From: Dugong dugon
Taxonomy: Eukaryota > Chordata > Mammalia > Sirenia > Dugongidae
Assembly: GCA_030035585.1 (NCBI GenBank)
Contig: CM057464.1
Coordinates: 29,467,465 to 29,531,464 of the forward strand
Direction: 5' to 3'
Length of the DNA: 64,000 bases
The position numbers and the translations under genes are program-made. Shown here piece by piece: positions 1 through 64,000 of this stretch. A model generated the notes under the pieces. That model was not told where the DNA came from and searched no databases. It saw nothing but the letters and a program-made list of their open reading frames with translations. How positions within the stretch are numbered: position 1 is the stretch's first letter; each line of letters begins with the position of its first letter.

Positions 1-1190
1 GTATGAGACCTCTATTGTAAAAACCCGTGAAAAAGTTTACGCACAAAATGTAACAATCTTTGTTAGTTACAAGGGATGGGTGGGGTGGGGAAAATACTAA
101 ATAAGCAGTAGATAAGTAGTATGTTTGGGGAAGGGTGAGACAGTACACAATACTGGGGAAACCAGCACAACTTGTATAAGGAAAGGTCATGGAAGCTCCA
201 TAGATACATCGAAACTCCCTCAGGGACTGAATTGCTGGGCAGAGGGCTGTGGGGACTATGGTCTCAGGGAACATCTAGCTCAATTGGCATAACATAGTTT
301 ATAAAGACAATGTTCTACATTCTACCTTGGTGAGTAGCATCTGGGGTCTTAAAAGCCTGAGAGAAGTCATCTAAGATACTCCACTGGTCTCACCCCTTCA
401 GGAGCAAAGGAGAACGAAGAGCACAGGATACAAGGAAAAGATTAGTCCAAAGGACTAATGGACCACAGCTACCAAGGCCTCCACGAGACTGAGTCCAGTA
501 AAGCTAGATGGTGCCCAGATACCACCACTGACTGCTCTGACCAGGATCACAACAGAGGGCTCTGGACAGAGCTGGAAAAGGATGTAGAACAAACGTCTAA
601 CACACACACACAAAAGACCAGATTTACTGGCCTGAAAGAGACTGGAGAAACCCTGGGAATATGGCCCCCAGACACCCTTTTAGCTCAGTGGTGAAGTCAC
701 TTCTGAGGTTTACCATTCAGCCGGGGATTGGACAGCCCCATAAAACCAAATGAGACTAATGAAGCACAGCAGTCCAGGGACAAGGACTAGAAGGCAGAAG
801 GGGACAGGAAAGCTGGTGATAGGGAACCCAAGTTTGAGTAAGGATAATGTTGATGTGAGGTTGTTAACCATTGTCATAGGGCAACATGTGTACTGTTTAA
901 AGAGAAACTATTTTGTTCTGTAAACCTTCATCTAAAGTGAGAATAGCAGCGCAACTAGAAGAACATAATCTATGTCACTGAACTGTGCACATAGAAATTT
1001 TTGAAATTGTGTGTCTTTGGCTATGTATATTTTCACCAAAAAAAAAAAAAATAGTTCGACGAGGGAGAGGGTTGACATGTCGTGGGGTTGTTAACCAATG
1101 TCATAAAGCAATATATGTGCTGACTATTTAATGAGAAACTGTTTGTTCTGTAAACCTTTACCTGAAATACAATTAAAACAAAAATAAAAG
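1..1190 (+). mobile_element. Young afrotherian L1, 3' end (last ORF2 codons and whole 3' UTR)
   Basis: The window opens on the last codons of L1 ORF2 (Met-Arg-Pro-Leu-Leu, stop TAA at 18-20), the same C-terminus as in the L1 copies ending at 11389, 20200 and 39048. The rest is a 1.17-kb 3' UTR that matches those copies along its length. It holds a G-run block at 73-90, a first terminal-like block ending near 940, an L1-type end with an A-run at 1038-1051, and a second terminal-like block at 1085-1171. The A-rich end near 1190 is the decayed tail. The 5' part of this copy lies outside the window. Confidence 0.9.
73..90 (+). other. G-quadruplex-type polypurine motif in L1 3' UTR
   Basis: GGGATGGGTGGGGTGGGG lies about 50 bases after the ORF2 stop and fits the four-run G-quadruplex pattern with one-base loops. 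The equivalent site recurs in the other L1 copies (11319-11336, 38977-38995, 57814-57834 on the minus strand; weaker at 20254-20273). A G-rich polypurine tract is a known conserved trait of mammalian L1 3' UTRs. Confidence 0.7.
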
Positions 1191-1309
1191 TACAGTTCTA
1201 GTTAAAGTAGTGATAGTCCTTTAAACATGTTTGGCATCCAAGTGACTAAAAGTTTAGTACTTTAAAAACATTTTCTCAGTAAACATGTAGAACAAAACTC
1301 AAATTCCTA

Positions 1310-1709
1310 AAAAAAGCGAGACTTACTGGACCAGTAGAGACTAGATGTACCCCCAAGACTATCATCCTAAGATACTGTTTAAATTTGGAACTCAAACCAT
1401 GACCAGAGGTCACCTTTCAACCAAATGACAGATTAACCCGTAAAATAAATAACATTATTTGTGAATACTGTACTCCTCAAAATAATTGTCTAGATGAAAT
1501 CAAATAGTTGACATTTATCCTAGACCAAAGATGAGAAGGCTAGGAGGACAGGGAAGCTAGATTAACAGAAACAGAAAAACCAAGATGGAAATAACGATAA
1601 TGCTGATACATTGTGAAGAATGTAACCAATGTCACTGAACGATAGGTATTAAAATTGTTAAATGAGAATTTAATTTTTAATTTCCTGCGTAAACCTTCAC
1701 TAAAAACAG

Positions 1710-1710
<1 letters not shown>
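1310..1710 (+). mobile_element. Older L1 3' UTR fragment
   Basis: A diverged relative of the 3' UTR just upstream. It starts with a counterpart of the 'ttactgg...gagactg' segment near 622-646, continues through a counterpart of the 'accaaatgaga' and 'gacagg-aagct' segments, and ends at 'gtaaaccttcac' followed by A-rich sequence and a TA repeat. It therefore ends where the first terminal-like block of the young 3' UTR ends, and it lacks the extra modules. No coding part is visible. Confidence 0.65.
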
Positions 1711-1714
<4 letters not shown>

Positions 1715-1758
<44 letters not shown>

Positions 1759-1793
1759 TATATATATATATATATAACATATATATATATATG
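1715..1793. repeat. (TA)n microsatellite with short CA interruption
   Basis: About 79 bases of alternating TA/AT with one CACACA interruption, directly after the A-rich end of an old L1 3' UTR. It probably grew from that tail. Confidence 0.95.
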
Positions 1794-1795
1794 TA

Positions 1796-2683
1796 AATGT
1801 TATCAGATTAATAGTTTCTAGAAACTCCACAGGAATGATGTGGGCAATATTTATTGCTACTTTTTTTTCTCCTTCCAGCATGACTGTAACATGGTTATCA
1901 GTAAAATTCTTAAGTTGGATTACATAGCAAATCTTACTTACATCTCTTTCATTTTTACAATTCGGTAATCATCATTCTCCCATCAATAGAGTAGGGAGGT
2001 GGGCTATTATGATCATTTTACAACTCCAAAGCTCCAGATAGCAAATGGAAAAGCTTTTTTACACAAGATCAGCATTCAAGGGACTTGGTTGCATCATCTT
2101 CTGGACTCTAAACATACCAACCTTTATCCTCAATTATACCCAAGAGTGATAAACAAGGTAAAATAAAATCAATTTGAGTTAAGGAGAGTTGTTTTTACAT
2201 GGGATTTAATAAAGTTTTTCTGTGACTTTTCAGTGGCTCTTTGAAAGTGACTTTTTTTTTCCCGGTAATAAGTAAAATGTCAGTATGACCTGGATATAAT
2301 GAATATCTTGTTTTTTGAAGGTCATTAGCAGTCACAATGCCTCTTCTATTGTTGGACAAGCTTTCAAAGTCTAAACAATGTGCTTTCATTTAAAGAGTTC
2401 GCATTTCTCTTCTATTACTCTGGGTCCAATTTCTGAAAACATGCTGTATGGAGATGCTCTTCCTCTACCTGAAAAGCCAGGATTGAAGACCCTGGCAGTG
2501 TTCAGTAAGTGACTTGGGGTAGGAACAAGTTGCAATTAAGTTTATATCTACCTAAAATCATTGGAATAACCTTTTTCAATAATGGATGGGTGGGTGGATT
2601 TATTAGTTCACCCAAGCAACCTATTAATTCAATAAATTTAAGAAAATTCTAATGTAGCATATTTTTAGTATTAAAATTAACAC
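1796..2683. other. Anonymous AT-rich stretch
   Basis: I see no gene, RNA gene or recognisable repeat here. The longest open frame is 64 codons on the minus strand, without any recognisable domain. Confidence 0.5.
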
Positions 2684-2900
2684 ATTAAAAAAAAACAAAA
2701 ACAAAAACAGTGCTATCGAATCAATTCTGATTCATAGCGACCCTATAGGACAGAGTGGAACTGCCCCATAGGGTTTCCAAGGCTGTAAATCTTTACAGAA
2801 GCAGACTGCTACATCTTTTCCCACGTGAATGGCTGGTGGGTTCAAGCTGCTGACCTTTGGTTAGCAGCCCAGAACTTAACCACTGCACCACCAAGGCGCC
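2684..2900 (-). mobile_element. AfroSINE (tRNA-related SINE)
   Basis: Read on the minus strand, it starts with a tRNA-like head (ggcgccttggtggtgcagtg), carries the internal 'ggttcaagctgctgacc' box B-type region in antisense, and ends in the conserved 'gggtcgctatgaatcag' tail and an A-rich run (2684-2709). It includes the roughly 50-bp central part (acagaagcagactgctacatc) that shorter copies lack. Non-coding; copied in trans by RTE LINE enzymes, as known for this family. Confidence 0.9.
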
Positions 2901-2949
2901 ACTGAAAAATATGGCAAAAGGAAAAATACAATTTACACAATACTGTGCT

Positions 2950-3590
2950 ATCCAGAGATACTACTATATCATTTTGATGTATTTTATTTGTCTTTTTAAT
3001 ATGTATGTTTTTAGTATTTTAAAGTAAGATTGGTCATAAAGTTTTATATTATGCTTTGTTTACTTAATATTAATGTTAGTGATATTTTCCCTGTGCAACT
3101 AGTACTCTTTGGATTTTTATCCCCATTTTATCATAGTTTATTTAAGCATTCCTGTACAGCTGACCATTTGGGTTACTTTCAATTTTTAATATTATTAAAA
3201 AAAAAAATAACCCATTGCCCGTCAAGTCGATTCCAACTCATAGCGACCCTACAGGACAGAGTAGAACTGCCCCATATGGTTTCCAAGGAACACCTGGTGG
3301 ATTCGAACTGCTGACACTTTGGTTAGCTGTCATAGCTCTTAACCACTATACCACCAGGGTTTCCTTAATATTATTAGTGAGACTAAAACAAACACCCTTA
3401 TACATATATCTTTGTCTTCTTACTAATTATATTTTTAGTTAGAGAGGGAAACTTATTAGATCAAGACAGCATGGGAACTTTCATGAGACACTGCCAAATG
3501 GTATTTCAATGAGATCCTACCAAGTTATACTCCCACCAGGAGTGCAGGAGAGTACCTGTCTCCCCATAACTTCACTAGATCTTAGTTCTG
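2950..3590 (-). mobile_element. Ancient L1 fragment, ORF2 3' end, split by a SINE
   Basis: The antisense strand resembles the L1 ORF2 C-terminal region: the 'gaccatttgggttactttcaat' block and, after the SINE, the 'actcccaccaggagtgcaggag' block, which correspond to the 'Cys...His-Cys-Trp-Trp-Glu-Cys' part of L1 ORF2. It is heavily decayed, has no reading frame, and its ends are uncertain. Confidence 0.6.
3198..3364 (-). mobile_element. AfroSINE, short form, with 12-bp target duplication
   Basis: Short AfroSINE lacking the central block. It is flanked by perfect direct repeats TTAATATTATTA at 3186-3197 and 3365-3376, the signature of reverse-transcribed insertion. It sits inside an older antisense L1 fragment, so it is younger than that fragment. 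Confidence 0.93.
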
Positions 3591-4167
3591 TTATGTATTT
3601 GAAAAATTAATTTTAATATAAAACATGAGTATACAGAAGAGTGATCCAAATTTTTTTGGCATGTGTTGTGGGACAGACAATGATCAAGGGAGGCTTCACT
3701 AGAAAGGTGACATTTGAGCCTAATCTAGAGGAGGGAAAAAGAAATCTATGGGAATATAATGGGTGAAGAGTTCAGGCTGAGAGAGCAGCACGTACAAAGA
3801 AGTGAGGCAAGAGAAAGCATGGACTTGGGGGAGTGAGTATCAGAGTACATGGATTCTCCAATGGAGGGTGGCAGAAAGGGTTGAAATAGAGACTAACACT
3901 AGAGAATGAAAGGCCCTTTGCTTCAGCATATGGTTTTTAGACTTAACCTTGTAGATTAGAGTTTCTTCTAAGATTTTCCCCAGTCTACTGGGCATCAGTA
4001 TTACCTAGGGCTTGTTAAAGCTAAGTACTAGACTCTAACCAATAGGACTTAAAAAAGAGCTCCTTTAGGCTACTGTTCACTTTTTCTTTTTAACTCCTGT
4101 ATCACTTCATTTAGACCTCTTTTTTGAAGCATTTTCCATCTGCTATCATTTATCGTTTATTACTTAC
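3591..4167. other. Anonymous stretch
   Basis: No gene or repeat that I recognise. Confidence 0.4.
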
Positions 4168-4398
4168 TTTGGATACATTATCAGGCAAGACCAATTGCTA
4201 GAAAAGGACATCGTGGTTGGTAAAGCAGAGGCCTAATGAAAACGAGGGAAACCCTCAATAAGATGGATTGACGCAACAGCCACAACAATGGGTTCAAGCA
4301 TACCAACAATCATGAAGATGGTGCAGGATTGGGCAACATTTTGTTCTGTTATGCATAAGGTCACATGAGTTGGAACCAAATCAACAGCAGCTAACAAC
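4168..4398 (+). mobile_element. RTE LINE, 3' end only
   Basis: Matches the 3' end of the RTE element at 34770-35520: the 'aaaggacatcgtg...ggtaaagcagag' block, the 'accctcaataagatggattga' block, the 'atgaagatggtgcagg' block, and the terminal 'ctaacaac' tail. It is a severely 5'-truncated copy without coding capacity beyond the last codons. Confidence 0.88.
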
Positions 4399-5074
4399 GT
4401 CATTTATCTGTTTTCATATCTGCCATCTCCACTTGACTATGCATCTTTATTCCTTTAGTCAGTCATCAAAATCTTATTCATCATGTAACTTATATCAGGA
4501 AAGGGGGCTGTTTGCCATTCTGGAGGCAAGTCTACCACTGGAGGGTAGACTCATGCATAAATGGCTGCAGGAAAGTGAGCTCAGGCACAGTAGAAGGCAT
4601 GGTAGGAACAGGGAGGAACTCTCTAAATGTGCCTGAGACTGAGAAGGAAGGTTCACTAATGTCATACTCAGAGTCTAAATCTGTGGAGCATGATAAGCCT
4701 CAGCAAGTGTTGATCTAATAAAGGCAGTAATCAGTTGGAATATCTTAGAGAAGTAGTATGATATATAATTTTTTAGTGTAGGAAGAGATCAAACAGTAAT
4801 ATGAAGAGTGGGAAAATCTGGAGGTGGGGAGAACAGTTAGAAAGTTTTTGTTTGTTTTTTGAGAGAGAGAGAGAAACTAAAGGAAGAGGGAGAAGGAGAC
4901 GGAGAGAAGGTGACAGAGAAAAGGCTTCAAGGCATTTTCCACTTATTGGATGTGCATGGTGGGATAGGAGGTGGGGTTAGAAACAAATACAATTTCTAGT
5001 TTCTGGCTTGAATGGGCAGGCAGCGTTCCATAAATTCATAAAGAAATATCACAGGAGGAGCAGGTTTAATGGAT
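4399..5074. other. Anonymous stretch with purine-rich tract
   Basis: No gene seen. It contains a GA-rich low-complexity run at 4861-4922. Two overlapping open frames of 68-88 codons have no recognisable domain and are most likely chance. Confidence 0.45.
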
Positions 5075-5298
5075 AAAACAAACAAACAAAAAATACCAAA
5101 CCCATTGCCCTCGAGTCGATTCTGACTCATGGTGACTCTAGAGGATAGGGTAGAACTGTCCCACAGGGTTTCCAATGCTGTAAATCTTTATGGAAGCAGA
5201 CTGCCACATCTTTCTCCCACAAAGTGGCTGGTGGGTTCTGCATTGAAACTACCAACTTTTCAGTTAGCAGCTGAGAGCTTTAACCACTGTGCCACCCC
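5075..5298 (-). mobile_element. AfroSINE, long form
   Basis: Antisense copy with an A-rich tail (5075-5099), the conserved 'cgagtcgattctgactcatgg' tail region, the central 'ggaagcagactgccacatc' block and a decayed tRNA-like head ending near 5298. It aligns over its length with the copy at 2684-2900. Confidence 0.92.
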
Positions 5299-5491
5299 AG
5301 CTCCAGAGTGGAAAAGACAGTAAATGGAATTTGAGGTCTTTCAGATTAATTTATATTTCAGTTTAAGTCTTTCTACATAAGACTTCCAGATGAGAAGTTC
5401 CAGAGATTTTTTTGTATTAAGTGCATTTCATTGTCATTGTTGTTGCTGTTTGTCTTCATCTTAACATGTGAAATTTATACTACTCAGAGAG

Positions 5492-5975
5492 TGTCTTAGT
5501 CATCTAGTGCTGCTATAACAGAAACACCACAAGTGGATGGTTTTAACGAAGAGAAGTTTATTTCCTCACAGTTAAAGTAGGCTGAAAGTCCAAATTCAGG
5601 GTGTCAGCTCCAGGGGAAGGCTTTTTCTCTCTGTCGGGCTTCTTCTCTTCGGTGTTCCCCCGAACTAGGAGCTTCTCCACACAGGGACTCAACCCAAAGG
5701 AAGCACTCTGCTCCTGGCACTGCTTTCTTAATGGTATGAGGTCCCCCTGTCTCACTGCTCACTTCCGTCTTTTATATCTCATGAGATTGCCTCAGGACAC
5801 AATCCAGTCTTGTAGATCCAGTCCTGCCTTACTAACACAACTGCCACCCATCTTCCCTCATTAGCATTATAGAGGCAGGATTTACAACATATGGGAAAAT
5901 GACACAGTACCAGGAATCATGGCTCAGCCAAACTGATATACACATTTTTGGGGGGACATAATTCAAACCATGACA
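5492..5975 (-). mobile_element. Solo LTR, ERVL-MaLR type
   Basis: A 484-bp segment with TG...CA ends, flanked by near-identical 5-bp repeats (GAGAG at 5487-5491, GAGGG at 5976-5980), as expected for ERVL/MaLR LTRs. On the minus strand there is a TATA-like ATATAAAA (complement at 5770-5777) and an AATAAA polyadenylation signal (complement at 5557-5562) near the 3' end, giving normal U3-R-U5 order. The 5' start and the 3' '...gactaagaca' end resemble MaLR LTRs. No internal viral sequence adjoins it, so it is a recombined solo LTR. The 60-90 codon open frames inside it are chance. Confidence 0.85.
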
Positions 5976-6102
5976 GAGGGATGTGGAATTTATTTTGCAA
6001 AGTGTATGCAAGGCATCTAAAACATTAATTCATTTTATTTTTTCTGATTTATATTGCAGCAATTTCACAAAATTGTATGATTATTTGGATAATTTATTGT
6101 TG

Positions 6103-6160
6103 TTTGTGTAAGGTGCCATCAAGTCGGTTCCATCTCATAGCAACCCTATGTACAACAAAA
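6103..6160 (-). mobile_element. RTE 3' tail remnant
   Basis: About 58 bases ('ggtgccatcaagtcggttcc...caaccctatgtacaac') are the reverse complement of the RTE LINE 3' terminus, before the sequence turns anonymous. It could also be a very short SINE tail. Confidence 0.6.
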
Positions 6161-7821
6161 TGAGGGATCATTTATTAATCAAATATAAATAAATGAATAA
6201 GGCCTGGATAAAATTATTGTAAAATGAATTATTTCCTCATCTATGCTTATTCATTGATATGTAAGATTTTTTATGTTGAAATGTAATAACTAGTATAAGG
6301 ATAAAATATTTAAATTTTTTGTGTTTTTATTTTTAACTTCAGCTATTTTAATACTCTAAATACAAGCATGTAAAACATCAACAGATATAAAATGTAAAAT
6401 TAAGAAACAAATTAATTTCTTATTTTAGATAAATTGATATGAAAATTCAATATATTGGATGCAGATTAAAGAAAAAGACAATCATTATCGATTCCTTCAT
6501 ATTGTCTCAACTATAGAAACTATACATTTTTTTCTAGAAAAAATACAATCTTTTGTAAAGTTTTTGAATTATTTGAGTGAACTTATTTAGAAAATATAAT
6601 TTATATTTAAATATCATTCTAATAATAAAATGCAGTGCTATTAAATTATCTAACAACATGATTTTGGATTCATAAGAATATAGATTATGTTTGTAAGTAT
6701 GACAAACCACCTGACATATTTTAAAAGCAAAAAAGAGAAAGTGGCAATGTTTTAGCCATATTTTAGACTGAGTTAGTCAAAGGTGAAAGTGAAGATTGCA
6801 TTAATTCTGGGACCTACATTCAAAAACTTAAAAAATAATTTAATGAGAGGTGAGTTAATTTTATTTGCAATAATATTTAATGCATCTAGTATATACTATT
6901 AATTTACTTAGAACAAAAATATTTTACACAATGTAAAGAGCCTCTCTGATATGGATTTGAACGCATTCAGGACACAGGAATTAATTAGTAACTATGGTAA
7001 CTCTTAGACCTAGCAAGTCAAAATGTCGTGGAAATGCTTGACTGACAATAGATAGCTCCATAATGTGCTTCCAGCTCTCATGAAAAATAATAAGCTAATA
7101 AGCTTTCTAAAGAAGATGATGTTTAGGGATTGCAGATATGATGCTGAATTTACTTAGATCTTTTTTTCTTTTAAAAAGCCTTTCTCCTTCTAAAATCTTC
7201 ACATGAGCAGGCAAATGGGCCCAATAAATACTTTTCACTGAGGTGCTAAAAGGGTAAAAAACAACAGATAATGAAGGAAAAAAGATAGAGATGATTTGGG
7301 ACGGTTATATAACAGTCTAGTGTTTTATTGCTTTGGGAAGCCTTTTGTCCCTGTATAAAGCATCATAAAATAGACTTATTGCTCTAAATACTAATTCAAA
7401 TATTAGATTTACAGGTGTTTTTAAAATTTCATTTTACAAAATAAGGATAAAGGAAAGGAAAATTCAGCATAGTCTTTTTAATTGACCTTCTGTTCTAGAT
7501 AAGGCTGCATACATTTCTCAGGAAAAACAAAAGAAAACAAAATAGAACTGTTCAATTTGAGCTCAGGAAAGAACTCTTCAGTTTTGGGTAGTCTTGAAAA
7601 GTTTTAATTTCACACAGCTAGTTATTATTATTATTTTGCCTTAAACCATTGAAACCTGTGAGTACCTTTCTGCAGCAAATGCGCACTTTCCCTAGGTAGG
7701 CATTTTTGTTATTGGATATTTGAATTATTTGGAGAATGCTTATATGAACTGAACTCTTGTATCTGAAGCAATGAGTTTGGTATATTTATTAAATGCAAGA
7801 AAACTTTTGTTTTAGTTTGTT
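6161..7821. other. AT-rich anonymous stretch
   Basis: About 1.7 kb of very AT-rich DNA. I recognise no gene, RNA gene or mobile element in it. Confidence 0.45.
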
Positions 7822-8873
7822 TTAGTTGATTTTTTTAATTAAACCTTTTATTTTGAGATAATTCTAAATTCACATATAGCTGTAAGTAAAAGTACAGAGA
7901 GATACCATGTATTCTTTATGCAGTTTCCCCCAATGGTAATATCCCTCAAAACTACAAAATTTTGACCTTTATACAATCAAGATACAGAACATTTCCATCA
8001 TCACAAGGATTACTCACGTCCTTTTATAGCCATGACTACTTTTCTCCCTATCTCCTTAACCCTGGGCGACCACTAATCTGTTTTCTATTTCTACAATTTA
8101 GTCATTTTGGGAAAATTATATAAATGTTACATATGATTCAAGAATCATATAGTATTTAGCCTTTTGTGGTTGGATATTTTCACTCAGCAAAATTATCTGT
8201 AAATTCATCCAGGTTACTGTGTTTATCAAGTGTTTTTTTTTTTTTTTTTTTTAAATTCCTGGATAGTATTCCATGGTTCAGATATACCACAGTTTGTTTA
8301 ACCATTCATCTGGTGAAGGGCATTTGGGTTGTTGCCAGTTTTTGGCCACAATGAATGAAGCTGCTATAAACATTCACATGCAAATTTTTCTGTGAACATA
8401 AATCTTTTCTCTGGGATAAATGCTCAAGAGTGTAATTGTTGGCCTTACCATAGTCACATGTTTGGCTGTTTAAGAAATTGCCAAACTATTTTCTAGAGTG
8501 TCTATAGCATTTTACATTCCCACCAACGAGACGGAAATCCAGTTTCTCCATACCCTTGCCAGCATTTGATGTTGTCACTATGTTTTATTTTAGCCGTTCT
8601 GATTGTCTATACTAGTATCTCATTGTGGTTTTAATTTGCATGTCCTTTGATGGCCAGTGATGTTGACCATTTTTTCATGTGCTTGTATCTTCTTTTGTGA
8701 AATGTCTTGTCATGTCTTTTGCCCATGTTCTAATTTGGATTGTACTTTCATTATTTATTGAGTTGTGAGATTTCTTTGCATAAACTAGATTCTAGTCCTT
8801 TGTCAGACATATGGTTTGCAAGTATTTTCTACTGGTTTGTAACTTGTCTTTTCATCCTCTTAATAGAGTCTTA

Positions 8874-9077
8874 GTTCCTGGGTGCCACAAATGGTTAAGT
8901 GTTTGACTACTAACTGAAAGGCTGGCAGTTGGAACTCACCCAGAGATGCATCAGAAGACAGGCCTGGCGATCTCCTTCCTAAAGCTCACAGCCTTGAAAA
9001 CCCTCTGGATTAATTTCTACTCTGCACACATGGTATTGCCATGAGTCAGAATCAACTTGAAGGTAACTAACAACAAG
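8874..9077 (+). mobile_element. AfroSINE, older variant, with target duplication
   Basis: Starts 'ttcctgggtgccacaaatgg', contains a tRNA-like box B region, a central 'gaagacaggcctggcgatct' block, and ends in 'atgagtcagaatcaactt' and 'ctaacaacaag'. Flanking repeats AATAGAGTCTTA (8862-8873) and AATAGGGTTTTA (9078-9089) differ at two positions. The ancient L1 continues on both sides. The 3' end matches the RTE LINE tail. Confidence 0.9.
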
Positions 9078-9642
9078 AATAGGGTTTTACACAGAGAAAA
9101 AGTTTTTCATTTTGATAAAGTCCATTTTATAGAAAAGATGTTTTTGGTGTCAAAAGTCTAAGAATGCTTTGTCTAGTCCTACATGCCAAAGGTTTTATCC
9201 CATGATCTTTTCTGAAACTTCCTTAGTTATAGATTTACAATTATGTTTGTGATCCCTTTTAAGTTAAATTTTGTATAAGGTATGAAATTTAAGTCGAGAT
9301 TCTATTTTTTGCATATGGATGTCCAGACACTCCAGCATTATTTGTTTAAAAGGCTATCTTTCCTCCATTGAACTGCTTTTGCACCTTTATCAAAAATAAG
9401 TTGGGCTTATTTGTGTGGGTTTATGTTTGGGTTCTCTATTCAGTTCCATTGATCTATGTACCTGTCCCTCTGTCAATACCACACAGTCTTGTTTATTGCA
9501 GCTGTATAGTAAATCTTGAAATCAGGTAGACTGATTCTTCCCACTTTATTCTTTTTCAGAATTGTTTTAGCTATTCTAGTTCCTCCATCTTTCCGTATAA
9601 ATTTAAACCTTCCAATTTAAATAATTTTGCCTATCCATGAGA

Positions 9643-9740
9643 GGCTCCTTTGAAACCCTATGGGGCAGTTCTACTCTGACCTATAGGGTCGCTATGAGTT
9701 GAAATCAACTCAACGGCAATGGGTTATGGTTATGGTTATG
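9643..9740 (+). mobile_element. AfroSINE, 5'-truncated
   Basis: Only the 3' half is present ('gaaaccctatggggcagttc' to 'tcaactcaacggcaatggg'), followed by a GGTTAT-repeat tail at 9721-9740. It is inserted in the ancient antisense L1. Confidence 0.88.
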
Positions 9741-9953
9741 TCTACAAAAATCTGGGTGGTATTTTGAGAGGTGTTGTGCTAAAACTATATATATCAATTT
9801 GGGAAGGAATGACAATTTTACTATTTTGAGACTTCCAATCTTTGAAGATGGTATGTCTCTCTATTTATTTAGATCTTCTTGGTTTATTTCTTTCATCATT
9901 GTTGTGTAGTTTTCAACATACAAGTCCTGTACATGTTCTGTTAGATTTGTACC

Positions 9954-10146
9954 TGTTGTTGTTGGCTGCCATCAGATTGGCTCTCAACTTATGGTGACCT
10001 CATGTGTTACACAGTAGAACTTCTCCAAAGGTTTTCTTGGTTGTAATCTTCACAGAAGCAGACCACCAACCTTTCTTCCGTGGAGCTACTGGGTGGGTTC
10101 AAACTACCAACCTTTAGGTTAGCAGCCAGTCACAAACGACTTGTCC
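9954..10146 (-). mobile_element. AfroSINE, older diverged subfamily
   Basis: Antisense copy with a (GTT)n end, 'ctgccatcagattggctctc' tail region, central 'cttcacagaagcagaccacc' block and a decayed tRNA-like head. Its middle differs from the younger copies ('ttttcttggttgtaatc'), so it belongs to a separate subfamily. Confidence 0.82.
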
Positions 10147-10219
10147 TAATCAAGCTCTTTAGATTCATCTAATTAAGTTTTTCTGAGTAATTGTCAATAG
10201 TATCGTATTATTTTTTCCA

Positions 10220-13200
10220 TTTTTTTTTTATTGTAGTCAGGTGAAGGTTTACAGAACAAATAGTTTCTCATTAAACAGTCAGTACACATATTGTTTTATG
10301 ACATTGGTTGACAACCCCATGACATGTCAACTCTCTCGCTTCTCGACCTTATTATTATTATTTTCTTTTTGGTGAAAATATACATAGCCAAAGATACACC
10401 ATTACAAAAATTTCCACATGCACAGTTCAGTGACATTGATTACATTCTTCCAGTTGTGTTGCTATTCTCACTTTAGATGAAAGTTTACAGAACAAAATAG
10501 TTTCTCATTACACAGTACACGTTACCCTATAACATTGGTTAACAACCCCACTACATGTCAACACTGTCCTTACTCAACCTTGGGTTCCCTATCACCAGCT
10601 ATCCTGTCCCCTTCTGCCTTCTAGTCCTTGTCCCTGGACTGCTATGCTTCATTAGCCTCATTTGGTTTTATGGGGCTGTCCAATCCCCGGCTGAATGGTA
10701 AACCTCAGAAGTGACTTCACCACTGAGCTAAAAGGGTGTCTGGGAGCCTTACTCTCGGGGTTTCTCCAGTCTCCTTTAGGCCAGTAAATCTGGTCTTTTT
10801 TTTTGTGAGTTAGAATTATGTTCTACATCCTTCTCCAGCTCTGTCCAGAAACCTCTGTTGTGATCCTGGTCAGAGCAGTCAGTGGTGGTATCTGGGCACC
10901 ATCTAGCTTTACTGGACTCAGTCTCGTGGAGGCCTTGGTAGCTGTGGTCCATTAGTCCTTTGGACTAATCTTTTCCTTGTATCCTGTGCTCTTCGTTCTC
11001 CTTTGCTCCTGAAGGGGTGAGACCAGTGGAGTATCTTAGATGACTGCTCTCAGGCTTTTAAGACCCCAGATGCTACTCACCAAGGTAGAATGTAGAACAT
11101 TGTCTTTATAAACTATGTTATGCCAATTGAGCTAGATGTTCCCTGAGACCATAGTCCCCACAGCCCTCTGCCCAGCAATTCAGTCCCTGAGGGAGTTTCG
11201 ATGTGTCTATGGAGCTTCCATGACCTTCCTTGTACAAGTTGTGCTGGTTTCCCCAGTACTGTGTACTGTCTCACCCTTCCCCAAACATACTACTTATCTA
11301 CTGCTTATTTAGTATTTTCCCCACCCCACCCATCCCTTGTAACTAACAAAGATTGTTACATTTTGTGTGTAAACTTTTTCATGGATTTTTACAATAGAGG
11401 TCTCATACAATATTTGTCCTTTTGTGATTGACTTATTTCACTCAGCATAATGTCCTCCAGTTTCATCCATGATATGAGATGCTTCACAGATTCATCATTG
11501 TTCTTTATCTTTGCATAATACTCCGTTGTGTGTATGTACCATAGTTTGTTTATCCATTCATCTGTTGATGGGCATCTAGGCTGTTTCCATGTTTTTGCTA
11601 TTGTGAACAATGCTGCCATGAACATGGGTGTGCATATATCTATTCGTGTGATGGCTCTTATTTCTCTAGGGTATATTCTAAGGAATGGGATTGCTGGATT
11701 GTATGGTGTTTCTATTTCTAGCTTTCTAAGGAAGCGCCATATCGTTTTCCAAAATTGTTGTATCATTTTGCATTCCCACCAGCAGTGCAGAAGAGCTCCT
11801 ATCTCCCCGCAGCCCCTACAACATTTGTTATTTCCAGTGTTTTTGATTCGTGGGAATAATGCTGGGGTGAGATGGTGTCTCATTGTGCTTTTAATTTGCA
11901 TTTCTCTAATGGCTAGTGATCGCGAGCATTTCCTCACGTGTCTGTTGGCCGCTTGAATGTCTTCTTTGGTGAAGTGTCTGTTCATTTCCTTTGCCCATTT
12001 GTTAATAGGATTACTTGTCCTTTTGTTGTAGAGTGTTGGATTTTCTTGTAGATATTAGAGATTAGAACTTTGTCTGAGTTGTACTGCCCAAACTTTTTTT
12101 CCCAGTCTGTAGGTTCTCTTTTGACTCTTTGGTGAAGTCTTTTGAAGAGCATAGGTGTTTGATTTTTAGAAAATCCCTGTTATCTAGCTTATCTTCGGAT
12201 GTTTGTGTGTTGATGGTTATGGTTTGTATTCTGTTAATGCCATGTATTAAGGCCCGAAGTGTTGGTCCTATTTTTTCTTCTATGAACTTTATAGTTTTAG
12301 GCTTTATAGTTAGGTATTTGATCCATTTTGAATTAGTTTTTGTATATGGTGTGAGGTATGGGTCCTGTTTCATTTTTCTGCAGATGGATATCCAGTTTTG
12401 CCAGCACCATTTGTTAAAAAGATTGTCTTTTCCCTAGTTGATGGACTTTGGGCCCTTGTTGAAGATCAGGTGACTGTAGGTGGATAGATTTACATCCGGG
12501 TCCTCAATTCTGTTCCATTGGTCAGTGTATCTGTTGTTGTACCAGTTACCAGGTTGTTTTGACTATCGTAGCCATATACTAGGTTCTGAGGTCAGGTAGT
12601 GTGAGTCCTCGTACTTTATTCTTCTTCTTCAGTAGTGCTTTACTTATTTGGGGATTCTTCCCTTTCCATATAAAGTTAATGATCAGTTTTTCCATCTCTT
12701 TGAAGAATGTTGTTGCTATTTGGATCAGGATTGCATTGTATTTGTAAATTGCTTTGAGTGGAATTGTCATTTTCACAATGTTGAGTCTACCTATCCATGA
12801 GCATGGCATCTTTTTCCATTTATGTAGATCCTTTCAGGTTTCTTGCAGTAGTGTTGTGTAGTTTTCTTTGTATAGGTCTTTTACACTCCTGGTTAGATTT
12901 ATTCCTAAGTATTTTATATTTTTAGGGGCTATTATAAATGGTATTGTTTTCCTGATTTCCTTTTCATTGTTCTCTTTACTGGCGTTTAGGAATCAGACTC
13001 ACTTTTGTATGTTAATCTTGTATCCTGCTACTCTGCTGAATCTTTCTATTAGTTCCAGTAGATTTCTTGTGGAGTCTTTAGGGTTTTCTATGTATAGTAT
13101 CATATCCTCTGCAAACATGGACAGTTTAACTTATTCATTACCAATTTGGATGCCTTTTATTTCTTTTTCTTGCCTTATTGCTCTAGCTAGAACTTCCAGC

Positions 13201-13975
13201 ACAATGTTAAATAGGAGTGGTGATAAAGGGCATCCTTGTCGTGTTCCTGTTTTCAAGTGGAGTGTTTTCAGCCTCTCTCCATTAAGAATGATGTTGGTGG
13301 TTGGTTTTGCATAGATGCCCTTTATTATGTTGAGAAATTTCCCTTCTATACCTATTTTATTGAGAATTTTTTTTTTCAGGAATGGGTATTGGACTTTGTC
13401 AAACGTCTTCTCCCTCAATTGAGATGATCATGTGATTCTTTTCTTTCCTTTTATTTCTGTGGTGGATTACGTTGATTGATATTCTAATGTTGAACCATCC
13501 TTGCATAGCTGGTATGAATCCTACTTGGTTGTGGTGTATTATTTTTTTGATATGATGCTGAATTCTATTGGCTAGAAGTTTGTTAAGAATTTTTGCATCT
13601 ATATTCATGAGAGATATTGGCCTGTAATTTTCTTTTTTTGTGGCATCTTTGCCTGGTTTTGGTATCAAGGTTATGCTGGCTTCATAGAATTAATTAGGAA
13701 GCATTGCTTCCTTTTCTATGCTCTGAAATAGCTTGAGTATTACTGGTACAAGCTCTTCTCTGAATGTTTAGTAGAATTTTCCAGTGAAGCCATCTGGGCC
13801 AGGGCTTTTTTTGGTTGGGAGTTTTTTTTTTTATTACCTTTTCAATCTCTTCTCTTGTTATGGGTCTGTTCAGATATTCAGCATCACTTTGTTGTAGTTT
13901 GGGTAGGCTGTGTGTTTCTAGAAATTTATCCATTTCCTCTAGGTTTTCAAATTTGTTGGAGTACAGTTTTTCATA
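10220..13975 (-). mobile_element. Young L1, 5'-truncated, antisense
   Basis: Begins with a T-run (antisense of the poly(A) tail), followed by the complete 1.16-kb 3' UTR (10231-11388) and the last two thirds of ORF2. It stops abruptly at 13975 inside ORF2, the usual result of incomplete reverse transcription. The flanks 'agtatcgtattatttt' (10200-10215) and 'ggtattgtagtttta' (13976-13990) look like a decayed target duplication, and the ancient L1 resumes beyond both. Confidence 0.9.
11389..13975 (-). pseudogene. L1 ORF2 fragment (reverse transcriptase to C-terminus), broken
   Basis: This encodes the remains of the L1 endonuclease/reverse transcriptase from about residue 430 of a usual 1260-1270 to the stop at 11389-11391. 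The endonuclease domain is missing. The RT region is recognisable: the 'GFIPAMQGW' and '[17 protein letters not shown]' blocks are readable. The active-site motif reads Phe-Ala-Glu-Asp instead of Phe-Ala-Asp-Asp, so a catalytic aspartate is lost. The C-terminal Cys/His segment ('[18 protein letters not shown]') is still present. Several frameshifts and stops split the frame, for example near 13418, 13690 and 12400. It cannot make a working enzyme. It shares a near-identical inverted tract with the L1 at 14541-21393. Confidence 0.9.
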
Positions 13976-14145
13976 GGTATTGTAGTTTTAAAATCTGGTA
14001 CACATATGTTCATTGTTAGTATATAGCAATACAATTTATTTTTGTGTGCTTATCTTGTATCCTATGACACTGCCAAACTCATTTATTAGTTCTATAAGGT
14101 TTTGGGATTTTCTACATAGGCAATTATGTCATCTGCAGATAAAAA

Positions 14146-14360
14146 AATAAAAATAAAACCAGTTTTTTTCCAAATCTGATTCATAGGAACCCAGTGTGTG
14201 TCAGAGTAGAGCTGTACTCTACAGAGTTTTCAATGGCTGATTATTTGGAAGCAGATCATCATGGTTTTCTTTAAAGGCACCTCTGGATGGACTCAAACCT
14301 CCAACCTTTCAGTTAGCAGCTGATCATATTGACTGTTTTCACTACCCAGGAACCACCATT
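14146..14360 (-). mobile_element. AfroSINE, diverged
   Basis: Antisense copy with an A-rich tail (14146-14160), 'tctgattcataggaaccc' tail region, central 'ggaagcagatcatcatgg' block and decayed head. It lies within the ancient antisense L1, which continues on both sides. Confidence 0.8.
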
Positions 14361-14540
14361 TCAAATGGGGAGGTTTTTATTTTTCTCTTTTAAATGTGTA
14401 TGCCTTATTTTTCCTTGCCTTATAGTACTGGCCAGAGCTTCTAGCACCGTAGAATAAGAGTGGTGAGAGTAGACATCTTGATTTTCTCTGACTCTTTCAG
14501 GGAGAACACTCAGTCTTTCACCATTAAGAACAGTGGTACC

Positions 14541-14908
14541 GAGAGTTCCAGCAAGATGGCACTCTAGGCAGAAGCACCACGCCGTCCCTCCACAGCAAAG
14601 ATCTGAAAAACTAAGCCAAACAGAGAATGCAGCAATCCTGAAACCCTAGAACATCAAATGAAGAGATAAAGAACTCAGCCAAGCACCAAATGGAGTGAGA
14701 ATACTGACAGAGAACAGAGAGCGAGGAGAGATTCATGCAGAGGTCCCCTACCAGCTAACGCAGCACGGATCCACCATCTTGGACTCCTATCGGAGACCAG
14801 CAAACGGGGGTACAAAAAAGAAGCCTCACGGAGCGTCCAGTGGGAGACAAAACAGCTGGGACAAAACAAACAAATCTAAAATCAATAAACGAGAGAAATA
14901 ACTACTGA
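14541..14908 (+). promoter_or_regulatory. L1 5' UTR/promoter, internally altered
   Basis: The first 12-20 bases contain CAAGATGGC, a YY1-type site at the place where human L1 also has one that sets the transcription start. A second, inverted copy (CCACCATCTTGG) lies near 14770-14781. Compared with the 560-base 5' UTR at 44323-44882, this one is about 190 bases shorter, with unrelated sequence at roughly 14811-14875. Confidence 0.65.
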
Positions 14909-15941
14909 ATGCCCCGAAAACAGCAAACAATATCAAAACATTTACAAAAACAGTACAGGATGGTTCCAGTAGGCATCCAAATTAAAACACCAGATGACTC
15001 TCCTGTGGAAGAAAATGCACTAGAAGTACCTGATAGGGAATTCAAATCTCTAATACTCGGAATTTTCCAAGAACTGTGGCAAAAAGCTGACAAACATGAG
15101 GAAAAAATAGACAAATTCATGGAAAATACAGACAAAAAATTGGAATAATTCAGGAAGACGATGCAGGAACAAAATGCCAAAATAAATTCACAACTAGAAA
15201 TTATACAAAAACAACAATTAGAAATCCAAAGGATAAACAAGATTTCAGAAATGGGTGATGTCATAAAAGGGCTGAGAAGCAGATTTGGAAGAAAGGATCA
15301 GTGGAACTGAAGACAAACACTTGGATACAACTCTGTTTCAGGAAAACTCAGAAAAAAAAAAAACAAAGAAAAATGAAGAGACCCTGAGAGTTATGTGGGA
15401 CACATTTAAAAGCAAAAATTCACGAGTGAGGCATTCCAGAACAGGGGAGAAAACAGAAAACACAGAGAGGATCATTGAGGAACTGCTGACAGAAAACTTC
15501 CACAATATTATGAAACATGAAAAGCTGGCCATCCAAGAAGCTCAACGAACCCCATATAGAAGAGACCCCCCAAAAAATCACCAAGGCATATCATATTCAC
15601 ACTTGCCAAAACCAAAGACAAAGACTACTGAGAGCAGCTCGTGAAAAACAAGAAGTCACATACAGAGGAAAAACAATAAGACTAAGCTCAGATTATTCGG
15701 CAGAAACCATGCAGGCAAGAAAGCAGTGGGATGACATATATAAAATCTTGAAAGAAAAGAATTGTCAGCCAAGAATAAAATATCCTGCAAAACTCTCGTT
15801 CAAATTTGATGGTGAAATTAGGTCATTTCCTGATAAACAGAAACTAAGGGAATATGTAAAATCAAACCAAACTTACAAGAATTATTAAAGGGATTTCTTC
15901 AATCTGAGGAAAAACAGCTTCAGCCCACAGGCAGAACCTAG
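14909..15941 (+). pseudogene. L1 ORF1 (RNA-binding protein), broken
   Basis: ORF1 encodes the L1 RNA-binding, nucleic-acid chaperone protein that trimerises through a coiled coil. The start ATG at 14909 opens the same N-terminus (MPRKQQTISKHLQKQ) as the intact ORF1 at 43273-44322. The frame stops after 79 codons (TAA at 15146-15148, where the intact copy has a Glu codon). Later frameshifts near 15285, 15520 and 15640 split the coiled-coil, RRM and C-terminal parts. The stop of the family frame is at 15939-15941. The L1 at 56720-64000 carries a stop at the same codon. Confidence 0.9.
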
Positions 15942-16372
15942 GACGCAGGATCGTATGAGCCGGATACCAAACTAGGAAATGAACTCTCAAGGAATATCCA
16001 AAACCAAAAGAAATACAACAGGGAATCAGAGCAGTCAAACGATGGATGACAACAACATCAAAACAATGAAAGAGGGAATAAACAGCATAGGTATAGAACC
16101 TTCTAATGGAGAGGAAGGCAAGGCGATACCAAGTAAGGGTAGACTGTTTCAAACTTAGAAAGATAAGGGTAAAATTCATGGTAACCACAAAGAAAGTTAA
16201 CAAACTGACTCATAAAAATAAAGATGAAAAACATTAAGTCTCAGCAAAAACAAAACCTATAAAAACAAAAGAAATGAAAAAAAAAGTCCACAAACAGAAG
16301 TAACTCAGCACAAGAGAGTAAGAAGAACAAGGAGCACTTCAGCACCAGAAAAAAAAAAAAAAGCACTACAAA

Positions 16373-19300
16373 CTGACAGCAACAAACTCACACCTATCAA
16401 TAATTACACTGAATGTAAATGGACTCGATGCACCCATAAACAGATGGAGAGTGACAGAATCGATAAGAAAACAGGATCCATCAATATGCTGTCTACAAGA
16501 GACACACCTTAGAAACAACAATGTGAATTTATTAAAAGTCAAAGGTTGGAAAAAAATATATCCAGCTAACAACTACCATAAAAGACCAGGACTGGCAATT
16601 CTAATCTCAGATAAAATAGACTTCAAAATAAAATCTACCATAAAAGACAAAGAAGGACACTATATAATGGTTAAGGGGATTATCTGTCATGAAGACATAA
16701 CCATAACAGACATCTACGCACCCAATGACAGGGCTCTAAAATACATAAAACAAACTCTAACAACACTGAAGAGAAATCTACAGTTCCACAATAATAGTAG
16801 GAGACTTCAACACACCACTCTCAGTAAAGGACAGAACAACTAAGAAGAAACTCAGCAAAGATACAGAAGACCTAAAGGGCACAATCTGCCAACTTGATCT
16901 CATAGACATATATAGAGCACTCCATCCAACTGCTGCAAAGTACACATTCTTTTCCAATGCACATGGAACGTTCTCCAAAATAGACCACATCTTAGCCCAC
17001 AGAGCAATCCTCAACAAGATCCAAAATGCTGAGATAATTCAAAGTATCTTCTCTGACCACAATGCCATCAAGGTAGAAATTAACACTAGAAAGAGCAAGG
17101 AAAAAAAAATCAACTACATGGAAACTGAATAATACCCTGCTTACACATCAGTGGGTAATAGAAGAAATCAGAGATGGAATCAAAAAATTCCTAGAATCAA
17201 ATGAAAATGAAAACACATCATACCAAAACCTTTGGGACACAGCAAAGGCAGTCCTCAGAGGACAATTTATAGCAATAGATGCACATATCAAAAAAGAAGG
17301 AAGGGACAAAATCAAAACATTAACTATAGAACTCAAACAAATAGAAAGAGAACAGCAAAAAAAGCCCACAACCACAGGAAGAAAGGAAATAGTAAACATC
17401 AGAGCAGAAATAAATGAAATAGAGACCAGAAAAACAATAGAAAACATCAACAAAACCAAACGTTGGTTCCTTGAAAGAATCAACAAAATCAACAAACCAC
17501 TGGCCAGAGTGACAAAAGAAAAACAGGAGAGGACACAAATAACCCAAATAAGAAATGAAATGTGGGACATTACAACAGACCCAACTGAAATAAAAAGGAT
17601 TATAACAGAATATTATGAAAAACTATACTCCAATAAATTTGAAAACCTAGAGGAAATGGATAAATTTCTAGAAACACACAGCCTACCCAAACTACAACAA
17701 AGTGATGCTGAAAATCTGCACAGACCCGTAATAAGAGAAGAGATTTAAAAGGTAATAAAAAAACTCCCAACCAAAAAAAGCCCTGGCCCAGATGGCTTCA
17801 CTGGAAAATTCTACTAAACATTCAGAGAAGAGCTTGTACCAGTAATACTCAAGCTATTTCAGAGCATAGAAAAGGAAGCAATACTTCCTAATTAATTCTA
17901 TGAAGCCAGCATAACCTTGATACCAAAACCAGGCAAAGATGCCACAAAAAAAGAAAATTACAGGCCAATATCTCTCATGAATATAGATGCAAAAATTCTT
18001 AACAAACTTCTAGCCAATAGAATTCAGCATCATATCAAAAAAATAATACACCACAACCAAGTAGGATTCATACCAGCTATGCAAGGATGGTTCAACATTA
18101 GAATATCAATCAACGTAATCCACCACAGAAATAAAAGGAAAGAAAAGAATCACATGATCATCTCAATTGAGGGAGAAGACGTTTGACAAAGTCCAATACC
18201 CATTCCTGAAAAAAAAAATTCTCAATAAAATAGGTATAGAAGGGAAATTTCTCAACATAATAAAGGGCATCTATGCAAAACCAACCACCAACATCATTCT
18301 TAATGGAGAGAGGCTGAAAACACTCCACTTGAAAACAGGAATACGACAAGGATGCCCTTTATCACTACTCCTATTTAACATTGTGCTGGAAGTTCTAGGT
18401 AGAGCAATAAGGCAAGAAAAAGAAATAAACGGCATCAAAATTGGTAATAAAGAAGTTAAACTGTCCATGTTTGCGGAGGATATGATACTATACATAGAAA
18501 ACCCTAAAGACTCCACAAGAAATCTACTGGAACTAATAGAAAGATTCAGCAAAGTAGCAGGATACAAGATAAACATTCAAAAATCAGTTGGATTCCTATA
18601 CACCAGTAAGGAGAACGGCGAAAAGGAAATCAGGAAATCAATACCATTTTCAATAGCCCCTAAAAAGATAAAATATTTAGGAATAAATCTGACCAGGGAT
18701 GTAAAAGACCTATACAAAGAAAACTATAAAACACTACTGCATGAAACCCAAAGGGATCTACATAAATGTAAAAACATACCATGCTCATGGATAGGTAGAC
18801 TCAACATTGTGAAAATGGCATTTCTACCCAAAGCAATTTACAAATACAATGCAATCCCGATCCAAATAGCAACAACATTCTTCAAAGAGATGGAAAAACT
18901 AATCATTAACTTTATATGGAAAGGGAAGAAGCCCCGAATAAGTAAAGCACTACTGAAGAAGAAGCATAAAGTTGGAGGACTCACACTACCTGACTTCAGA
19001 ACCTACTATACAGCTATAGTAGTCAATACAGCCTGGTACTGGTATAACGACAGGTACATTGACCAATGGAACAGAATTGAGAACCCAGATGTAAATCCAT
19101 CCACCTACGGTCACCTGATCTTTGACAAGAGCCCAAAGTCCATCATATGGGTAAAAGACAGTCTTTTTAAAAACAAACGGTGCTGGCAAAACTGGATATC
19201 CATTTGCAAAAAAATGAAACAGGACCCGTAACTCACACCATATACAAAAACTACTTCAAAATGGATCAAAGACCTTAATATAAAGCCTAAAACTATAAAG

Positions 19301-20200
19301 TTCATATAAGAAAAAATAGGACCAACACTTCAGGCCTTAATACATGGCATTAACAGGATACATACCATAACCATCAACGCACAAAACCCAACAGATAAGC
19401 TAGATAACTGGGATCTTCTAAGAATCAAACACCTATACTCTTCAAAAGACTTCACCAAAAGAGTCAAAAGAGAACCTACAGACTGGGAAAAAATTTTTGG
19501 ACAGTACAAGTCAGGCAAAGGTCTAATCTGTAAAATCTACAAGAAAATCCAACACCTCTACAACAAAACGACAAATAATCCAGTTAAAAAATGGGCAAAG
19601 GAAATGAACAGACACTTCACCAAAGAAGACATTCAAATGGCCAACAGACACATGAGGAAATGCTCGCGATCACTAGCCATTAGAGAAATGCAAATTAAAA
19701 CCACAATGAGATACCATCTCACCCCGGCATTACCGGCACGAATCAGAAACACTGGAAATAACAAATGTTGAAGGGGCTGCGGGGAGATGGGAACTCTTAT
19801 GCACTGCTGGTGGGAATGCAAAATGATACAAACATTTTCGAAAATGATATGGCTCTTCCTCAGAAAGCTAGAAATAGACATACCATTCGATCCAGCAATC
19901 CCACTCCTAGGAATATATCCTAGAGAAATAAGAGTCGTCACTCGAATAGACATATGCACACCTGTGTTCATGGCAGCATTGTTAGCAATAGCAAAAGGAT
20001 GGAAACAACGTAGGTGCCCATCAACAGATGAATGGATAAACAAACTATGGTACATACACACAATGGAGTACTATGCAACGAGAAAGAACAACAATGAATC
20101 TGTGAACCATCTCATAACATGGATGAAACTGGAGGACATTATGCTGAGTGAAATAAGTCAATCACAAAAGGACAAATATTGTATGAGACCTCTATTGTAA
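16373..20200 (+). pseudogene. L1 ORF2 (endonuclease/reverse transcriptase), broken
   Basis: This is the full span of L1 ORF2: apurinic-type endonuclease at the N-terminus ('[10 protein letters not shown]' near 16490, 'APND' near 16720), reverse transcriptase in the middle, and Cys-rich C-terminus ('HCWWEC' near 19805). The start codon is lost: where the 42841 copy has ATG, this has CTG (16373-16375). The RT active site reads Phe-Ala-Glu-Asp (near 18471-18482) instead of Phe-Ala-Asp-Asp. Frameshifts and stops cut it into pieces; the longest open stretch is 354 codons at 18167-19231. The stop TAA is at 20198-20200. It cannot work. Confidence 0.93.
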
Positions 20201-21380
20201 AAACCCATGAAAAATTTCTCACTCAAAATGTAACAATCTTTGTTGTTTACCATGGATGGGAGTGGTGGGTGGAGGAAATACTAAATAGGCTATAGATAAG
20301 TGGTATCTTGGGTGAAGGGTGAGACAGTACACAATACAGGGGAAACTAGCACAACCTGTCCAAGGAAAGGTCATGGAAGCCCCATAGACACATCCAAACT
20401 CCCTGAGGGACTGAATTGCTGGGCGGAGGGCTCTGGGTACCATGGTCTCTGGGAACTTCTAGCTCAATTGTTATGACACAGCTTATAAAGACAATGCTCT
20501 TCATTCTACCTTGGTGAGTAGTGTCTGGGGTCTTAAAAGCCTGTGAGCAGCCATCTAAGATACTCCACTGGTGTCATCCCGTCGGGAGCAAGGGATAATG
20601 AGGAGAACAGGATAGAAGGAAAAGATTAGTCCAAAGGACTAATTGTCCACAGCTACCAAGGCCTCCACCAGACTGAGTCTAGTATAGCTAGATGGTACCC
20701 GGCTACCACCACTGACTGTTCTGACCAGGATCATAACAGAGGGTTCTGGACAGAGCTGGAGAAGGATGTAGAGCAGAATTCTAACTCACAAAAAAAAAAA
20801 AAAAGAGAGACCAGATTTACTGGCCTAAAGGAGACTGGAGAAACCTCGAGAGTATGGCCCCCAGATACCCTTTTAGCTCAGTGGTGAAGTTACCTCCGAG
20901 GTTCACTGTTCAGCCAGGGAGAGGATAGCCCCGTAAAACCAAGTGAGACTAACGAGGTACAGGAGTCCAGTGACAAGGGTCAGAAGGCAGAAGGGAACAA
21001 GGAAGCTGGTGATAGGGAACACAAGGTTGAGTAAGGATATTGTTGATGTGTTGTGTGATTGTTAACAATTGTCATAGGGCAACATTTGTAGTAACTGTTA
21101 AATGAGAAACTATTTCATTCTGTAAGCCTTCATCTTAAGTGAGAATAACAGCCAATTGGAAGAGCGTAGTCAATGTCACTGAACTGTGTATGTAGAAATT
21201 TTTGAAATGGTGTATCTTTGGCTATGTGCATTTTCGCCAAAAAAAAAAAAAGAAAGGTTGAGAATTTAGAGGGTTAATATTTTGTGGGGTTGTTAACCAA
21301 TGTCATAAAACAACATGTGTACTATGTTTTCATGAGAAACTATTTGTTCTGTAAGCCTTCACCTGAAGTACAATAAAATA
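20201..21380 (+). other. L1 3' UTR (1.18 kb), modular
   Basis: Unusually long for a mammalian L1. From 5' to 3' it has a G-rich tract (20254-20273), about 800 bases of unique UTR, terminal-like block A (about 21057-21142), an L1-type end 'gtcaatgtcactgaactg' to 'ttttcgccaaaaaaaaaaaa' (21168-21251), and terminal-like block B (about 21286-21373). Blocks A and B are imperfect direct repeats of about 85 bases. The same layout occurs in the other copies. Confidence 0.8.
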
Positions 21381-21623
21381 TTTTTTAAAAAAAAAGAATA
21401 GTGGTACCATTAGGTGTTTTGTAAATGCTGTTTATATCATGAATGGATGGTGAATTTTGTCAATTGTTTTTTCAGATCAATTGACCATGTGATTTTTCTA
21501 ATTTATCCTGCTAATGTGGTGGATTACATGAATTGATTTTCAAACATTGAACCTGCCTGTACCCCTGGAATAAAAATCACTTGGTTATGGTCTTGAATAA
21601 ACTTCACTTGGTCATGATGTATA

Positions 21624-24000
21624 CAGGCATACCTCGGAGATATTGTGGGATTGATTCCAGATCACTGCAATAAAGTGAATATCACACTAAAGCAAGTCAC
21701 ATGAATTTTTTGGTTTCCTAGTGCATATAAAAGTTATGTTTACACTGTACTGTAGTCCATGAAGTGGGCAATAGCATTATGTCTGAAAAACAAAGTACAT
21801 ACCTTAATTAAAAAAATACTTTATTGCTAAAAACTGCTAACCATATCTAAGCCTTCAGCGAGTTGTAATATTTTTGCTGGTGGAAGGTTTTGCCTCCATG
21901 TTGATGGCTGCTGACTGATCATGCTGGTGGTTGCTGAAGGTTGGGGTGGATATGGCAATTTCTTAAGATAATAGAACAATGAAGTTTGCTGCATCAATTG
22001 ACTCTGTTTCACGAAATATTTCTCTGTAGCATGCGAAGCTGTTTGATAGCATTTTACCCACAGTAGAAATTCTTTCAAAATTGGAGTCAATCCTCTCAAA
22101 CCTTGTCGCTGCTTTATCAACTAAGTTTCTGTGATATTCTAAATCCTTTGTTGTCATTTTCAACAATGTTAATAGCATCTTCACCAGGAGTAGATTCCAT
22201 ATCAGGAAACCACTTTCTTTGATCAGCCATAAGAAGCAATTCCTCATCCTTTAATGTTTTATCATGAGATTGCAGCAATTTAGTCACATCTTCAGGTTCC
22301 ACTTTTAATTCTAGTTTTCTTGCTATTGCCACCCCATCTACAGTTTCTTACTCCACTGAAGGCTTGAATACCTCAAAGTCATCCATGATGGTTGGAATCA
22401 ACTTCTTCCAAACTCCTGTTAATGTTGATATTTTGACCCTCCTATGAATCATAAAGGTTCTTAATGGCTTCTAGAATGGTGAATCCTTTCCAGAAGGTTT
22501 TCAATTTACTTCACCAAGATCCATCAGAGGAATCACTATCTGTGGCAGCTAAAGCCTTATGAAATTTATTTCTTAAATAATAAGACCTGAAATTAGAAAT
22601 TACTCCTTGATCCATGGGCTGAAGAATGGATGTTGTGTTAGTAGGTAAGAAACAATCTCCTTGTACATCTCCATCAGAGCTCTTGGGTGACCAGGTGCAT
22701 TGTCAATGATCAGTAATATTTGGAAAGGAAATCTTTTTATTGAGCAGTAGATCTCAACAGTGGGCTTAAAATATTCAGTACACCATGTTGTAAACAGATG
22801 TGCTGTCATCCAGGCTTTGTTGTTCCGTTTATAGAGCACAGGCATAGCAGATTTAACATAATTCTTAAGGGTGCTAGGATTTTCTGAGTGGTAAATGAGC
22901 ATTGGCTTCAACATAAAGCCACTAGCTGCATTAACCCATAACAAGAGAGTCAGCCTGTCCTTTGAAGCTTTGAAGCCAGGAATTGACTTCTCTTCACTAG
23001 TTATGAAAATCCTAAATGGCATCTTATTCTAATATAAGGCTGCTTCATCTACATTGAGAATTTGTTGTTTAGTGTAGCCACCTTCATCAGTTATCTTAGC
23101 TAGATCTTCTGGATAACTTGCTGCAGCTTCTACGTCAACACTTGCTGCTTCACCTTGCGTTTTATGTTACGGAGGTGGCTTCTTTCCTTAAAACTTCATG
23201 AACCAACCTCTCCTAGCTTCAAACTTTTCTTCTGTACATTCCTAACCTCTCTTAGCCTTCATCGAATTGAAGAGAGTTAGAGCCTTGTGGCTGGTTTGAT
23301 CTTCTATCCAGACACTAAAACTTTCTTCATGTCAGCAATAAGGCTGTTTTACTTTCTTATCATTCGTGTGTTAACTGGAATAGCACTTTTAATTTCCTTC
23401 AAGAACTTTTTCTTTGCACTCACAACCTTGCTAACTGTTCAGTACAAGATGCTTAGCTTTCAGCCTATCTCAGCTTTTGACATACCTTCCTCACTAAGCT
23501 TAATCATTTATAGCGTTTGATTTAAAGTGAGAGATGTGCAACTCTTCCTTTCACTTGAACACTTAGAGGCCATTGTAGAGTTATTAATTGGCCTAATTTC
23601 AACATTGTCGTGTCTCAGGGAATAGGGAGGCCTGAGGAGAGGGAGAGAGATAGGGGAAAGGCTGATTGGTGGAGGAGTCAGAACACACACAACTGTTATC
23701 AATTAAGTTTACCATCTTATATAGGTGCAGTTTGTGACACCCCAAAACAATTACAATGGTAACATCAAAGATCACTGATCAGAGATCACCATAACAGATA
23801 TAATAATAATGAGAAAGTTTGAAATATTGCGAGAATTTACCAGAATGTGACACAGAGACACAAAGTGAGCACATGCTGCTGGAAAAATGGCGCCGATAGA
23901 CTTATTAGATGTAGGGTTGCCAGTAATCTTCAATTTGTAAAAAACACCGTATCTGCAAAGTGCAATAAAACGAAGCACAATAAAATGAGAGGTATGCCTG
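21624..24000 (-). mobile_element. Tigger1-type DNA transposon (pogo/Tc1-mariner), complete
   Basis: A 2.38-kb element bounded by CAGGCATACCTC at 21624 and its inverted copy ending at 24000, with the TA target duplication at 21622-21623 and 24001-24002. The length and the internal order fit the known full-length Tigger1. The transposase lies on the minus strand. It is inserted in the ancient antisense L1, which continues at both edges. Confidence 0.93.
21837..23573 (-). pseudogene. Tigger1 transposase (DDE), broken
   Basis: Transposase of the pogo/Tigger family, which cut and pasted the element through its inverted ends. The start ATG at 23571-23573 opens MASKCSSERK. The N-terminal part is the CENP-B-like DNA-binding region (23000-23570), and the DDE catalytic core follows. 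The second catalytic Asp is visible in '[20 protein letters not shown]' near 22660-22710. The longest clean stretch is 140 codons at 22600-23022; the C-terminal tail is readable at 21827-22332 in two frames. At least four frameshifts or stops are present, including one a few codons after the start (before 23508). Not functional; typical decay for a Tigger1 copy. Confidence 0.9.
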
Positions 24001-24030
24001 TACTATATAAAAATATAAATGCAAATGCAA

Positions 24031-24158
24031 ATATATATACACACATATATATACACACATATATATACATATATACATACACATATATATAGTGCTGAGT
24101 TCTATTGTATAATTTTTTGTTAAAGGATTTTTCCATCTACACTCATGAAGGATATTGG

Positions 24159-24198
<40 letters not shown>
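24031..24198. repeat. Microsatellites (TA/CA)n and (TG)n(TA)n
   Basis: An AT/AC-rich run at 24031-24090 and a TG-then-TA run at 24160-24198 bracket about 70 bases of ancient L1 sequence just outside the Tigger1 end. Confidence 0.9.
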
Positions 24199-26524
24199 CT
24201 TCTTTTGTATTGTCTTTGTCTAGTTTTGATATCAGAATAATACTAGATTCATAAAATAAATTAGGAAGCATCCCCTCCTCTTTGATTATCTGGAAGAAGT
24301 TGTGTAGAATTGATGTTAATTCTTTAAACGTTTTGTAAAATCATCTGGACCTGGAGATTTCTTTTTTGGGGTTTTTAAAATGATAAATTCAGTTTCCTCA
24401 GTAGTTATAGGGCTATACAAATTAATGATTTCATATTGGGTGAGTTACGATAGTTTGTGTGTTTTGAGGAACTGGTCCATTTTATCTAAATTTTCAAACT
24501 TATGTGTATAGTGTTAGCAGTATTTCCTTATTATCTTTATGATGTTTGTAGGGCCTGAATGATATCTCATGTTTCATTCCTGATATCGGAAATTTGCGTT
24601 TTCTATTTTTTTTTCCCTCAGTCTTGATAGAAGTTTGTTAATTTTATTGATTTTTTCTAGAACCAGCTTTGTTTCATTGATTTTATCTATTGTATACTGT
24701 TTTCAATTTCATTGTTTTCTGCTCTTTATAAATTTCTTCCTTCTGCTTGCTCTGGGTTTATTTTAATCTTCCTTTTATATGTTCTTGAGGTCACAGAAGG
24801 GTAAATTATCAATATGAGACTCTCATTTTTATAGTATTTATATTTAATGCTATATTTTTTGTCAGTACTGTTTTGTTGCGTCCCACAAATGCTGATATGT
24901 TGTATTCTCATTTTTATCCAGTTTCATGTATTTTTTAAATTTCTTTTAAGACATCTTATTTGATCTAGAAATTATTTCTACGTTAGTTGTATAATTTCTA
25001 ATGTTTGAAGATCTTACTGTTATTGATTTTTAATTTGATTTGTTGTAGATGGAGAACACTCTGTATGATATCAATACCTTTAGATGTAGAGGTTTATTTT
25101 ATGTCCTAGGATGCAGTCTATTTTTGGTATATGTTCTGTGGACAGTTGAAAAGAATTTGTATCCTGCTGCTGATGTGTGGAGTGTTCTATACATTTCAAT
25201 TAGATTCTTTTGTTTGATGGTATTGCTGAGTTCTTCTACATCCTTGCTGATTTTCTATTTAGTTGTTTTATCAATTGTTGAGAGAGAGGTTTTGCAGCCT
25301 CCAATTACATTTGTGGTTTTGTGTATGTCTCCTTTCAGTTATGTCAGTTTTTGCTTCCCATATTTTGCAGCTCTGTTATCTGGTGCGTATACATTTAGGA
25401 TTGCTAGGTCTTCTTGTTGCATTGAACCTTTTATCATTACATAATGTTTCTCTCTGCCTCTAGTAATTTTCTTTGCTGTGAGATCTATGTTATCTGTTAC
25501 GAATATAGATACTCTTTCTCTCTTTGATGAAAGTTTGCATGATATATCATTTTCAATCTGTTTTCTTTCAATATGCCTGTATCATTGTGTCTGAGGCGAG
25601 TTTCTTATATACAGCATATATTTGGTCATGTTTTTAATTCATTATGCCAATCTTTATCTTTTAATTGCTGTACATAGACTATTTGCAGTTGGTATAATTA
25701 TTGAGATGTTAGGGCTTAAACCTGCCTTTTTTTGTTTGTTTATTTTGTTTTCTGTTTGTTCTCTCTGGTTTTCATTTCTATTTTCTTTCTCTAGCTCTCC
25801 TGTGGTTTACTTAAATATACTTTAGAATTTCATTTTTATTTTATCTATATTCTTTTTAATATATCTCATTGTATAGCTTTTTTACTGGTCTCTTTCTCCT
25901 CTTCTCTTTCTTCTCTCTCTCTCTCTCTATATATATCATAGGCTTCTGATGCCATCGTTTTAACACTTTGAGTGAATTATATGAAGCTTACCTTCATTTA
26001 TAGTCCTTTACTGTCCCCCATTTATAATTGTTTTAAATATTTCCTCTACGTACATTTAGTACCACATCAGATAAAGTTATATGTTTTTGCTACAATAGTC
26101 AATATAGTTTAGAAACACAACAGGGAGAAAAAAAAAAGCACATTGGATTTACCCATATTTTTGCTTACTATGTTTTTTCTTCCTTCCTGATCTTCCAAGG
26201 CTTCTTCTTTCATTTTCTCTTTGTCTAGGAAACTTCTTTAAGCCATTATTTTAGAGTAGATCTACTGGTGACAAATTCTCTTCGTTTTTCTTCATCCGAT
26301 CTTGATATCCTTCATTATTTGATTTCTTATTTATTCCTGAGGGATACTTTTGTTGAGTATGTGATTCTGGTTTGACAGTTCTTTCCTTTTAGCACTTGAA
26401 AAATAATGTGCCCCTTCTTTCTGATTTTGGATGAGAAATCCACAGTCATTCTAATTGTTTTCCCTTATCAGTTTTTCTCTAGCTCCTTTCAAGATTTTGA
26501 TTTGTCTTTAGATTTCAGAAGTTT

Positions 26525-26584
26525 GGATATGATGTGTCTTGTGTGAATTTCTTTGGATATGATGTGTCTTGTGTGAATTTCTTT
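26525..26584. repeat. Perfect tandem duplication, 30-bp unit x 2
   Basis: The unit beginning GGATATGATGTGTC and ending AATTTCTTT occurs twice back to back without a mismatch, at 26525-26554 and 26555-26584, in the ORF1 part of the ancient antisense L1. Perfect identity in an otherwise decayed element suggests a recent slippage-type duplication. Confidence 0.95.
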
Positions 26585-26661
26585 GGATTTATCCTGTTTG
26601 GGGTTCACCTATCTTCTTGAATGTGTAGGCTTACATCTCTTCCCAAATTTGGGAAGCTTTT

Positions 26662-27093
26662 TTTGTTTTTTTGGTACTTTTTTTTAATCTGGTGGAGGCT
26701 GTGGTACATGTGGTCCATTAGTCCTTTGGACTAATCTTTCCCTTGTGTCTTTGGTTTTCTTCATTCTCCCTTGCTCCAGACAAGATGAGACAAGTGGAGT
26801 ATCTTAGATGACTGCTCCAAGCTTTTAAGACCCCAGATGCTACTCACCAAAGTAGGATGTAGAAAATTTTCTTATAAACTATGTTATACCACTTGAGCTA
26901 GATGTTCCCCGGGATCATGGTCTCAAGCCCTCAGACCAGTAATTCGGTCCTCCAGGGAGTTTGGATGTGTCTATGGAGCTTCCATGACCTTGCCTTGGTC
27001 AAGTTGTACTGGCTTCCTTAGTATTGTGTACTGTCTTACCCTTCACCATAGTTCCTACTTATCTGTTGTCTACTTAGTATTTTTCCCTCCCCA
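26662..27093 (-). mobile_element. Prematurely ended L1 3' UTR fragment
   Basis: Antisense piece of the young L1 3' UTR, covering from near the G-rich tract to about 490 bases after the ORF2 stop, where it runs into an A-rich tail (26662-26693). It lacks the later 3' UTR modules, so its RNA was apparently polyadenylated early. Flanking repeats TTGGGAAGCTTTT (26649-26661) and TTGGGAAGTTTTA (27094-27106) mark an insertion into the ancient L1. Confidence 0.85.
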
Positions 27094-27198
27094 TTGGGAA
27101 GTTTTAAGCCATTATTTCTTCAAGGACATTTTCAATCCTGCCCTCTTTCGTCTCTCCTTCTGAGACTAAAATGACATGAATATTAGACCCTTAAAAAA

Positions 27199-27231
27199 AT
27201 ATATATATATATATACACATATATATGTATA
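27199..27231. repeat. (TA)n microsatellite
   Basis: Short alternating TA tract with one CACA interruption in the ancient L1. Confidence 0.9.
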
Positions 27232-27709
27232 GTGACACAGACCCCTGAGGTTCTGTTCATTTTTTCCCAGTCTATCTTTCTCTGTTTTTCAGATTGGGTA
27301 AATGTCATTATTTTATCTTCCAGTTCACAGATTATTTCCTCTCCTCCCATCATTCTGAAGTTGAGCTCCATCCACTAAGTTTCTTAGTTATTATATTTTT
27401 TAGTTCTAGAATTTTTATTGGGTTCTTCTTTGTATCTTTTGTTTCTTTGCTGAGATTTTATATTTCTTTGCTGAGGCTTTGTATTTTTTTCATTTGTTTC
27501 AAGCATGTTTGTAATTACATTTTGTGGCATTTTTACCATGGCTAACTTAAAATATTTTGTCGAATGATTCTAAGTATTGTATTTTATTGATTGTGTTTTT
27601 TCATTCAGTTTGAGATTTTCCTGGTTCTTGGGATGAAGAGTGATTTTGAACTGAAACCTGGACATTTTTGTATTATGTTATGAGATGCTGGGTCTTATTT
27701 AAATTTACT

Positions 27710-28370
27710 ATTTCCGCTGGCTTTCTCTGATACTACTTTGGCAGTGAAAGGGGCTGTGCTGGCTTGCTAATGCCAGGTGGAGGTAGAAGTCCTGGTTCCG
27801 AACTTGATCTCCATTGACCACTGAGGGAGGATGCTTATTGTTACAGCAGGGCAAGGGTGGGAGTTCCAGCTCCACATGTGGTCTCCACTGACACCGTGGT
27901 GGGGATGGTTTCTCCTTACTGCTCGGTGATGGTGAAAGTCTTATCCCTTCTCTGGGTGTCCTCAGACACCACTTCAGCAGAGAAAGGGAATGACACTGTG
28001 TTACTGCCAGGTAGTAGTGAAAGTCTGGATTCCCCATGTATTTTCCTGATATTGCATGATTGGGTTGAGCCTTGTTACTAGCCCAGGTTTCTACTGGGCT
28101 TTTCTCACACCACCCTTAGGTAGGCTTTGAGGTGTTTCATTACTGTCTCCTGAGAATGGAAGTCTAGATTCCCCATTTGGCCTTTGCTGGTGTGGGTAGA
28201 GATGGGGCCGCCATTTTTTTTTTTTGCCTGTGCTTGTTGGCAACTCCAGTTTGCCAGCTTCTTCATGCCCAAGTCTTGCATATATGAGGTAAAAGAAAAT
28301 ACAGGGATCCCACCACAGTTTTGTTCCTTGAGTCCCAATTTTTCTGGCCAGTCTGCCTTATGCTCTCAAA
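27710..28370 (-). repeat. Degenerate tandem repeats in 5' UTR of the ancient L1
   Basis: A motif of the form 'gGTagAAGTcctGgtTCCcc' recurs at roughly 90-150 bp spacing (near 27783, 27858, 27930, 28015 and 28157). This fits a monomer-type 5' UTR in an old L1. The element ends in T-runs near 28390. Confidence 0.6.
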
Positions 28371-28401
28371 CTTTCAGAGTCTTATGGTGTTTTTTTTTTT
28401 T

Positions 28402-28502
28402 TTTTGGTTATACATACATATATATATTATATATATGTATGTATTATATATATGTATATATTATGTATATACATATATATGTATATAATATATGTATATA
28501 GA
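28402..28502. repeat. AT-rich palindromic microsatellite
   Basis: About 100 bases of TATA/CATA/TGTA repeats, highly self-complementary, directly beyond the 5' end of the ancient L1. It could form hairpins or a cruciform. Confidence 0.9.
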
Positions 28503-28509
28503 TCAAGGT

Positions 28510-31020
28510 TTTATGGGTAAAAAAGTATGTCTACTCCATCTTCCCATAAGCTGAATGGCAAATTTAATTTTATGACACATTTATAACCTATGTAAGTAAT
28601 GCAGAATCCTAGTGGTTTTCTCTTTGTCACTGAAGCCAGAATAAACATTCAGTAAAGGAAGCCATGGGAAAAAAGTTCTTGTCCTCAATCCTTGTATTAT
28701 TTCTATTGATGTTGTGAGGCTCTGAGTTCCAAACTAGATCCTCTGTTAACCTAGGTAGTGAGAACTTCCTGAAATCATAGTATAACTTAGTAATACATAA
28801 GATATAAAGGATCAGATGGACTCATTCTCTTAGGGCTAAACAGTTAAAGTTATAATGGTTGTGAAGGTACTCTGAGATGCTAAAATGAAAGTTTTGCTGT
28901 ATAATATTCATAATTCCACTTATCTACCTCACATGGCTGTTGTTTTTTTCTGATTAACTTGTAGATTTGCATAAGTTCTTATAAACAGGCACATCAGATA
29001 ACATTTAATAGTGAATTAAAATGATTGAGAGAAGAGAGAAGAGAGTGAAAAATTATGAGGGAGGTTCATTTTGATGGTAATCTTATAATTATTTTGCCAT
29101 TTCAATATACAAAGCTTCTATTTTTGCTGTGATAATTAAAATATTAAAAGACGTTTTCTTAAAATAAGACTTTTGGTCTTTAAGTCAGCATTTCATGAAC
29201 TGGAGTACAAAGAGTTTTTATTTCTTTTAATTTTTATTTATTTTTTTCTTTAGGAGGGCTAGAGGACTCATATTTTGTGAAGCATTGTCTGGACAGGAAC
29301 CAAGCTGAAGAAGGAAATAAAACTGAGACAGAGTCTATGATATAATAGTGCTCAGTGGTTAAAAAGCAAGTTGTGGCTTAGACTATGTTGGCCAAAATCT
29401 GAATCATGTTGAATTATTTTTTTTAAGGAATAGAAATGATGACTTACAGACAAATACATTAATTAAAATGGAGTGAAATAAAGAATATGTCTTAGAAACA
29501 GCTATAGAAGTATTTCAAAACTTGAATAAGACCTGGGTTTTAAAGAAAGGGTGTTTTTTAATATAAAAGTTACTTGATAGCACCAATAAATATCTCACCC
29601 ATAAAAAAAATTAGGAGTATCAGTTTTCTTGTATCTTATAAAACAAGCCTAGAAATGTACTTGTTTATTGAAAATAAATGAATGAACTTCTGAAAAATAG
29701 AGAAACAAGCCATATTAGTGAATCCATATTTTTAGGGGAAAGCAGAGACAGTACAGTATTTCACTTACACCGCTATTAAAGGTATGCTTTCACCAACAAC
29801 CCACAGGTCAGGAATGCTTGAAATGTCATTTTGCCTTTAACTACCAGCTACTTCTACTCTCCTTTCTGGTGTTTTCTTGGCTATTTTATAGTTGGCAGAA
29901 CTACCTTCGAACTTACCTACTACCTACGAAGTTTTAAAACTCCTTCTGAGTTAAGTGCTGAAGCTGCAGTTTTCTAGGGTAACAAGGCCAAGTCAGTTCT
30001 CCACTGATGAGAGTGTGTAACTCCCGTTATAGTTCACTGGAACACCAAGAGGCACTTTACAATGAAGAATAGACTCCAAAGGAGTGTTTGTTTCTCATCC
30101 CCAGGATTCATTGAATCTTCTGCTTAAGAGCAGTGCAAAAACAAATTTTCTTTTTCTATATATCTCTTAAAGATCCACACCTTTTGTTTTTACTTTGGTG
30201 TCTCTAAATGGGAGTATTACAGAGATCTTGGGAAAAAAGACTGTTGTCTGATTAACAAAGGAGCAGAGAATATGGCTTTAAATTTCTTTTAACATCTTTA
30301 CTCTCAGGTTGAGAGTCTTTTTGCTTATGAACTTGGATAATGGTGGGATGATAGGATAAGGGGAAAAGATCTCAAAGGAATGAATTTAGAGCACATATGC
30401 TTAGAAGTTGAATCTTATATTTTGGCTAGCCATTTCTTACTTTAATCTTTACTCAACAGCTTGATGATACAGCTGATAGGACCGGTAGTTCTATGTCCTC
30501 AATGCATGTCTGGAATGTTTGTCCAGTTCCTAAATAACACATTAGTATTCTTTACTTCCTTCTTTTCTTTCCTCATCATTACAGATTTTTATTCAAATTC
30601 AGTAGTCTTTTGTTAATTTAGACATCATTAATTTATAATTTCAATTATTAAGAACTATTTAGAACACACTTGAGAATCCAGAATTAAGTTTAAAAAACTT
30701 ATGAAAGTATATTTTGCATAATATATATGCATATTATAGATCCTTGTCACTAAAGCAAATCTCTCAGTTCTTGCTCAAACTCTGTTCACTTTTTATTTAC
30801 ATTTTCTAGAAAGTCAGGTGCTCTGGTTTTTTTAGATCAAAAACAGACAATTTAGAGGCATGGATTGCTAACTATTAGAAACAAATGCAATGAAAGCAAT
30901 AACTAGTAAGAACTGATATCTGAATAGTGAAGGAATAAAAGAAAAAATAAAATTTATTTCCTTCACACACACAAACAGACACACCCAAAGACACACACGC
31001 CTATTTATAATTATGATGGT
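28510..31020. other. Anonymous AT-rich stretch
   Basis: About 2.5 kb in which I recognise no gene, RNA gene or clear mobile element. An AC-rich low-complexity tract lies at 30966-31000. A T-rich run at 29210-29250 is the only other notable feature. Confidence 0.45.
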
Positions 31021-31029
31021 AAATATAGT

Positions 31030-31440
31030 CTCATATTTTGCTTTTTTCACTTACTATTATATCACGTACATTTGATAGTATTATTAATCTTCAAGGACAT
31101 AATTTTTAATGACTGGATGATTTAATGACTGGAGTTTTTTCATTATTATTATTTTTTGTTTAGATAATTTAGGTTGTTTCAAGGCATATTTACTTCCTTT
31201 TTATTTGTTTGTTTTTCCTATTTATTATCAATGACTCTGCTGTCAATGACCTTATGTGTGCACTTTTGGCCACACCCTCGATTACTTCTTTAGGATAGAA
31301 TCTTAGAAGTGGAGTTGATAAATCAAATGGCATTATATATTTTTAAGGCTTTTGCTTCATATTGCCAAATCACTTTTTACATAGGTTGTACCAATTAATA
31401 TTCCCACCATCACAGTGCTTACAGGAAAAAAAAAAAAAAA
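31030..31440 (-). mobile_element. Ancient L1 fragment (3' part)
   Basis: The antisense blocks 'aggatagaatcttagaag', 'ggagttgataaatcaaatgg' and 'ttgtaccaattaatattccc' resemble the 3' region of ancient mammalian L1s. An A-run at 31424-31440 ends it. Heavily decayed. Confidence 0.55.
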
Positions 31441-32004
31441 ACAACTTTTCTATTCCGTATTTTACCAAGAATTTTCATAGGTATTAAAAACTTTATTCTC
31501 ACAACAGTCTTGTAAAGGATGTTAGCAATATTTTTCTCCATGCTACAGATAAAGAGATTAAAAAATAAAATTAAAATATTCATGAAGTTAGGTATGTTGT
31601 CTAAAATAGCTGAGACAAAATTGGAACCCGGGACCCCATACTTCTATAAGACACTAATGAGAAATTAGAATTTTCCATAATTCTTGTTATTAAATGCCTG
31701 AAGTTCTGTAATAAGAAGATCTTATTTTACATATAACATTAACAATGGTTCCCTTACCTTGGGCTTGCTGTTAAATAACAGCAAAGTACCACCACTCCTC
31801 TGTGACTTTGTCATACTGTGATGGCTTGCATGTTGCTGTGATGATGGAAGCTAAGACACTGATATTTCAAATACCAGCAAATTGGCCAATGCAAACCTTA
31901 TGAATAGCAGTAGGACATTTTCTGATATAGTGCCCGAAGATGAGCCCCTCAGGTTGGAAGGCATTCAAAGTACGACTAAGGAAGAGCTGCCTCCTCAAAG
32001 TAGA

Positions 32005-32086
32005 AAACGAAAACAAAACAAAAAAACCATTGCCACTGAGTTGATTCCAACTCATAGTGACACTACAGAACAGGAGTAGAACTGTG
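32005..32086 (-). mobile_element. AfroSINE, 5'-truncated, with 12-bp target duplication
   Basis: An A-rich tail and the conserved 3' region only ('gttgattccaactcatagtg'). Perfect flanking repeats CCTCAAAGTAGA at 31993-32004 and 32087-32098. Inserted in the RTE 5' region. Confidence 0.93.
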
Positions 32087-32169
32087 CCTCAAAGTAGAGT
32101 CGAACTTAATGATGGCATGGATGGAGTAAAACTTAGGGACCTTCATTTGTTGATGTGGTATGACTCAAA

Positions 32170-34868
32170 ATGAGAAGAAACAGCCACAAACATGCATTAA
32201 TAATTGGAACTTGGAATGAACAAAGTATGAATCTAGGAAAATTGGAAGTTGTCACAAATGAAATGGAACACATTAAGATTGGTATCCAAGGTATTAGTGA
32301 GCTGAAATGGACTGATATTGGCCATTTTGAATCAGACAATCATATGGTCTACTGTACCTGGAATGCCAAATTGAAGAGGAATGGTGTCACATTCATCATC
32401 CAAAAGAACATTTCAAAATCTATCCTGAAGTACAATGCTGTCAGTGATAGGCTAATATCCATACACCTACAAGAAAGACCAGTTAATACGACTATTATTC
32501 AAATTTACCCACCAACCACTAAAGCCAAAGATGATGGAATTGAAGATTTTTACCAAATTCTGCAGTCTGAAATTGATCAAACATGCAATCAAGATGCATT
32601 GATAATTACTGGTGATTGGAATGAGAAAGTTGGAAACAAAGAAGAAGGATCAGTAGTTGGAAAATATGACTTTGGTGATGGAAACCATGCCTGAGATAAC
32701 ATAATAGAATTTTGCAAGACAGACTTCTTCATTGCAAATACCATTTTTCACCAACATAAACAGCGACTATACACATGGACCTTGCCAGATGGAATACACA
32801 GGAATCAAATCAACTACATCTGTGGAAAGAGATGATGGAGAAGCTCAGTATCATCAGTCAGAACAAGGCCATGGGCTGACAGTGGAACAGACCATCAATT
32901 TCTCATCTGCAAGTTCAAGTTGGAGATGAAGAAAATGAAAACAAGTCCACAAGAGTCAAAATATGAACTTGAGTATATTCCACCTGAATTTTAAAGACCA
33001 TCTCAAGAACAGATTTGATGCATTGAACACTAATGACCAAAAACCATACGAGCTGTGGAATGACATCAAGGACATCATACATGAAGAAAGCAAAAGGTCA
33101 TTAAAAAGATAGGAAAGAAAAAAAAAATACCAAAATGGATGTCAGAAGAAACTTGCTCTTAAACCTAGAGTAGCTAAAATGAATGGAAGAAGTGATCACA
33201 CAAAAAAGTTTAACAGAAGATTTCAAAGGGCAGCTCAAGTAAAGTATTGTAATGAAATGTGAGAAGACCTGGAGTTAGAAAACCAAAAAGGAAGAACATA
33301 CTTAGCATTTCTCAAGCTGAAAGAACTGAAGAAAAATTTAAGCCTTGAGTTGCAATACTGAAGGATTCTACCAGGAAAATATTGAATGATGCAGGAATCA
33401 TCAAAAGAAGATGGAAGAATACACAGTCAGTATACCAAAAAGAAATGGTCGATGTTCAACCATTTCAGGAGGTAATATATGATCAAGAACCAATGGTACT
33501 TAAGGAAGAAGTCCAAGCTACACTAAAAGCATTGGTGAGAAACAAGGCTCCAGGAATTGATGAAATACCAATAGAGATGTTTCAACAAACAGATCCAGTG
33601 CTGGAGGTGCTCATTCTTCTATGCCCAGAAATTTGGAAGATAACTACCTGGCCAACAGACTGGAAGAGACCCATATTTGTGCCCATTCCAAAGAAAGGTG
33701 ATCCAACAGAATCTGGACATTATTGAACAATACCATTAATATCACATACAAGTAAAATTTTGCTGAAGATATTTCAAAAGCTACTGCAGCAGTATATTGA
33801 CAGGGAACTGCCAGAAATTCAAGCTGGATTCAGAAGAGGACATGAAACCAGGAATATCATTGCTGATGTCAGAGGGATCCTGGCTGAAATACCAGAAAGA
33901 TGTTTACCAGTGTTTTATTGACTATGCAAATGCATTTGACTGTGTGAATCATAACAAATTATGGATAACATTGCAAAGAATGGGAATTCCAGAACACTTA
34001 ATTGTGCTCATGAGGAACTTGTACCTAGACCAAGAGGCAGTCATTCAAACAGAACAAGGGATACCTCATGGTTTAAAATTAGGAAAGGTGTGTGTCAGGG
34101 TTGTATCCTTTCACCATACTTATTCAATCTGTAAGCTGAGCAAATAATATGAGAAACTGAACTATATGAAGCAGAATGGGACATCATGATTGGAGGAAGA
34201 TTCATTAACAACCTGCATTATGCAGATGACACAACCTTGTTGCTGAAAGGGAACAGTACCTGAAGCAATTACTGACAAAGATCAAAGACTACAGCCTTCA
34301 TTATGGATTTCATCTCAACATAAAGAAAACGAAAATTCTCACAACTGGATCAATAAGCAACATCATGATACCTGGAGAAAGTATTGAAGTTGTCAAAAAT
34401 TTCATTTTACTTTGATCCACAATCAATGCCCATGGAAGCAGCAGTGAAGAAATCCAATGATATATTTTATTGGGTAAATCTGCTGCAAAAAATCTCTTTA
34501 AAGAGTTAAAAAGCAAAGATATCACTTTGAGAACAAAAGTGCACCTGACCCAAGCCATTGTATTTTTAATCGCCTCACATGTATGGGAAATCTGGACAAT
34601 GAGTAAGAAAGACCAAAGAAGAACTGATGCATTCGAATTATGGTGTTGGCGAAGAATATTGAATATACCATGGACTGCCAGAAGAATGAACAAATCTGTC
34701 TTGGAAGAAGTACAGCCAGAGTGCTCTTTAGAAGCAACGATGGCGAGACTTCTTCTCTATTAGGAGAGACCTGTCCCTGGAGAAGGACATCATGCTTAGT
34801 AAAGTAGAGGGTCATTGAAAAAGAGGAAGACCCTCAATGAGATGGATTGATACAGTGGCTGCAACAGT
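32170..34868 (+). pseudogene. RTE LINE polyprotein (endonuclease + reverse transcriptase), broken
   Basis: Single-ORF protein of an RTE LINE: an N-terminal apurinic-type endonuclease, then reverse transcriptase. Endonuclease blocks readable in one frame at 32170-32694 are 'IIGTWNEQSMN', 'IQGISELKWTDIG' and 'IITGDWNEKVGN'. RT blocks are 'NKAPGIDEIPIEMF' (33540), 'FIDYANAFDCVNH' with the first catalytic Asp (33914-33952) and 'LHYADDTTLL' with the Asp pair (34213-34242). The C-terminal part contains 'WCWRRILNIPWTARRMN' (34640-34690). Frames change several times (for example near 32694, 33726, 33800 and 34147), and the LTR insertion begins at the end. The ATG at 32170 is used only as the first clean in-frame Met. 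Confidence 0.9.
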
Positions 34869-34870
34869 GG

Positions 34871-35412
34871 TGTGATCGTTAAGGTTGTGTGTCATCTTAG
34901 CTGGGCCATGATTCTCAATGATTTGGCAGTATGATGTAGTTCAGCAGTCATATGATGATGTGATCACTTCCATGATGAGATTTGATATAATGTGATCACC
35001 TCCAGGATGGGATCTGCTGTAAGTATCCAGTCAGTTGAGAGTTTCCTTGGATGTGTGGCCTGCATCAAATATAGGTGGACTCTGGCAAGGCTCATGGGCT
35101 TTTGCTAGCTCTAGATCCTAAAGCTGGCTTCTGTTCATCTGACCTCGGGTCTTGGGACTTGAGCTAGTAGCTTACCTGCTGTCTTGCCTGCCAATCCTGG
35201 GATTCGTCAGTCTTCGCAGCTAAGAGTCCTCCTGTCTGATCTGCCTATCTTGGGTTCGTCAGCCCCTGTGACTATGTGAATCAGGAGAAGCCTCTAGCCT
35301 GACCCATTCCAGCCTCTACAATCATGAGAGCCATTTCCTGGATATAAATCTCTCTATATAGATATTTATACCTTTACCAGTTTTGCTTCTTTAGAAAACT
35401 CAGCGTAAGACA
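34871..35412 (+). mobile_element. Solo LTR inserted in RTE 3' end
   Basis: The RTE sequence breaks after 'gctgcaacagtgg' and resumes at 'agctcaagcatagc'. The 540-bp insert begins TGTGATCG and ends in '...gcgtaagaca'; its last 60 bases ('tataaatctctctatata', then 'gttttgcttctttagaaaac') resemble the 3' ends of MaLR-type LTRs in plus orientation. It contains no coding sequence. The target duplication is not clear, so the ends may be off by a few bases. Confidence 0.7.
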
Positions 35413-35520
35413 GACAAATGAGCTCAAGCATAGCAATGATTGTGAGGATGGTGCAGGACTGGGCAGTGTTTCGTTCTGTTGTGCATAGGGTTGCTATGAT
35501 TCTGAACCTAACAACAACAG

Positions 35521-37510
35521 GAAAGGAAGGCAAGTGTGGACAGAAATTTTAAATTTTTTAATTGGTGATTCTAGGAGTAACTGAGTTTGACCATTTATTT
35601 GGCTAAGTTCACTGACTGGAAGTTAACAGAACATACTTCCAACTTCCTTAGACATTTTTTATTAATAACTAATTATATTTTATAGCAGATTTATACCTTC
35701 TTAGTGATATTAGACTTTGTGCTTCACTACAAAGATTTTACACAAAATTCTTTGATTACTTTCTGATTATATGGGTATTAAAATTTGCATTATTAAAGAG
35801 AACTATTTCAATGAAAATATGTAAGGGTACATAGTCTGTATTTATACTTTTACCCCCAAAAAATGCATTTGTGGTACTAAAGAATGACTCTACGTAGTTT
35901 AATCTGCTTTCTAATAATTATAAGGAATTCAGCCTCCTCCATGTATTCATAAGGTAAAACTTCTCATAGGAAGACAATCACAGCTAATTCTCTCTTATGT
36001 TTTATGCCATTTTTGTTTTTGATGCAGAAGAATGGTTACTTACAATTTTTAGGCAGGTATGGCCATAACAATCACACTGCTGGCAACAATACTTCCTTTC
36101 TATTCCTTTTCAAAAGGCTCTTTCATGTGTCACGTCGACAGGTATCAAATGTGTATTACAAGTAGGATGTTGTCAGAGTAATTGTTATTGATGGGTGGCA
36201 CATATAATTGTGATTCATATAACAAGAACTATTGTCTCCATAATATTTTAACAGAACCCAGCAAGTCTAAATACAATTGGTTGAATGACAACATCCCGAA
36301 TTGCTTTCTCCCTTTGAAAAAAGAGCATAATAGTATTTTCAAAAGACAGCCATCAAATAAACAATTATTTGTCTCTCTTGGAAATATAAGGTTGACAACT
36401 ATGAAGGATGACATCATAGATTTATCACTAGGCCAACTAAGAAAATAAGCATCAATACTGCTTTGTTGATATGCTGAATACCAAAAGGTACAAGGTATGG
36501 AGGATTTTTTTTTTTTTCTAAAAAATTCCTATTTATCTTTTCTTCTGAGAATATACTATTTGTACAAAGGTCAGTGGCTTGGCGGACTGTTTGGACAACC
36601 ATTTCATTCCATAACAAGCCTGTTAACATCTGCCTAACTGTAATAGCATTGTTTCTATTCTTAAAATTGTCACTCTGGCTAAGAAGTCTAAAATGGCTAA
36701 GTTTCATTTCTCAGGAAAATTTTAAATTTCTAGCTATATATGCAATATGTTTATCTGAATATAGCAATTTGTGCATTGATATTGGCATGATAGTAACTCC
36801 TTGCCTTAATTTTAATCCAGAAATCTTCAGAGAAACTATACTTGTATTAATTGATTCAAACAATATATACAAAATTATGTGAAGCCTTGAATTTGAAAAG
36901 CTATGACCTATCCAAAACTGTACACAGTAGTATCATGGTTCTGAATCATAGATTGGGTATTTTTTTTCATTTCTTATTAAACATTCTGTCATATTGAAAT
37001 TCACTTAAAATTTTTAAATTATGTAAATTTTCACATTTTAGTCCATTTTTAGTTATTGTTATAATTTTGCATATAATTGTACATTTATTGCTATAACTGA
37101 TTTTATCACTGTCATTTCATTTTATTGTTATTATTGTTTTGTAGTATTTTCTTGATTTTTTATTTTTACCTTTTATAGACTATATTTTCTTTGATTTTAT
37201 CTTTTCTCAATTTTTGGTAATGTCTATATGATATTCCTAAAAGTCTTCTTTCATCTACATTTCTCTCACTACCAGTGAGGAATAAACTATTCATCTTCAT
37301 CTTCTCTATTTACAAGAAATTTAGTGTGTTTTTCTTCCCCCATTTCATTTCCACTGCTCTGGTTTTGGTTTTATTCATAATCTTTTCTTTCAAAATTCAT
37401 TTTTGACATTTTCATTCTATTTAGTAAGCAGATTAAAATAATTATTAGAACTTACCTTGATGTTTAACCATCTTTAGTGCTCACTGCCTTTTCATAGTCT
37501 AACTTCCCCT
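35521..37510. other. Anonymous AT-rich stretch
   Basis: About 2 kb without a gene or repeat that I can name. Open frames of 62-102 codons at 36180-36880 show no recognisable domain, and their composition matches the surrounding AT-rich DNA. Confidence 0.45.
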
Positions 37511-37525
37511 TCTTCAATCCAATTG

Positions 37526-37557
<32 letters not shown>

Positions 37558-37716
37558 TTTTATTGTACTTCAGGTGAAAGCTTACAGAGCAAATAGTTTC
37601 TCATGAAATAGTAGTACACATGTTGTTTTTTGACATTGGTTAACAACCCCACAACGTATTAAGCCTCTAAATTCTCAACCTTTTTTTTTGATGAAAATTA
37701 CAGATGGCCAAAGATA

Positions 37717-37996
37717 CACCGTTTCAAAAATTTCTACATTCACAGTTCAGTGACATTGACTACGCTCTTCCAACTGTGCTGTTATTCTCACTTAAGATGA
37801 AGGCTTACAGAAAAAATAGTTTTTCATTTAACAGTTACTACACATGTTGCCCTATGACAATGGTTAACAATCTCACAGCACATCAAGAATATCCTTACTC
37901 CACCTTGTGTTCCCTATCACCAGGGGGCTTCCTTGTCCCCTTCTGTCTTCTGGACCTTGTCAGTGGACTATTGTACCTCTTTAGTCTCATTTGTTT

Positions 37997-38027
<31 letters not shown>

Positions 38028-38316
38028 TTTTATTTAAACACCATTTCAAAACTTTTTACTTACACATTTAAGTGATATTGACTATGCTCTTCCAATTGTG
38101 CTGCCATTCTCGCCCAAGATGAAGGCTTACAGGACAAAACAGCCTCCCATTTAATAGTTACTACAAATGTTGCCCTATAGCAGTGGTCAACAATCTCACA
38201 ATACATCGACAGTGTCCTTATTCAATTTGTGTTCCTTATCATCAGTTTCCTACTCTCCCTCTGCCTTCTGGCCCTTGTCACCGGACTCCTGTACATCGTT
38301 AGTCCCATTTAGTTTT
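37717..38316 (-). repeat. Duplicated 3' UTR block separated by (TTTA)n
   Basis: About 275 bases at 37717-37990 recur at 38039-38316 in the same order and orientation, with a (TTTA)n spacer at 37993-38035. Both begin at the A-run ('acaccatttcaaaa' in antisense) and run to 'agtc(t/c)catttg'. Other copies of this L1 have one such block. Confidence 0.85.
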
Positions 38317-39047
38317 ACTGGGGTGTCCATTCCCAGGCTTAACATCGAACCTTGAAGGTAACTTCCCCTCTGAGCTGAAAGGGTGTCTGGGGGCCACACT
38401 CTCGAGGTTTCTCTAGTATTCTTTAGGCCAGTATATCTGGTCTTCTTTTTTTTTTTTTTTTTTTGGGAGTTAAAATTATACTCTACAGCCTACTCCAGCT
38501 CTGCCCAGAACCCTCTGTTGTGATCCTGGTCAGAGGAGTCATTGGTGGTAGCCGGGCACCATCCAGCTGTACTGGGCTCAGTCCCGTGGAGGCCTTGGTA
38601 GCTGTGGACCATTAGTCCTTCGGACTAATCCTTTCCTTGTATCCTGTTCTCTTCGTTCTCCCTTGTTCCCGAAGGGATGAGATCAGTGGAGTATCTTAGA
38701 TGGCCGCTCATAGGCTTTTAAGACCCCAGACACTACTCACCAAGGTAGAATGTAGAGCATTATCTTTATAAGTAGTGTCATGCCAATTGAGCTAGATGTT
38801 CCCCGAGATCATGGTCCCCAGAGCCCTCCGTCCAACAACTCAGTCCCTCGGGGGGTTTGGATGTGTCTATAGGGCCTCCATGACCTTTCCTTGTGCAGGT
38901 TGTGTTAGTTTCCCCTGTACTATGTACTATCTCATCTCTCACCCAAGTTACCACTTACCTATTACCTATTTAGTATCCCCCCCCCCTCCCATCCCTGGTA
39001 ACCAACAAGGATTGTTACATTTTGCATGTGAATTTTTTCATGGGTTT

Positions 39048-42000
39048 TTACAATAGAGGTCTCATACAATATTTGTCCTTTTGTGATTGACTTATTTCAC
39101 TCAGCATGATGTCCTCCAGTTTCATCCATGTTATGAGATGGTTCACCGATTCATTGTTCTTTCTCGTTGCATAGTACTCCATTGTGTGTATGTACCATAG
39201 TTTGTGTATCCATTCGTCTGTTGATGGACATCGAGGTTGTTTCCATCGTTTTGCTATTGTGAATAATGCTGCCATGAACATAGGTGTGCATATGTCTATT
39301 CGAGTGATGACTCTTATTTCTCTAGGATATATTCCTAGGAGTGGGATTGCTGGATCGAATGGTACGTCTATTTCTAGCTTTCTGAGGAAACGCCATATCA
39401 TTTTCCAAAATGGCTGTATCATTTTGCATTCCCACCAGCAGTGTATAAGAGTTCCCGTCTCCCTGCAGCCCCTCCAACATTTGTTATTTCCAGTGTTTTT
39501 GATTCGTGCCAGTAATGCCGGGGTGAGATGGTATCTCATTGTGGTTTTAATTTGCATTTCTCTAATGGCTAGTGATCGCGAGCATTTCCTCATGTGTCTG
39601 TTGGCCATTTGAATGTCTTCCTTGGTGAAGTGTCTGTTCATTTCCTTTGCCCATTTTTTGATAGGATTGGTTGTCTTTTTGTTGTAGAGGTGTTGGATTT
39701 TCTTGTAGATTATGGAGATTAGACCTTTGTCTGACTTGTACTGTCCAAAAATTTTTTCCCAGTCTGTAGGTTCTCTTTTAACTCTTTTGGTGAAATCTTT
39801 TGAAGAGCATAGATGTTTGATTTTTAGAAGATCCCAATTATCTAGTTTATCTGTTGGGTTTTTTGTGTTGATGTTTATGGTTTGTATCCTGTTAATGCCA
39901 TGTATTAAGGTCTGAAGTGTTGGTCCTATTTTTTCTTCTATGAATTTTATACTTTGAGGCTTTATATTCAGGTCTTTGATCCATTTTGAAGTAGTTTTTG
40001 TATATGGTGTGAGGTATGGGTCCTGTTTCATTTTTCTACAAATGGATATCCAGTTTTGCCAGCACCATTTGTTAAAAAGACTGTCTTTTCCCCATTTGAT
40101 GTATTTTGGGCCCTTGTCAAAAATCAGGTGACCGTAGGTGGATGGATTTACATCTGAGTTCTCAATTCTGTTCCATTGGTCAATGTCTCTGTTGTTGTAC
40201 CAGTACCAGGCTGTTTTGAGTACTGTAGCTGTATAGTAGGTTCTCAAGTCAGGTAGTGTGAGTCCTCCAACTTTATTCTTCTTCTTCAGTAGTGCTTTAC
40301 TTATTCGGGGTTTCTTCCCTTTCCATATAAAGTTAATAATTAGTTTTCCATCTCTTTGAAGAATGTTGTTGGTATTTGTATCGGAATTGCATTGTATTTG
40401 TAAATTGCTTTAGGTAGAATTGCCATTTTCACAATGTTGAGTCTGCCTATCCATGAGCATGGTATGTTTTTCCATTTATGTAGATCCCTTTGGGTTTCAT
40501 GCAGCAGTGTTTTGTAGTTTTCTTTGTATAGGTCTTTTATATTCCTGGTCAGATTTATTCCTAAGTATTTTATCTTTTTAGGGGCTATTGAAAATGGTAT
40601 TGATTTCCTGATCTCCTTTTCATCGTTCTCTTTACTGGTGTATAGGAATCCAACTGATTTTTGAATGTTTATCTTGTATCCTGCTACTCTGCTGAATCTT
40701 TCTATTAGTTCCAGTAAATTTCTCGTGGAGTCTTTAGGGTTTTCTATGTATAGTATCATATCATCTGCAAACAGGGAGAGTTTAACTTCTTCATTACCAA
40801 TTTGGATGCCCTTTATTTCTTTCTCTTGCCTTACTGCTCTAGCGAGAACTTCCAGCACAATGTTAAATAGGAGTGGTGATAAAGGGCATCCTTGTCTTGT
40901 TCCTGTTTTCAGGGGGAATGTTTTCAGCCTTTCTCCATTAAGAATGATGTTGGCTGTTGGTTTTGCATAGATGCCCTTTATGATATTGAGAAATTTCCCT
41001 TCTATACCTATTTTATTGAGAGCTTTTATCAGGAATGGGTGTTGGACTTCATCAAATGCCTTTTCTGCATCAATTGAGATAATCATGTGATTTTTTTCTT
41101 TCCTTTTATTTATGTGGTGGATTACGTTGATGGATTTTCTAATGTTAAACCATCCTTGCATACCTGGTATGAATCCTACTTGGTCGTGGTGTATTATTTT
41201 TTTGATATGATACTGAATTCTATTGGCTAAAATTTTGTTCAGAATTTTTGCATCTATATTCATGAGAGATATTGGTCTGTAATTTTCTTTTTTTGTGATG
41301 TCTTTGCCTGGTTTTGGTATCAGCGTTATGCTGGCTTCATAGAATGAATTTGGAAGTGTTGCTTCCTCTTCTATGCTCTGAAATAACTTGAGTAGAACTG
41401 GTACGAGCTCTTCTGTAAATGTTTTGTAGAATTCTCCAGTGAAGCCATCTGGGCCAGGGCTTTTTTTGGTTGGGAGTTTTTTTATTACCTTTTCAATCTC
41501 TTCTCTTGTTATGGGTCTGTTCAGATTTTCAATATCACTTTGTTGTAGTTTGGGTAGGCCGTATGTTTCTAGAAATTTATCCATTTCCTCTAGGTTTTCA
41601 AATTTGTTGGAATATAGTTTTTCATAATATTCTGTTATAATCCTTTTTATTTCAGTTGGGTCTGTTGTAATGTCCCCCATTTCATTTCTTATTTGGGTTA
41701 TTTGTGCCCTCTGCTGTTTTTCTTTTGTCAGTCTGGCCAGTGGTTTGTCGATTTTGTTGATTCTTTCAAAGAACCAACTTTTGGTTTTGTTGATTCTTTC
41801 TATTGTTTTTCTGTTCTCTATTTCATTGATTTCTGCTCTGATCTTTACTATTTCCTTTCTTCCGGTGGTTGTAGGCTTTTTTTGTTGTTCTCTTTCTATT
41901 TGTTTGAGTTCTGTAGTTAATGTTTTGATTTTGTCCCTTTCTTCTTTTTTGATATGTGCATCTATTGCTATAAATTGTCCTCTGAGGACTGCCTTTGCTG

Positions 42001-42841
42001 TGTCCCAAAGGTTTTGGTATGAGGTGTTTTCATTTTCATTTGATTCTAGGAATTTTTTAATTCCATCTCTGATTTCTTCTATTACCCATTGATGTGTCAG
42101 CAGATTATTATTCAGTTTCCATGTGTTTGATTTTTTTTCCTTGCTCTTTCTAGTGTTAATTTCTACCTTGATGGCATTGTGGTCAGAGAAGATACTGTGA
42201 ATTATTGCTCTGTGGCCTAAGATGTGGTCTATTCTGGAGAACGTTCCATGTGCATTGGAAAAGAATGTGTACTTTGCAGCGGTTGGATGGATTGTTCTAT
42301 ATATGTCTATGAGGTCCAGTTGGCTGATTGTGTCCTTTAGGTCTTCTGTATCTTTGCTGAGTTTCTTTTTAGTTGTTCTGTCCTTTACTGAGAGTGGTGT
42401 GTTGAAGTCTCCTACTATTATTGTGGAACTGTCAATTTCTCTTTTCAGTGCTGTTAGAGTTTTTTTTATGTATTTTGGAGCCCTGTCATTGGGTGCATAG
42501 ATATTTATTATGGTTATGTCTTCATGATGGATCATCCCCTTAATCATTATATAGTGTCCTTCTTTGTCTTTTATGGTAGATTTTGTTTTAAAGTCTATTT
42601 TATCTGAGATTAGAATTGCCACTCCTGCTCTTTTTTGATAGTTGTTAGCTTGATATATTTTTTTCCAACCTTTGATTTTTAATAAATTCACATCTTTGTT
42701 TCTAAGATGTGTCTCTTGTAGACAGCAAATAGATGGATCCTGTTTTCTTATCCATTCTGCCACTCTCCGTCGCTTTATGGGTGCATTGAGTCCATTTACG
42801 TTCAGTGTAATTATTGATAGATGTGAGTTTGTTGCTGTCAT
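39048..42841 (-). pseudogene. L1 ORF2 (endonuclease/reverse transcriptase), single frameshift
   Basis: ORF2 nicks target DNA and copies L1 RNA at the nick. ATG at 42839-42841; frame open for 833 codons to 40340, then open again in another frame to the stop at 39048-39050; total near 1264 residues, the normal L1 length. Endonuclease: 'ITLNVNGLN' (residues ~10-18), 'LQETHLRN' (~40), 'VGDFNTPLS' (~146), 'SDHNAI' (~220). RT: 'LFADDMILY' near residue 690 (40760-40771) with the Asp pair intact. C-terminus: '[19 protein letters not shown]' Cys/His motif. The only lesion I see is a missing base in the T-run at 40344-40347, which has four T where other copies have five. It may be a true deletion or a sequencing error in a homopolymer. 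Confidence 0.92.
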
Positions 42842-43029
42842 TTTGTAGTGCTTTTTTTTGTGATGCTGAAGTTTTCTTTGTTCTTCTTACTCTCTTGTGC
42901 TGAGTTCCTTTTGTTTGTGGATTTTGTGTTCATTTCTTTTGTTTTTGTAGGTTTTGGTTTTGTTGAGACTTTATGTTTTTCGTCTTTATTTTTATGAGTT
43001 GGTTTGTTAACTTTTTTTGTGGTTACCAT
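42838..43029 (-). other. Small Lys-rich ORF in the L1 inter-ORF spacer, overlapping the ORF2 start
   Basis: A 63-codon open frame (ATG at 43027-43029, starts MVTTKKVNKPTHKNK) lies between ORF1 and ORF2. Its TGA stop overlaps the ORF2 ATG in an ATGA. It is rich in Lys, Thr, Asn and Ser, as expected from A-rich DNA, and has no domain that I know. In the copy at 14541-21393 the same ATG is present, but the frame stops after 19 codons. It may act only as an upstream ORF that feeds reinitiation at ORF2, or it may be chance. Confidence 0.3.
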
Positions 43030-43272
43030 GAATTTTACCCTTATCTTTATAATTATGAAGCAGTCTACCGTTACTTGGTATCGCCTTGCCTTCTTCTCCT
43101 TTAGAAGGTTCTATACCTATGCCGTTTGTTCCCTCTTTCATTGTTTTGATGTTGTTGTCATCCTTTGATTGATTTCTCTGATTCCCTGTTGTATATCTTT
43201 TGTTTTTGGAAAGTCGTCTGTAGTTCAGTTCCTAGAATGGTATCTGGTTCATGTTAACCTGCATCCTAGGTC

Positions 43273-44322
43273 CTAGGTCCTCCCTGAGGGCTTAAGCTGT
43301 TTGTCCTCAGATCGAAGAACTCCCTTTAATAATTCTTGTAAGTTTGGTTTGACTTTTGCATATTCCTTTAGTTTCTGTTTATCTGGAAATGACCTAATTT
43401 CACCATCAAATCTGAATGAGAGTTTTGCAGGATATATTATTCTTGGCTGACAATTTTTTTCTTTCAAGATTTTATATATGTCATCCCATTGCCTTCTTGC
43501 CTGCATGGTTTCTGCTGAATAATCTGAGCTTAGTCTTATTGTTTCTCCTCTGTATGTGACTTCTTGTTTTTCCCGAGCTGCTCTCAGGATTCTTTGTTTG
43601 TCTTTAGTTTTAGCGAGTGTGAATATGATATGTCTTGGTGATTTTCTTTTGGGGTCTCTTCTATATGGGGTTCGTTGAGCTTCTTGGATGACCAGCTTTT
43701 CATCTTTCATGATATTGGGAAAGTTTTCTGTCAGCAGTTCCTCAATGATCCTCTCTGTGTTTTCTGTTTTCTTCCCCTGTTCTGGTATGCCAATCACTCG
43801 TAAGTTTTTGCTTTTAATTGTGTCCCACATAACTCTCAGGGTCTCTTCATTTTTCTTTGTTCTTTTTTCGGAGTTTTCCTGAAACAGAGTTGTATCCAAG
43901 TGTTTGTCTTCAGTTCCACTGATCCTGTCTTCCATGGTTTCAAATCTACTTCTCAGCCCTTCTATGACACTGTCCATTTCTGAAATCTTGTTGTTTATCT
44001 TTTGGATTTCTAATTGTTGTTTTTGTATAATTTCGAGTTGTGAATTTATTTTGGCATTTTGTTCTTGCATCATCTTCCTGAATTCTTCCAATTTTTTGTC
44101 TGTATTTTCCATAAATTTGTCTATTTTTTCCTCATGTTTGTCAGCTTTTTGCCTCAGTTCTTGGAAAATTCCGAGTATTAGTGATTTGAGTTCCGTATCA
44201 GGTACTTCTAGTGCATTTTCTTCCACAGGAGAGTTATCTGGTGTTTTAATTTGGACGCCTATTGGAGCCATCTTGTCTTGTTTTTGTAAATGTTTTGATA
44301 TTGTTTGCTGTTTTCGGGGCAT
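43273..44322 (-). CDS. L1 ORF1 protein (RNA-binding chaperone), intact
   Basis: An uninterrupted 349-residue ORF1, close to the usual length (human about 338). ORF1p trimerises, coats L1 RNA in the cytoplasm and aids strand transfer. Visible parts: a polar N-terminus (1-50), a long heptad-type coiled coil (about 50-140, Leu/Ile/Met at spaced positions in 'KADKHEEKIDKFMENTDKKL' and following), an RRM-like domain (about 165-255, 'NLRVIGIPEQGKKTENTERI' including the conserved 'Arg-Val-x-Gly-Ile-Pro-Glu' strand), and a basic C-terminal domain (about 255-340, with 'RRDPKRKSPRHIIF' and 'YPAKLSFRFDGE'). The ATG at 44320-44322 is the first in the frame and matches the other copies. Transcription would come from the 5' UTR at 44323-44882. 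Whether it is expressed cannot be judged from sequence. Confidence 0.93.
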   Translation of the reverse strand: MPRKQQTISKHLQKQDKMAPIGVQIKTPDNSPVEENALEVPDTELKSLILGIFQELRQKADKHEEKIDKFMENTDKKLEEFRKMMQEQNAKINSQLEIIQKQQLEIQKINNKISEMDSVIEGLRSRFETMEDRISGTEDKHLDTTLFQENSEKRTKKNEETLRVMWDTIKSKNLRVIGIPEQGKKTENTERIIEELLTENFPNIMKDEKLVIQEAQRTPYRRDPKRKSPRHIIFTLAKTKDKQRILRAAREKQEVTYRGETIRLSSDYSAETMQARRQWDDIYKILKEKNCQPRIIYPAKLSFRFDGEIRSFPDKQKLKEYAKVKPNLQELLKGVLRSEDKQLKPSGRT

Positions 44323-44882
44323 TCAGTAGATATTTCTCTCGTTTATTGATTGTAGATTTTTTTTTTTTTCGTTCTTGTGGTACAGCTGGGCAGATCTAGT
44401 TGAGGAGGAGCCACTGGGATGGGTTGCTTGTGGCACTCACCGCAGCCACCAGGACGGTCGGTAGTCAGTGCTGGGCAGGTTCCAATAGGGCGTGCCTGCA
44501 CCGCTTGGTGATGTGATGTCTAGTGCACGGTGCAGGTAGGTAGGGTGCAGCGGGAAGATGGTTATGTGTGAAGCTAAGCGGTCGTTATGTCTCCGACCAG
44601 ATGCTCTGCAAGGCTGCTCTCCCGTCTGCCGGTCTCCGACAGGAATCCAAGATGGTGGATCCGCGCCGCGCCAGCTGGTAAGGAATCTCTGCCTGAGTCT
44701 CTCCTCGCTCTCCGTTCTCTTTTAGTATTCTCACTCCGTTTGGTGTTTGGCTGAGTTCTTTATCTCTTCATTTGGTGTTCTAGGGTTTCAGGATTGTTGA
44801 TTCTCTGTTAGGCTTAGTTTTTCGGATCTTTGCTGTGGAGGGACGGCGTGGTGTTTCTGCCTAGAGCGCCATCTTGCCCCTC
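44323..44882 (-). promoter_or_regulatory. L1 5' UTR / internal promoter, CpG-rich
   Basis: 560 bases upstream of ORF1. The element starts GAGAGGGGCAAGATGGCGC, with a YY1-type site (CAAGATGGC) in the first 20 bases, as in human L1. A second YY1-type site in opposite orientation lies at 44646-44657. CpG and GC are clearly higher (for example 44400-44680) than in the surrounding AT-rich DNA, as expected for an L1 promoter. A T-run at 44356-44368 sits just before ORF1 in antisense. Confidence 0.75.
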
Positions 44883-45065
44883 TCTTCAATCCAATTGTTT
44901 TATTCATCCTAAGATCAAAGTATATATTCTGATAAAGTTTTAGAACTTTTCATAGGTCAGTATTTTCTGGATCTTAAAAATGTCTTCTTTTGCCTTTACA
45001 CATTGTCTGAATATACAGTTCACCAATCTCAATCTTTCCTTTGACAAGTCTATAGAAATTGTTCC

Positions 45066-45235
45066 AGCATCTATAAACCAAACCAAACCCGTTGCCTTCA
45101 AGTCGATTCCGACTCACAGCAACCCTACAGGACAGAATGAAACTGCCCCATAAGGTTTCCAAGGAGTAGATGGGGGATTTGAACTGCCAACCTTTTGCTT
45201 AGCAGTTGAACACTTAACCACTGCACCACCAGGTC
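45066..45235 (-). mobile_element. AfroSINE, short form
   Basis: Antisense copy with a CCAAA-rich tail (45079-45090), the conserved 'caagtcgattccgactcac' region, and a tRNA-like head ending 'ccactgcaccaccagg'. Flanks 'cagcatctata' (45066-45076) and 'caacatttgta' (45240-45250) may be a decayed target duplication. Confidence 0.9.
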
Positions 45236-45435
45236 TTTTCAACATTTGTAGACATTTTATCTAATTTTGCCTGGCTGTTTGTGGTACTTTTTTCTGTATC
45301 CATGTAATTTCAACAGTTTACCTAAGTGGTAGTTGATTATTTGGGGTGAGAATTTTCAGTCTGTGTTTATAGGTCTTTTCTAAGTTCAGGAAGGCTTTCT
45401 GTTTAGAACAATGTACCAAATTCCCCAGTTCTTAG

Positions 45436-46048
45436 TGTGAAGGAGCGTTTGCAGCAGAGCACAGACCAGACACTGTTCTAATGGCATAAACTACAGGCAT
45501 TTATTACTTACAGAATACACAGGACAGTGATGAATAAAACAGCAAACATCATCATCAGCCTAGGTTCCCTGAAGTTAGGCTACTGTCCCAGGGTGGGGAT
45601 GTTGCTGTCACATCCAAGTGTGCCACACTTTACACCGTGGGTGAGTAACCCAAAAGCCCCTGTCTCCCGGGGTTAATATACTAGCAAGCTACAATGATTA
45701 TATGCCAAATAACACATACAGAAAGAGACTAGAGAAAAAGGATAATAAAAGAAGGGTAACAAAAGGGGAAGGCCCCCTGTCAGCAATGGATATTACTCAT
45801 TGTCCACCGTTCAGGATGGGTGACCATCTCTTGATTGGCTATTCTGGTCTTACCGGCATCGGTGAACAGTCCTTCCTCCTTTACCCCACTAGAATAGTTT
45901 CCGGTCTCTCAGAGGGCAACCATCTCCCCCTAAGACACATACTTTGCATCTGTTAGTAGCTATTGTGTCCATTAGTAGCTATTGTGTCCATAAGTAGCTA
46001 TGGAGAGGGTGAGAGAGATTATAATACAGCACACCTGTGCACCCAACA
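45436..46048 (-). mobile_element. Solo LTR of unknown ERV family
   Basis: A 613-bp segment with TG...CA ends and near-identical 5-bp flanks (CTTAG at 45431-45435, CTTCG at 46049-46053). On the minus strand an AATAAA signal (complement at 45500-45505) lies about 65 bases from the 3' end, which fits an LTR. A 19-bp unit (TTAGTAGCTATTGTGTCCA) is repeated 2.6 times at 45953-46001, near the 5' (U3) end, where enhancer repeats often lie. No internal viral sequence adjoins. I do not recognise the family. Confidence 0.6.
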
Positions 46049-46053
46049 CTTCG

Positions 46054-46320
46054 TATAGACTACAGTTGCTAAGGCAGAATAGAGATATGAAGAGTCTTCT
46101 TCCTCTTTACTGAGACTTTCTTTCATGAAGCAATACGTGCCAAGGTCTTTTGATCTATTTTGGGTGGCTTTCTTCATGTCCAGTTTTGTTTCTGGAATTA
46201 GATTATATATGAATCTTGATTGTCAGTGATGTTATAAATTTGCTTCTTTTTAATGTGTTTTTGTAGGCATTTCAGTGGGATATTGGGAGAGGGTCTTTTA
46301 GGGACTGGTAGGAGGAAGTG

Positions 46321-46353
<33 letters not shown>

Positions 46354-47641
46354 CAGAGCCTGAAAATGATGTGGGTGACCTGTAAAGAAAAGGGCAGTCA
46401 ACATTATACAAATAAAAATTGCTGCATTTTCTTATCTCAGTATGTTACCTTTTTAAATCAAATATCCAATATTCATCAGAGTTTGGAATAAGTTTAGCTG
46501 ATGTGACTTACTGAGCCAGATGAATGTCAGAAGAATTCGTTTGTAATATTGGTTCATCTATATCCTCTGCGTATCCTGAATATAAACACATGGAGACCCT
46601 CACTCTACCCACCAATCTCTGAGTCAATGTGGATATTCTCATCGCATTCAATTCCTGTTACTTCTTAAAGGTGGGCTATTTCTACAAGGGGTTGATACGC
46701 TTTTCAGAACTATAAAAACTTAAAATAATTGTATTTCCTATCAATCAAGAAATATACAATACTATTTTATTTTTGTCATTATAAACATTTTTTAAAGATC
46801 AAAAACTTACAAGGCAAAAAGCAAAAGTCATTTTTTTTTCATTTGGAAATAAATAGGTTAATATTCATAATAATCAGGGATTGACATTTTTTGAATTCTA
46901 CTAATGACATAAATAATAAAGGAAACTGGTAAAACAATTAATCTCACATAAAATCTGTGCCCTACTTCTAGGGTAAGCCCTGATTCTTGGGATATGGCCC
47001 TTCTGGATTCTCAGTCCAAAGCCCAGGTGTTTGTAAACATCTCTCCCTGCTAGCTGAGTCTGAACTCCAACTTTCCTCCAGCACTATGTGGCCTCTGGAA
47101 TCTACTCTCTCTCCAAGCTTCCAGTGGTTCTTCTCTGCTAGGGTTTTTTTTCAGGCCACTTCTAAATCTGTTAACATGGCTTTCTATTGTTCTGTGTTTG
47201 TTGTACCTCTGCACATGTGGAACATGTTCTAGATGAAACACTGTATAGGTAGTTTGACTGGAAATGTAAACCTCACTGGCAGGCCAAGGGAAAAATAAAT
47301 CAATGATATTGAAGCCTTCTTATAATGTTTTTGTTAAGTCAGAAAGATAAGAGGCAGAAGAAAGACCCTTTCCACTGAGAGGACGTGCATACATCTGTAT
47401 TCAGCTAGAAATTTTAACAGGTAACATGAATCTTTTCAAAATGGCAGTTGTTAATAAAGAAGAGGATAGTACAGATGGGTTTGTTCTGTTCTTTTTCTGA
47501 ACAAAGAGTTCCTGGAACAAAGAAGGTTCTCCACAGGTTATGTGGAATCCTTGACAAAGGCTGGAGCCAATGAACACAATCCTCACTTTTAGAGAAAGAA
47601 CTCATCAAGCTGAGGGGGACCATGGATACTGAAAAGAATAC
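46054..47641. other. Anonymous stretch with 29-base T-run
   Basis: No gene or nameable element seen. A pure T-run at 46321-46349 could be the antisense tail of an unrecognised retrocopy, but no matching body or target duplication is apparent. Confidence 0.4.
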
Positions 47642-48100
47642 AAGGCATTAACCACCACTTGCCTCCCAGTTTGTCATACTGTAGTGGCTTGCAAGTTGCT
47701 GTGAATGCTGGAAGCTATACCACTGGTTTTCAAATACCAGCAGGATCACTCATGGTGGACAGGTTTCAGCAGGGCTTCAAGACTAAGAAAGACTAGGAAT
47801 CTAGTCTGGCAATCTGCTTCTGAAAATTAGCCAATGAAAACTTTATGGATCACAACAGAACATTGTTCTGACTAGCTTTTTTTGGACATATCATCAGGAG
47901 GGATCAGTTGATGGGGGGAACATCATGTTTGGTGAAGTAGAGGACCAGTGAGAGTGAGGGAGACCCTCAGTGAGATGGATTGGCACAATAGCTGCAATGA
48001 TGGATGAACATGCTGGTGATAGTGAGAATGATGCAAGACTGGGCAACGTTTCATTCTGTTGTACATAAGGTTGCCATGAGTCAGAGTTAATGGCTAATAT
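47642..48100 (+). mobile_element. Non-autonomous RTE derivative (5' and 3' ends only)
   Basis: The first 200 bases match the 5' end of the RTE at 31788 onward ('tttgtcatactg', 'gtggcttgcaagttgctgtg', 'ttcaaataccagcaggatc'). From about 47880 the sequence matches the RTE 3' end ('catatcatcaggaggga', 'gaccctcagtgagatggatt', 'gcaagactgggcaacg'), ending near 48095. No endonuclease or RT coding region lies between. It therefore resembles a SINE-like internal-deletion derivative that would depend on RTE enzymes. A short CT-rich run follows at 48098-48115. Confidence 0.8.
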
Positions 48101-48115
48101 CTCTCTCTCTCTGTA

Positions 48116-50179
48116 TCTATCTGCAAGGCATTGGGAAATCATTAGGTAATTACAGTAATTATGATATAGAATGGCTAATTTTGAAGGCATTAGAGAACAT
48201 GAAGAGGATGGGGAGGGGATGGCTTCAAGTCTTGAACTTCCAACTCAAGGTAAAGGTGGAGAATTGAAAAAAAATCCTATGGACACAAAGAGAAAACACG
48301 ACTGAGGATCAGGCCAAGGCCTGATTTTTTTTTTTTTTCTATATGCTAAGCTAGGGCATTTGTTGGGAAGAATGGAACCCTGAAACATATTATGGGGATA
48401 TATGGGAATACACATGTAAGTTTGAGAATTGGAACCCCCAAATCTATCTGAAACATATTTACTAGTAGAAGCAGTACTTCCTACCCCTGCTTGGAACAAG
48501 CTTTTCTTTGCAAAAAAAATTGAGGAGTTTTCCTGCAAGGTGATGCCTGTTCTCCTAAAGACCCACAATGCTATTTCCCTTAAATGTTTAAGTAACCCTT
48601 GAGAATAGTATTAAGGGCCAAAATATTGAGCATAAAAGAATTCATATAATAGTCACTTTTATGCAGTTCACAACAAGCCAAAAATACAAACATGAAGACA
48701 GCAATCATTGTGATTATTAGAATGTGAGATTTTCTTTCTCTCAAAAAATTTTTTGGAATTTGTGGAAAATTTGAAGTTTTTTTTCAAAAAGAAAACGATG
48801 TCATAAAATGGGATTATTGCCATAATCTTAACTTTGACCCCAGCAAGATAGCCCGTGTTCTTTTGAATTCAATGCATTAATTTTAATGTTGGTTTCAATT
48901 TCATCTGAATGGCTGTGAATAACCTAATCTAAGGCAAATTTCCAGAGCAGGAACGGGACAGCAGCAACTTGCTTCTCCTTCAAATATTGTCTAATGATCT
49001 GAGATTTGGGGATTCCTTTGGTTTATTTTGTGGACTATATCAGTTGCACTTTGGGTATACTAAATGGAATTTCCATATGAAATACTTGCTAGGTGTCTTT
49101 GCATAATGTAAATAAATAAGTGAAAGAGACTAAATTCATGAGATAATAAATTCTAGTAGATATCTTTGTGCAAGAAACTTTCCTGTTGATCAAATTATTT
49201 TTTGAAATGCCTAGGTGGAATGTCAGCTCTTAGCTTATATTTTTCCACTGATGTGTACAAGAAATAGAATTTTGTAATCCAAATGTAAGCAAGCAAGCAA
49301 GAATATATAGTTAATTATATATAATTATATAGAGTTAATAAATATGCTATGCCTTGAGCTCTTTTGCAAAGCCTTTGTAAAGCTGATGAAGTATCTCTTT
49401 ACTCATATTTCTTTTCATTTAACCAGACATTTATTGATCCCTCTCTATATGTTTTGGGGATATTTAGAAATGAATAAAGCATAAGCTCAACCCTTAAGGG
49501 CTTTCAGGCTAGTAAGGAAGACGCTGTGTGCAGGTAAGTATAAAACAGGTAACATGTGATAGGTACCATGAAAGAGGCATAAAAAAACACTTATTTTTCT
49601 AAACTGGTATAACCTCTATTGTTGAAGGACTCAGGCTAGTGCTCCCTGAATGAGAAGAAAGTGAATTTCAAGAGGAAAGCAGTAGACTTTCAACTACTTT
49701 AAAAAAAAAAAAAACCTCTTATAAATCAAAGAACAACAACAAAAGACAGTGAGTAATAAACCAGGAAACTATTTGCAATGAACCCTAATATAAAAGGGTT
49801 TATAGCAATAACATATGAAGATATTATCCAATTGCTAAGCTAACACTAGAGTCATTACTAAGAGTTGAACAAAAGATGTAAACAAAAAATCAATGATAAA
49901 CTTCAGTATATAAAATTAAACTTATTAATATAACAATGGAATACAACTCTTTGCTTATGAAATCTATATAGATTATTGTTTGATGAAAGATAATGCTCAG
50001 TGGCAAGGATGGAGTGAGATATGTACTTCTAAGGGAGTGTGAATTCCTTTAACATTTAAGGAACTATTTTTAAATATTAAAACTAAATTTTTCATATCCA
50101 CTAATTATGATTTTTTTTGCATGTACCATAAGGAATTAATTATAAAGTTGAACAGATTTTTACACAAACATTTTTAATG
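48116..50179. other. Anonymous AT-rich stretch
   Basis: About 2 kb without a gene or mobile element that I can name. One 107-codon minus-strand open frame (48245-48568) has no recognisable domain. Confidence 0.45.
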
Positions 50180-50190
50180 CAGAAGCATGT

Positions 50191-50356
50191 ATCAAAACCA
50201 AAAACCAAACCATTGCCATTGAGTTGATTCCAACTCAGCGACCCTGTAGGACAGAGTATAACTGTCCCATAGGGATTCCAAGGAGTAGCTGGTCGATTCA
50301 GACTGCTGATCTTTTGGTTTGCACCATAGCTCTTAACCACTGCACCACCAGCACTC
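50191..50356 (-). mobile_element. AfroSINE, short form, with 11-bp target duplication
   Basis: Antisense copy with A-rich tail, 'gagttgattccaactcagc' region and tRNA-like head ending 'ccactgcaccaccagcac'. Perfect flanking repeats CAGAAGCATGT at 50180-50190 and 50357-50367. Confidence 0.93.
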
Positions 50357-50489
50357 CAGAAGCATGTGTAGTAAGGAAAAATCAGAGGAAACCTATACAT
50401 TCAACAATAGGAGACGTGTACATCAATTCCTTGGAATGTCAGAAAGTCATCAATAATGTGTATGTGTGCACTTTTGTGTGCAAGAAATA

Positions 50490-51640
50490 AACTCTGCATA
50501 GCTACTGCAGCCTATTTCTGGGTCTAATCCAAGGCCCTGGTTAATGCTTATAACTTCCTTCTTCCATTGCCCATTTTATATTTCCTTTGTCCTCAGCCAG
50601 GAACCTCAATTAATTGGGATTCTTTACCTGGTTGGGTTACACAGACTTCATTTCTGAAGGGTCTGGAATTCAGGGGGCACACCTTTTTTGGCATGTGTGT
50701 TGAGGGGGGGATTGTAGTTTTCCATCAGCTTTTACTCTTCTACATGGAAGTACCCTAGAGAAAACCTCTCATACATGGTCCTTTTGCTTCCACAGAATAG
50801 CAGCGACCCAGTTTCCCTGGTAAAGGATCAATCACCCTAGATAGTAAAGTAACTCCTTCTTTGTCTGTGGGTTCAGTTGCATGTGGAAGCTAAATGACCT
50901 GCTGGTACTTGAAACTTCTAATTTGATGGGTACCTTCTTGTGTCCCCTCAAACGAGCATTTCCCTGTTGGGAGCATAGACCTCCAAATCAGAAGAGTTTA
51001 AAGTTCCAGGGAGAAGAAACAAAAGCACCATCAGTGGGTTTTTAGGTGTAATGGTGAAATGAACCATTCCTGCTCCCACTCCTTGACTCCTGGACCTATT
51101 AATTTCAACAATGGGAGAGAGAGCACTATTCATTAATGGCAGTGTTTGAAGAAGAAATCAGTCTAATTGGAGTGTATGGGTGCCATCATGCTCAGTAACA
51201 CATGTGCAACTTGGAGATTCTACCTATGTAGAGGTGACCATCAAGGTTTAGAATAATTGGAAAGGTTTTGGTGGGAAAATTTTTGAATACGTAATAGATG
51301 GGTTTACCTATCCCATTCTCAATACACAGAGTTCTATGTTTACCTCTATCTAAGTTAAACACATGTTGGAGCATGGAAAGACCCAGTAGGTATTGTATCA
51401 CTAATGTTTTTAACAGAAGAAAATAATGAAGTAAGGTAATAGTAATTTTCTGTCTACTTCCTTCCTTTTATCTCTCAAGTAGTAATTGCTTATATGTTTT
51501 CTCCCTCCTCTCTTCCAAATATCCAATACTCTCTGTTTGTAATGTGAACTACCATTCAGAAGGCCTGGAATTGGGTCTAATGCCAAAAGATCAGATAATT
51601 TTTGTGTCATAGATAAGCCCTAGGAGTAAATATCACCTCT
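50490..51640 (-). pseudogene. ERVL-like pol remnant (dUTPase and C-terminal part)
   Basis: On the minus strand, a short Glu-Val-Tyr-Ala-Pro segment near 50960-51000, the following region (50860-50940) and a later region (50540-50620) resemble in order the dUTPase domain and C-terminal tail at the end of ERV-L pol genes. dUTPase at this position is characteristic of the ERVL class. Stops and frameshifts are frequent; the longest open pieces are 61-69 codons. Upstream parts (51190-51640) have two short open pieces that I cannot place with certainty and which may be the region between integrase and dUTPase. No LTR was identified next to it. The assignment rests on motif resemblance only, and the fragment is clearly non-functional. 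Confidence 0.5.
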
Positions 51641-52035
51641 GGGATAAAGTACTACCACCTCCTCTCAACAACTTCTCCCTGCTTGTGTAATGACATGTCT
51701 GTATGACAAAAATTCTGCCTCTGTTTCCACTAGGCAGTATAATTTACCTGATTTGGTGCCTTAATTTTTCCTCTTTTGGTTGAACTCAGCTCTAAACCTA
51801 ATTCTGACATAGCCTAGCTAATGCCAGCCCTTCATTCAAATTATGGGACCCAATGCTCCATTTCCCTCCAGATGGAGTACTCTCATAAATAAACAGGTCT
51901 CCCACAACCTGTTCATAACCTCGACTTCCAGCATTGCCTATAGACTAGAGTTTCCCAATCCTGTCTGCAGTGGTTGGAACTGCTTCGCTGGGATCAGTGT
52001 TTGCCTCAACTATGCTTGATATCAGCTCATCAGGT
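51641..52035. other. Unassigned stretch, possibly more ERVL remnant
   Basis: No clear reading frame. It could be the continuation of the ERVL pol remnant, but I see no motif that proves it. Confidence 0.3.
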
Positions 52036-52425
52036 CTTCCTTTGATATTGTCCAGGTTTTAAATGCATATGAGGTGATTGAAAATACCATGGCTTGGATC
52101 AGGTGCACCTTAGTCCTCAAAGTGACATCTTTTTAAGATTTTAAAGCGGCCTTTTGTAGCAGATTTGCCCAATGCAAATATGTCGTTTGATTTCTTGACT
52201 GCTACTTCCGTGGATATGGACTGTAGTTCTACGTAAAATGAAATCCTTGACAACTTCAATATTTTCTCTGTTTATCACGATGTTGCTTATTGATCCAGTT
52301 GTGAGGATTTCTGTTTTCTTTATGTTGAGGTGTAATCCATACTGAAGGCTGTAGTCTTTAATCTTCATCAGTAAAGATGGATTTTCTTCACTTAGCCTTG
52401 CTTTTAAGTAGTCCATGTTGTCTCA
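52036..52425 (-). mobile_element. RTE LINE fragment (end of RT domain)
   Basis: The minus strand at 52141-52416 reads 'MKIKDYSLQYGLHLNIKKTE' and on to 'EIKRHICIG', which matches the RTE segment just downstream of the YADD box at 34270-34470 ('KIKDYSLHYGFHLNIKKTKI'). Both ends are truncated; the catalytic box and the 3' tail are missing. Confidence 0.85.
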
Positions 52426-53480
52426 AAATTAAATAATCCTAGTTTCCAAGTCCTTAGTTATAGCTCTTAAATTTGCTCAACCATTTTAAGTTCTCCATTA
52501 CCTAAGTATAGTTATGTTATTTCACTGCACACAATGCCCTTTGCAATGCAACCTATAAATTATCTTTTCTGGCTGATACATAAACCAATGCTTTTCCATT
52601 ATTTTTGAGATATAATGTGGAGCTGTTGAAACTAATTTTCTGCTAGGAGATGTCTCACTTCCTACTTGAAAAGTGAAAAAGAATTAACATGTTTAAATGA
52701 AAACAGATCTACTCATGGAGGATTAATTATTTGGCTTGCCTACAAGAAGTTAGCATTATATTAATGTGACAAATAAAGAAGAGTGCTTCTAGATGAAAAA
52801 AATCTTGCCAAAATACCACAATATAGTAAAAATGATAGCAGTATTCATAGATATTAGCTAGATATAAAATTTTAAAAAGAGTTGACATCAGTTATTATTC
52901 CCTTATCTATTCCTTTTAATAGTTATGAAAAAAGTGCATATTCAGAAATCATTAATAGTTGTAAATGATACCAGAAGACTAAGTCTTACATTGAGAGTAC
53001 TCCAGACATTTGTCAACACCTTCGTTAGAATACTGTACCAGACAGTCAGTTGTCATGAACTAGAAGGTGAAGTGCCTGTAGCCTTTCCAAGAGCTTAAGT
53101 ATTCATCATGGATTTATCCCTGTGGTATTGCTCAGAGATATGAAAAGCTGCAAGATACACCAGAATCCACCTCTCCAAGTAAAACACTGTGACAATGAGA
53201 CAGCCAGGAAAACAAATATGTTGATAGCATAGGTTAGAGTAAAGGAAAAAAATAGAGCATCCTGCCTCTGTTTGTGAAAAGGATAGTGGGACTAATTGCT
53301 TTCCCCCCAAAACACACGCACACAGAGGGAAAACCGCTGTCTCCTTTTAGTTCAAATTTAATTTTTATTTAAAACTAGAATTTTTTTATTATTAAAATTT
53401 TAGTGCAGACATTTTATATAAGTATAAAGAAGAAATGAAAATCACCACTATTCTTACATATTTGAGGACATTTTATTTCT
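52426..53480. other. Anonymous AT-rich stretch
   Basis: No gene or mobile element seen. Confidence 0.4.
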
Positions 53481-53810
53481 TCTGTTTCAAAATGTGTTAT
53501 GAATAAATAATTTTATTTTAGGAGGCAATATACATAAACCATATTTATCTTGTAAGTTCATTTAATATTGAATTTTGAATATTTTCTTGTTACAAAAATT
53601 ATTTGAAAATATGATTAATAACAGCAATATGACATTCTAATAAACTGATACACACTTCCCTTATTGTTGAATACTTAGATTTTCTTCAAACATTTTCTAT
53701 TACAAATTCCCCTGTTTTGAACAGTTTTATGTATAAACCTGTCCATATGCAGGTTATTTCCTTAGGATAGATGCCCAAAAGTGTAATTATTGGATATTAT
53801 AAATTTATAG
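53481..53810 (-). mobile_element. Ancient L1 fragment (3' part)
   Basis: Antisense blocks 'taaacctgtccatatgcag', 'ttatttccttaggataga' and 'caaaagtgtaattattgg' resemble the 3' region of ancient L1s and match the style of the fragment at 31030-31440. Very decayed. Confidence 0.5.
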
Positions 53811-53929
53811 TTCTTGATAAATATGAGCACCAAGCCAAAATCCAGAAAAGAAAGAAATCCACAAATTTGAGTGCTGTACTTTGCACTGCATTTTACCTAG
53901 GATACTTGCTAATTATAGGAGAGGTAATT

Positions 53930-56366
53930 GAGAGCTAGAGACACTGAACAGGGTTTTCATAGCCATTTAGGACAAGGAAAAGATAAAAGACAAGATTGAA
54001 GAATTTAGCAGGAAAATATTTTTAACATAAAAGATCAAAGCAGATTTGAATAAGAAGCATACTAACATTCTAGAATTGAAAAATACAATACTAGAAATTA
54101 AGAACACAATAGATATGCTTAACAGTTGATTAAACACAGCTAATGAGATTGCTGATAAAAAGAAAACTAAGTTAAAGAAAATATCCAGAATTAAACATGG
54201 AGAGGCAGATGAATATAAAACACAGAAAAAAAACTATAATACTTAATGATTCCAGGCATTTAAGGAGATACTTGTACAAACATTAGCTGACCACCAAGCT
54301 AACTGAGGAGAAACTTCATTGGCTATACAAGACAAAGAATATAGACTTTAAAGAATTGGTACACAAAAGCCACTAAATGAACACCACCATCACCATCACC
54401 TCTGCAAACAGCAATAACAGCAATAATCCTTGGGAGGAGGGATTCTAATTTCCAGAGCTGCCACATGGTATTATTGTAAATACCTATTTTTCAACAAAAA
54501 ATTGTGAGAAATGAAAAGAAATATGAAAGTGAGACTTCTGCAAAGGGAAAAACAAAAAAACGGTGACTAGAAACTGTCCTTGAGGAAGTCCAGACATTGG
54601 ACTCACTAGCCAAAGTCTTTAAATCAGCTATTATATATATGTTCAAGAAACCAAAGAACCTAAGGAAACCATGTAAAGAATTAAAGGAAAGTATGAGAAG
54701 GATGTTTAACCAAGTATAGATTGTCACAAAAATATGGAAACTATGAAAAAGAAGAAAACTGTAGACTTGAAAAGTACAGTAACTGAAATGAAAAAATAAG
54801 AGGAGGTCAACAGCAGATTTGAACTGGCAGAAGAATGAATCATAAACTTGAAGACGTGTAAATTGAGTTTAAAGAAAAGAAAGCAATGAAGAAAAATGAA
54901 CAAAGCCTCAGAGGCCTATGGGATATCATCAAGCACACCAACATATGCATAAGTGGAGTCCCAGAAGTAAAGGAGAGGGGCAGAAAGAATATTTGAAGAA
55001 ATAACAGCCAAAATTTCCCAAAGTTGATGAAAAATATTAATCTGTACATCCAAGAAACTCAGTGAATTCCAAGAGAAATAAACTCAAAGAGATATACACT
55101 TAAACTTATCATAATCAAACAGTTGAAGCCAAAGACAAAGAGAGAATCTTGAAAGCAGCAAGAGAAAAATGACTCATCACGTACTAGGGATTCTAAATAA
55201 GATTAATAGCTGATTTTTCATCAGAAATCATGGAAACCAAAATGCAATGAGGTGATGTGTTGGAAGTGTTGAAAGAAAAAGAATTAATTCAAGCTAGGTT
55301 GTTTTAAGATGTTAATTGAAATCCCCAGGGAATCAACTTGAAAATAGCTCAAAAATAAAGGAATTAAAATGGTATGCTGGAAAATATTAATTTAACACAA
55401 AAGAAAGCAGTAATAAAGATAAAGAGAAACAATCAAACAAAGAATAAGACATAGAAAACAATGGTAAAATAGCACACATAAATCCTAATTTATCAGTAAG
55501 TAAATTAAATATAATTGGACTAAACAGTACATTTGAAAGTCAGAAATATGAAGAATGGGGGAAAAATGTGATCCAACTATATGTTGTCTACAACAGACAG
55601 TTTTGATTTAAAGACACAAATAGCTTGAAAGTAAAAAAGATGAGAAAAGATATACTATGGAAGCAGTACCCAAAGGACAGCTACAGTGGCAATGCTAATT
55701 ACAGACAAAATAGACTTAAAGCAAAAATTGTTAGTAGAGACAAAGAAGGATATTTTATAATGATAAAAGGATCAATCGATAAACACATCATAATTATAGC
55801 ATATATACACTTAAAACACAATCCAAAACTCATGAAGCGAATGGACAGGTTGAAAAGAAAAATAAACAATTCAACAATAATAGTTGGAGACTTCAATGCC
55901 CTGCTTTCAATAATGCATAGAACACACACACAGAAGATCAACAAGGAACTGCAAGAATTGAACAACCTATAAATGACATAGACCTAACAGACGTTTATAG
56001 AACACGCAACCTAACAACAGCAGGATACACATTATTCTCAAGTGCACATGAAATATTTTTTTTTAAGATGGACTACATGTTAGGCAATAAAACAAGCCTC
56101 AATAAATTGTAAAGAATTGAAATCATACGAAGTATGTCCTCTGAATAAAATAAAATAAAATTAGAAATAAATAACAGAAAAATATTTGGAAAATTCACAA
56201 ATAAGTGGGCATTAAACAGCACACCTCTAAATAACCAATGAGTCAAAGAAGAAATCACAAGGGAAATTAGAAAATACATCAAGATGCATGAAATACAATA
56301 TACCAAAATATATGAGACACAGTGTAAGTGATGCTTAAAGTGAAATTTATAGCTGTAAATTTCTAT
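53930..56366 (+). mobile_element. Ancient L1, 5' half (ORF1 and start of ORF2)
   Basis: Sense-strand decayed L1. An ORF1-like region covers about 54050-55290: 'gaggcctatgggatatcatc', 'agccaaagacaaagagag' and 'gaaagcagcaagagaaaa' correspond to the RRM and C-terminal parts. Its sequence is unlike the young family. An ORF2 endonuclease region follows (55560-56340), including 115 open codons at 55625-55972 with 'IIVGDFNALLS'. It ends near 56366, before the RT domain, so the 3' half is missing. Stops and frameshifts occur throughout. Confidence 0.75.
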
Positions 56367-56719
56367 GTGTATATATATATATATATTTAAAGCTTTTTAA
56401 AAATATATTTTCAATAGGATTTATAACGATACATGAGAACAATGGAAACTAAAAGATTGCAAAAAAATTATTGTTGTTAATTTTATATAATAGAACTAAT
56501 AATACATTAATGTGATGTCTTGATTAATCATAAGATTTTTATGGCTTACTTTTCTGCCAACTGATATATTAGGTTATAAAAATTTATGCTTTTAGAAACT
56601 TCATTTTCAATCAATATAACTGAAAGCAATGTCAGCTGCTCTTGGTAAATGTCAGATCACAAACAGAATTTTTTGATAGTTTTTAATTTATTTATTTTTT
56701 GGCTATGGCATCATTACAC
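56367..56719. other. AT-rich spacer with short TA repeat
   Basis: A TA run at 56371-56388, then AT-rich DNA with nothing I recognise up to the next L1. Confidence 0.45.
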
Positions 56720-57886
56720 TTTTTTTTTTATTTTATTGTACTTCAGGTGAAGGCTTACAGAACAAATAGTCTCTCATGAAACGGTAGTACACGTATTGTT
56801 TTATGACATTGGTTAACAACCCCACAACATGTCAACCCTCTAACTTCTCAACCTTTTTTTCTCGTGAAAATACACATAGCCAAAGATACACCATTTCAAA
56901 AATTTCTACATGAACAGTTCAGTGACATTGACTATGCTCTTCCAATTGTGATGCTATTCTCACTTAAGATGAAGGCTTACAGAACAAACTACTTTCTCAT
57001 TTAACAGTTACTACACATGTTGCCCTATGACAATGGTTAACAATCTCACAACACATCAACAATATCCTTACTCAACCTTGTGTTCCCTATCACCAGCTTC
57101 CTTGCCCGCTTCTGCCTTCTGGCCCTTGTCACTGGACTACTGTACCTCATTAGTCCCATTTGGTTTTATGGGGCTGTCCACTCCCAGGCTGAATGGTGAC
57201 CCTTGGAGATAATTTCACCACTGAGCTAAAAGGGTGTGTGGGGGCGATTCTCTGGGTTTCTCCAGAATCCTTTAGGCCAGTAAATCCAGTCTTGTTTTTT
57301 GTGAGTTAGAAATATGTTCTACATCCTTCTCCAGCTCTGTCCAGTACCCTCTGTTGTGAACCTGGTCAGAGCAGTCAGTGGTTGTAGCCGGGCACCATCT
57401 AGCTGTACTGGACTCAGTCCAGTGGAGGCCTAGGTACTGTGGACCATTAATTCTTCAGACTAATCTTTTCCTTGTATCCTGTTCTCTTCATTCTCCCTTG
57501 CTCCCAAAGGAATGAGACCAGTTGAGTATCTTAGATGGCCACTCAAAGGCTTTTAAGACCCCAGACACTACTCACCAAGGTAGAATGTAGAGCATTGTCT
57601 TTATAAGCTGTGTCATGCCAATTGAGCTAGGTGTTCCCCGAGAACATTGTCCCCACAGCCCTCCACCCAGCAAATCAGTCCCTCAGGGAGTTTTGATGTG
57701 TCTATGGGGCTTCCATAACCTTTCCTTGTACAAGTTGTGCTAGTTTCCCCTGTATTGTGTACTGTCTCACCCTTCACCCAAGAGACCACTTATCTATTGC
57801 CTATTTAGTATTTCCCCCCAACCCCTCCCATCCCTGGTAACCAACAAAGATTGTTACATTTTGTGTGTGAAATTTTTCATGGGTTT

Positions 57887-60800
57887 TTACGATAGAAGTC
57901 TCAGACAATATTTGTCCTTTTGTGATTCACTTATTTCACTCAGCATAATGCCCTCCAGTTTCATCCATGTTATAAGATGCTTCACAGATTCATTGTTGTT
58001 CTTTCTCATTGCATAGTGCTCCATTGTGTGTATGTACCATAGTTTGTTTATCCATTCATCTGTTGATGGGCATCTAGGTTGTTTCCATCGTTTTGCTATT
58101 GTGGACAATGCTGCCATGAACATAGGTGTGCATATGTCTATTCGAGTGACAACTCTTATTTCTCTAGGATACGTTCCTAGGAGTGGGATTGCTGGATCGA
58201 ATGGTATGTCTATTTCTAGCTTTCTAAGGAAGCGCCATATCATTTTCCAAAATGGTTGTATCATTTTGCATTCCCACCAGCAGTGCATAAGAGTTCCGAT
58301 CTCCCCGCAGCCCTGCCAACATTTGTTGTTTCCAGTGTTTTTGATTCCTGCCATTAAAGCCGGGGTGAGATGGTATCTCATTGTGGTTTTAATTTGCATT
58401 TCTCTAATGGCTAGTGATCGTGAGCATTTCTTCATGTGTCTGTTGGCCATTTGAATGTCTTCTTTTGTGAAGGTCTGTTCATTTCCTTTGCCCATTTTTT
58501 AATAGGATTATTTGTATTTTTGTTGTAGAGGTGTTGGATTTTCTTGTAGATTATGGCGATTAGACTTTTGTCTGACTTGTACTGTCCAAAAACTTTTTCC
58601 CAGTTTGTAGGTTCTCTTTTTACTCTTTTGGGGAAGTCTTTTGAAGAGCATAGGTGTTTGAATTTTAGAAGATCCTAGTTATCTAGCTTATCTTCTGGGG
58701 TTTGTGTGTTGATGGTTATGGTTTGTATCCTGTTAATGCCATATATTAAGGCCTGAAGTGTTGGTCCTATTATTTCTTCTATAAACTTTATAGTTTTAGG
58801 CTTCATATTCAGGACTTTGATTCATTTTGAAATAGTTTTTGTATACGGTGTGAGGTATGGATCCTGTTTCTTTTTTTTTGCGAATGGATATCCAGTTTTG
58901 CCAGCACCATTTGTTAAAAAGACTGTCTTTTCCCCATTTGATGGACTTTGGGCCCTTGTTGAAGATCAGGTGACCATAGGTGGATGGATTTCGATCTGGG
59001 TTCTCAATTCTGTTCCATTGGTCAATGTTTCTGTCATTGTACCAGTACCAGGCTGTTTTGATTACTGTAGCTGTATAGTAGGTTCTGAAGTCAGGTAGTG
59101 TGAGTCCTCCAACTTTGTTCTTCTTTTTCAGTAGTGCTTTACTTATTCGGGGCTTCTTCCCTTTCCATAGAAAGTTAATGATTAGTTTTTCCATCTCTTT
59201 GAAGAATGTTGTTGGTATTTGGGTCGGGATTACATTTTATTTGTAAATTACTTTGGGTAGAATTGTCATTTTCACAATGTTGAGTCTGCCTATCCATGAG
59301 CATGGTATGCTTTTCCATTTATGTAGATCCCTTTGGGTTTCATGAAGTAGTGTTTTGTAGTTTTCATTGTATACGTCTTTTACATCCCTGGTCAGATTTA
59401 TTCCTAAGTATTTTATCTTTTTAGGGACTATTGAAAATGGTATTGTTTTCCTGATTTCCTTTTCGTCGTTCTCCTTACTGGTGTATAGGAATCCAACTGA
59501 TTTTTGAATGTTTATCTTGTATCCTGCTACTCTGCTGAATCTTTCTATTAGTTCCAGTAGATTTCTCGTGGAGTCTTTAGGGTTTTATGTGTATAGTATC
59601 ATATCATCTGCAAACAGGGACAGTTTAACTTCTTCATTACCAATTTGGATGCCCTTTCTTTCTTTTTCTTGCCTTATTGCTCTAGCTAGAACTTCCAGCA
59701 CAATGTTAAATAGGAGTGGTGATAAAGGGCATCCTTGTCTTGTTCCTGTTTTCAAGGGGAATGTTTTCAGCCTCTCTTATTAAGAATGATGCTGGCCGTT
59801 GGTTTTGCATAGATGCCCTTTATTATGTTGAGAAATTTCCCTTCTATACTTATTTTATTGAGAGCTTTTATCATGAATGGGTGTTGGACTTCATCAAATG
59901 CCTTTTCTGCATCAATTGAGATGATCATGTGATTCATTTCTTTCCTTTTATTTATGTGGTGGATTGACTGATTTTCTAATATTGAACCATCCTTGCATAC
60001 CTGGTATAAATCCTGCTTGGTCGTGGTGTATTATTTTTTCAATATGATGCTGAATTCTATTGGCTAGAATTTTGTTGAGAATTTTTGCATCTATATTCAT
60101 GAGAGAGATTGGTCTGTAATTTGCTTTTTTGTGACGTCTTTGCCTGATTTTGGTATCAGTGTTATGGTGGCGTCATAGAATGAATTTGGAAGTGTTGCTT
60201 CCTCTTCTATGCTCTGAAATAGTTTGAGTGGAACTGGTACAAGCTCTTCTGTAAATATTTTGTAGAATTCTCCAGTGAAGCCATCCGGGCCAGGGCTTTT
60301 TTTGGTTGGGAGTTTTTTTATTACCTTTTCAATTTCTTCTCTTGTTATGGGTCTGTTGAGATTTTCAACATCACTTTTTTGTAGTTTGGGTAGGCTGTGT
60401 GTTTCTAGAAATTTATCCATTTCCTCTAGGTTTTCAAATTTGTTGGAGTATAGTTTTCCATAATATTCTGTTATAATCCTTTTTATTTCAGTTGGGTCTG
60501 TTGTAATGTCCCCCATTTCATTTCTTCTTTGGGTTATTTGTGTCCTCTCCTGTTTTTCTTTTGTCAGTCTGGCCAGTGTTTTGTCGATTTTGTTAATTCT
60601 TTCAAAGAACCAACTTTTGGTTTGGTGGATTCTTTCTATTGTTTTTCTGTGCTCTATTTCATTTATTTCTGCTCTGATCTTTACTATTTTCTTTCTTCCA
60701 GTGGTTGTGGGCTGTTTTTGCTGTTCTTTTTCTATTTGTTTGAGTTCTGTAGTTAATGTTTTGATTTTGTCCCTTTCTTCTTTTTTGATATGCACATGTA

Positions 60801-61702
60801 TTGCTATAAATTGTCCTCTGAGGACTGCCTTAGTTGTGTCCCAAAGGTTTTGGTATGATGTGTTTTCATTCTCATTTGATTCTAGGAATTTTTTGATTCT
60901 GTCTCTGATTTCTTCTGTTACCCACTGATGTGTAAGCAGGGTATGATTCAGTTTCCATGTAATTGATGTTTTTTCCTTGCTCTTTCTAGTGTTAATTTCT
61001 ACTTTGATGGCATTGTGGTCAGAGAAGATACTTTGAATTATCTCAGCTTTTTGGATCTTGTTGAGGATTGCTCTGTGGCCTAAGATGTGGTCTATTCTAC
61101 AGAATGTTCCATGTGCATTGAAAAGAATGTGTACTTTGCAGCGGTGGGATGGAGTGTTCTATATATGTCTATGAGATCAAGTTGGCTGATTGTGCCCTTT
61201 AGGTCCTCTGCATCTTTGCTGAGTTTCTTCTTAGTTGTTCTGTCCTTTACTTAGAGTGGTGTGTTGAAGTCTCCTACTATTATTGCGGAACTGTCAATTT
61301 CTCTTTTCAGTTTTGTTAGAGTTTGTTTTATGTATTTTGGAGCCCTGTCATTGGGTGCGTAGGTGTTTATTGTCGTTATGTCTTCATGATGTATCCTCCC
61401 CTTAATCATTATATAGTGTCCTTCTTTGTCTTTTATGGTAGATTTCATTTAAAAGTCTATTATATCTGAGATTAGAATTGCCACTCCTGCTCTTTTTTGG
61501 TAGTTGTTAGCGTGATATATTTTTTTCCAACATTTGACTTTATTAAATTCACATCTTTGTTTCTAAGGTGTGTCTCTTGTAGACAGCATATTGATGGATC
61601 CTGTTTTCTTATCCGTTCTGTCACTCTCCATCTCTTTATGGGTGCATTGAGTCCATTTACATTCAGTGTAATTATTGATAGATGTCAGTTTGTTGCTGTC
61701 AT
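57887..61702 (-). pseudogene. L1 ORF2 (endonuclease/reverse transcriptase), broken
   Basis: Full-span ORF2 with ATG at 61700-61702 and stop at 57887-57889. The RT active site still reads Phe-Ala-Asp-Asp (59603-59614). Long open pieces remain: 232 codons at 60097-60795 ('[17 protein letters not shown]' block), 132 at 58796-59194 and 202 at 57887-58495, the last with the C-terminal '[19 protein letters not shown]' motif. Frameshifts near 60100, 59770, 58870 and 58480 and a stop near 61253 (TAA in the endonuclease domain) break it. It was copied as a full element and decayed later than the copy at 14541, judged by its more complete pieces. Confidence 0.9.
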
Positions 61703-62128
61703 TTTGTAGTGCTTTTTTTCTTGTGGTGAATTTTCTTTCTTCTTCTTACTCTGTTGTGCCAAGTTACTTTTGTTTGTGGATCTTTTTTTTTCGTTTCTTT
61801 TTTCTGTAGGTTTTGTTTTTGCTGAGACTTTATGTTTTTCCTCTTTTTTTTTTTTTTAAGAGTATTTTGTTAACTTTCTTTGTGGTTACCATGAATTTTA
61901 CCCTTATCTTTCTAAGTTTGAAGCAGTCAACCATTACTTGGTATCACCTTGCCTTCCTCTCCATTAGAAGGTTCTGTACCTGTTCCTTTTATTCCCTCTT
62001 TTATTGTTTTGATGTTGTTGTCATTTACTGATTAACTGCTCTGATTCCCTGTTGTATTGCTTTTGGTTTTGGGTAGTCCTCAAGAGTTCATTTCCTAGAT
62101 TGGTAACTGGCTGGTATGATCCTGTGTC

Positions 62129-63179
62129 CTAGATTCTGCCTGTGAGCTGAAGCTGTTTGTCCTCAGATCGAAGAACTCCCTTTTATCATTCTTGTAAGTT
62201 TGTTTTGACTTTTACATATTCCCTTAATTTCTGTTTATCTGGAAATGACCTAATTTTACCATCAAATTTGAATGAGAGTTTTGCAGGATATATTATTCTT
62301 GGCTGGCAATGTTTTTCTTTCAAGATTTTATATATGTCATCCCACTGCCTTCTTGCCTGCATGGTTTCTGCTGAATAATCTGAGCTTAGTCTTATTGTTT
62401 CTCCTTTGTATGTGACTTCTTGTTTTTCATGAGCTGCTCTCAGGATTCTTTGTTTGTCTTTGGTTTTGGCGAGTATGATTATGATATGCCTTGGTGATTT
62501 TCTTTTGGGGTCTGTCATATATGGAGTTTGTTGAGCTTCTTGTATGGCCAGCTTTTCATCTTTCATAATATTGGGGAAGTTTTCTGTCAGCAGTTCTTCA
62601 ATGATCCTCTGTGTGTTTTCTGTTTTCTCCCCCTGTTCTGGAATTCCAATCACTTGCAGATTTTTGCTTTTGATTGTATCCCACGTAACTCTCAGAGTCT
62701 CTTCATTTTTCTTTGTTCTTTTTTCTGAGTTTTCCTGAAACAGAGTTGTATCCAAGTGTTTGTCTTCAATTCCACTGATCCTGTGTTCCTACCATTTCAA
62801 ATCTGCTTCTCAGCCTTTCTATGACACCGTCCATTTCTGAAATCTTGTTGTTTATGTTTTTGATTTCTAATTTTTGTGTTTGTATAATTTCTAGTTGTGA
62901 ATTTATTTTGGCATTTTGTTCCTGCATTATTTTCCGGAATTATTCCAATTTTTTGTCTGCATTTTCCATGAATTTGTCTATTTTTTCATCATGTTTGTCA
63001 GCTTTTTGTCTCAGTTCTTGGAGATTTGTGACTATTAAAGATTTGAATTCCCTATCAGGTAGTTCTAGTGCCTTTTTTTCCACTGAAAAGTCATCTGGTG
63101 GTCTATTTTTAACGCCTACTGGAACCTTCCTGTCTTGTTTTTGTAAATGTTTTGATATTGTCTGGTGTCTTCGGGGCAT
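62129..63179 (-). pseudogene. L1 ORF1 (RNA-binding protein), broken
   Basis: ATG at 63177-63179 opens MPRRHQTISKHLQKQ. The frame stops after 79 codons with TAA, at the same codon as in the ORF1 at 14909. A second open stretch (189 codons, 62186-62755) holds the RRM and C-terminal domain ('NLQVIGIPEQGEKTENTQRI' and on). The family stop TAG is at 62129-62131. The total length of 1051 nt is not a multiple of three, so at least one frameshift exists besides the stop. Confidence 0.9.
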
Positions 63180-64000
63180 TCAGTAGTTATTTTTCTCGTT
63201 TATTGATTGTAGATTTGTTTGTTTCATCCTTTTTTTTTTTAAATTTGACTATGTCTGAGCAGACGGACTGTGTGTTCTTTGTTGTTTGCTCTTCTGTGGG
63301 TACAATACTTTTTGCCTCCTTCTCCAATGGCAGGATCAGTCACTCTAATATGGTACCGAGGGATGGTCTAGCTGAAAAGGAATTCCTGGGATGGGTTTTT
63401 GTGGTTCTTACTACAGCCAACCGGGCGGGTCGGTAATCTGTGCAGGGCAGGTTCCAGTAGGCCGTGCCTGTGCTGCTTGGTGGTGTGATGTTAAGCATAC
63501 GGTGCAGGTAGGCAGGATGTAGCAGGGAGACTGTTATGTGTGGAGCTAAGATGGATATGGGAGAGAGGAGAGAGGAACAGGAGCCAAAAACATACAAAGA
63601 AACAAAAAAGAATGCTAGGGGAGCTTGCTGTTGGAGTGCAGAGATGAGAGACTTTGAAATAGAGAAAAAGAGAAAGTGGAAGAGGAAGAAAAGAAAAGAA
63701 TGAATAAATAAATATCAGAAAGGTTAAGGAACTGCAAAGTTCCCAGGGATCCCACCGGTGCAGCTATGAGGTTTGGGGAAGTTGCTCTTAGGTGTTGCAG
63801 CACAGCCTGGCTAGAAGGCGTAGAGGTATACAACGCCAGGTATTCAGAGAACAGAAATAGAAGGAAGATATAGAGAGATGAGAAACTGAGTAATGAAGAA
63901 AGGGAAAAAGAGGGAAAAGAAAAGAAAACAAATTTTAAAAAAAGAAGAACATGAACCCCCCCCCCCAAAAAAAAAAAACAGAAAAAATAATACCAATGAA
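63180..64000 (-). promoter_or_regulatory. L1 5' UTR, alternative type, running off the window
   Basis: From 63180 to about 63548 it aligns with the 5' UTR at 44323-44570 ('gggcaggttcca', 'ggcgtgcctg'-like and 'ttatgtgtg(g/a)agctaag' blocks), with insertions near the ORF1 side. From 63549 outward it is unrelated to the other copies: purine-rich (aagaaa, gagaga) with a C-run and A-run at 63955-63979. It is also longer (over 820 bases) than the 560-base type and does not reach a YY1-type start within the window. Confidence 0.65.

Follow-up and report, generated by a model that had tools for sequence, protein, structure and literature searches.

A near-identical tract in two inverted dugong L1 copies is best explained by gene conversion between neighbouring elements

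Why should two diverged L1 copies in opposite orientation share one sharply bounded stretch of sequence? The question is raised by a window of 64,000 nucleotides from Dugong dugon (contig CM057464.1), in which the first-pass annotation had marked a perfectly identical inverted tract between a minus-strand and a plus-strand element, termed copies B and A here (Table 1). The exact inverted identity was borne out, with 458 of 458 bases in B equal to the reverse complement of those in A, and the nearest differences lie where they had been placed, at A17883/B13702 on one side and at A18342/B13243 followed by A18366/B13219 on the other. Past A17883, the match continues for another 126 bases until an A-run of unequal length at A17756; permitting one substitution, the island grows to 585 bp. 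The 10-base homopolymer within it was recovered at 18209–18218, as were damaging changes common to both arms, namely columns that create stops and a deletion of 2 bases, located in the frame taken as the second L1 frame.

Table 1 Coordinates of the L1 copies, tracts and related features in the window.
Feature	Position	Strand	Remarks
L1 copy B	10220..13975	(-)	5'-truncated, ending (3') near 10220; runs opposite to both neighbours and has tracts in common with each
L1 copy A	14541..21394	(+)	Apparently full-length, broken; own insertion
L1 copy E, 3' end	1..1191	(+)	E starts ~6.5 kb left of the window
A-B conversion tract in B (best explanation)	13244..13828	(-)	Exact core 13244-13701
A-B conversion tract in A (best explanation)	17757..18341	(+)	Exact core 17884-18341; 585 bp, 1 substitution
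Open frame in A	18167..19231	(+)	Overlaps the tract; matches reverse transcriptase RVT_1, E 7.2e-20
E-B tract 1 in B	12772..12982	(-)	No mismatch to copy E over 211 bp; the counterpart in E is at window -1568..-1358, outside the window to its left
E-B tract 2 in B	10852..11367	(-)	517 columns, 5 differences
E-B tract 2 in E	42..558	(+)	
Older A-B zone	A 18342..18570 / B 13243-13015	(+) in A	A and B still sisters; includes FAED at 18470-18481

The two arms lie 4.2 kb apart and are 90.6% identical overall, over 3.8 kb; the RVT_1 match, which marks copy A as a LINE-1, comes from a scan of A. Uniform divergence along the alignment, named beforehand as a refuting outcome, was not seen; a sharp island stands against flanks that differ by ~9% (9.3%), and off the island the number of differences per 100 columns ranges from 2 to 21 and is usually between 5 and 15. 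With 1 difference in 585 bp, the bounded stretch is far more alike than its flanks, as expected of a non-allelic (ectopic) gene conversion tract. At 9.3% divergence, the calculated chance of 458 identical bases is ~4e-20. In a survey of the surrounding 274 kb, the A–B run was the longest identical run of 209 repeat pairs; its permutation p of 1/2001 is the floor of the test, which two other pairs with much shorter runs also reached. A GENECONV-like test on 10 copies (45 pairs) matched the A–B run in 0 of 1000 permutations. This test flags distant pairs too, for example B–G (direct, 124 kb, 0/1000) at 20730–20894; as six pairs have that segment in common, we attribute it to subfamily sharing. 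Of 8068 candidate copies of the tract elsewhere in the genome, 40 were scored, and the closest of these is 93% identical.

Few or none of the other copies examined carry the states shared by A and B. Leaving out 10 columns without a 70% majority, A and B together differ from what most of 22 other copies carry at 27 columns of the 585-bp tract, compared with one B-only and no A-only column, and 14 of the 27 shared states occur in none of these copies. The other copies vary normally within the tract, with a mean deviation from the majority of 2.5% and a pairwise value of 5.1%. For the tract, FastTree made A and B sister copies at a distance of 0.002 and with support 0.999, whereas at 18577–18822 it joined B with E (support 1.0), placed A with another copy (0.79) and gave an A–B distance of 0.196. 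The trees thus conflict, the nearest relatives of A and B inside the tract being different from those outside.

Between these two regions, at 18342–18570, A and B are still sisters (support 0.90), at an intermediate tree distance of 0.048. This zone holds the Phe-Ala-Glu-Asp (FAED) change from which the annotation had concluded that the two copies were already close relatives. The change is indeed present in both, in B at 13115–13104 and outside the island, but close kinship need not follow from it, as 18577–18822 pairs B with E and not with A. FAED also occurs in one of the 22 other copies by a different base, and taken alone could be a parallel change in A and B. Since the sister relation of A and B gives way to B with E beyond the zone, an older A–B conversion is the simpler reading. 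The elephant source presumed in the annotation likewise found no support: the genome is probably not elephantid, its best beta-globin exon 2 being only 80% identical to a woolly mammoth chain.

Nor is the A–B event isolated. B has tracts in common with its other inverted neighbour as well, the two E–B tracts comprising 517 bp with 5 differences and 211 bp with none, while segmentation of the direct pair E–A found no segment above its shuffled null. What is new here is that B is a mosaic, with tracts common with A on one side and with the inverted L1 E on the other. Bounded near-identical tracts were likewise found in three other close inverted L1 pairs, which came from search lists, on C20 (2228 bp, 13 differences), C12 (2815 bp, 16 differences) and C2 (138.093–138.108 Mb; 6301 bp, 0 differences). 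Both members of the C2 pair may instead be very young insertions derived from a single source, because their arrays of 5' repeats could be shifted in register or exceed the retrieved sequence.

The sharp island, the states in which the pair departs together from other copies and the different nearest relatives inside and outside it support well the earlier proposal of gene conversion between the inverted copies, and non-allelic conversion between two separately inserted L1s is, with high confidence, the best explanation of the island; the A–B evidence comes from one assembly of one individual. B and A would first have inserted separately, in favour of which we count A's own flanking 14-bp direct repeats (14527–14540 and 21395–21408; 13 of 14 match by eye). 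A search for a clear target-site duplication of B gave only 7- and 8-base candidates. The flanking DNA has repeats of its own on both sides of A, and an inversion of the spacer would be visible only against an outgroup. The arms would have interacted much later: one of them presumably suffered a break that non-crossover homologous recombination mended on the template of its inverted counterpart, probably by synthesis-dependent strand annealing inside a single chromatid or between two sisters. Such repair would have copied ~0.6 kb including the disabling mutations, and the outer parts would have stayed divergent; the copying was most likely recent. An earlier, wider A–B exchange may have reached to about A18570, and B would additionally have exchanged at least two tracts with E, likewise inverted to it.

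Which arm served as template was addressed by the deviation from the majority. Next to the tract, A deviates in 18/371 columns (4.9%) and B in 9/371 (2.4%), and the tract itself, at 27/575 (4.7%), resembles A, so that we moderately favour A as template and B as recipient. Further out, B deviates in 24/250 and 21/277 columns and A in 8/250 and 6/277, making the tract like neither copy's far regions and the direction uncertain. Private changes at 18342–18570 number 7 in A and 1 in B (12 and 3 including the left flank), and this excess in A of the older zone is not predicted by a simple A-to-B event. The opposite direction, with B as template and A as recipient, is a possible alternative: the tract deviation is also near the B-only rate at 18900–20199 (58 in 1300 positions), though B adjoining the tract deviates only half as often as A.

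Replication could also have switched template from one inverted arm to the other, by quasi-palindrome correction, fork stalling or MMBIR, without break repair by homologous recombination. The arms are close and inverted and the tract edges sharp, which suits this route, but template switching is usually discussed for short arms, and a spacing of 4.2 kb with copied stretches of 0.2–6.3 kb exceeds these, leaving it unlikely. In PMC8604942, polymerase-driven homogenisation of inverted-repeat arms is described for short repeats; inverted arms are homogenised there as here, whereas tract length and spacing here better fit break repair. That one arm was filled or corrected from the other's sequence during assembly or polishing is very improbable. 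Mis-polishing would be expected to yield just such a perfect match of 458 bp within a repeat, and the C2 pair is suspiciously perfect, but the window has no N (63 in the 274-kb neighbourhood), and the E–B (5 in 517), C20 and C12 tracts are partly re-diverged, between 0 and the ~9% of the flanks, which is not what an artefact would give; the older A–B zone is intermediate too. Close kinship of A and B from one source element, with the island a slowly changing stretch, accords with their overall identity and is nevertheless rejected, as variation among the other copies is normal in the tract, the nearest copies of A and B differ outside it, and stops and a deletion are among the shared states.

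That nearby transposable elements undergo gene conversion is already known. For neighbouring primate Alus, PMC8230782 and PMC6598467 describe non-allelic conversion within ~10 kb at 89–100% similarity; stretches are homogenised between dispersed retroelement copies as in our case, which differs in concerning L1, in its longer tracts and in one copy with tracts from both inverted neighbours. The word 'inverted' is absent from both papers and 'orientation' from PMC8230782. In the human Y palindrome P6, according to PMC3723533, arm-to-arm conversion (mean tract 2068 bp, inversions rare) similarly keeps inverted copies alike, yet its arms are >99.9% alike, unlike the ~90% of independent insertions here on a contig not known as a sex chromosome. 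An exact-phrase literature search for L1–L1 gene conversion gave no paper, which says little as most subscription papers lie outside such a search. Conversion between neighbouring L1s would reset apparent age, yield mosaic copies that mislead subfamily trees, and carry disabling mutations between copies without retrotransposition.

The five pairs with a clear tract are all inverted and all within 16 kb, the direct side having few tests, and an orientation preference in L1 conversion is suggested. Among survey pairs less than 20 kb apart, p ≤ 0.001 was reached by 3 of the 16 inverted pairs and by none of the 12 direct ones; at identity ≥85% these were 2 of 5 versus 0 of 3, which is not significant. 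Other low-p pairs were two inverted ones, H–I with a run of 101 at a distance of 505 bp and A–H with a run of 157 at 139 kb, and two direct pairs more than 70 kb apart. Segmentation covered the neighbourhood pairs A–B, E–B, E–A, F–G and H–I; F–G did not reach the 95% level of its null and H–I fell between the 95% level and the maximum, so neither was called a tract. A possible reading is that, in this genome, inverted L1s within ~20 kb often convert one another along extended stretches, at most spanning almost an entire element, and that direct neighbours do not, or are removed by deletion. If so, inverted L1 pairs would turn into small palindromes and dead alleles would spread among neighbours. 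Inverted pairs kept alike may be fragile sites and inversion substrates. With tracts of different ages in B from both neighbours and a direct internal control pair, this locus is suited to testing orientation. Outside the window region, seven best-40 lists (273 distinct places), which favour mutually similar pairs and so give no rates, held as pairs within 20 kb the three inverted ones on C2, C20 and C12 and one direct pair (C6:150.19 Mb, at 150187154/150200343). Inspection of an eighth list by eye adds one inverted pair on C8 (15660686/15693769), with 33 kb between its members; the tract findings refer to pairs other than these on C6 and C8.

The assembly (3.158 Gb; the window corresponds to C6:29467465-29531464, on contig CM057464.1) carries here three neighbouring L1 copies, E, B and A, in the order E(+) B(-) A(+), so that B is inverted relative to both neighbours. 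As the first-pass annotation had noted, A and B share an exact inverted identity, with 13244-13701 being the reverse complement of 17884-18341. Segmentation of the A-B alignment yielded a single strong low-difference segment, termed the tract, with a score of 50.5, whereas none of 200 block shuffles scored above 18.4. Among the 276 pairs formed by 24 copies compared over the tract region, the longest identical A-B run (458) ranked second, behind a pair on contig C2, where the median run was 87 and the 95th percentile 146. In a GENECONV-like global test, the A-B value was reached in 0 of 1000 permutations.

L1 copies, shared tracts and further inverted pairs (negative coordinates lie left of the window start)
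Feature	Coordinates	Strand	Spacing	Columns or bp/differences	Remark
Copy A (L1)	about 14541-21394	+			14-bp flanking repeats, 13/14 matching (by eye)
Copy B (L1, 5'-truncated)	10220-13975	-			
Copy E (L1)	start ~6.5 kb left of window, end 1191	+			
A-B tract	A 17757-18341 / B 13828-13244	A +, B -		585/1	segmentation
E-B tract	E 42-558 / B 11367-10852	E +, B -		517/5	segmentation
E-B tract	E -1568..-1358 / B 12982-12772	E +, B -		211/0	segmentation
C20 pair	70369473-70372323 with 70388236-70385410	inverted	15.5 kb	2228/13	flank ~9% beyond about 2 kb
C12 pair	34727915-34730728 with 34743942-34741128	inverted	13.9 kb	2815/16	after 650 bp at ~9%
C2 pair (L044-L047)	138093978-138100278 and 138101597-138107897	inverted	7.2 kb	6301/0	

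Comparison with the majority state of 22 other genomic copies (575 tract columns used after removal of 10 that had no 70% majority) revealed 27 columns in which A and B agree against the majority, 14 of them with states absent from all 22 copies. Single-copy deviations within the tract were limited to one B-only and no A-only column, and both classes reappear directly to its right. A and B also share a 2-base deletion in the tract; this deletion and the two stop-making states checked occurred in 0 of 22 other copies. The next closest genomic copy, among 40 scored of 8068 candidates, reached 93% identity. The tree of 17757-18341 placed A and B as sisters (support 0.999), whereas for 18577-18822 B was sister to E (support 1.0), with A outside this pair. 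Together, the shared rare states, the shared deletion and the change of tree along the copy strongly support the earlier proposal of gene conversion between A and B.

The single difference in 2 × 585 bases amounts to 0.09% per copy, compared to a tract deviation of 4.7% from the majority of other copies, indicating that, measured against the age of A, the last exchange was recent; by our arithmetic, the Poisson 95% upper limit of 5.57 differences corresponds to about 0.5% per copy. In the adjoining stretches (17614-17756 and 18342-18570), 18 of 371 columns deviate in A and 9 of 371 in B; the tract itself, with 27/575, resembles the surroundings of A. Farther out neither copy matches the tract (18571-18822: B 24/250, A 8/250; 18823-19100: B 21/277, A 6/277). 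Transfer from A to B is moderately favoured over the reverse.

Within 18342-18570 A and B remain sisters (support 0.90, distance 0.048), with four columns shared against the other copies, seven A-only, one B-only and one differing in both. This zone includes the Phe-Ala-Glu-Asp (FAED) change at 18470-18481, previously taken as a sign that the two copies were already close relatives. The change is indeed shared and includes one A=B column, its base being found in 0 of 22 other copies; the motif is FADD in 18 of the 22, and one copy (L033) has FAED via a different base. Inheritance from a common source is disfavoured, because a copy whose reverse transcriptase is damaged would not be expected to found a lineage by itself; the zone is better explained by an A-B conversion that was older and wider, although this leaves the A-only surplus unaccounted for.

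B shares two further tracts with E, against a background E-B divergence of 9.7% (global p 0.001 in the GENECONV-like test). In the segmentation of E-A, a direct pair whose copies are separated by 13.7 kb, no segment exceeded its null. Over the 3.7 kb common to all three, exclusive sharing, with the majority state among five other copies as reference, comprised 29 columns for A+B, 81 for B+E and 5 for A+E. The GENECONV-like test also flagged B with copy G, a direct pair 124 kb apart, which we read as probable subfamily sharing since the segment is common to six pairs.

Nearby Alus within about 10 kb are known to undergo gene conversion (PMC8230782, PMC6598467), and arm-to-arm conversion in palindromes is known as well, its tracts averaging 2 kb (PMC3723533). 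An exact-phrase search, a weak test, returned no paper on L1-L1 conversion. The present locus adds a clear example for L1, in which the layers differ in age and one copy has tracts in common with two inverted neighbours, together with a hint of recurrence among inverted L1 pairs.

Best-match lists for pieces of the A, B and E L1s led to three further inverted pairs, which, being found through partner resemblance, demonstrate recurrence rather than rate. The C20 and C12 tracts differ by about 0.6% versus about 9% in adjoining stretches, the C12 tract extending to the edge of the sequence compared. The C2 elements lie tail to tail around a spacer of about 1.3 kb; their 5'-side homologous sequence is only 84.6% alike, and the next closest copy to a 1337-bp piece shows 97% identity. 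A conversion of the whole element that happened very recently would account for this pair, and so would two very young insertions. That the C20, C12 and E-B tracts have partly diverged again speaks against an assembly artefact as the general cause, although the C2 pair and the A-B island themselves show no such re-divergence. Overall, the data hint that inverted L1 pairs convert repeatedly, the comparison with direct pairs being thin.

The best matches also included an inverted pair 33 kb apart (C8:15660686 (+) / 15693769 (-)) and, as the sole direct pair there, C6:150187154 (-) / 150200343 (-), 13 kb apart. Another inverted pair on C6 (window coordinates 160360-167947 / 168452-176018), separated by just 505 bp and 17% divergent, has an identical run of 101 bp and perhaps holds an old, faded tract. 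For a piece of copy C (window 41000-42400), first-look candidates were few (1449), and 13 of the 39 other matches listed reached 95-97%, so copy C may carry a segment from a younger or rarer subfamily than its neighbours. Separately, the top identities in a globin search were 80% and 79%, over 75 residues of the beta/delta hybrid chain 3vre_B, which we take to be from woolly mammoth. A much closer match would be expected of an elephant genome, so this result speaks against one, and the earlier suggestion of a comparison with another elephant, manatee or hyrax cannot simply be presumed apt. The 80% match lies in a beta-globin-like cluster at C9:77588875-77620727, where exon 2 matched in full four times and in part once.
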